Assembly (NCBI RefSeq): GCF_003664995.1
Contig: NZ_JFHL01000024.1
Location: 1-34,751, forward strand
Reading direction: 5' to 3'
Source of the DNA: Mesotoga sp. BH458_6_3_2_1
GTDB lineage: Bacteria > Thermotogota > Thermotogae > Petrotogales > Kosmotogaceae
Length of the DNA: 34,751 nucleotides
Under the pieces are notes generated by a model. It did not search any database. It was not told where the DNA came from and saw nothing but the letters and a program-made list of their open reading frames with translations. Within the stretch, counting starts at the first letter, position 1; the number at the start of each line of letters is the position of its first letter. Shown here one piece after another: positions 1 through 34,751 of this stretch. The translations under genes were made by a program, and so were the position numbers.

Positions 1-32
1 TTTCGGGATCTGGTTTTGATCCTCTCGGCGGG

Positions 33-60
33 GGACGGTGGACCGTTGACCGATGACCTT
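33..60. repeat. Degenerate heptad repeat, four units
   Basis: Four consecutive 7-bp units (GGACGGT, GGACCGT, TGACCGA, TGACCTT). A diverged sister block lies at 3822-3849 (GGACGGG, GAACCGT, TGACGGA, CAACGTA). Both are followed by GTTCTTC or GTCTTCG. The block sits inside the open frame upstream of the pRiA4b-like gene, which argues that this part is not coding. Confidence 0.55.
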
Positions 61-192
61 GTTCTTCAAAGCGAAGCTTCGTCTCAAACTCAAAGCATCT
101 TCTCGCTCTTCAATACGGTCTTCTCGGTTATGTTGTCCCCTGAATGGGCAGAGCACTATAATAGGTTATTCGAACATAAGCGAGGTGCAGAG

Positions 193-783
193 GTGAAGAA
201 GGGATGCAAGCTGATCTATCAGTTCAAGATAATTCTTCTAGACATCACACCGTTAATCTGGAGAAGAATACAGGTTCCGGATATCTACACCTTCTGGGAT
301 CTTCACGTCGCTATTCAGGATGCCATGGGCTGGTCTGACTATCATCTCCACGAATTCCAGGTCGTTGATCCGAAGAGTGACGAGCTCGTTTATATAGGGC
401 TTCCGATTGAAGACACCTTCAAGGAAGTTCACGATTCCAGAGAACTGCGCATTTCCGATTATCTTTCAATCAATAATCGGAAGGCCTCTTACCTCTATGA
501 CTTCGGCGACAACTGGATCCACGATATTCTTCTCGAAGATGTTCTCGGTAGAGACTTGAGTGTCAAGTATCCAAGGTGTATCGCCGGTGAACGAGCCTGT
601 CCGCCTGAAGATGTAGGAGGAACAATGGGTTATCGGGATCTTGTTGAGGCAATGAAAAATAAGAACCGCCCCGATCGAGAAGATCTGATCGACTGGCTGG
701 GAAAAGAATACGATCCCGAATCCTTCGATCGTATGCAGATACACTTCGATGATCCTGACGAGCGGCTGAAGAACACATATTGA
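193..783 (+). CDS. Plasmid pRiA4b ORF-3-like family protein
   Basis: A protein of about 196 residues with the hallmarks of the pRiA4b ORF-3 family (PF07929). These are a beta-strand then the PLIWRRIQVP motif (about residues 20-29), TFWDLHVAIQDAMGW (33-47), YHLHEF (51-56), YDFGDNW (about 102-108) and a Cys-containing segment CIAGERACPPEDVGG (about 129-143). The molecular function of the family is not established; members often lie near mobile elements. I chose GTG at 193 because the conserved fold begins right after it and GAGGTG lies just upstream. The same frame is open back to an ATG at 16, but that part is translated from an intergenic heptad repeat (33-60) and does not look like protein. 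It is followed by 466 bp without a convincing gene. Family assignment is firm, the start is moderately sure. Confidence 0.8.
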   Translation: MKKGCKLIYQFKIILLDITPLIWRRIQVPDIYTFWDLHVAIQDAMGWSDYHLHEFQVVDPKSDELVYIGLPIEDTFKEVHDSRELRISDYLSINNRKASYLYDFGDNWIHDILLEDVLGRDLSVKYPRCIAGERACPPEDVGGTMGYRDLVEAMKNKNRPDREDLIDWLGKEYDPESFDRMQIHFDDPDERLKNTY

Positions 784-1249
784 AGAAAGCAGAATAGGAC
801 GTAAGACTAGGCCATAGCTGACGTTCCAACACAGATTGCTTATAACAACAGTCTCCGAAAGGCCCTTTTATCGACAAAGAGACATGAAACGGAACAGCTC
901 TAAAACAGCTCTGCTGAGATCTTGTCGGGTCGCGAAAACCCCTCTCCAGAACCAGGCGACCTAACTTGAAACATCGAAACTGAACAGACTCATAGGGCAT
1001 TCAGTTCTCTAAACGGCATATGAAAAGAGCATCTTGGAAGAGCTTCTATTCGGAGTTCTCAAAGAAGGACTCTACACAGTCTTCCAGAGTGAAGCGGCTA
1101 CAACATATCTATTCGGACCGAAGGATTTTATAGACTACCGGATCTTTCTTCCTGGAGATTCTTCTTTCCAATTCCTACTTAGTAACTGATGCGAACGTCT
1201 TCATCTAGCATCCAAAGCATGCTGCCTCTCGTTATCCAGGCTTCAGGAG
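784..1249. other. Intergenic region with a possible gene remnant
   Basis: This 466-bp gap holds no convincing gene. On the plus strand one frame is open from 1013 to the stop at 1187-1189. It reads as protein-like sequence (for example EELLFGVLKEGLYTVFQSE and TYLFGPKDFIDYRIFLPG) but has no ATG or GTG start and no good ribosome-binding site; a TTG at 1034 is the only candidate start. It could be the 3' remnant of a decayed gene or a small unrecognised protein. A 9-bp direct repeat (AGAGCTGTT on the minus strand) lies around 893-912. I see no promoter or terminator with confidence. Confidence 0.3.
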
Positions 1250-2326
1250 TTACGCGAGATAATCTTCTTCGAACTCCTCGATCGTCTTGTATTCCTTGAC
1301 CTCGATGTTGTTCTCGTCATACAGTGACCTGTACTCTTCCATCGCTTCGTCAAACACCCTGGCCGACCGCTGCAAATCGTTGATATCGAAGTGTTTCATA
1401 AGATCGATAGATGCGCCTTCGTACTCCTCTCTCATCTCATCATAGAATCGCTGGCAACTCGCGGCAGTCATGAAAGAAATGTACTTGTTATTGGTCTTTG
1501 CAGCAAGCTTCATCTTGTTTCTCCAGTCAGAATAAATCTCCTCATATGTACCGATCAAAGCCTGCGAGTCAAGTCTCTTCTTATTCTTCAATCTGTGCTT
1601 TATCTCTTCGATTTTCTCTTTTGTGCAACGCATCAGTGAAGTCGCGTTCTTCTTGATCGAGCTAAGCGTGTCGGCCTCTATCAGTAATCGGTAATGGTCT
1701 AGAAAGCCAATCGGCAATTCCCGCATCTTTTCGATCTCTTCAGGTATGTGTCTGGACCCAAGACTCACATATGATTTATTGATTAGATACATGATCATTT
1801 CGATAGAGTTGATCAATTCGGCCGATTCATATTTGGCCACGCAGTACTCTTCACTAATTACCAAATCTGCAAGAGACTTCTGCGCCTGCTCGAAATGGGT
1901 CAGGATATTACTGAGATCACGCTCATTCAAGGGGCTATTCAGACGTTTCGCGGCTTCCCCACGAAGCTCCACAAACCTCTGGAGATACCTGTCGTCAAGA
2001 TAGTAGACAATCTTCAGATCCATCAACCTGGAGATGTATGGTGTCGAGCACTTAGCCATGTCTTCAACCTGCTGCCAAGTAGTGCAGTAGATATCATGAG
2101 CAACATCTCCCAATATGAAGCATGAACTTATTCCGTATCCTTTAGAATCGTTTATCACCGTGAAGAGATCCAAATCAGACTTGTCGTGTATGTCTCCAGA
2201 GGAAAATGAGCCGTAGATGCCGATCAATGCGACCGAGTCTGGACAGACGCGCTTCGATTTCTCGATCACAGCTTTGACAATCCTTTCGTTTCTAATCAGT
2301 AGAGCCTCTTTTGTCTTCTCATCCAT
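1250..2326 (-). CDS. Nucleotidyltransferase-domain protein
   Basis: The 358-residue product carries an N-terminal polymerase-beta-type nucleotidyltransferase motif. GSFSSGD at about residues 39-45 is followed by SDLDLFTV at about 50-57, the G-S...D-x-D metal-binding signature, and a further Asp in AHDIYC (about 77-82) may be the third acidic residue. The remaining roughly 250 residues are mostly helical and charged, as in nucleotidyltransferases with a C-terminal helical (HEPN-like or DUF4037-like) domain. The substrate cannot be read from sequence. Minor nucleotidyltransferases of this kind modify antibiotics, RNAs or toxin partners. I placed the start at the ATG ending at 2326 because GGAGAG lies six bases upstream. 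The frame stays open to 2428 but without a better site. It is divergent from the ADP-ribosylglycohydrolase gene, 284 bp apart. Confidence 0.75.
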   Translation of the reverse strand: MDEKTKEALLIRNERIVKAVIEKSKRVCPDSVALIGIYGSFSSGDIHDKSDLDLFTVINDSKGYGISSCFILGDVAHDIYCTTWQQVEDMAKCSTPYISRLMDLKIVYYLDDRYLQRFVELRGEAAKRLNSPLNERDLSNILTHFEQAQKSLADLVISEEYCVAKYESAELINSIEMIMYLINKSYVSLGSRHIPEEIEKMRELPIGFLDHYRLLIEADTLSSIKKNATSLMRCTKEKIEEIKHRLKNKKRLDSQALIGTYEEIYSDWRNKMKLAAKTNNKYISFMTAASCQRFYDEMREEYEGASIDLMKHFDINDLQRSARVFDEAMEEYRSLYDENNIEVKEYKTIEEFEEDYLA

Positions 2327-2610
2327 AATATTCTCTCCATTTTGCATATTTACTTCTTTCACCATAGCTTGCTGAAAACACTCACTGCTCGGTACCCGCA
2401 AGTGGGTTTCACAGAATGATTGTATCAAGCGAATCGAAATTCACAAGAAGACAAGAACACTCCGCTAAGGACGAATGAGGGTAATCCTCTATGAGATCAC
2501 TCGATCCATCTGAGCAGTCATCAGAGGTTTCCCCCGATAAGCACAACTTCGTGATGTTACACTTGGAGTGAAGCATAGGATGCAAAGCTGGAACATATGG
2601 GAGGTGTGCC

Positions 2611-3441
2611 TTGCTGGGAGCAATTGTTGGCGATATCGTCGGCTCGAGATTCGAGTTCAACAACCACCGAAGCAAAGCCTTTGATCTATTCACGGATGAC
2701 TGCTTTGCTACAGACGACAGTATAATGAGCCTTGCCGTCGCCAAAGCGATTATGAAGACTGAAAGTACCATCGACAAATCTCAGGGAGACTACAGACTGA
2801 GCAGTAGCTATAACCGTCTGCTGGGAGAGTTTGCAGTAAAATACATGCAGCAGATCGGTCGAAATTATCCAAACTGCGGTTATGGAGGAATGTTTGGAAG
2901 TTGGGTATTCAGCGCCAAGCCGGAGCCGTACAATAGCTTCGGCAACGGAGCGGCTATGCGCATCGGCCCTGCGGGATTCACTGCGCGAACTGAATCGGAA
3001 GCGATAAGCCTCTCAAAAACGATAACCTCTGTCACTCACGACCATCCGGAAGGCATAAAGGGGGCTGAGGCAACCACAATTGCCGTTTTCCTTGCGTGTC
3101 AAGGCTTCTCAAAGGGTGATATTCGCGTCAGGATCTCAAGAGATTACTACTCAATGGATTTCACAATCGACGAAATTCACTCATCATACGCCTTCAATGA
3201 AACCTGTCAGGAAACGGTGCCACAGGCCATACAGTGCTTCCTCGAATCAGATTCATTCGAAGACGCCATCCGTACTGCAGTTTCGCTTGGCGGAGACAGC
3301 GACACAATCGCGGCAATAACCGGAGCGATAGCCGAGGCTTACTATGGCATTCCGGACGACATAAGAAACAAGGCACTGTCCTATCTAGACGGAGAACTCC
3401 TTGCGATCTTCTTTGAATGGGAAGACTTCCTGAAATCATAA
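2611..3441 (+). CDS. ADP-ribosylglycohydrolase family protein
   Basis: A 276-residue protein of the DraG/ARH family (PF03747), Mg-dependent hydrolases that remove ADP-ribose from proteins or small molecules. Visible signatures are GAIVGDIVGSRFE (residues 3-15), the metal-binding TDDS at about 34-37, THDHPEG in the middle, and GGDSDTIAAITGAIAEAYYG near residue 226, which supplies the second metal-binding Asp pair. Length and motif order fit a complete single-domain enzyme. The start is TTG at 2611, with GGAGGT six bases upstream. No ADP-ribosyltransferase gene is visible beside it, so the physiological substrate stays open. The long repeat-rich intergenic region begins directly downstream. Confidence 0.88.
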   Translation: MLGAIVGDIVGSRFEFNNHRSKAFDLFTDDCFATDDSIMSLAVAKAIMKTESTIDKSQGDYRLSSSYNRLLGEFAVKYMQQIGRNYPNCGYGGMFGSWVFSAKPEPYNSFGNGAAMRIGPAGFTARTESEAISLSKTITSVTHDHPEGIKGAEATTIAVFLACQGFSKGDIRVRISRDYYSMDFTIDEIHSSYAFNETCQETVPQAIQCFLESDSFEDAIRTAVSLGGDSDTIAAITGAIAEAYYGIPDDIRNKALSYLDGELLAIFFEWEDFLKS

Positions 3442-3474
3442 AAATTATCGATAGCCAGATTTCGAATTGACCGT

Positions 3475-3583
3475 GGTTGCGGGTTGCAGGTTGGGGGTAG
3501 GAAAGAGCAAAGGATCAGTTGCAAGTTCCAAGTTGTGAGTTGTAAAAAAGGCCAGGGTCGGAGGTTGGTGGTTGGAGGTTCGT
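3475..3583. repeat. Three blocks of 7-bp repeats (consensus RGTTGNN)
   Basis: Each block has four in-phase 7-bp units. The first is 3475-3502 (GGTTGCG, GGTTGCA, GGTTGGG, GGTAGGA). The second is 3517-3544 (AGTTGCA, AGTTCCA, AGTTGTG, AGTTGTA). The third is 3556-3583 (GGTCGGA, GGTTGGT, GGTTGGA, GGTTCGT). The first and third are followed by the same tail, AAGAGCAAARG. A diverged fourth copy with the same tail is at 4046-4073. No protein is encoded. Confidence 0.7.
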
Positions 3584-3680
3584 AAGAGCAAAAGAAACTG
3601 GTTGGCCGTTGAGCGGTTCTCCTTTCTCCGAATAAAAAAACATGTTCTTCGTTCTTGGTAAAAGTGAAAAACGAATCGAG

Positions 3681-3769
3681 ATTCTGAATCAAGTTCAGAA
3701 TGACGGGTTCTTTCGCTCAGCGGAAAGCGGCTCTTACATTCGAGATCCCGATCAGTTGCATACCGGGAT
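3681..3769. repeat. Two REP-like hairpins
   Basis: Hairpin one pairs ATTCTGA (3681-3687) with TCAGAAT (3695-3701). Hairpin two pairs ATCCCG (3745-3750) with CGGGAT (3764-3769). Both right arms run directly into GAC, the same edge seen in the hairpin at 4169-4190, which suggests one family of REP-like palindromes. Confidence 0.55.
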
Positions 3770-3930
3770 GACCCTTAAAGGAGCATTTAAGCTGTTGTTG
3801 TTGATTTTTGCCTTATTCGGGGGACGGGGAACCGTTGACGGACAACGTAGTCTTCGGCTTCAACGGTTTCTTTAAAGAGGCTCTTCTGCCCGCGAAACAG
3901 GCCTTGCGTCTTTGAGAGGGCTTCCTCTTC

Positions 3931-3950
3931 GGGCGAACCGCCGTTCGCCC
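3931..3950. repeat. Perfect inverted repeat
   Basis: GGGCGAAC (3931-3938), a 4-base loop CGCC, then GTTCGCCC (3943-3950). There is no T-run on either side, so it is a palindromic repeat rather than a clear terminator. Confidence 0.5.
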
Positions 3951-4045
3951 CTACAGAATCACCTAAGATTGTCATCCCGTAGAGCCTGCCCTGAAGTGCT
4001 CCTGTTAAGGGTTCCTATACGGGATCTGGGCTTTTGAGAAACCGG

Positions 4046-4140
4046 GGTCGGGGGTTACAGGTAGGGGGTTGGTAAGAACAAAGGAACTGGTCTATCGTTG
4101 AGCGGTTATTCGTTCGCCGAGGAGAACCTGTTCTTCGTTC
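4046..4140. repeat. Second copy of the heptad-plus-tail repeat
   Basis: Units GGTCGGG, GGTTACA, GGTAGGG and GGTTGGT (4046-4073) precede AAGAACAAAGGAACTGGT, then CGTTGAGCGGTTAT and GTTCTTCGTTCTTGG. The order and much of the sequence match 3556-3660, so these are two diverged copies of one roughly 100-bp composite element. Confidence 0.7.
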
Positions 4141-4168
4141 TTGGTCAGGGTCAAGAACCAAGAGCGAG

Positions 4169-4190
4169 ATGCCGGATCTAGGTCCGGCAT
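4169..4190. repeat. REP-like hairpin
   Basis: ATGCCGGA (4169-4176), loop TCTAGG, TCCGGCAT (4183-4190), followed by GACG. This is an 8-bp perfect stem. The flanking GAC matches the other palindromes of the region. Confidence 0.6.
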
Positions 4191-4380
4191 GACGAAAAGT
4201 GAGGTTGTGAGAATTCCTTACGGATCGCGATGCTAAAACTATTTCAGATGACTGCATTTGCCGTTTTCTTACTCTAGGCAACTTGCAACTGCTCTTCGAA
4301 GGACGGTCCATGATGTTAAACGGTTAACGAAAAATGGCTCTTCAAAGCGTGGCGTTTCATCTAGAGGGCTATGATTGACT

Positions 4381-4409
4381 TTGGAATTTGACACCTTACT
4401 GTCTATAAT
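4381..4409 (+). promoter_or_regulatory. Sigma-70-type promoter of the Opp/Dpp operon
   Basis: TTGGAA (4381-4386), a 17-base spacer and a perfect TATAAT (4404-4409). It lies 38 bases upstream of the binding-protein start codon. Confidence 0.6.
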
Positions 4410-4447
4410 TTAATGATGTATCAAAATCTTTAAAAGGGGTGAAACTC

Positions 4448-6097
4448 ATGAAAAAGGTTCTTGTAATCTTGACTATCGTCTCACTAGTGATTTCAGCGAG
4501 TCTTTTCGCCGCCGAGATCAAGAGAGGAGGTACCCTCAGAATTACCTCGATCAAGCAGGGGATTCTGATCGAGAACTTCAACCCCTTCTCGCCGAACACC
4601 AATGAGATGGCAATTGGTGGTTTCTACGAGACTCTCATATACTTCAACCCGATGACCGGAAGGATCATGGACTGGCTTGCAGAAAGCTATGAGTGGTCCG
4701 ACGACCTTCTGGAGCTGACTTTCAATCTGAGAGAGGGAGTTCTGTGGAATGACGGGATGCTCTTCACGGAGAAAGACGTTCTCTTCACAGTCGGACTGGG
4801 AAAAGACAACAGGGCACTGGACGTCGCAAATCTCTGGTCAACAGGAGTCACCGGAGTTCGATCTGACGAGCCGATGACTGTGACTTTCACGTTTTCATCT
4901 GTAGACACAACTATCATCCAGAGATTCTCGAGTCTCTTCATTGTTCCCGAGCACATCTGGTCGAAAGTCGATGATCCTCTAACCTGGATCGGTGAAGGAA
5001 TTCCCGTAGGCACCGGACCATTTATTCTGAAGGAAGGCTCATTCAGCGAGCAGTCGTTCAGTGTGGTCAGAAATCCAAATTACTGGCAAATTGGCGAAGA
5101 CGGCAAACCTCTTCCTTACATAGACGAAGTCCTGACGCTGACCACAACCAACGAGCAGGTTCCTCTAAGACTCGCCAGGGGCGAATTCGACTGGGCGGGA
5201 TACTTCGTTGCCAATATCGATGAGGTGTTCGTAAAAGCCGATCCCGAGAACTTCAAGTACTGGCTTCCCGAAGGAAACCTGGTCTTCTTGAATCTAAACA
5301 ATCTCAAGTGGCCCTTCGATAGCTACAATTTGAGGGCGGCTATAGCCGCAGCGATAGACCCGTTCGAGATTACCAGGATAATGGCCAGTGGTGCAGTCCC
5401 CGCTTCGCTAGCCGGCGTAAAGGCAAGCTACCTTAGGCTGGCCGAGAAGGGTCTAGGTGAATACGGCATAGAATACGATCCAGATTACGCAAGATATCTC
5501 ATTGAAAAGGAAGGCTACAAGCTTAACAGAAGCGGGATTTACGAAAAGGACGGCAAGGCTCTCTCACTGAATCTATATGTGCCTACAGGTTGGACCGACT
5601 GGATAATGGGAGCCGAAGAGGTTGCAAGGCAACTGAAAGAGATCGGAATCGAAGCTATCGTTACTCTAGCCGCATGGCCTTCTCCTTACAAAGACATGAT
5701 GTTCAACGGAAACTACGAAATGCTTTTCGGAATCTCCGTCACTGGAACCAGTCCTTATTACCAGTTCGACAACTGGGTGCATTCCAAGCATTGGGCGCCA
5801 ATAGGAGAAAATGCGGGCAATTACTACGGAATGCGTTACAAAAACGACAGGATCGACGAACTCCTCGATAGTTACAAGAAGCAGACCGATCCTAAAGCCC
5901 AGGATGAGATAATGGAAGAGGTTATAACGATCTTCCTGAGAGATCTTCCCTCCGTACCTATGTTCTTCAACCCCGTTTGGTTTGAGTACAGCACAAGGAA
6001 TTTCGTTGGCTGGCCGAGTGCAGAGAACCCATACGCAGAGCCAAGACCGACCGGAATGGACAAGATGCCGATCTTGCTTTCTATACACCTGAGATAG
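4448..6097 (+). CDS. ABC transporter substrate-binding protein, family 5 (oligopeptide/oligosaccharide)
   Basis: A 549-residue extracellular solute-binding protein of the SBP_bac_5 (OppA/DppA) family. It has an N-terminal signal peptide (two Lys, then a hydrophobic stretch ending near ASLFAAE at about residues 16-22) and then RGGTLRI, the usual mature start of the family. Later come an EKDVLFTV segment and the PVGTGPFILKE motif typical of this fold. No lipobox cysteine is visible, so it is probably a free or differently anchored protein. I chose ATG at 4448 because AAAGGGGTG sits at the right distance; a GTG at 4439 is in frame but overlaps that site. It heads the importer operon and sets its specificity. 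In Thermotogales many such transporters carry oligosaccharides rather than peptides, so the ligand is open. Confidence 0.9.
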   Translation: MKKVLVILTIVSLVISASLFAAEIKRGGTLRITSIKQGILIENFNPFSPNTNEMAIGGFYETLIYFNPMTGRIMDWLAESYEWSDDLLELTFNLREGVLWNDGMLFTEKDVLFTVGLGKDNRALDVANLWSTGVTGVRSDEPMTVTFTFSSVDTTIIQRFSSLFIVPEHIWSKVDDPLTWIGEGIPVGTGPFILKEGSFSEQSFSVVRNPNYWQIGEDGKPLPYIDEVLTLTTTNEQVPLRLARGEFDWAGYFVANIDEVFVKADPENFKYWLPEGNLVFLNLNNLKWPFDSYNLRAAIAAAIDPFEITRIMASGAVPASLAGVKASYLRLAEKGLGEYGIEYDPDYARYLIEKEGYKLNRSGIYEKDGKALSLNLYVPTGWTDWIMGAEEVARQLKEIGIEAIVTLAAWPSPYKDMMFNGNYEMLFGISVTGTSPYYQFDNWVHSKHWAPIGENAGNYYGMRYKNDRIDELLDSYKKQTDPKAQDEIMEEVITIFLRDLPSVPMFFNPVWFEYSTRNFVGWPSAENPYAEPRPTGMDKMPILLSIHLR

Positions 6098-6108
6098 TTT
6101 TTTAGTGC

Positions 6109-6139
6109 AACCTCGCGGGCAACAACCGCCCGCGAGGTT
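6109..6139 (+). terminator. Strong stem-loop between binding protein and permease genes
   Basis: A perfect 12-bp stem (AACCTCGCGGGC with its complement at 6128-6139) around a 7-base loop. The T-run lies before, not after, the stem, so it looks more like an attenuating or mRNA-stabilising hairpin than a full terminator. Such hairpins commonly allow more binding protein than permease to be made. Confidence 0.6.
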
Positions 6140-6206
6140 CATCCGCATTCACGAGAGGAGGTAAGGAAGGCTGCTTGCGCATAAGGAAGAAGCTTTCTGA
6201 ACAGTA

Positions 6207-7187
6207 TTGGCTTACTTCGCAAGAAAGATCGGACTGTTGCTATTTGCCCTGTTTGTTGCAATTACTCTTAATTTCTTCATTCCGAGAATGATGCCCGGTG
6301 ATCCTGCGCAGGATCTGATCGACAAGATGCAGGGCATTCCTCCGGAATCGCTCGAAGCAATTAGGGCTGCCTTTGGTGTCGATTCTACCGACCCACTGCT
6401 TCTCCAATACGGAAAGTATCTTCTCAACCTCCTGAAGGGCGATCTGGGGATATCCATCTCCAGATTCCCGACTCCGGTCTGGAGAGTCTTGCAGGTCGCC
6501 GTTCCCTGGACCGTAGGGCTTATGGGTACGGCAACGATCATCAGTTTTTTTCTGGGCACAGTGATTGGAGTGGGCGTTGCATGGAAACGCAACACGAAAC
6601 TCGCTTCTTTTACTGTCGGGCTCTTCATTTTCGTGCGTTCCTTCCCGTATTTCTGGCTCGGGTTGCTTTTTATATATTTTCTGGCTTTCAGACTCCCTGT
6701 ATTTCCCCTAGGAAATGCCTATACGCCTCAGCTTCAGAGGGGAACAATGGAATTTTATCTTTCCGTTCTCAAGCACGCCGTACTTCCAGCTCTGACCATC
6801 GTAATCTCGTCGATGGGCGCATGGATACTCACTATGAGGAACAACATGATCAACGTGCTGGCCGAAGACTACATCACAGTCGCCGAAGCTAAGGGACTCC
6901 CACTGAGTAGGATAAAGACTCTCTACGCTGCAAAAAATGCCATACTGCCATCGATAACGGGTTTTGCGATGTCTCTGGGATTTGTCGTTGGAGGAGGTTT
7001 ATTGACTGAAATGGTATTTGCCTACCCGGGAGTGGGACTGATGCTTTATCAGGCAGTTCAAAGCAAGGATTATCCACTAATGCAGGCTATTTTCCTTTTC
7101 ATCTCTGTGGCCGTTCTCGTCGCGAATTTCATCGCGGATATCGCTATTCTGATTCTCGATCCCCGTGTCCGGGATGGTGGCAGGTGA
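6207..7187 (+). CDS. ABC transporter permease, OppB/DppB type
   Basis: A 326-residue inner-membrane permease with about six hydrophobic segments (near residues 8-27, 102-125, 131-160, 190-210, 247-284 and 293-318). The EAA loop reads EDYITVAEAKGLPLSRIK, which contacts the ATPases. FIPRMMPGDPAQ after the first segment is typical of DppB. The first segment, LLLFALFVAITLNF, follows the start closely. A stop codon at 6198-6200 in this frame leaves TTG at 6207 as the first possible start. It has only a weak site (GGAAGAAG) about 15 bases before it, while a strong AGAGGAGGT at 6154-6162 lies too far upstream. Translation may depend on a short leader reading frame that begins at TTG 6175. It partners the next permease. 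Confidence 0.88.
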   Translation: MAYFARKIGLLLFALFVAITLNFFIPRMMPGDPAQDLIDKMQGIPPESLEAIRAAFGVDSTDPLLLQYGKYLLNLLKGDLGISISRFPTPVWRVLQVAVPWTVGLMGTATIISFFLGTVIGVGVAWKRNTKLASFTVGLFIFVRSFPYFWLGLLFIYFLAFRLPVFPLGNAYTPQLQRGTMEFYLSVLKHAVLPALTIVISSMGAWILTMRNNMINVLAEDYITVAEAKGLPLSRIKTLYAAKNAILPSITGFAMSLGFVVGGGLLTEMVFAYPGVGLMLYQAVQSKDYPLMQAIFLFISVAVLVANFIADIAILILDPRVRDGGR

Positions 7188-8164
7188 TGTTAAGAGACAC
7201 TTTTTCTCTCTTCATAGAGAATCGAAAGGCTTTGTTCGGGCTTATGATACTCGTCTTCTTCTCTGGAGTCGCGATCTTCGCCCCGCTCATCGCTCCTTAC
7301 GATCCAAAGACGAACAAGGTCGATGTCCTCAGGATAATAGACGAAGAGATGGGCAGAACCACAACGGTTGAAAGGGAGCAAATCGATGAGTTCAAAGACC
7401 GAAGAGTCTACACTCAGTCGATCACGACCACATATGAGAAGGTTACAACGAAACTCCCGCTAAATGCAAGGCCTTCAGGGCAGCACTTGCTGGGAACGAC
7501 AAAGGCCGGGCAGGATCTCTTCTCTCAGATGGTTTACGGGACAAGAATTACGCTTTCCGTTGGGCTTGTGACAGGACTGTTCACTACGATTCTTGCCCTC
7601 ACACTTGCGCTTGTAGCCGGATATTTCGGGGGCGTTGTGGATGACATCATATCACTGTTTACAAACGTTTTCCTCGTTATCCCGAGTCTCCCCCTGATGA
7701 TCGTCATTGCCGCATACATAACCGTAAAGGGAGTAATCCCGATAGTCCTTATACTTGGACTCACCAGCTGGCCTTGGCCTACGAGAATACTACGCTCTCA
7801 GGTCGTCAGTCTCAAGAACAGAGATTTCGTAAGAGTATCCAGAATTCTTGGTGAGAAACCGCTATACATAGTATTCAGGGAGATACTGCCGAATATGATC
7901 TCACTGGTAATGGCGTCATTCTTCACATCGACGATGGCAGCAATCATGGGAGAGGCTACGCTTGAGTTTTTGGGACTGGGAAATGTATCGATAGTGAGCT
8001 GGGGAACGATCCTTTACTGGGCCCAAAACAGCGGAGCTCTTCTGTCGGGAGCATGGTGGTGGTTCCTTCCTCCAGGTATCTGCATAGCCTTGATCGGAAC
8101 TTCCTTTGCACTCATGAACTTTGCCATCGACGAGATTTCAAATCCCAAGCTTAGAAAGAGATGA
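7187..8164 (+). CDS. ABC transporter permease, OppC/DppC type
   Basis: The second permease of the importer, 325 residues. It has an N-terminal hydrophobic segment (about residues 13-37), then HLLGTTKAGQDLFSQM (the GTD.xGRD-like motif of OppC) and four or five more membrane segments. Its EAA loop reads RDFVRVSRILGEKPLYIVF. The extracytoplasmic stretch between the first membrane segment and the LGTTKAGQD motif is unusually long (roughly 60 charged residues rich in Thr, Glu and Arg). The ATG at 7187 overlaps the stop of the upstream permease by one base, so the two are translationally coupled. A GTG three bases earlier is also possible. Confidence 0.9.
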   Translation: MLRDTFSLFIENRKALFGLMILVFFSGVAIFAPLIAPYDPKTNKVDVLRIIDEEMGRTTTVEREQIDEFKDRRVYTQSITTTYEKVTTKLPLNARPSGQHLLGTTKAGQDLFSQMVYGTRITLSVGLVTGLFTTILALTLALVAGYFGGVVDDIISLFTNVFLVIPSLPLMIVIAAYITVKGVIPIVLILGLTSWPWPTRILRSQVVSLKNRDFVRVSRILGEKPLYIVFREILPNMISLVMASFFTSTMAAIMGEATLEFLGLGNVSIVSWGTILYWAQNSGALLSGAWWWFLPPGICIALIGTSFALMNFAIDEISNPKLRKR

Positions 8165-9156
8165 TTCAGTTGGAAAGACCCGAGAAGACTCAATTACTTC
8201 AATGCAGGAATCTAGTAGCAGGTTACAGGATCAAAAGCGGCTTCGTCCACGCTGTGGATGACGTCTCATTTGACCTGGATAAAGGCGGCTTCCTCGGCAT
8301 AGCGGGTGAATCGGGATGTGGAAAATCAACGCTGGCATATGCAATTATGAGGCTTCTCAAGGACAACGCTACAATCGAAGGCGGAAGCCTCTTGTTCAAA
8401 GGCATCGATCTAGTAGGCCTTAGCGAAGAACAGATGAAGAAGATACGCTGGGTAGATATTTCGATGGCCTTCCAATCAGCCATGAATGCGCTCAATCCAG
8501 TTCTTTCAGTCGGTGAGCAGCTAACTGATGTTATACACGCTCACGAAGAAGTTACACAGTCCGACGCTCGTGAGAGGGCGAAAGAAGTGCTGAAGCTGGT
8601 AGATATTTCCACGGACAGATTCAACTCTTACCCACATCAGCTTTCGGGTGGAATGAAACAGAGGGTCATGATAGCGATGGCCTTGATTCTGGACCCCGAG
8701 TTGATCATAATGGACGAGCCGACGACAGCGCTGGATGTTGTGGTACAGCGAACGATAATCGAGAAGATACAGGAACTGAGGAAGGCACTGGGTTTCTCAG
8801 TGATATTCATCACTCACGATCTCTCTTTACTAGTGGAGATCAGTGATACTTTGGCAATAATGTACGCGGGCAAGATAGTGGAGTATGGATCCTCCGAATC
8901 TCTTTTCAATCGGCCACTGCACCCGTACACGAGAGGTCTTATGAACTCCTTTCCATCCCTCACAGGTAAGATAAAACGGATGGGCGGAATCGAGGGAAAG
9001 CCTCCCGATCTTTTGAAGCCGCCTGAGGGCTGCAGATTTCACCCTCGTTGTCCGCAGGCGATGACAATTTGCAGAGAGTCCTGTCCCGTTTTGGAGAGAA
9101 TAGACGATCGCCATAGTGTCGCTTGTTTTCTTCACAAAGGAGCTGAGATCTTGTGA
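8161..9156 (+). CDS. ABC transporter ATP-binding protein, OppD/DppD type
   Basis: A 331-residue ATPase that powers the importer. It has Walker A GESGCGKST (49-57), signature LSGGMKQR (about 161-168), Walker B LIIMDEP (about 181-187), and the switch His in ITHD. The C-terminal oligopeptide-transporter extension carries GCRFHPRCPQA with its spaced cysteines (from about 290), which in this family often binds an iron-sulfur cluster. The ATG overlaps the upstream stop codon in an ATGA arrangement. Length and motif order are those of a complete OppD/DppD protein. Confidence 0.93.
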   Translation: MIQLERPEKTQLLQCRNLVAGYRIKSGFVHAVDDVSFDLDKGGFLGIAGESGCGKSTLAYAIMRLLKDNATIEGGSLLFKGIDLVGLSEEQMKKIRWVDISMAFQSAMNALNPVLSVGEQLTDVIHAHEEVTQSDARERAKEVLKLVDISTDRFNSYPHQLSGGMKQRVMIAMALILDPELIIMDEPTTALDVVVQRTIIEKIQELRKALGFSVIFITHDLSLLVEISDTLAIMYAGKIVEYGSSESLFNRPLHPYTRGLMNSFPSLTGKIKRMGGIEGKPPDLLKPPEGCRFHPRCPQAMTICRESCPVLERIDDRHSVACFLHKGAEIL

Positions 9157-10121
9157 ACGAGAATATCCTGGTTCTTGAAGGAGTCAACAAACACTTTCCC
9201 CTGAACTCTTTCAGAATGCGCGGAAAGTTTGTTCATGCTATGGACGAAGTGTCTTTTTCTCTGCGAAAAGGAGAAGTGCTCGCGATAGTTGGAGAGTCCG
9301 GCAGCGGAAAAACCACAACGGCTAACGTAATAAGCAGGATCTACAGACAAACAGCAGGCAGAGTAGCCTTTGAAGGAAGAGAATTGAGCGGCTCCATGTC
9401 TCGAAAAGAAGAGCTAAAACATCACAAGAGGGTCCAAATGATATTTCAGGACCCTTTCGGTGCCTTGAATCCGACCAGAACGGTTGGGGGAATTATGGAA
9501 CGGCCCTTCATTATTCACAGGATTGCGAAAGAAAAGAGATCGGTACAGGAAATGGTAGACAACATACTCGTTCAGGTAGGCCTTGAACCACCCGAGCAGT
9601 TCACTCGGAAGTTTCCTCATGAACTATCTGGCGGTCAAAGACAAAGGGTAAATATCGCCAGAGCCTTCTCTGTCGAGCCAGACCTTATTCTGGCCGATGA
9701 GCCCACTTCAATGCTCGACGTATCAAACAGGATGAGCATTATGAACATGATGCTAAACCTCAAAGAACGACATGGAGTATCTTTCATATACATAACTCAC
9801 GATCTAGCAGGCGCCCGTTACATGAGCGACAGGATAACAGTTATGTATGCCGGCATGATCATGGAGATCGGTCCTGCAGAAGAGGTAATAAACAACTCTT
9901 TTCACCCGTATACGAGACTGTTGAAGTCTGCTGCTCCCTCTCCTGAAACGGGACTCAAGCGGAATCCTCTGACAACCGGAGGAGACATCCCCTCGCTGAT
10001 CGATCCGCCGAGTGGCTGCCGTTTCCATCCACGTTGCCCATTCGTCAGAGAAAGTTGCTCTCTCGAAATACCTCCAATGAAGAAAATCGGGGAAAATCAC
10101 TATGCAAGATGCATTCTCTAG
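9153..10121 (+). CDS. ABC transporter ATP-binding protein, OppF/DppF type
   Basis: The second ATPase of the importer, 322 residues. It has Walker A GESGSGKTT (47-55), signature LSGGQRQRVNIARAF (from about 159), Walker B LILADEP (about 178-184), ITHD, and the C-terminal GCRFHPRCPFVRESC extension. The GTG start overlaps the preceding stop by four bases (GTGA), so it is coupled to its partner ATPase. It closes the five-gene operon. The TAG stop codon is the first part of the downstream dispersed repeat (10120-10168). Confidence 0.93.
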   Translation: MNENILVLEGVNKHFPLNSFRMRGKFVHAMDEVSFSLRKGEVLAIVGESGSGKTTTANVISRIYRQTAGRVAFEGRELSGSMSRKEELKHHKRVQMIFQDPFGALNPTRTVGGIMERPFIIHRIAKEKRSVQEMVDNILVQVGLEPPEQFTRKFPHELSGGQRQRVNIARAFSVEPDLILADEPTSMLDVSNRMSIMNMMLNLKERHGVSFIYITHDLAGARYMSDRITVMYAGMIMEIGPAEEVINNSFHPYTRLLKSAAPSPETGLKRNPLTTGGDIPSLIDPPSGCRFHPRCPFVRESCSLEIPPMKKIGENHYARCIL

Positions 10122-10234
10122 TCCCTTTTTTGGTGACAGACTCCATTTTTAACATTGATGAAACAAAGACCGAAATTCCTTCCTCAGTCCCTTTTTTGGT
10201 GACAGACTCCATTTTTAACATTGATGAAGCAAAG
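10120..10234 (+). repeat. Two tandem-spaced copies of a dispersed repeat
   Basis: Two copies of about 49 bp, at 10120-10168 and 10186-10234 (period 66), with one visible mismatch. The core is AGTCCCTTTTTTGGT, then GACAGACTCCATTTTTAACA, then TTGATGAA. The core recurs at 25234-25258 on the other strand, again directly behind a stop codon. The short frames that read through it give a repeated peptide and are not genes. Confidence 0.8.
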
Positions 10235-10287
10235 GCCAGCCGGTACAGGCTCTTACCGGCCAAGCAAACTGAGCCAGTGCGCCCTGC

Positions 10288-12402
10288 TCAGTCAGAAATC
10301 CTGCGAGACTTAAGCCATTTGTATGCCTTCGGACTGGATTCCCAGACCCTACGATAGTCTAGGGCATACATCAGAGCTTCCCGCTCCTCATCTCTATCCT
10401 CTGATTCTTCGAGCTCTTCCGGCCCAATTTCTCTGAAAAGCGTCTCAACAATTCCGGGATTCATTTTTGTTGCGCGAAGAAGGTACAAATTGGCATCCTG
10501 CTTTCTGTTTCTTATAGTGCTAATGAACGCACGCCCCATTAGAAAATCTACGTCTTCCTCTCTAGAATGGTGTTCTAGCAACTTCTCGGCTTTCATGAAG
10601 TTTTTCTGTCTGAATAAGCTGTTAAGAAGGCCATGCTTTGCGTGCACTCTGTCTTCCCGGTCTATATCGAGTAGCATTTCATAGATTTCTATCGCTCGCG
10701 CCTGGTCGCCTACTCTAATTCTCAGAAAGTCAGCATAGTCAACTAGTAGATCCAGCAGGGGCCTGTTGTTCATACGATCATACTCGAGTGAGTAAGACTC
10801 CGATTCAATTTCCTCTAATAAACTTGCCACTCTTGAATAATCGGCTTCCAGAGTGTGTTGGCATTGATTGTTTAAACCTATCTCAGAGTAACTATTAGCC
10901 AGCATTGAGTAGAGTTGAAATTCATATGGGTCTCTCTCAAGTGCGTTCTCCATCCGAACAACCCTTTCAGAATTGTCACGTATAGAGGCGAGTCTCATCA
11001 ATTTGTAATTTCCCGGTGGGAGGTTGTACTCGATTGTGGGAGAATCGCCCGAATGCAGAACGGTTAAGCCGGGAAGAAGTGCTTCTCTTTCCTCAAGAAT
11101 GATCTTGTGTAGATACTTCGTTGAATGATAGGCCTTTTCAAGAAGAGGAGCGATTTTCATGCTCGAAGATAGATCTATCGGGAGTACAGGTGGGACTTTC
11201 GAATCGGAAAGAAATCTATCATAACGCTTCCGATCAGACCTCGAAAGCATTTCTTGAAGAGCTGTTGCTTTGGATGAGTAGCCCGCCTTCTGTGCAACAA
11301 GAGCCACAGCTAACTTGGTATTTGAGTCGGTTTTCAATTCAGTAACAAATGTGATCAGATCCTCGAGGGGTTTAGACTTGGGGAGAAGTTCATTTTCAAG
11401 GAGGACAGAGCATAATCCACACACTATATCTGTCACTTCTTTCTTTTTCTTACTTCCCAGAAGCATTCTAAGAAAATTCAGAATCGGTCTTCCTGAATGG
11501 GAGAAATCTGTATTACGCGCAATTTCACCGAGAATCATTGGAAGAGAATCGTCAACGATCGAATTCTTTACAATGATATACAGAGGGCTGATCTGGTCTT
11601 CACTCCACTCAAGCAGATTTTCTGCGACAGCGGCGGCGTTCCTCCTTATTTGCTGATCCTTATTTGTTAGAAGACATACGAGTGCAAGTGCAGACGCACC
11701 ATATCCTGCCATCGACCCGGCAGGAGTATCTTCGAAAATATATTGCAGGAAAGGAACTTCCACATCTTTGTTCATACCAAGGGCATAGTGCGCCACTACA
11801 GTTTCAATAAGCCCGAACACAACATCGGAATAAGGATTCACGTACTGCAAGTAGAACCTTGGACAGTATTTCGCCAGCCTCACTGCTTCATACTCAAATT
11901 CTTTCTGTTCAGCATCTTCAATCTCCGAATCAATTTTCACAGTATGATGAAGGAAATACGAAAGCACGCTGAGACCTGCAAGAAAATACCATCGGGCCAT
12001 TTCAGGTCCTCTGAATTCATTTACCCCCATTGCTTCGTAGACTGACTCTTCAACATCTAAACCCGCAGAAGCCTTGTCAGGCAAATTATTCAGATTCTCA
12101 TGTCGGAGCTTGTTGCCAATACTGACGATCTCTTTCGCCGCAGCGAACCTCGTGTCGAATGGTATAGTCTCGTCCCAGACAAAAACACTCCAGTAGTAAA
12201 GCACAAAGAATTCGCTCTGCTTAACGATTTCATAGTCCAGAGCAAATACTTCGGACAAGAGCTTCGAAAGTCTATCGAAAGTGCCCGAACAAGACTCGTT
12301 CATAAGCTTCTCGCGATCAAAATCAGGTCCAGTGTATTCTATACCCATCTCCAAGAGATCCCGAAGATAGACAATTCTACTCTTCTGATAGTTACTCCAC
12401 AT
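10288..12402 (-). CDS. Large helical protein with TPR-like repeats, function unknown
   Basis: A 704-residue, mostly helical cytoplasmic protein that I do not recognise by name. There is no signal peptide. The N-terminal two thirds is a run of amphipathic helices with hydrophobic-rich stretches (for example WYFLAGLSVLSYFLHH and ASALALVCLLTN), as in HEAT-like or armadillo-like scaffolds. The last third resembles tetratricopeptide repeats: ALERDPYEFQLYSMLANSY, DQARAIEIYEMLLDID and KNFMKAEKLLEHH. It is probably a protein-interaction scaffold. The start is well defined by AAAGGAGGG just before the ATG ending at 12402. It stands alone, convergent with the importer operon and divergent from the LacI operon, with no neighbour to suggest its partner. 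Confidence 0.7.
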   Translation of the reverse strand: MWSNYQKSRIVYLRDLLEMGIEYTGPDFDREKLMNESCSGTFDRLSKLLSEVFALDYEIVKQSEFFVLYYWSVFVWDETIPFDTRFAAAKEIVSIGNKLRHENLNNLPDKASAGLDVEESVYEAMGVNEFRGPEMARWYFLAGLSVLSYFLHHTVKIDSEIEDAEQKEFEYEAVRLAKYCPRFYLQYVNPYSDVVFGLIETVVAHYALGMNKDVEVPFLQYIFEDTPAGSMAGYGASALALVCLLTNKDQQIRRNAAAVAENLLEWSEDQISPLYIIVKNSIVDDSLPMILGEIARNTDFSHSGRPILNFLRMLLGSKKKKEVTDIVCGLCSVLLENELLPKSKPLEDLITFVTELKTDSNTKLAVALVAQKAGYSSKATALQEMLSRSDRKRYDRFLSDSKVPPVLPIDLSSSMKIAPLLEKAYHSTKYLHKIILEEREALLPGLTVLHSGDSPTIEYNLPPGNYKLMRLASIRDNSERVVRMENALERDPYEFQLYSMLANSYSEIGLNNQCQHTLEADYSRVASLLEEIESESYSLEYDRMNNRPLLDLLVDYADFLRIRVGDQARAIEIYEMLLDIDREDRVHAKHGLLNSLFRQKNFMKAEKLLEHHSREEDVDFLMGRAFISTIRNRKQDANLYLLRATKMNPGIVETLFREIGPEELEESEDRDEEREALMYALDYRRVWESSPKAYKWLKSRRISD

Positions 12403-12998
12403 AATTACCCTCCTTTGTTGCGCGATCTTAGAGGATCAACCAATCTTCACATGAAACTTCGGTTTATTGCAAGCTGTTCACAAGAAACGCCCAACAAGCA
12501 TGATATCCAAATCTTCAAGACAAGACTCCATTATTGGCATTATCGCACACTTCATTTCTATTCATAAGAATTTGAGCTGAGCCCGTTATCCATCGGGAAC
12601 AAATTTAGTAGACATTCGTCATTACAGTTATTAGTAGCCTTTGTCAATTAGGTGAATACGCTGAAGATTTGAACCTGTAATGCTATAGAAAGCATCAGGG
12701 GACGCATACACCTAAAGAAAACCGAGTTTTGAGACACTATACAGAGAGGTGCCTTTAATTCCTTCTGGTCGACGCATTTCGATTGCTTTGCATCTTTTGC
12801 ACCAACCAATTTCCCTTCCTCGCAACGAAATTTTGAGAATATCCACAGTAATCATAAATAACAAGTAATAGACGGCGTAAGGGTTCTCTAAAGGAATTCT
12901 TTGACATTAGTTTATTCTTCCCGCAATTGATAGAATGACTTGTAGTTTCCAAGTTTGCATAATTTGCATAAGACACTCGATCAATGGAGGTAATTACT
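12403..12998. other. Intergenic region upstream of the LacI operon
   Basis: About 596 bp between divergent genes with no gene I can support. It must contain the promoters of both. A 9-bp tandem repeat, TTTGCATAA twice (12954-12971), sits about 27 bases before the LacI-type start and could be part of a -10 region (CATAAT, 12958-12963) or a regulator site. No matching -35 box at a normal distance is evident. Confidence 0.4.
12954..12971 (+). promoter_or_regulatory. Tandem TTTGCATAA, possible promoter/operator element
   Basis: Two perfect adjacent copies of TTTGCATAA lie just upstream of the regulator gene. A CATAAT at 12958-12963 preceded by TG could act as an extended -10. LacI-type proteins usually bind palindromes, which this is not, so an operator role is uncertain. 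Confidence 0.3.
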
Positions 12999-13997
12999 GT
13001 GGCGACTCTAAGAGAGATCTCTGAAGCGTCTGGCGTATCCATTTCGACCGTATCAAGAGTACTTAGCAATGACGGACGAATCAGCGAAGCCACAAAGAAG
13101 AAGGTCTTGAGAATTGCAAAGAAACTCGGATACTCAGGTGAGATAGCCAATGGGCCTGGGAGCAAGGTTGTCATGTTCTTTGTTAGCAATCCTCACAGAT
13201 CAATCGAAAGCGACGAATTCTTCTCTGGAGTCCAGCGAGGAATATTGAGAGGAGCTGGAGGATCGGATATTCACTGCCTGGTTCAGTCAATCAGAAGCAG
13301 AAAGAGCTTCGATGAATCACTTATTCCGCTCGATCTTGTCGAAGGCTTGATCGTTGGAGGCATCCCCATGCCTGACGATCTAAAGACGTTCCTATCGGCG
13401 GTAAAGATTCCGGTAGTCTTAATCGGCAAGTATGAAGGTTTGGAATACTTGGCTTCTGTAAACAATGACAATGCCAGAGGTGGTTATCTCGCCGCAAATG
13501 AGATTGTCAAACATGACTACTCCTCAATTACCATTATCACAGGACCAAGAAACGTCTCGACATTCGCCGACAGACTGGAAGGCTTCTTCAAATGTTTGAG
13601 TGAAAACAGCTTTCCATTTGACCAGGTGAAAATTATTGAATGCAACTCCTTCGAAGAGAGAGACGGAAGACAAGCCATCGAAAGTCATTCCATAACGCCG
13701 GGAAAGAAGGAAGTCATTTTCTGCACGACCGATTGGCTTGCAAAAGGTGTGATCGAGGCTCTGCAGGAAAGGAAGGTCTCTATTCCTTCAGAAATAGGGG
13801 TTATTGGATTTGGAGGACTAGATTTCTGCAAAATGATCTCACCAAGAATAACTACCGTCGCACTGAACCCCTATCTTCTTGGAAGAATCGCAGTAACCAT
13901 GCTTCGGGAATTGATGGATGGCAATTCCGAATCAAAAGGAGTTGTATTTGTAGAACCTTTCTTGATGGAAGGCGAAACCTTAAGGAGGGGAAAGTAG
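12999..13997 (+). CDS. LacI-family transcriptional regulator
   Basis: A 332-residue regulator. The N-terminal helix-turn-helix is textbook LacI (residues 1-22, with ISEASGVSISTVSRVLS), followed by the hinge-like TKKKVLRIAKKLGYS and a periplasmic-binding-protein-like effector domain (VVMFFVSNPHRS onward; the C-terminal IGVIGFGG motif is typical). I chose GTG at 12999 because GGAGGT at 12986-12991 is seven bases upstream; an ATG at 12984 overlaps that site. Its stop codon overlaps the next start by one base and no promoter separates it from the genes that follow. It is therefore the first gene of the operon and probably controls it and itself, with the imported sugar or a derivative as effector. 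Confidence 0.9.
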   Translation: MATLREISEASGVSISTVSRVLSNDGRISEATKKKVLRIAKKLGYSGEIANGPGSKVVMFFVSNPHRSIESDEFFSGVQRGILRGAGGSDIHCLVQSIRSRKSFDESLIPLDLVEGLIVGGIPMPDDLKTFLSAVKIPVVLIGKYEGLEYLASVNNDNARGGYLAANEIVKHDYSSITIITGPRNVSTFADRLEGFFKCLSENSFPFDQVKIIECNSFEERDGRQAIESHSITPGKKEVIFCTTDWLAKGVIEALQERKVSIPSEIGVIGFGGLDFCKMISPRITTVALNPYLLGRIAVTMLRELMDGNSESKGVVFVEPFLMEGETLRRGK

Positions 13998-14674
13998 TGG
14001 ATTTCAGAGATTTAATGGATTCGAAAGACAGACTCTTGGTCGTCAGCCTTCCCGAAAACAGTCTCGAGTACGCAAGAGCCGCCGTTGAGAACGGGGCCGA
14101 CGCAATTAAGCTTCACATAAATGTGAAGCACCGAGTAACTGGAAAGGCTCATGTTACATGGACCAATGTTAGGGAGACGGTGAAGAGCATTCATTCCACT
14201 CTTGGCTGCTGCATGGGAATCGTTCCAGGAGCGGAGGCAATGGCGTCAGAAGATGAGTTACGGGAAATGGGTGAATTCGGTCTGAGTTTCTTTGATGTCT
14301 ATGTCGACTACGCCCCGCCCTACGTTTTGAAAAACGATCTCTGCAAGATGCTTGCTCTTAATCATACGTATTGCAGATCAATGGCCTCTCATCTCAGAAG
14401 ATTGGGGGCAGATGCGGTAGAAATATCGATCATCAACCCAAAAGACTACGGGAAAGACCTTTCTCTGGAAGACCTTCTCAAATACCTGGAAGTACTTGAA
14501 CTTTCGGGATTGCCTTCTTTTATCCCGACCCAGAAAAGGATTACTGTTGACGATGCAGATAGAATTCTCAGTCTTGGCTTCAAGGGCCTGATAATCGGCC
14601 CGATAGTAACTGGAACCGATATTGAAAGTTTTTCACGGACTGTCAGGGAGTTCAGCAAAATTGCCAGAGAATGA
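13997..14674 (+). CDS. Predicted TIM-barrel enzyme of unknown function
   Basis: A 225-residue protein with the alternating strand/helix pattern of a small (beta/alpha)8 barrel. Strands are visible in RLLVVSLPEN, ADAIKLHIN, CCMGIVPG, FFDVYVDYAP, AVEISIINP, GLPSFIPTQKRI and GFKGLIIGPIVTG. The last one resembles the C-terminal phosphate-binding loop of HisA/NanE-like barrels. I do not recognise a named family. An isomerase, epimerase or aldolase acting on a phosphorylated or keto sugar is the natural guess from context. The GTG start at 13997 overlaps the stop of the LacI-type gene and has AGGAGGGG six bases before it. The frame extends upstream inside the regulator gene, but that part is an out-of-frame shadow. 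Confidence 0.75.
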   Translation: MDFRDLMDSKDRLLVVSLPENSLEYARAAVENGADAIKLHINVKHRVTGKAHVTWTNVRETVKSIHSTLGCCMGIVPGAEAMASEDELREMGEFGLSFFDVYVDYAPPYVLKNDLCKMLALNHTYCRSMASHLRRLGADAVEISIINPKDYGKDLSLEDLLKYLEVLELSGLPSFIPTQKRITVDDADRILSLGFKGLIIGPIVTGTDIESFSRTVREFSKIARE

Positions 14675-14689
14675 CAAGGAGGTGTGGTA

Positions 14690-15922
14690 ATGAAGAAGTG
14701 GTTATTGATTATGATCATCTGTCTTGCTCTAGGTTTCACGGCTCTTGGTAAGACGAAGGTCACAGTTTGGTTTGCAGGTACACCCGAGGCCTTGATGGAG
14801 GCTGTGGATGATCGACTAGTTCCTGCCTTTGAGAAAGCCAACCCTGATATTGAGCTAGCTGTAGAATACATACCCTGGGGGGAGCTTTCCACGAAACTGA
14901 CCACCGCCTTTGCCGGCGGCATAGGACCCGACATATTCATGCATGGTCAGGCCGCAATTGCAGGATTTGCAGAAACGGGTGTAATAATGAGCATCGACAG
15001 CCTCATCGACAAGCTAGAGGATCCAGGGGATTTTGGGGGTACTCTGGGTGTCGGTCTTTACCGAGGCAAGAATTTCATGGTTCCAGTGTTCGGCTCTGGC
15101 AGACTCCTCGCATATAGGGAAGACTTCTTCATTGAGAGCGGTCTAGATCCCGATGAGCCACCTGTGACTTGGGAACAGCTAAGAGCTTACGCGGAGGCTT
15201 TGACAATCTACGAATCCGGCAGGCTAGTGAGGGCAGGTCTTGATATTCCCGTATCAGCAATCGATCTCCAGCAAGTGTGGACAGGCTTCCTCATTGCAAA
15301 CAACGGCACTCTCTTCGACAACGACTTCAATCCGATATTCAATTCCGAAGCGGGTATAGAGGCTCTAGAATACTACGTGGGCTTGATACGAGAGGCCAAG
15401 GTCGCTTCTGAATACGGTCTTACACCGATTGGAAACCTTTCCCCGATTGCGGCGGGCACAGCAGCAATCTGCTTCATGAATAACGAATCTCTCGCAGCCA
15501 TCAAGGAATACAGCCCGGACGTTTACTCCAAAATTCGCCTCTCTTTCCCACCCGCAAGATACGAGAGAGCCGGTTTCTACTCCTTCGCGGGCTTCATGGT
15601 TTCGAACAGCACAAAGAACCTGGAAGCAACTGCAAAGGCTCTTGCCTTTTTGACATCAAAAGAAGGGCTAATAGAAATTAATACTGCTCTTGGCAGTTTG
15701 CCACCAAGGCAGTCCGGTGTCGAGGCTGAGTACATAGCAAATGATCCAAATTTGATGAAATTTGTGGAAGGCTCGAAATACGCCTACGGAAATCCAAATG
15801 TTCCTTTCTGGGTTCAAGCAAGAGATATTATCTCTAAGTATCTCGAACGAGCAATTATGGGAGTCATGACTCCGAAAGACGCGCTAGACGGCGCAGCTGA
15901 TGAAATAAGCAAACTCAAGTAA
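14690..15922 (+). CDS. Sugar ABC transporter substrate-binding protein (CUT1, SBP family 1)
   Basis: A 410-residue extracellular sugar-binding protein. After the signal peptide (MKKWLLIMIICLALGFTALG) the mature part begins KTKVTVWFAG, the usual first strand of SBP_bac_1 proteins. It continues with the classic FAGGIGPDIFMHG segment (about residues 70-85) and the C-terminal AKALAFLTSKEG block. No lipobox cysteine is visible. The ATG at 14690 has AAGGAGGT at ideal spacing. It lies 15 bases after the TIM-barrel gene and determines the substrate of the two permeases that follow. The ligand cannot be read from sequence. Confidence 0.92.
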   Translation: MKKWLLIMIICLALGFTALGKTKVTVWFAGTPEALMEAVDDRLVPAFEKANPDIELAVEYIPWGELSTKLTTAFAGGIGPDIFMHGQAAIAGFAETGVIMSIDSLIDKLEDPGDFGGTLGVGLYRGKNFMVPVFGSGRLLAYREDFFIESGLDPDEPPVTWEQLRAYAEALTIYESGRLVRAGLDIPVSAIDLQQVWTGFLIANNGTLFDNDFNPIFNSEAGIEALEYYVGLIREAKVASEYGLTPIGNLSPIAAGTAAICFMNNESLAAIKEYSPDVYSKIRLSFPPARYERAGFYSFAGFMVSNSTKNLEATAKALAFLTSKEGLIEINTALGSLPPRQSGVEAEYIANDPNLMKFVEGSKYAYGNPNVPFWVQARDIISKYLERAIMGVMTPKDALDGAADEISKLK

Positions 15923-15930
15923 TTAATGAA

Positions 15931-15960
15931 GGCCGGCTTCTCCTCAGGGATGGGCCGGCC
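15931..15960 (+). terminator. Intra-operon hairpin after the binding-protein gene
   Basis: GGCCGGC (15931-15937) pairs with GCCGGCC (15954-15960) across a 16-base loop; ATTTATCCTTT follows. It is probably a leaky terminator or mRNA-stabilising hairpin that favours binding protein over permeases. Confidence 0.55.
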
Positions 15961-15983
15961 ATTTATCCTTTAAGAGGTGGAGC

Positions 15984-16865
15984 GTGAGCAGTGCGGGGAA
16001 ACTCAAGAGGCGAATAACAGTAACAGCCTTGATCTTCATTGCACCGGTGGTTGTTTACAACTTAATCTTCAAAATAGTCCCTATCTTTGTCTCTCTCTTT
16101 CTGAGTCTAACGAAATTCTCGGGGTTCGGAGAAGCCAGGTTCATTGGCCTTGAAAATTACCTCCGGATATTTGGTGACTCGGAGTTTTGGAGAGCAATTC
16201 TTGTGACTTTTCAATTCTCAATTGAAGTCCTGCCTCTCAATATGTTGATCTCTCTGTTGCTCGCCTTGCTCGTCAACAGCGCTCTGAAGGGAATGGGAGT
16301 TTTCAGGGCAATTTACTACCTCCCGGTTATTACTCCTATGGTTGCTGCAAGTATGATCTGGATCTGGCTTTATGATCCTCAAATCGGTATATTGAATTTC
16401 CTTCTTTCACTTTTCAACATACCGCCTGTGAATTTCCTCAGAAATCCAAGCACTGCGCTTCATTCAATTGTTGCCATGAGGATATGGAGAGGAGCAGGCT
16501 GGAATATGCTTATCTATCTAGCCGGTCTTCAGGGAATTTCAAGAAATCTTTATGAGGCAGCAGCGATCGATGGCGCCTCGTCAGTTCGAAGATTCTTCAG
16601 GATCACTCTTCCTCTATTAAGACCTGTACACGTCTATGTTTTGATTGTAGGCATGATCAGCACTCTTCAGTCCTTCACAGAGATGTATGTCATGACTGGT
16701 GGAGGCCCTTTACAGTCAACAACTACGGTTGGCCTTCTTATTTACAGAGCTGCCTTCGACTACATGGATATGGGGTACGCAAGCTCGATGTCGTTCGTTC
16801 TAGGGATAATTATTATGATTCTGTCCGTTGTCAGTTTCAGATCACGTCAGCAGAAGGAGGCTTAA
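15984..16865 (+). CDS. Sugar ABC transporter permease, MalF/UgpA type
   Basis: A 293-residue permease with six hydrophobic segments. The first is TALIFIAPVVVYNLIF (about 13-28). The EAA loop near residue 190 reads YEAAAIDGASSVRRFFRITLP, the canonical ATPase-contact sequence of CUT1 sugar importers. The start is GTG at 15984 with GAGGTGG just upstream. It ends two bases before the next permease gene, so the pair is certainly co-transcribed. Confidence 0.92.
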   Translation: MSSAGKLKRRITVTALIFIAPVVVYNLIFKIVPIFVSLFLSLTKFSGFGEARFIGLENYLRIFGDSEFWRAILVTFQFSIEVLPLNMLISLLLALLVNSALKGMGVFRAIYYLPVITPMVAASMIWIWLYDPQIGILNFLLSLFNIPPVNFLRNPSTALHSIVAMRIWRGAGWNMLIYLAGLQGISRNLYEAAAIDGASSVRRFFRITLPLLRPVHVYVLIVGMISTLQSFTEMYVMTGGGPLQSTTTVGLLIYRAAFDYMDMGYASSMSFVLGIIIMILSVVSFRSRQQKEA

Positions 16866-16867
16866 GA

Positions 16868-17722
16868 ATGAAGAAAAACAAGCTCCGAACTTTATTACTG
16901 CTTTCGCTTGCCGCAGTCATATTCGGGTCGCCTTTCTTCTGGATGGTTATCTCCTCGCTAAAACCAAATGCAGAGCTATTCGCCTGGCCGCCTACATTCA
17001 TACCAAAGGCAGTAACTCTGGAACACTACCAATCGGCACTTACCGCCAGAGGCTTCAGCAACTATTTTCTAAACAGCGCAATAGTATCACTGATTTCGAT
17101 GGCGTTTAATCTGGTGTTCTGCTCTCTTGCAGGCTATGCCTTTGCCAGACTTGATTTCCCTTTGAAGAATATTTTGTTCATAACACTATTGAGCACTATG
17201 ATGATACCAGTTCAGGTGACTCTTGTTCCGACTTTCTTGATGGTGAAATCATTCCCTCTCGTGGGTGGGAATGATATTCTGGGAAGGGGAGGAACCGGCC
17301 TTCTCAACACTTACGCTGGTCTTGTTATCCCCCACATAATGACTGTTTTCGGGGTTTTCATTATGAGGCAGTTCTATATGCAGTTTCCAAAGGAGCTTTC
17401 GGAGGCTGCCAGAATAGATGGTGCCTCCGAACTCGGAATCTTTAGAAAGATCTTTCTTCCACTGGGAAGGCCTGCGATGTCTGCCCTTGCGATTTTTACA
17501 TTCACTCAAGCTTGGGATGATTTTCTCTGGCCCCTTGTAGTTACAAGCGACAGATCTATGAGGACTCTGCAGCTTGGACTGGAAGTGTTCAAGAACAGGT
17601 ACACTGCTGATTGGGGCCCTCTGATGGCCGCTACGACGGTTTCGGTTCTACCCGTCATTATTGTTTTTCTCGTTTTTCAACGATACTTCACTGATACAGC
17701 TTTGAGCTCCGGAATCAAATAG
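16868..17722 (+). CDS. Sugar ABC transporter permease, MalG/UgpE type
   Basis: The second CUT1 permease, 284 residues. It has an N-terminal segment LLLLSLAAVIFGSPFFWMVISSLK (about residues 8-31), five further segments, and the EAA loop SEAARIDGASELGIFRKIFLP near residue 178. The ATG at 16868 follows AGAAGGAGG, which overlaps the stop region of the upstream permease. No ATP-binding protein gene follows here; like many CUT1 systems it may borrow a shared MsmX/UgpC-type ATPase from elsewhere. Confidence 0.92.
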   Translation: MKKNKLRTLLLLSLAAVIFGSPFFWMVISSLKPNAELFAWPPTFIPKAVTLEHYQSALTARGFSNYFLNSAIVSLISMAFNLVFCSLAGYAFARLDFPLKNILFITLLSTMMIPVQVTLVPTFLMVKSFPLVGGNDILGRGGTGLLNTYAGLVIPHIMTVFGVFIMRQFYMQFPKELSEAARIDGASELGIFRKIFLPLGRPAMSALAIFTFTQAWDDFLWPLVVTSDRSMRTLQLGLEVFKNRYTADWGPLMAATTVSVLPVIIVFLVFQRYFTDTALSSGIK

Positions 17723-17738
17723 AGTGGGAAGTGAAGAG

Positions 17739-19067
17739 ATGGATTTAGTTTACGATGTTGTAGTTGTTGGCGGTGGCGTAGCTGGCGTTGCGGCAGCCAT
17801 TGCAGCCTCCAGAATTGGAGCTAGAGTGCTCCTTCTGGAGAAAGACATGTCATTTGGAGGGGTACTAACTTCTGCTTTGGTAAATCCGATGATGACCTTT
17901 CATTCACCTGCAAGACAGGTGATAGGTGGAATAGGCCAAGAGATAATCGATAGGCTCGTTTCAGTACAAGGAAGTTATGGTCACATAGATGATCCCATAG
18001 GTTTTGTGAAGTCGATCACACCATTCGATCCCGAAAAAATGAAATCATCACTAATTGAAATGCTTGTAGAGGAAGGCGTAGACTTTCTGTTCAACTCACT
18101 TGTCGCAAGTGTATCGAGAGAGGGGGACTCAATATCAACAATAACAACTGAAAGCACTGGCGAGAAGAACAGAGTTAATGCACAGGTTTTCATCGATTCA
18201 ACGGGTGGGGGAAATCTTTCTATTCGTGCAGGAGCTTATTACAACATTGGAGACGGTAGCCCTTCCAGCTGCCAGCCAATGACACTGGTGATGAGAATTG
18301 GAGGTGTTAATCGAGAAGAGATTGTTTCTTATGTCAATGGAAACAGAGATGATTTTGTTATCAATGAGCATACCGACCTGAGCTATCTGGGAATTGCCGG
18401 TTTCTTCAGCTTCATGAATAGAATTGACGATTATGGAATATCCTTCAAAAGAGACAGGCTTCTGTTCTTCGAGATCCCCTATCATCCCGGTCAGATATTT
18501 ATGAACACAACGAGATATCCTGGTTATGCAAACACGAGCAAAGAACTTACTAAGGCTCAAAGCATTGGAAACATAGATGTTTGGAGATTCATGAATTTTC
18601 TTAAGAAAGAGATTCCCGGATTTGAAAACTCATTCCTGATTCAAACAGGCTGTCACATCGGAGTTAGAGAGACTACTCACATCGTTGGGGATTACGTTCT
18701 GAAAACGAATGACTTGATCGATAGAAAACCTTTTGATGACAGTATCGCCGTTGGATCATATCCGATCGATATTCATTTGCCCGGTTCGGCAGAGTTGAAG
18801 ACGATCTCAATTCCTTACCCCGGCGAATACCATATTCCAATGCGTTCGCTAATCCCAAAGGGCTTAGCAAATGTCATTCTTGCCGGGAGAGCAATCAGTG
18901 CAGATCATACGGCCTTTTCCGCAGTCAGAACCAGCCCTCTTGCAACCGCAACCGGCATGGCTGCAGGTATTACTGCGGCACTCGCTGTGAAACACAGAAG
19001 ACTTGTCAGAGATGTGAACATCGACCTGATACGGAGGGAGATCGTTGAAATGGGAGGGATCCTTTGA
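17739..19067 (+). CDS. FAD-dependent oxidoreductase (FAD_oxidored family)
   Basis: A 442-residue flavoprotein. The dinucleotide-binding motif VVGGGVAGVAAAIAASR (from about residue 8) ends in the acidic LLLEKD. The C-terminal half has GCHIGVRETTHIVGDYVL (about residues 307-324), a signature of the PF12831 family. It ends with the FAD-closing ANVILAGRAISADHTAFSAVR region and a glycine/alanine-rich helix. The family oxidises poorly known substrates and is often found in carbohydrate loci. I prefer ATG at 17739; an in-frame GTG at 17724 directly behind the permease gene is possible but has no better ribosome site. It probably catalyses an oxidation or oxygen/electron-linked step on the imported compound. 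Confidence 0.87.
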   Translation: MDLVYDVVVVGGGVAGVAAAIAASRIGARVLLLEKDMSFGGVLTSALVNPMMTFHSPARQVIGGIGQEIIDRLVSVQGSYGHIDDPIGFVKSITPFDPEKMKSSLIEMLVEEGVDFLFNSLVASVSREGDSISTITTESTGEKNRVNAQVFIDSTGGGNLSIRAGAYYNIGDGSPSSCQPMTLVMRIGGVNREEIVSYVNGNRDDFVINEHTDLSYLGIAGFFSFMNRIDDYGISFKRDRLLFFEIPYHPGQIFMNTTRYPGYANTSKELTKAQSIGNIDVWRFMNFLKKEIPGFENSFLIQTGCHIGVRETTHIVGDYVLKTNDLIDRKPFDDSIAVGSYPIDIHLPGSAELKTISIPYPGEYHIPMRSLIPKGLANVILAGRAISADHTAFSAVRTSPLATATGMAAGITAALAVKHRRLVRDVNIDLIRREIVEMGGIL

Positions 19068-20485
19068 AAACAGTAGTTGTTCCAATGGATGATAGACCCC
19101 CAAACTACCTGCTGGTTTCCAAGATAGCAGATCTGAATTGTCTGGAGATCGAATTGCCAGATAAGAACCTGCTCGGAAGATATTTGAGGCCGGGAAATTG
19201 CGAGGAACTGGCCCGATGGATGCTTTCAAGAGAGGCAGACAGATTCATAGTCTCCGTCGATATGCTTTCTTATGGCGGTCTAATAGCCTCAAGGGAAGAT
19301 GGGATCAGCACGAGAACAGCTATCGACAGACTTAGCTCGGTGAGAGAACTGAGGAGAAGATTCCCAAATGCTGAAATTCTCCTTTCCTCAATTGTCAGAA
19401 GAGCATCTGTCTCCGTTTCGTCGGCTGGCTCTAAGGAACTTTGGACGATGCTCAACAACTATCTATGGCTCTCAGGAAATGAAAGAATCAAAGAAGCCGA
19501 GGCCGTAGAGGCCGAACTACCCAGAGGATTTGTCGGCAGATATCGTGAACTCCGCTTGAGAAATCACGAGGTGAATAAGGAGTGTCTGAAGCTTGTTAAA
19601 GCAGGTTGTGCAGATCTTCTAGTATTAGCTCAAGAAGATACTTTTCAGCATGGTCCTCAGGAGAGAGAACTGGCTATTCTTGAAGATATGGCGAAAGACT
19701 ATGTCATAGACGACCGCGTGTTCATACATAACGGCGCAGATGAAGTGATTCAGGAGATGCTTTCTTACAGACGAGACCAAGAGTACCCCATGGAAGTCAT
19801 TTATGACTCACCAGAGACAAGAGAAAAAATCATGGATTTCGAGGACAGAGAGTTTGGGAAGAACGTAGAATCTCATATGAAGTTTCTTGGGATGCGACAG
19901 TCTTCCGGTTCTTCAACCGGGATTCTGGTTGCTGGCACAAAAATAGACAATTCGATTGAAGCTCTCAAAAATCTCAGTGAGCGGAAGCAGCGGGTCTTCA
20001 TTCTAGACGTTTTTTGTGCAAACGGTTCTAGTCATTCTTTTGTTGATGCTTACCTGGGTCTGGATCTGAAGAACATCTGGGGATACTCCGCCTGGAATAC
20101 AGCTTCAAACAGTCTGGGGACTCTTCTTTCTCTGGCCGCCACCTCCAGCTCTTGGGAAGTGGAAAGGAAGGCTTTTACCGAGTTTTACATCTCGCGGCTT
20201 CTTGACGACCATCTTTACCAGGGTATTCTCAGAAACACTTTGGAGAGAATGGTCGATGAATCAGGTGGCGACATATACAAAGTCAGCAAATCCAAGGGAC
20301 TCTTTGAAGACTTCAGAGACAATCTCTTTATGCCTAAAGCAGAAGAGTTCCTTGATAGATTCATTCGTGGGAGGAAACTTGACATTTTCGATTTCTCCTC
20401 TTCAGAGAATCGAATATCGATTGAGAAATTCATCCTCCCGTGGGACAGAACTTTTGAATGCGAAATAGAAGTAATGATTCGCTGA
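19064..20485 (+). CDS. DUF4127 family protein
   Basis: A 473-residue cytoplasmic protein that matches the DUF4127 pattern. It begins with a strand and the conserved VPMDDRPPNYLLVSK (residues 5-19), followed by SVDMLSYGGLIASR (about 64-77), ILLSSIVRRASVSVSS (about 104-119) and DLLVLAQEDTFQHGPQERE (about 185-203). The conserved Asp, Arg, Ser and His residues look catalytic, but I know of no established reaction for the family. The TTG start at 19064 overlaps the stop of the flavoprotein gene by four bases and has GGGAGGG upstream, so it is tightly coupled to it. The association with an oxidoreductase and a sugar importer suggests a hydrolase-, lyase- or isomerase-like role in the same pathway. 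Confidence 0.83.
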   Translation: MKTVVVPMDDRPPNYLLVSKIADLNCLEIELPDKNLLGRYLRPGNCEELARWMLSREADRFIVSVDMLSYGGLIASREDGISTRTAIDRLSSVRELRRRFPNAEILLSSIVRRASVSVSSAGSKELWTMLNNYLWLSGNERIKEAEAVEAELPRGFVGRYRELRLRNHEVNKECLKLVKAGCADLLVLAQEDTFQHGPQERELAILEDMAKDYVIDDRVFIHNGADEVIQEMLSYRRDQEYPMEVIYDSPETREKIMDFEDREFGKNVESHMKFLGMRQSSGSSTGILVAGTKIDNSIEALKNLSERKQRVFILDVFCANGSSHSFVDAYLGLDLKNIWGYSAWNTASNSLGTLLSLAATSSSWEVERKAFTEFYISRLLDDHLYQGILRNTLERMVDESGGDIYKVSKSKGLFEDFRDNLFMPKAEEFLDRFIRGRKLDIFDFSSSENRISIEKFILPWDRTFECEIEVMIR

Positions 20486-20525
20486 ACGAAATCTTGTCTA
20501 ATCCTAAGTGAAGGGGGTATCTCCA

Positions 20526-21560
20526 GTGAAAAAGAAAGTGGCAATTGTAGGAGCAGGTGTTTGGGGAAGAACTCATGCATTTCTATATAAGGAACATCCA
20601 GAGGTTGAACTGGTGGGAATTTGCGATCAGAACGTAGAGAGAGCCGAAAAGTTCGCTGATGAATTCAGTATCCCACGAGTCTTTCCAGACCATAGGACAA
20701 TGCTGGATGGGCTTGACTTTGACGCAGTATCGATTGTCACTCCGGATTTCGCTCATGGTGCGATTGTGGTAGACTGCGCAAATGCCGGAAAGGATATCCT
20801 CGTCGAGAAACCAATTGCAACAACAAGAGAGGACCTCATCAGGATATCTGAGGCGGTGAGCGAGAACAACGTAAGGATCATGACCGATCTTCACAATCGA
20901 TGGAGCCCTCCCTTTGCAGTGGCCAAGAAGATGATTGATGATGGTGAGCTCGGCAGCCCCGTCAGCGCCTATTTCAGGTTGAATGACGTTCTCTGGGTCG
21001 CAACAGACATGCTCCCATGGTCGAGTAAATCATCTATTCTATGGTTCTTGGGTAGCCATTCGGTAGATACATTAAGATGGTTTTTCGGCGACGAGGTCGA
21101 GACTGTTTACTCTGTCAGTTCTTCAGGCGTCCTTAAGAATCTGGGGCTTGATACAACCGACATCTATCAAACAATTCTGACCTTCAGAAACGGTTGTATA
21201 GCATCGATGGAGAACAGCTGGATAACGCCCAACACAAATCCTTGCGTGAACGACATAAAATTCAACTTCACGGGTAGTAAAGGAATGGTTAACCTTGATC
21301 TAAGCAACAACCAGATGATCGAGTACTTCACTCAGAACGAGAGCAAGCATCCTGATGTGCTGGTAAACCATTTTGTCCACGGCAAGGCGAAAGGCTTTGC
21401 ATATGAGAGTATTCGACATTTCATCGACTGTCTGGTGACTGGAGAGGAGTTCCTCATAAAGCTGGATGACGCCATCAACACCTCGCTTGTAGTTCTTTCG
21501 ATTCTCGAGTCTGCCGAGAAGAGTATTCCGGTGAAGGTTAAATACCTAAATTCAGACTGA
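20526..21560 (+). CDS. Gfo/Idh/MocA family oxidoreductase
   Basis: A 344-residue NAD(P)-dependent sugar dehydrogenase-like protein. The N-terminal Rossmann fold starts VAIVGAGVWGRTHA (residues 5-18), and the family hallmark EKPIA occurs at about 91-95. The C-terminal domain contains DLHNRWSPPF (about 120-129) and GSHSVDTLRWFFG (about 171-183), whose Asp and His residues line the active site in this family. Substrates of the family are sugars, inositols and related polyols. I chose GTG at 20526, with AAGGGGG eight bases upstream. It lies 40 bases after the DUF4127 gene and is the last gene of the operon. Confidence 0.92.
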   Translation: MKKKVAIVGAGVWGRTHAFLYKEHPEVELVGICDQNVERAEKFADEFSIPRVFPDHRTMLDGLDFDAVSIVTPDFAHGAIVVDCANAGKDILVEKPIATTREDLIRISEAVSENNVRIMTDLHNRWSPPFAVAKKMIDDGELGSPVSAYFRLNDVLWVATDMLPWSSKSSILWFLGSHSVDTLRWFFGDEVETVYSVSSSGVLKNLGLDTTDIYQTILTFRNGCIASMENSWITPNTNPCVNDIKFNFTGSKGMVNLDLSNNQMIEYFTQNESKHPDVLVNHFVHGKAKGFAYESIRHFIDCLVTGEEFLIKLDDAINTSLVVLSILESAEKSIPVKVKYLNSD

Positions 21561-21588
21561 GAAAGCAATGCTCCAGCATCAGCTTTTC
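21561..21588 (+). terminator. Possible terminator hairpin at the operon end
   Basis: GAAAGC...ATGC, loop TCCA, GCAT...GCTTTTC directly after the dehydrogenase stop codon. The stem is imperfect and the T-run short, so this is only a candidate. Confidence 0.35.
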
Positions 21589-21640
21589 GGTTAACTGAAT
21601 TCCATAGTTCAATATTCTACAAACGGGCGGAGTCTCCGAA

Positions 21641-21680
21641 TCCCTTGTTCTTAAGGACTCTCCCTTGTTCTTAAGGACTC
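21641..21680. repeat. Perfect 20-bp tandem duplication
   Basis: TCCCTTGTTCTTAAGGACTC occurs twice in a row (21641-21660 and 21661-21680) without a mismatch. Each unit contains the small palindrome CCTT...AAGG. Confidence 0.85.
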
Positions 21681-21996
21681 ATAGAGATTCTCTCTGAAAT
21701 GAGTGTGCCACTATGTATGACTACGCATCTCGGATTCGGCTGAAGGCCTGCAACCGTTATTTAGTAAGGGAGATACTAGATTGTGCTCCAACTTTGTTGA
21801 CCAGTAATCATAAGATATTTCGAGTAAAAAGTACGAAGTTGTATGTATCACTTGTCTACTCGTTTCATTTATTTCGGCTTTCCGATTGACTCGCTTCATG
21901 CAGATCTCTGTTCAAGAGAAGCAAATTCAAAACCCCTCCTCTGTATGCAGAGTTATCACAATTATCCTGAGCGCCGCTGCCATGGGCACAGAGCCT

Positions 21997-22986
21997 TTAC
22001 AGCTCGTCATAAAACTTGAGGATCTTAAGCGCCCTCAGAGTCAACCACTTGGATGGCTTTCCCTTTTCTTCAACGGCAACAAGCATCTTGTCATTGAATG
22101 AGTTCTGCATCTTCCAGAATCCTTCATTGTTTCTCTTGTTTGCCACGATTCTAATTGCATCCTCGAGCCTGGGATCTTTGATTCCCAGCTCGGCAAAAAT
22201 CTCCAGCAGTTCCAGCAAGTCCGTCTGATACATCAGGGGAAAACCGAATCTCAGCCAACCGGGCTTTGCTACTTTCTCGAGATCGTGGCTTTTCTTGTAT
22301 ATGTGGTGAATAAGAAAATACTCGACCAATTGCTCGATCTTCTCTCTTACTGACTTACTTCGCCTGTCATCGGGAATCGCCGCCAGGGCCTTCAAAGCCT
22401 TTGCAACGCCCAAGTGGCATGAGTGGCGTCCCCAGCATGCTTCATATCTCTCGTATACCTTTCCGGAAGGTGGTTCTTCAATACCGTCGTCTGCTCGCTG
22501 ATAGGAGCAGATCCAGTCGATGGCTCTCTGCACTCTGCTGTCTTCAATGAAACCTAGCCTGATTAGTGAATAGACCATGTTACCTGTTAAACAGGGGATT
22601 ACCCCGCTCGGGAGGCCCGTCTTGGTCTTCGCGCTTTGAGTATATGAAAAACCCCCTTGCTCGAATTCCTGAGAGCAACTCAAGATGAATTCACAGGCCT
22701 TCTTCACTCGCTCATTCTTCGGATCTGCCCTCATCTCGGCAAGAATTACGAGATTCCAGACCGTTCCACGATACTTATCGGTGTAAAACCTTTCGGGTTT
22801 GCCCCAGGAACCGTCTTCGTTCTGGAGATCTAGCAGGGCAGGCACCACGCCAATCGTCATTATCGCCTCTTTCGCGCCCATGACTTCAGCTTCGTCTTCT
22901 GATCGATCCATGAGAGAACTCAGCGTCAAATATCTGACTGAAGGGTTCTCTTCTTCTAGAAGCCAATCAAGAACCTTGTCCGCCAT
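21997..22986 (-). CDS. Prenyltransferase/squalene-cyclase-like alpha/alpha-toroid protein
   Basis: A 329-residue protein built of helical repeats with QW-like motifs: LLDLQNEDGSWG (about 51-62), IDWICSYQRADDGIE and RIVANKRNNEGFW. This is the pattern of terpene cyclase/prenyltransferase-type alpha/alpha barrels. The cyclase DxDD catalytic motif is not visible and the length is about half of a squalene-hopene cyclase, so it is unlikely to be a true cyclase. Single-toroid homologues in many bacteria have no known function. There is no signal peptide. The ATG ending at 22986 has GGAGG at good spacing. It is divergent from the acetyltransferase gene and stands as a single-gene unit. Confidence 0.75.
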   Translation of the reverse strand: MADKVLDWLLEEENPSVRYLTLSSLMDRSEDEAEVMGAKEAIMTIGVVPALLDLQNEDGSWGKPERFYTDKYRGTVWNLVILAEMRADPKNERVKKACEFILSCSQEFEQGGFSYTQSAKTKTGLPSGVIPCLTGNMVYSLIRLGFIEDSRVQRAIDWICSYQRADDGIEEPPSGKVYERYEACWGRHSCHLGVAKALKALAAIPDDRRSKSVREKIEQLVEYFLIHHIYKKSHDLEKVAKPGWLRFGFPLMYQTDLLELLEIFAELGIKDPRLEDAIRIVANKRNNEGFWKMQNSFNDKMLVAVEEKGKPSKWLTLRALKILKFYDEL

Positions 22987-23018
22987 GCCAATTCCTCCGA
23001 TTCTGCCTCAACCGATCT

Positions 23019-23024
23019 ATTATA
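23019..23024 (-). promoter_or_regulatory. Candidate -10 box for the toroid-protein gene
   Basis: A perfect TATAAT on the minus strand, 32 bases upstream of the start codon. No convincing -35 hexamer lies at 16-18 bases, so only the -10 box is proposed. Confidence 0.4.
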
Positions 23025-23039
23025 TGTCGTTTTCGACTC

Positions 23040-23069
23040 TTGAAGACCGATTTTTACTCTTTGTATCAA
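23040..23069 (+). promoter_or_regulatory. Weak candidate promoter for the acetyltransferase gene
   Basis: TTGAAG (23040-23045), an 18-base spacer and TATCAA (23064-23069), about 85 bases upstream of the start codon. It abuts the divergent -10 box at 23019-23024. Confidence 0.3.
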
Positions 23070-23153
23070 ACTGTCTCCATAAGTCAGGGGTTGAATGAGA
23101 TCAAGAAAGTCCGATCTGTTATCATTATTGCGAAAGACAGCTGGAGGTGCGAA

Positions 23154-24362
23154 ATGGAAACAAGAAGGATTGACAGCTCTTACAAAGACAAAATCGTAGA
23201 GATCTTCCTGATGTCATTCGAATACTTCGAACCGGAAGAGAGCGAGTTCTTCTTTTCAGATCCATCCCTCTGGGAATATGTCTGGGGCGCATTCGACGAA
23301 GAGAAGTTAGTTGCCGCATACATAAGCTACAAATATCTCGCGAAAATCCGTACCAAACCTTTTGAATGCAGGTACGTCGAGGCCGTGGCCACACTGCCCG
23401 AATATCGCAGAAGGGGTATAACAAAAGCAATTCTCTTGAGGGATATACAGGAGACTCTGAAAAGCGGAGTAAACATTATTATGCTCGATCCTTTCAAGCA
23501 TGACTTCTACGTAAGGCTGGGGTTCGGGCTTGGCTTCGAGAGTCTTGAACTGACCTTCGATTTCTCTCTTCTTTCAGATGAACTGGAAGACGACGATCTC
23601 AAAATAGTTTCCGGCAAGCTACTAAACAATGAAGAGATGAAAACGTTGATTGAAGAGGCCCGGAAAGTCCTGTGGGAAACCTCTCGTTACACCGAGGCGC
23701 TGGAAATTGCCGCTTGCAGTCAGGAGATATTCCACAAGAAGGAGCTGTTTGGAGTCGTAGCCATCGATGCCAATGGCTCACCTCATGGAATGATGGTCTA
23801 CAGTAAGAAGGAGAGAAAGATGCTTATAGAGAGCTTCTCCTTCGTCGATCTTGCAGGATTATTCGCGCTGAAGAGATTCATACTAAGTCATAGGGACCAG
23901 ATTGCAACTTTCGAAATGAGGACAATGCCGCCAGATTTTCCAATAGAACTCTTCTTCCATTCGAGATGGCAGGCCGGAAAAGAGCTCAAGATGATAGATG
24001 CCTCATCAAGAATGGTAAGAATCCTTCATCCGCTTCCAGTAATTTCGAAGCTCATGGATAGGTCCGTTCGCGGAAATGTTGTTTTGAAGGTGAAAGACGA
24101 ACTACTCTCCCAGAATAACTGCAAAATCCTGGTCGGAAACGGGAAAGCAGAGATAACTGAAGCAACAGAGGATTTCCAGATAGCGATTTCGGACCTCGTT
24201 CCGCTTTTGACAGGGAGGCTTTCGGCCACCAGGCTCTGGAGACTTGGAAAGCTCCTGACCGGCTCGTGGAAGAACATCCCCTGGGGAATCTCTGAAGTTC
24301 CGGAGAAGGTTAGCATTCTCGACTCGATCTTCCCAGAAATCATAACGCATAACGCTGTGTAA
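23154..24362 (+). CDS. GNAT acetyltransferase, Eis-like
   Basis: A 402-residue acetyltransferase of the Eis type. It has an N-terminal GNAT domain with the acetyl-CoA-binding EAVATLPEYRRRGITKAIL segment (about residues 77-95; the RRRGIT loop holds the pyrophosphate). A second GNAT-like domain follows, then a C-terminal sterol-carrier-like domain (VVLKVKDELL...AEITEATEDFQIAISDLVPLL). The C-terminus ends in a hydrophobic/charged tail as in Eis proteins. Eis enzymes acetylate amines, including aminoglycosides and lysines, in the cytoplasm; the substrate here is unknown. I chose ATG at 23154, with GGAGGT five bases upstream; the longer open frame back to 23040 runs through the promoter region. 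The GrpB-like gene follows after 37 bases and is probably co-transcribed. Confidence 0.83.
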   Translation: METRRIDSSYKDKIVEIFLMSFEYFEPEESEFFFSDPSLWEYVWGAFDEEKLVAAYISYKYLAKIRTKPFECRYVEAVATLPEYRRRGITKAILLRDIQETLKSGVNIIMLDPFKHDFYVRLGFGLGFESLELTFDFSLLSDELEDDDLKIVSGKLLNNEEMKTLIEEARKVLWETSRYTEALEIAACSQEIFHKKELFGVVAIDANGSPHGMMVYSKKERKMLIESFSFVDLAGLFALKRFILSHRDQIATFEMRTMPPDFPIELFFHSRWQAGKELKMIDASSRMVRILHPLPVISKLMDRSVRGNVVLKVKDELLSQNNCKILVGNGKAEITEATEDFQIAISDLVPLLTGRLSATRLWRLGKLLTGSWKNIPWGISEVPEKVSILDSIFPEIITHNAV

Positions 24363-24399
24363 GAAACTCCCAGCTGATTGATCTGAAGAGGTGATCTGA

Positions 24400-24912
24400 A
24401 TGAGAGGAAAGCCGGTAATAGTTGAAGAATACAGTACTGCTTGGCCTAGACTGTTCAGGGAGGAAGCAGAGCGGATTTCTGCCTCACTAAATGAGTTTCA
24501 GAAGACGATAGAACATATAGGAAGCACGGCCGTCCCGGGGCTTCAGGCAAAACCGGTAATCGACATTATGATTGGCGTATCATCACTTGAACAAGCCGAC
24601 TCCTGCGTGCCATTCATTGAAAGAACGGGCTATCTTTACAGACCCGAGCACGAGGATTCAATGCCTGAGAGAAGATACTTTGAAAGATCCGGCAATGAGA
24701 TTGACTACCACGTACACATGGTCGTTTTTGGGAGCAAGTTTTGGAAAGAACACATCTTCTTCAGGGACTATTTGCGCGAAAACCCAGAGGCCTTACAACA
24801 ATATGCCGCGCTCAAGAAGGAGCTCGCCGAACAATTCAGAGACACCAGAGAAGCTTATACAAATGGCAAGGCCGAGTTCATCCAGGGGATACTGAAACGG
24901 CAGAAGGATTGA
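24400..24912 (+). CDS. GrpB family protein (UPF0157)
   Basis: A 170-residue protein of the GrpB/UPF0157 family, a nucleotidyltransferase-like fold. It has VEEYSTAWPRLFREE (8-22), then IEHIGSTAVPGLQAKPVIDIMIGV (about 39-62; GST and DIMIGV form the active-site-like motif) and later YHVHMVVFGSKFW. Free-standing members have no settled function, though the domain is fused to CoA biosynthesis enzymes in some bacteria. The length is normal for the family. ATG at 24400 has AAGAGGTGAT upstream. It is probably in an operon with the Eis-like acetyltransferase. Confidence 0.9.
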   Translation: MRGKPVIVEEYSTAWPRLFREEAERISASLNEFQKTIEHIGSTAVPGLQAKPVIDIMIGVSSLEQADSCVPFIERTGYLYRPEHEDSMPERRYFERSGNEIDYHVHMVVFGSKFWKEHIFFRDYLRENPEALQQYAALKKELAEQFRDTREAYTNGKAEFIQGILKRQKD

Positions 24913-25283
24913 TGTCAGGTCCCGCCTGCTTGATGGCATAGGATTGCGTTTTCCCGTTAAATAAGAAGACCCGCTCTCGCTACTTGCTGATAAATCGTAT
25001 GCCTCTTTTGGACTTGCCTCCACAACACTCATGTACGCTTCGCAAGAAACACCTGACAACTATTGTCACGAAAGACGACCAGTCTACCGGTCACTAATAC
25101 GAGAATCTGCAGAGTATAGAGGTCACTTTCCTGCATTGATTTACATGATTAGTCATAGGAAAACCGCGGATACTTGCATAATTCTTTCGAGAGCGGCTTC
25201 TTTGGCTTTCAATAATCCAGCGAACTTTACGCTAATGTTAAAAATGGAGTCTGTCCCCGAAAAAGGGGGGTGTCTCGATGCAG
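24913..25283. other. Intergenic region with one copy of the dispersed repeat
   Basis: 371 bp between convergent genes. Apart from the repeat at 25234-25258 I see no gene or RNA. The plus-strand reading frame that crosses it into the peptidase gene is a shadow. Confidence 0.6.
25234..25258 (-). repeat. Third copy of the dispersed repeat
   Basis: On the minus strand it reads GGGGACAGACTCC followed by ATTTTTAACATT, preceded by CCCCCCTTTTTC. At least 22 bp match the two copies at 10120-10234. It lies about 25 bases behind the stop codon of the peptidase gene, in the same orientation as the gene, as the other copies do behind the OppF-like gene. Confidence 0.75.
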
Positions 25284-26657
25284 TTAGCTCCTTTCGAGAG
25301 CATAAAGAGCAGCGTACAGTCCGCTCATCAACTGTATCTGAACGAGTTTCTTTATGGGGATTGTTGTGTATTCGAGTTCCTTCTCCAGTTTGTCGCTCAT
25401 ATCCTTCATGTGTTTATATGCTTTCTCTGCGGCAGCTTTGAATTCTTCGTCATTCGTCTTCTCGTAGTTTAGAAGCATGATCCTTCTGAGCATTCCCCAC
25501 AGGAGCATCTTGTAGGTCTTGGAGACCTGCTGGTTGTCGAAGGCTTCGGCCACAGTCGCTTTCTTTTCCAGCTCCTTGGCTGTCTTTGCCCAGTTCTCCT
25601 GAACGGGAAGGTGCTTCTCGGAGGATTCAAGAAAGTCGTCGAGAGCTGTACGGAGCGGAGTATCTACTATTAGCCTGTCTTTCAGCGGGAAGTAGATCTC
25701 CCTTATCTTCTGGTCCTCTTTCTTGGTGTCTTCGAGATTGGCCAGAATAAGATCCCTCCTGATGGACTCCGTTTCGGAAAGATCTTCAATCTTTGGATTG
25801 TAATAATACGGGACTTCACATACCAGTTCAAATACCTTTTCGTTGAACTGTTTTCCGTACTCATAGCTGCAGGTACCTGCCTTTCCGATTATCTCTGCAG
25901 GATCCCTGTCGGTATTGGCTGCGTAGTAATCGTATGTATCTCTCATAGTCGGCATCTTGTAGACGGCCTCGGCGAATTTGACCGCATACGGCATCTCCGG
26001 TTCGCCAAGCGCCGCCGGGATATCCTGGTCTTCATAGGCCTTCTCGAATATCGGATGCAGAATCGGAGCATCGTCGGATATGTAGTTGTAGACACCGCCA
26101 AAACCGGCATTGTGAAGGCTGTATATAAAGATCGGCTTGACCTCTTCGATAATGTTCATCAATGCTCTCGTCTCGGGAATCGGATCGTTGTTGTCGAGAG
26201 TTTTGTACTTTATGGGGAAGGTCCATTCAACCTGCTGAAAACTCGCCGGTCTGTAGAAATTCAGCGCGTAGTTCAGGGGAGTGTAGGGCCCTCTGAACCA
26301 GCCCTCGTTTAATTTCGCCCCATCGTTGTCGGCTACCTTGACTACGTACCAGCTCACGTCCTTGAAGGAATTTCTGAAGGCCTCGTTTTCGACGAGCTGT
26401 TGAGAAAGATAGTCGAGCATCATGCTTCCTATCGGTTCGTTAGGATGGGGAAAGCCGTACATAAGTACCGCCCTGGAACCGTTGCCGATCTTTAGACAAT
26501 AGATCGCATCTCCTGCCATCGATTCACCTATCTTGTAGAAGCTGGCAAGATCGGGGTATTGTTCCGCGAGTTTCCTGCTCGACTCGTTAAGCTCGTCGAC
26601 CGTTTTGAAGTATTCGTACTCCGGTACATTCTTGATTACCGCCTTTATTGAGTCCAT
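25284..26657 (-). CDS. M14 family zinc carboxypeptidase-like protein
   Basis: A 457-residue protein with the M14 metallocarboxypeptidase pattern. Zinc ligands are His71 and Glu74 in GFPHPNEPIGS and His181 in YSLHNAGFGG; Glu280 in ELVCEVPYYY is the likely catalytic Glu. The spacing of about 107 residues to the second His and about 99 to the Glu is compatible with the family. There is no signal peptide, so it probably acts in the cytoplasm. The last 150 residues are charged helices outside the catalytic domain. The ATG ending at 26657 has AAAGGGGG five bases upstream. It stands alone, followed by the dispersed repeat. Confidence 0.85.
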   Translation of the reverse strand: MDSIKAVIKNVPEYEYFKTVDELNESSRKLAEQYPDLASFYKIGESMAGDAIYCLKIGNGSRAVLMYGFPHPNEPIGSMMLDYLSQQLVENEAFRNSFKDVSWYVVKVADNDGAKLNEGWFRGPYTPLNYALNFYRPASFQQVEWTFPIKYKTLDNNDPIPETRALMNIIEEVKPIFIYSLHNAGFGGVYNYISDDAPILHPIFEKAYEDQDIPAALGEPEMPYAVKFAEAVYKMPTMRDTYDYYAANTDRDPAEIIGKAGTCSYEYGKQFNEKVFELVCEVPYYYNPKIEDLSETESIRRDLILANLEDTKKEDQKIREIYFPLKDRLIVDTPLRTALDDFLESSEKHLPVQENWAKTAKELEKKATVAEAFDNQQVSKTYKMLLWGMLRRIMLLNYEKTNDEEFKAAAEKAYKHMKDMSDKLEKELEYTTIPIKKLVQIQLMSGLYAALYALERS

Positions 26658-26820
26658 GACTACCCCCTTTATTTAGAGACAGACAGACTGCCTGCCGTTG
26701 TAGATTGCTCGAAACTCTGGTCAATTAACAGCGAAGCTCTTGTCGACCGTCTTTCCGGAAAGAATTCTTGGCCGGGTCTTTCTTGAGAAGACCATGTTAA
26801 GTATAACTCGTTCTAATATG

Positions 26821-26848
26821 AAAAAAACCCCCGAACGAATCGAGGGTT
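26821..26848 (-). terminator. Rho-independent terminator of tRNA-Pro
   Basis: On the minus strand AACCCTCGA pairs with TCGGGGGTT around a 5-base loop (9 bp, one G-U), followed by seven T including the end of the stem. It starts two bases after the encoded CCA. Confidence 0.88.
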
Positions 26849-26850
26849 CT

Positions 26851-26926
26851 TGGTCGGGGCGACTGGACTTGAACCAGCGACCTTCTGCGCCCCATGCAGA
26901 CACGCTTCCAACTGCGCTACGCCCCG
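26851..26926 (-). tRNA. tRNA-Pro (anticodon GGG)
   Basis: A 76-base cloverleaf on the minus strand. The acceptor stem CGGGGCG pairs perfectly with CGCCCCG. The D arm is GCGC...GCGT. The anticodon stem TCTGC/GCAGA encloses a loop ATGGGGC with anticodon GGG and G at position 37. The T arm is GCTGG-TTCAAGT-CCAGT. Discriminator A is followed by a genome-encoded CCA. A good promoter lies upstream and a terminator directly downstream, so it is a single-gene unit. Confidence 0.95.
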
Positions 26927-26935
26927 TACTCGAAG

Positions 26936-26964
26936 ATTCTATCACAGTTGGGATAACCTTTCAA
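26936..26964 (-). promoter_or_regulatory. Promoter of tRNA-Pro
   Basis: On the minus strand TTGAAA (26964-26959), a 17-base spacer and TAGAAT (26941-26936), nine bases before the tRNA 5' end. Confidence 0.7.
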
Positions 26965-27017
26965 GAGCAGAACGACGCCCAGGGCAACTTTCAGACAATG
27001 AAAATTGGCTATGCAGG

Positions 27018-27482
27018 CTACTCCCTGACCTCGAAGGTTAGGAAGTCTATCTCTATGCCACCGTTGTCGGAATCATTCAGTCTGAAGTCGTAGAATCCGG
27101 TATCCCAGGGAGCGGTAAATACAATCAAACCGTCTGTCATGCCACCGACGTAAGCATACTGAACGTCGTGCAGGTCGTTTTCCGACTCGCTTCCATGTGG
27201 AATATCCGAGGGGATGATTCCGATCCAGGCGTAAGACCCGAGTCCCGAAGTCCCGAAGAAATAGAGATTGATCTCTTCACCGGGAACGAAAGCGACTTTG
27301 TCGAGACTCATATACTTGGATTCCAAAGGTAACTCATCGTCTGCAACGTATACCAGACTCTCGATTTCATCGAGATAGAATTCGTAGATTGAACCGTCCT
27401 TCAAAGTAATAACCAGCAATCCACTTGCAAACGCCGTAACACACAATGCCGCAATCATAAGAAAAGCAAGCGTCTTTTTCAT
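27018..27482 (-). CDS. Small secreted protein, function unknown
   Basis: A 154-residue protein with a clear Sec signal peptide (MKKTLAFLMIAALCVTAFAS, cleavage near residue 20). The mature part is acidic and strand-rich, starting with a short LVITLKDGSIYEFYLDEIESL hairpin. It continues with a region like an Ig/beta-sandwich fold (KVAFVPGEEINLYFFGTSG ... TAPWDTGFYDFRLND). I recognise no named family; the shape suggests an extracellular or periplasmic binding module. ATG at 27482 has GAGGAGGTG at good spacing; the open frame goes ten codons further but without a start site. It is divergent from the NifX-like gene. Confidence 0.75.
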   Translation of the reverse strand: MKKTLAFLMIAALCVTAFASGLLVITLKDGSIYEFYLDEIESLVYVADDELPLESKYMSLDKVAFVPGEEINLYFFGTSGLGSYAWIGIIPSDIPHGSESENDLHDVQYAYVGGMTDGLIVFTAPWDTGFYDFRLNDSDNGGIEIDFLTFEVRE

Positions 27483-27706
27483 GCTGCACCTCCTCTGTGC
27501 TAATTCTCTCACAACTGGTCAAACAGAAGGCTGTAGTTTCATACCTCCCTCAACAATCTTTGCGCTTGACCACCAATTAGCAAATCGTGATTTCAAAGCC
27601 AGAATTGATTCTCGGTTGCTTTCAAAACCACTGAACAAGAATCGCTTCGTGAAAGAGTGACAATAGTTCATAGATGCCAATGTGGTCAAAATCAAGTGCA
27701 ATTCAG

Positions 27707-27716
27707 ATGCTATAAT
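27707..27716 (+). promoter_or_regulatory. Extended -10 promoter of the NifX-like/PadR operon
   Basis: TGCTATAAT with a perfect -10 box at 27711-27716 and the TG extension. The -35 region is weak. It lies 35 bases upstream of the GTG start. Confidence 0.6.
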
Positions 27717-27751
27717 ATATGTTAGATGAATATAGGTAAGGAGGTAGTTTC

Positions 27752-28123
27752 GTGAAAATCGCTATTCCAACAATTGATAATAACGGTCTAAAATCGAGGA
27801 TTTCGGAGCATTTCGGTCATTCTCCGTTCTTTGCATTCGTAACTGTTGAGAACAACGAGATTGTCTCTCACGAAATCGAAGCAAATCCTTTTGAACAGCA
27901 CGAGCCGGGCGAAATTCCGGGCTACGTGAAGAGTAAAGGCGCCGATGTGATAATAACAAGAGGCATGGGCGGTCGGGCAATACAGTTCTTCGAGACGCTG
28001 GGCGTTCACGCAATTACAGGAGCCAGCGGAACAATCGAAGAGCTAGTAAAAACCTACATTGAAGGCGAACTTTCAAGTGTTGAATACGAGCCCGAAGACC
28101 GCGGAAAGTTCCATGATCATTAA
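27752..28123 (+). CDS. NifX/NifB-type dinitrogenase iron-molybdenum cofactor-like protein
   Basis: A 123-residue single-domain protein of the Nitro_FeMo-Co family (PF02579). It begins MKIAIPTIDNNGLKSRISEHFG, where the SEHFGHSPFFAF stretch (about residues 18-29) is the family mark, and continues with DVIITRGMGGRAIQFFETLGV. Free-standing versions occur in many anaerobes that do not fix nitrogen, and in those the ligand (an iron-sulfur or molybdenum cluster, or something else) is unknown. No nif genes are nearby, so this is not evidence for nitrogen fixation. GTG at 27752 has AAGGAGGT at correct spacing. It is followed by a PadR regulator in the same operon. Confidence 0.9.
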   Translation: MKIAIPTIDNNGLKSRISEHFGHSPFFAFVTVENNEIVSHEIEANPFEQHEPGEIPGYVKSKGADVIITRGMGGRAIQFFETLGVHAITGASGTIEELVKTYIEGELSSVEYEPEDRGKFHDH

Positions 28124-28135
28124 GTGGAGCCCATT

Positions 28136-28498
28136 ATGAGAAATATGAGGGGAAGACGGATGGGAATGGGCAGGTCATGGATCGAGCTGTATCTGCTTCT
28201 TCTTATCGCTGAAAAACCCGCCCACGGTTATGAGCTTTCTTCCAGGATAAACGACTTCGAGATCCCAATCTTCGGTGTCGGTCAGATGGGAAGCCTTTAC
28301 CGCGTGCTGGGCAGTCTGGAAGAGATGGAGCTTATAACCTCTGAATGGGACACAGAGGACACGGGCCCGGCAAAGAAGAACTACAAGATCACAAAGGCCG
28401 GCCTCGAATACCTGAAAACATCGGAGATCAAAATAAAGAGATTCAGGGAGAACATCGACAAGTTTCTTGAAAGGCTGAACGACCTGAACAGAATATAA
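28136..28498 (+). CDS. PadR-family transcriptional regulator
   Basis: A winged-helix repressor of about 120 residues. Visible PadR features are LYLLLLIAEKPAHGYELSS (about 19-37), MGSLYRVLGSLEEMELI (about 51-67) and the wing with KKNYKITKAGLEYL. The C-terminal helix (KIKRFRENIDKFLERL) is the dimerisation helix. I place the start at ATG 28136 (GGAG seven bases upstream), though GTG at 28124 or ATG at 28142 would also work. It follows the NifX-like gene by a dozen bases and probably controls this short operon. The gene ends at a hairpin shared with the convergent desulfhydrase gene. Confidence 0.88.
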   Translation: MRNMRGRRMGMGRSWIELYLLLLIAEKPAHGYELSSRINDFEIPIFGVGQMGSLYRVLGSLEEMELITSEWDTEDTGPAKKNYKITKAGLEYLKTSEIKIKRFRENIDKFLERLNDLNRI

Positions 28499-28518
28499 AG
28501 CCCTGCATCGCAGGGCTT
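28498..28518. terminator. Bidirectional terminator hairpin between convergent genes
   Basis: AAGCCCTGC, loop ATC, GCAGGGCTT: a perfect 9-bp stem in the 19-base gap between the PadR and desulfhydrase stop codons. T-rich sequence flanks it on each side (weakly), so it may end transcription from both directions. Confidence 0.75.
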
Positions 28519-29480
28519 TACTTTATGTAAGCAGCCGGATTGTCGAACAGCTTGAACAGCCCGCCAGTGTGTGTGAAAACGACTCTCTTTCCGGCGAATC
28601 TCTCCTTTGAGATCTGAAGCATTCCTCTGAAGGCCTTTGCCGTATACACAGGGTCAAGGAAGAAAGCTCGCTCCCTCGCAAGGTTCTTGATAAGCTCTGT
28701 ATCCTCTTCTGAAGGCACGGCATAAGCGGGTCCCGAGAAGTCGTCGATTATTTCGACATCTTTATCGTCTATCGATACGTCTATTTCGTACTCCTTCATC
28801 TCTCCGATCAGTCTCTTTGTCTTTTCCACGAAGAGTGAGGAAGGATCCTTCGTGACGTTAATGCCTATGACTTCGGTGTTGTAACCCAGCGTCCTGAGTC
28901 CTGCCAGAATTCCCGCATAGGTTCCGGCGCTGCCGACCGCTGTGAATATGGCTTCAACATGATCGAGATTTATCTGGCCCGAGAGCTCTTTGACGGCGTC
29001 CACATATCCCCTTGCACCAAGAGCGTTTGAGCCGCCCTCGGGGATCAGGTAGACTCTACCACCCTTTTTCTCGTATTCTTCCTTCTTCGTTGCGAAGATC
29101 TCATCTATTCTCGAATACTCCTCCTTGGTCACATAATGGATGTCGCTTCCCACCAAGGTATCTAGAAGGACGTTCCCCTGAGGAATCTCCATCGGCCTTC
29201 CCCTGAGGAAGAGAACTGGCTGCATTCCAAGCGACCTCGCAGCCATCGCCGTCGCCCTGCAGTGATTCGACTGAATACCCCCGCAGGTGAATACCGTGTC
29301 TACTTTCTTTTCTAGAGCATCTTTCATGAGATACTCGAGCTTCCTGATCTTGTTTCCACTCGTGATGAAGCCGGTCAACTCATCATGCTTGCAGAAGAGT
29401 TCGAACGGAAGGCCGAGGTTCTCCTCGATCCATTCAAGCCTGCTTACAGGTGTCACGCAGTTAATGAACTTCAGTTTCAA
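28518..29480 (-). CDS. PLP-dependent D-cysteine desulfhydrase / ACC deaminase family protein
   Basis: A 320-residue fold-type II PLP enzyme. The PLP lysine lies in TSGNKIRKLEY (Lys44), followed by CGGIQSNHCRATA (about 66-78, the cofactor phosphate/amide-binding stretch), PEGGSNALGARGYV (about 146-160) and the C-terminal THTGGLFKLF. This set is common to D-cysteine desulfhydrase and 1-aminocyclopropane-1-carboxylate deaminase; I cannot separate them by eye, but bacteria of this type more often have the desulfhydrase (D-Cys to pyruvate, ammonia and sulfide). TTG at 29480 is the start. Its AGGGGGTGA site includes the stop codon of the upstream M48 gene, so the two genes are coupled. Confidence 0.87.
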   Translation of the reverse strand: MKLKFINCVTPVSRLEWIEENLGLPFELFCKHDELTGFITSGNKIRKLEYLMKDALEKKVDTVFTCGGIQSNHCRATAMAARSLGMQPVLFLRGRPMEIPQGNVLLDTLVGSDIHYVTKEEYSRIDEIFATKKEEYEKKGGRVYLIPEGGSNALGARGYVDAVKELSGQINLDHVEAIFTAVGSAGTYAGILAGLRTLGYNTEVIGINVTKDPSSLFVEKTKRLIGEMKEYEIDVSIDDKDVEIIDDFSGPAYAVPSEEDTELIKNLARERAFFLDPVYTAKAFRGMLQISKERFAGKRVVFTHTGGLFKLFDNPAAYIK

Positions 29481-29484
29481 GATC

Positions 29485-30747
29485 TCACCCCCTACTCTTT
29501 CTTTCGTGTATATTAGAGACTATTTTATTCAGCTTTTCAATTCGCTCCCACGACGGCGGATGCGAGTAATAAAGGGCAGCGTACATAGGATGCGGACTGA
29601 GGTTCGACAGATTCGACACGGAGAGGTTCTTCAGGGCTCCGATCATCGGTTGCGGATTACCTGTAATCTGCGCCGCATACCTGTCGGCCTCGAATTCCCA
29701 TTTCCTGCTTATGAACGAGTCTATCCAGTCAAGGACCGTGAAGATCGAAGACAGGAAGATCCCCGCATAAAGCAGAATCGTGTATTTCTCTGAGATTCCG
29801 AAGATGCCGGCAACGGTGTCGCTCTCGACGATCAGCCATAAAAGGAATACGGCGAAAACCGTAACCGCGTTAGATAATAGCATCCCCTTGAGTATGTGTT
29901 TACGCTTGAAGTGACCGGCCTCATGGGCGAAGATCGCCTCTATCTCTTCAGAAGAATGCTTCTCGAGAAGGCTGTCGTACAGGACTATCCTCTTTGCCCT
30001 TCCGATACCCGTGAAGAAGGCATTCGTATGGCCGGTTTTTCTCGATGCATCCATAACGAGGATCGACTTGACTGCAAAACCAGATCTCTCGGCAATCGCT
30101 CTAATCCTTTTCATAAGATCCTCATCTTCGAGAGGCTTCAGCTTGTAGAAGAGGGGAAGAATGATTGTAGGGAAGATCAGCTGAGTGAGCAGCTCAAATG
30201 CAATCACTCCGATAAGCAAGTAGACCCACCAGTACGTGAACGAGTCGATAGCTAGAAGCGCAAGATAAATGAGCGGAATTCCGATTAGCGCAACCAGAAG
30301 CAGAACTTTCAATTTATCAACAACAAACGTCTTTGGTGTCGTCCGATTGAAACCATATCTGTTCTCCAAAACGAATGTCGAGTAAATCGAAAAGGGGAGA
30401 GAGATCACGAAGGAAATTGCGGCGATCAAGATGAAGAAGATGAGGCCGCGCATCGCAAAGCCCTCCGCCAATTTCGTTGAAAGGGATTCGATTGCCCTGA
30501 ATGCCCAGAAGATCCCTAAACTCAGTACCAGAAGGTTCACGACAGAAGAGACCATGACAAGAATTCCCTTGGCTCTCGTATATTCCACAGACTTTTCGAT
30601 GAGATCATCATTGAAGACGTCTCGCAAGTTATCTGGAAGTGAGACCTTAGATAGCTTCGAATTCCTATAGTTGAGGGACAGCAAAAAGAGTTCGAAGAAA
30701 GCGATTACATAGACAACGAGAAGAAAGATTGTCTCAAAGCTATTCAT
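29485..30747 (-). CDS. M48 family membrane metalloprotease (Ste24/CAAX protease-like)
   Basis: A 420-residue membrane protease. It has an N-terminal membrane segment (SFETIFLLVVYVIAFFELFLL) and several more, with VISLPFSIYSTFVLENRYGFNRT as in Ste24-like enzymes. The zinc motif HEAGH (about residues 274-278) is followed by membrane segments and FEADRYAA (about 350), whose Glu is the third zinc ligand. Full length for the CAAX prenyl protease 1-like group; in bacteria these degrade or process membrane proteins. The ATG ending at 30747 lies inside the upstream zinc-ribbon gene (8-base overlap), and the stop overlaps the ribosome site of the desulfhydrase gene. Confidence 0.9.
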   Translation of the reverse strand: MNSFETIFLLVVYVIAFFELFLLSLNYRNSKLSKVSLPDNLRDVFNDDLIEKSVEYTRAKGILVMVSSVVNLLVLSLGIFWAFRAIESLSTKLAEGFAMRGLIFFILIAAISFVISLPFSIYSTFVLENRYGFNRTTPKTFVVDKLKVLLLVALIGIPLIYLALLAIDSFTYWWVYLLIGVIAFELLTQLIFPTIILPLFYKLKPLEDEDLMKRIRAIAERSGFAVKSILVMDASRKTGHTNAFFTGIGRAKRIVLYDSLLEKHSSEEIEAIFAHEAGHFKRKHILKGMLLSNAVTVFAVFLLWLIVESDTVAGIFGISEKYTILLYAGIFLSSIFTVLDWIDSFISRKWEFEADRYAAQITGNPQPMIGALKNLSVSNLSNLSPHPMYAALYYSHPPSWERIEKLNKIVSNIHERKSRG

Positions 30748-31186
30748 CAACTTCTCTCTCTCTTAAATACTCTTCGACCTCGTCTTTGTCCAGTTTCCGG
30801 ATCTGCCCTTCAACCACCGGCCTGAATTCCTCTGTTTCGTGAAGCGCCTCTCCCAGAGGGCATCTCTTCTCCGGGTTCTCCAAGAGGTAGTTCATAAGGC
30901 CGTCTTTGTCCTTGAAAATCTTATAGAAGACCTTCGCTCCATCTGTGAGTTCGTAGATGCCGCAAGGCCCATTGAATAGCGCTTCGGCTGCCCGGAGGTA
31001 AAGCATTGCGTCATTGAAAGAACTGAAGGAGGATCGGGGACCGTGTCTTTCCCGTTCATCGTCCTCCATGCAAATCGCCCTGCCACACGTGGAGCAGACA
31101 TATTGAACATGGTTCGTCAGGCAATCTTCGGGGTTCTTAAGTGGCGTCGCCCTGTTGTCATTAGAGAAGCATTCGGGACATTTCAA
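30740..31186 (-). CDS. Small zinc-ribbon protein, function unknown
   Basis: A 148-residue protein with two CxxC pairs, CPEC (residues 3-6) and CSTC (about 31-34), which make a zinc ribbon. It then runs through a helical part (DAMLYLRAAEALFNGPCGIYEL) to an acidic C-terminus. I know no function for the type. The start is probably TTG at 31186: GGAGGTGAG lies seven bases upstream, while a longer version from 31201 would include this site. It is the first gene of a three-gene unit with the M48 protease and the PLP enzyme. Confidence 0.72.
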   Translation of the reverse strand: MKCPECFSNDNRATPLKNPEDCLTNHVQYVCSTCGRAICMEDDERERHGPRSSFSSFNDAMLYLRAAEALFNGPCGIYELTDGAKVFYKIFKDKDGLMNYLLENPEKRCPLGEALHETEEFRPVVEGQIRKLDKDEVEEYLREREVDE

Positions 31187-31271
31187 CTCACTCACCTCCA
31201 ATATACTATTTTACGACATTGTGGCGATCTCTGTAACCCTCTGTTCCGGTGAATCTGTAATGAAATTTACA

Positions 31272-31299
31272 TTGACTCCTCCATCCATTAGATTATAGA
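31272..31299 (+). promoter_or_regulatory. Candidate promoter of the MscS-like gene
   Basis: TTGACT (31272-31277), a 16-base spacer, TATAGA (31294-31299), 63 bases before the start codon. Confidence 0.5.
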
Positions 31300-31361
31300 A
31301 CCCTTAGTACAAGTAGCCCTTACATGCCGGTGATGTTATTATTGTCTCTGGAGGCGATCAG

Positions 31362-32693
31362 GTGGTAGACATCTTTGCCGGGTGGTTTTCGGCCCTCGGA
31401 CTCAGTGAGACTTTCGACTTGGTACTGGCCAACATAGTTGTTGGAATAATCATGATAGTCGTGGCCTTTCTCTCGAAATTCCTCTTCGAGAAGCTCCTGA
31501 TAAAGCCCATAGAAATCATAGTCAGAAAGTCCGCGTTCAAGTGGGACGATCATCTAATCAAACACAAACTTCTCTATAAGATAGCACTGATGATACCTGC
31601 AATAGTTATCGCTCTCTTCGCCCGGGCATTTCCTGCGATAGAGGGCTTGATCTACAAGCTGGTTACAACATACTTGATATTCATTTCGGCTGTCGTTGTT
31701 GACGCCTTCCTCGACGTCTTCACAAGCGCCTACCAGTCTCTCGAGACCTCCAGAGACAAGCCGATAAAGAGCTATATGACCGTAGTCAAGATCATGATAT
31801 ACATAGTGGCCGGAGTCATTGCGGTATCCGTGCTGACCGAAATCTCTCCATGGGGTATTCTGAGTGGAATTGGAGCAATGACGGCCGTTCTTCTGGTAGT
31901 GTTCAGAGATTCGCTTCTGGGACTGGTCGCCAGCATCCAGATTTCAAAGAACAATCTCGTCAGTATAGGCGACTGGATAGAGGTTCCGAAATTCCAGGCC
32001 GACGGAGACGTCATAGATATTACACTTACCACTATCAGGATCCAGAACTGGGACAAGACGATCACCACAATACCCTCCTACGCCTTGATCTCTGAATCCT
32101 TCAAGAACTGGAAGGGAATGTTTCAGGCCGGGGGAAGGCGTATCAAGAGATCGGTATTTATAGACAACTCCTCGATTCGCTTTTTAGACGACGAATTGTT
32201 CGACCGGCTTTACAGAATCGAGATTCTGAGACCTTATCTCGAAAGCAGGAAGAAAGAGATCGAGAAATTCAACACGGAGAACGAGATAGATGTGAGCGAA
32301 CCGGTCAACGGCAGAAGGATGACGAATATTGGGACCTTTAGAGCATATGTGACCGCCTATCTCCGAAACCATCCCGGAACCAACAAAGACATGATAATCA
32401 TGGTCAGACAGCTTCAGCCGGCAGACACCGGACTTCCACTTGAGATTTACTGCTTCAGCAAGGATACCTCCTGGGTAAACTATGAGTCATTACAGTCTGA
32501 CATCTTCGATCACATCTTTGCCTCCATGCCTCACTTCGGGCTGCGCTTCTTCCAGAACCCGTCAGGGAGAGATGTAAGGGCACTCGGCGATCTCTTTGTG
32601 AGCGGCAAGATTTCCGTTCCGCGTCCTGCAGGCGGTGGCAGCTCTGCCACAATCAACAATTACGGGGATAGACCGCTTGATAATCAACAATAG
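31362..32693 (+). CDS. MscS-family mechanosensitive ion channel (YbdG-like)
   Basis: A 443-residue channel. It has about five hydrophobic segments (near residues 22-42, 72-90, 98-116, 138-156 and 162-195). The last contains the Gly/Ala-rich pore helix (SPWGILSGIGAMTAVLLVVF) and the conserved FRDSLLGLVASIQI. The beta domain follows, with GDWIEVPKF and a cytoplasmic C-terminal region. The length and the W-I-E segment resemble E. coli YbdG rather than the short MscS. Such channels release solutes under hypo-osmotic stress. GTG at 31362 has GGAGGCGA upstream. The convergent gene beside it is an osmolyte transporter permease, so the pair fits osmotic adaptation. Confidence 0.9.
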   Translation: MVDIFAGWFSALGLSETFDLVLANIVVGIIMIVVAFLSKFLFEKLLIKPIEIIVRKSAFKWDDHLIKHKLLYKIALMIPAIVIALFARAFPAIEGLIYKLVTTYLIFISAVVVDAFLDVFTSAYQSLETSRDKPIKSYMTVVKIMIYIVAGVIAVSVLTEISPWGILSGIGAMTAVLLVVFRDSLLGLVASIQISKNNLVSIGDWIEVPKFQADGDVIDITLTTIRIQNWDKTITTIPSYALISESFKNWKGMFQAGGRRIKRSVFIDNSSIRFLDDELFDRLYRIEILRPYLESRKKEIEKFNTENEIDVSEPVNGRRMTNIGTFRAYVTAYLRNHPGTNKDMIIMVRQLQPADTGLPLEIYCFSKDTSWVNYESLQSDIFDHIFASMPHFGLRFFQNPSGRDVRALGDLFVSGKISVPRPAGGGSSATINNYGDRPLDNQQ

Positions 32694-32710
32694 CTTGTCT
32701 GCCAGTCTTC

Positions 32711-33373
32711 TTACTCAGAGGAAATACTCTTCTCTATATTTCCCAGCAGCGCATCGGCAGAGAAGGCAAGAAGGGCGGCAGGAATGGCTCCTTCCAGTAT
32801 GAAGGCGGGATTCTCCGACACGAGCCCCGCCGTTATGGGCGATCCAAGTCCGCCGGCCCCTATAGTGGCTCCGACGGTCGCCGTCCCGATATTGATAACA
32901 ACGGATATCCGTATTCCCGACATAATAACCTTCAGCGCGAGAGGAAGCTCGATCTTGAAGAGCACCTGCCAGGAAGACATACCCATGCCGTAAGCCGCTT
33001 CGCGGACTTCAGAGGGGATATTCTCGATGCCGGTTATCGTGTTCCTTACTATAGGTAGTAGTCCATATAGCAGCAGAGCCGCCACCGTGGGCTTGAACCC
33101 GAATCCAAGTAGAGGAACCGCAAGGGCAAGCACCGCAACGGGAGGAAAGGTCTGTCCGAGAGAGCTGAGATTGGAAACGAGAGGCAGATACTGCCTTCCT
33201 AGCGGTCGCGTAACGAGAACGCCGATCGAAATACCTATGACAGTTGCGAGTCCGCTTGACACAATCACCATCCACAGGTGTTCTCCCACGAGTTCCAGCA
33301 GGGTACCCCTGGGGTGAAGAACCTCCCTCTCTTCCGGAAAGAGCCATCTTAGAAAGCTCTCCCAGAGCGCCAT
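32711..33373 (-). CDS. Osmolyte ABC transporter permease, YehW/OsmW-like, 5' end lost
   Basis: The 220 residues from the only remaining ATG match the permease of YehZYXW/OpuC-type importers for glycine betaine and similar osmolytes. SLGQTFPPVAVLALAVPLLGFG, RNTITGIENIPSEVREAA and GMGMSSWQVLFKIELPLA (EAA loop) are almost textbook. The protein is incomplete. The frame stays open upstream and encodes another membrane segment (PIILGIFLLAFILLISN, about 33374-33424), the expected first helix. No start codon precedes it: the next bases are the end of the IS256 element. Only five or six codons seem to be missing. If translation starts at 33373 the protein lacks that helix and is probably non-functional. 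The partner genes (second permease, ATPase, binding protein) are not in the window. Confidence 0.8.
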   Translation of the reverse strand: MALWESFLRWLFPEEREVLHPRGTLLELVGEHLWMVIVSSGLATVIGISIGVLVTRPLGRQYLPLVSNLSSLGQTFPPVAVLALAVPLLGFGFKPTVAALLLYGLLPIVRNTITGIENIPSEVREAAYGMGMSSWQVLFKIELPLALKVIMSGIRISVVINIGTATVGATIGAGGLGSPITAGLVSENPAFILEGAIPAALLAFSADALLGNIEKSISSE

Positions 33374-33438
33374 GTTGGATATGAGCAGAATGAACGCCAG
33401 AAGAAATATCCCAAGGATTATCGGTTCTGTCTCTTTTT

Positions 33439-33450
33439 TTGTGTAAACCC
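33439..33450 (+). repeat. Left terminal inverted repeat of the IS
   Basis: TTGTGTAAACCC, the exact reverse complement of the right end at 34723-34734. Confidence 0.75.
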
Positions 33451-33472
33451 CTTTTTGTAATGGGTTTAGGAA

Positions 33473-34687
33473 TCAGCTTATGTACTTAGCTAATCTTTCA
33501 TACTTTATCACAAGTTGAGTAAGGATCCTGGACCAATCAAGAGTTCTTACTGTCCATTTCTTTGTTATGTTCATTATTGCTAGATAAGCCATCTTTAAGA
33601 GAGAATTGTCTGTTGGAAAGACTCCTTTGTTCTTCGTTACCTTCCTCAGTTGTCTATTAACTGATTCAATGGGATTAGTTGTATAAACCAATCTTCTCAG
33701 TTCCTCTGGATATTGAAAGAAGGTTGAGAGAGTTTCCCAGTTATCCTTCCAGCTTTTTATTGACAAGTGGTATTTGTCGCCCCACTTCTCTTCTAGTGCA
33801 AGTAATGCATTCCATCCCGCCTCTCTTGTAGGTGCCTGATAAATTGTCTTGAGATCGCGTGCTAGAGGTCTACGATCCCTCCAGGTAACATATCTCATGG
33901 TGTTCCTTATCTGGTGAACTATGCACTTCTGAACCTCTGAGAATGGATATACAGCCTCTATGGCTTCTTCCATTCCGCTTAATGCATCTATTGAGAAGAT
34001 TGCCACGTCTTCAACCCCGCGATTCTTCAATTCGTTGAGAATGCTTAGCCAGTAGCTTGCTCCTTCTGTTTCACTTATCCACATGCCTAGAATGTCTTTG
34101 TGGCCATTTAGGGATACTCCTAAGGCTATATAGAGTGCTTTCTTCCTTACCTGGTTGCTTTCAACGACCCTGAAGAATACGGCATCCATGTAGACTATCG
34201 CATACGCAGATTCTAATGGTCTGTTTCTCCATTCGGAGACCAGTGGCAGTATCTTGTCCGTTATCCTGCTTACGCTCTCTGCAGACAATCTGGAACCGTA
34301 GATATCCTCTATATGACTCTGAATATCTCTTACTGTCATTCCCCTTGCATACATGGAGATTATCTGATCCTCTATACCAGAAATGTCCCTCTGGTGTTTC
34401 TTCACAACAACCGGTTCAAATTCACCTTTCCTGTCTCTTGGTATCTCAAGTTCTATTTCTCCGTAATCGCTCCTAACTGTCTTCTTGCTATGTCCATTCC
34501 TGGAATTGTCAGTCTCTTTGTTCTTGTAGTCATGCTTCGAATATCCAAGCTCATCTTCCAGTTCTCCTTCAAGCATTTCTTTGATTACGTCACCAAACAA
34601 TTCCTTCATTGCCTCTTGAACATCTCCGACATCTTCAAATCCATTCTTCTCGATTAACGACTTGATCTTTTCTCTGTCAAATTTCAT
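33473..34687 (-). CDS. IS256-family (Mutator-like) transposase
   Basis: A full-length 404-residue transposase. The DDE catalytic residues are Asp168 (VYMDAVFF), Asp234 (FSIDALSGMEEAI, the IS256 signature) and Glu341 in TTNPIESVNRQLRK. The N-terminal half is the DNA-binding part, with SRNGHSKKT and IPRDRKGEFEP, typical of the family. The ATG ending at 34687 has GGAGGG upstream. No frameshift or premature stop is visible, so the element may be active. Confidence 0.95.
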   Translation of the reverse strand: MKFDREKIKSLIEKNGFEDVGDVQEAMKELFGDVIKEMLEGELEDELGYSKHDYKNKETDNSRNGHSKKTVRSDYGEIELEIPRDRKGEFEPVVVKKHQRDISGIEDQIISMYARGMTVRDIQSHIEDIYGSRLSAESVSRITDKILPLVSEWRNRPLESAYAIVYMDAVFFRVVESNQVRKKALYIALGVSLNGHKDILGMWISETEGASYWLSILNELKNRGVEDVAIFSIDALSGMEEAIEAVYPFSEVQKCIVHQIRNTMRYVTWRDRRPLARDLKTIYQAPTREAGWNALLALEEKWGDKYHLSIKSWKDNWETLSTFFQYPEELRRLVYTTNPIESVNRQLRKVTKNKGVFPTDNSLLKMAYLAIMNITKKWTVRTLDWSRILTQLVIKYERLAKYIS

Positions 34688-34722
34688 CTTCTTTTCCCTC
34701 CAATCTTCTCTTCCATTCTAGA

Positions 34723-34734
34723 GGGTTTACACAA
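34723..34734 (-). repeat. Right terminal inverted repeat of the IS
   Basis: GGGTTTACACAA, the exact reverse complement of the left end at 33439-33450. Confidence 0.75.
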
Positions 34735-34751
34735 TCTTCTTTACATACTCG

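Follow-up and report, generated by a model that had tools for sequence, protein, structure and literature searches.

Mosaics of short intergenic modules and palindromes are familiar from the BIME/REP arrays of enterobacteria and the NIME arrays of Neisseria; none of these arrays is known to contain heptad blocks. Bacterial intergenic DNA has been known for decades to carry heptamer repeats, but no mechanism has been given for them. The Geobacter metallireducens elements consist of four tandem 7-mers (GGGACCG), are G-rich and dispersed, and occur in 49 copies; the accessible text of that report presents a single block type, found also inside genes, and describes no linkers, palindromes or strand polarity (PMC2700814). 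The GGGNATC heptamers of Xanthomonas and GGGGA(C/T)T heptamers of Nostoc are intergenic with G-quadruplex potential, and in Xanthomonas four units are commonest, although the longest Xanthomonas runs have 26 units and the runs favour neither the leading nor the lagging strand (PMC4692102). The TAACTGA direct repeats of marine Beggiatoaceae are intergenic heptamers of 2–6 units with a GTT/AAC core but lie mostly just upstream of start codons, and the accessible part of their description reports no composite with palindromes (PMC4679880). E. coli REPs occur on both strands without clear clustering, and M. prima was among the genomes surveyed for REP candidates (PMC12306157). The literature searched held no description of the Mesotoga composite analysed here or of its polarity. 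It resembles the Geobacter and Xanthomonas/Nostoc repeats in its 7-mers and the BIME/REP and NIME arrays in its mosaic of short modules and palindromes. Strand polarity, local spread and a limit of four units, the last seen in two genera, are what it brings in addition; they are testable clues to repeat origin and to the recurrence of the number four in Geobacter and Xanthomonas.

The window, the whole stretch of DNA analysed, is contig C24 (34,751 nucleotides) of the 3.23-Mb draft genome of Mesotoga sp. BH458_6_3_2_1 (G000). The composite occupies the gap between an ADP-ribosylglycohydrolase-like gene (ending at 3441) and a peptide-binding transport gene (starting at ~4439), both named by eye from their translations. 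The features of the gap are listed below; the palindromes, the run at 3819–3846 and the B' block were read directly from the sequence.

3475–3502, plus strand: A block 1, GGTTGCG GGTTGCA GGTTGGG GGTAGGA, GGTTGNN-type x4; also at this locus in G002, G007 and G008
3503–3516, plus strand: A-rich linker/tail, AAGAGCAAAGGATC
3517–3544, plus strand: B block, AGTTGCA AGTTCCA AGTTGTG AGTTGTA
3556–3583, plus strand: A block 2, GGTCGGA GGTTGGT GGTTGGA GGTTCGT; two-tier G-quadruplex motif
3584–3599, plus strand: A-rich linker/tail, AAGAGCAAAAGAAACT
3600–3630, plus strand: C block, GGTTGGCCGTTGAGCGGTTCTCCTTTCTCCG, heptad-periodic
3643–3658, plus strand: D block, TGTTCTT CGTTCTT GG; tail searched in three genomes
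3679–3704, minus strand: REP-like palindrome, AGATTCTGAATCAAGTTCAGAATGAC, with GTCAT...ATCT feet on the minus strand; stem type polar in G000 and G003
3819–3846, plus strand: another 7-periodic run, GGGGGAC GGGGAAC CGTTGAC GGACAAC
3971–4027, plus strand: REP-like palindrome, GTCATCCCGTA...TACGGGATCT, with a long inner part
4046–4073, plus strand: A block 3, GGTCGGG GGTTACA GGTAGGG GGTTGGT
4074–4088, plus strand: linker/tail, AAGAACAAAGGAACT
4089–4119, plus strand: C block 2, a profile match
4129–4144, plus strand: D block 2; tail searched in three genomes
4167–4193, minus strand: REP-like palindrome, AGATGCCGGATCTAGGTCCGGCATGAC
4278–4297, minus strand: B' block, opposite sense, GCAACTT GCAACTG CTCTTC

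The four blocks of four in-phase heptads noted in a preliminary description of this DNA were recovered at 3475–3502, 3517–3544, 3556–3583 and 4046–4073, as were the AAGARCAAARG tail after three of them and the further shared sequences CGTTGAGCGGTT (3607–3618 and 4095–4106) and GTTCTTCGTTCTTGG (3644–3658 and 4130–4144). Its heptad consensus, RGTTGNN, is slightly over-strict, since position 4 can be T, A or C and position 5 G, C or A. Scored for RGTTG over four units, the blocks reached 17–19 of 20. When 20 random sequences with matching dinucleotide composition were generated by a first-order Markov model, neither strand of any of them had a site scoring at least 17.

Further copies, as that description predicted, were abundant. 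A 236-bp query matched 85 places in G000, including the window's own, and gave 12–56 matches in each of six of the nine genus relatives (G002, G003, G006, G007, G008 and G009). The complete same-genus genome G003 (2,974,229 bp) carried 56. One match each was found in G004 and G005, and none in G001. The copies were clustered, with long empty stretches between them. Seven-base periodicity was also apparent in intergenic DNA at large: there, 4-mers recurred at lag 7 at 9.9 per 1000 compared to ~5 per 1000 at neighbouring lags, and at 4.6 per 1000 in coding DNA. Both G003 and G001 had intergenic lag-7 recurrence at ~2x background, and the Kosmotoga-like genome G030 had more, with no excess in coding DNA. 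The repeat is thus the visible part of a broader feature of intergenic DNA, in which the heptads differ by species. G001 had its own mosaic with four-unit GGGTNNN heptads (L132, L133 and L139), in which relative module orientation was kept within a cluster. At L221 (2080–2700), a different modular repeat was seen, with GACGCAAGGC units spaced by differing small hairpins.

Copies followed a common grammar: an A block (GGTNGGN), the linker AAAGAGCAAAGGA, a C block (GGTTGAC CGTTGAN CGGTTCT CCGTTCN CCG), a B block (AGTTGCA, AGTTCCA, AGTTGTG, AGTTGTA), AAAAAGGCC, a second A block, a linker, a C block and a D block (TGTTCTT CGTTCTT GG). The mosaic contains several heptad kinds (GGTNGGN, AGTTSNN, CGTTGAN/CGTTCTC and GTTCTTC) joined via A-rich linkers. 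Many copies, not all, sat between a hairpin-forming GTCAT...ATCT palindrome of varying stem on the plus strand and its inverse. Blocks were truncated, lost or re-assorted, and pieces were missing or re-ordered in many copies. The four-unit block is a defined module, but the composite is not a single element copied as a whole: its modules vary in combination and truncation.

Unit number did not vary randomly. The GT-rich A block measured 27–29 bp in most copies, and strict GGTN[GC] runs of 2, 3, 4 and 5 or more units numbered 33, 13, 21 and 0 in G000 and 28, 4, 9 and 0 in G003. GTTG runs in G030 gave 5, 2, 9 and 0. Other heptad types reached five units twice, once with AGTT in G000 and once with GGGT in G030, and AGTT runs elsewhere had 2–5 units. 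Four units is therefore the ceiling and the mode for the A block, and is not binding on every block. The locus shares tandem 7-bp units in non-coding DNA with STRR-like heptameric intergenic repeats, and lacks the freely varying number of like units that marks a simple sequence repeat. As the preliminary description stated, it is not an ordinary microsatellite: unit numbers stop at four, unequal units recur in the same order across copies and the linkers are conserved. In our best reading, the composite is a single member of a BIME-like family of intergenic repeats, modular and non-autonomous, in Mesotoga-like Thermotogota.

A G-quadruplex needs four tracts, the same number as the unit limit, and the A block may, judging from its sequence, be a minimal one. 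A G-quadruplex motif was present in 43 of 46 A blocks compared to 64% of shuffles, in a set chosen by a regular expression that itself demands GG or GT at heptad starts. Quadruplex formation cannot explain the 7-bp period of the B, C and D blocks, which lack G-tracts.

Presence at this locus is lineage-specific. The orthologous spacer in G003 (~312 bp) held no module, and G007, G002 and G008 shared the first A block and diverged completely after it. For G003, module loss may be an alternative to gain elsewhere. Elsewhere, two species (L179 versus L089) differed by ~240 bp, gained or lost between direct repeats. Similarity was also local: 32 of 103 copies, against 5.8 expected, had their most similar non-adjacent copy within 60 kb, as did 20 of 66 against 4.8 expected, 4–6 times more often than by chance. 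A duplication in G003 with copies ~76 kb apart falls beyond this 60-kb limit. Gene conversion between near copies could be another source of local similarity.

The copies were strongly polar along the chromosome. An iterated profile of the A-C-D part gave 161 matches at E 1e-5 or better, with stretches sampled around copies, and 95 of 97 profile matches in G000 were on the majority strand of their contig. With copies grouped into independent clusters separated by 3 kb or more, G000 had 38 clusters, of which 36 shared the orientation of the others on their contig (p = 5e-9). In G003, orientation changed in a few large blocks, mostly tracking GC skew, with 8 switches among 39 clusters (permutation p 0.0003). 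Those near 0.9–1.3 and 2.73–2.82 Mb coincided with sign changes of third-position GC skew, and the reversed block at ~1.70–2.05 Mb could be an inversion. With replication direction read from skew only, which is weak in parts of G003, orientation agreed with codon-position-3 GC skew in 23 of 30 G003 clusters (p 0.005; seven disagreed) and in 14 of 18 G000 contigs, the GT-rich strand being opposite to the G-rich leading strand in the same proportions. Other recurrent intergenic words, palindromes included, were also polar, with a minor-strand share of 7% in G000 and 18% in G003. In G001, which is without the composite, the different mosaic flips between neighbouring clusters, so polarity is not general; nor was polarity seen in Kosmotoga G030, where heptads often form inverted pairs. 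Regional polarity would follow from local spread in one sense alone; it is the agreement with skew across separate contigs that suggests a link to replication.

We favour, at roughly even confidence, a modular BIME-like family whose copying is local and strand-specific and probably takes place at the replication fork, with reshuffling by recombination and a structural four-unit limit. Modules would enter non-coding DNA close by through copying from a single-stranded or switched template at the fork, which would keep their orientation, and recombination between direct repeats would afterwards add and delete pieces. A structural unit would underlie the four-unit limit of the GT-rich block, most likely a G-quadruplex of four tracts on the strand serving as template for the leading strand. 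The evidence supports no particular role of the modules in the host. A broader version is speculative and improbable: a new replication-linked copying activity in Kosmotogaceae would generate 28-bp heptad tetramers of many sequence types and spread them locally and in one direction, independently of transposase or reverse transcriptase.

Polarity could also arise if a Y1 (RAYT/IS200-like) transposase, working in trans on the single-stranded template of the lagging strand, mobilised REP-type elements, and the palindromes flanking the heptads and the Y1 proteins in G000, G001, G006 and G007 fit this scheme. A dedicated transposase, suggested earlier as a check, was nevertheless not found: G003, with its 56 matches, had no Y1 hit, and the inspected Y1 genes in G000 (contig C7), G006 and G007 adjoin a different repeat, AAATGGGGACTGAC...GTCTGTACCC, rather than the same palindromes as the heptads, as a RAYT-mobilised REP/REPIN would. 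Reverse transcriptase gave no hit in G006 and G009 despite 39 and 21 matches, so neither enzyme is required for module presence. We regard mobilisation by Y1 as unlikely. RAYT-like Y1 transposase genes flanked by the AAATGGGGACTGAC...GTCTGTACCC palindrome were located at L150 (1039–1902), L148 and L149, and G030 had a similar palindrome, GGGGACAGTCCCC. Separately, group II introns (Rfam RF00029, RF01999 and RF02001) were observed within the repeat mosaic of G003 (L106 7120–9150; L102 3675–18648), some beginning right after a GTCAT...ATCTG palindrome or finishing beside a heptad block, mostly in the same orientation as the mosaic.

Somewhat less probable still is a selected motif that gives the chromosome direction (KOPS/SRS-like), or an array for a protein with four 7-bp contacts. 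Polarity and the fixed four-unit size would suit either, but the composite is absent or nearly so in three genus members, its copies leave long stretches of chromosome empty, and it includes unrelated modules that are also polar.

We consider it very unlikely that the composite acts as a transcribed regulatory RNA or 3'-UTR element. Its intergenic position and the excess of convergent over divergent gaps are compatible with such a role, but orientation relative to flanking genes showed no preference (++ 44, -- 37, convergent 35, divergent 18), which speaks against gene-linked orientation and answers the earlier proposal to compare copy strand with genes. Folding with DNA parameters was no better than shuffles (z -0.7 and -1.0), which speaks against a stable single-strand structure, and an Rfam search of 3400–4450 returned nothing up to E 1. 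Ordinary tandem repeats made by slippage and landed by chance in old intergenic DNA are extremely improbable given the ceiling, the ordered unequal units and the conserved linkers, even though many bacteria carry heptad repeats (PMC4692102) and other phyla have long arrays of them.

Three GGTT heptads together with AAGARCAA matched seven times in a scan of the genome-contig collection; of these matches, at least five or six resemble heptad arrays in other phyla and one, in a long reading frame, looks like chance. We claim no transfer from these: about one was expected by base composition, GGTT arrays are common and the shared tail may be chance. Nor is enrichment claimed from a phylum-wide GTTS heptad scan, which was read by its counts and whose reversed control pattern had half the sites in common with it. 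Elsewhere in the window, the ORF at 26740–27093 overlaps a tRNA-Pro gene (26851–26926, minus strand) and is probably spurious, the ORF at 33473–34687 resembles, by eye, an IS256-type (mutator) transposase, and 21641–21680 is a perfect tandem duplication of the 20-mer TCCCTTGTTCTTAAGGACTC.
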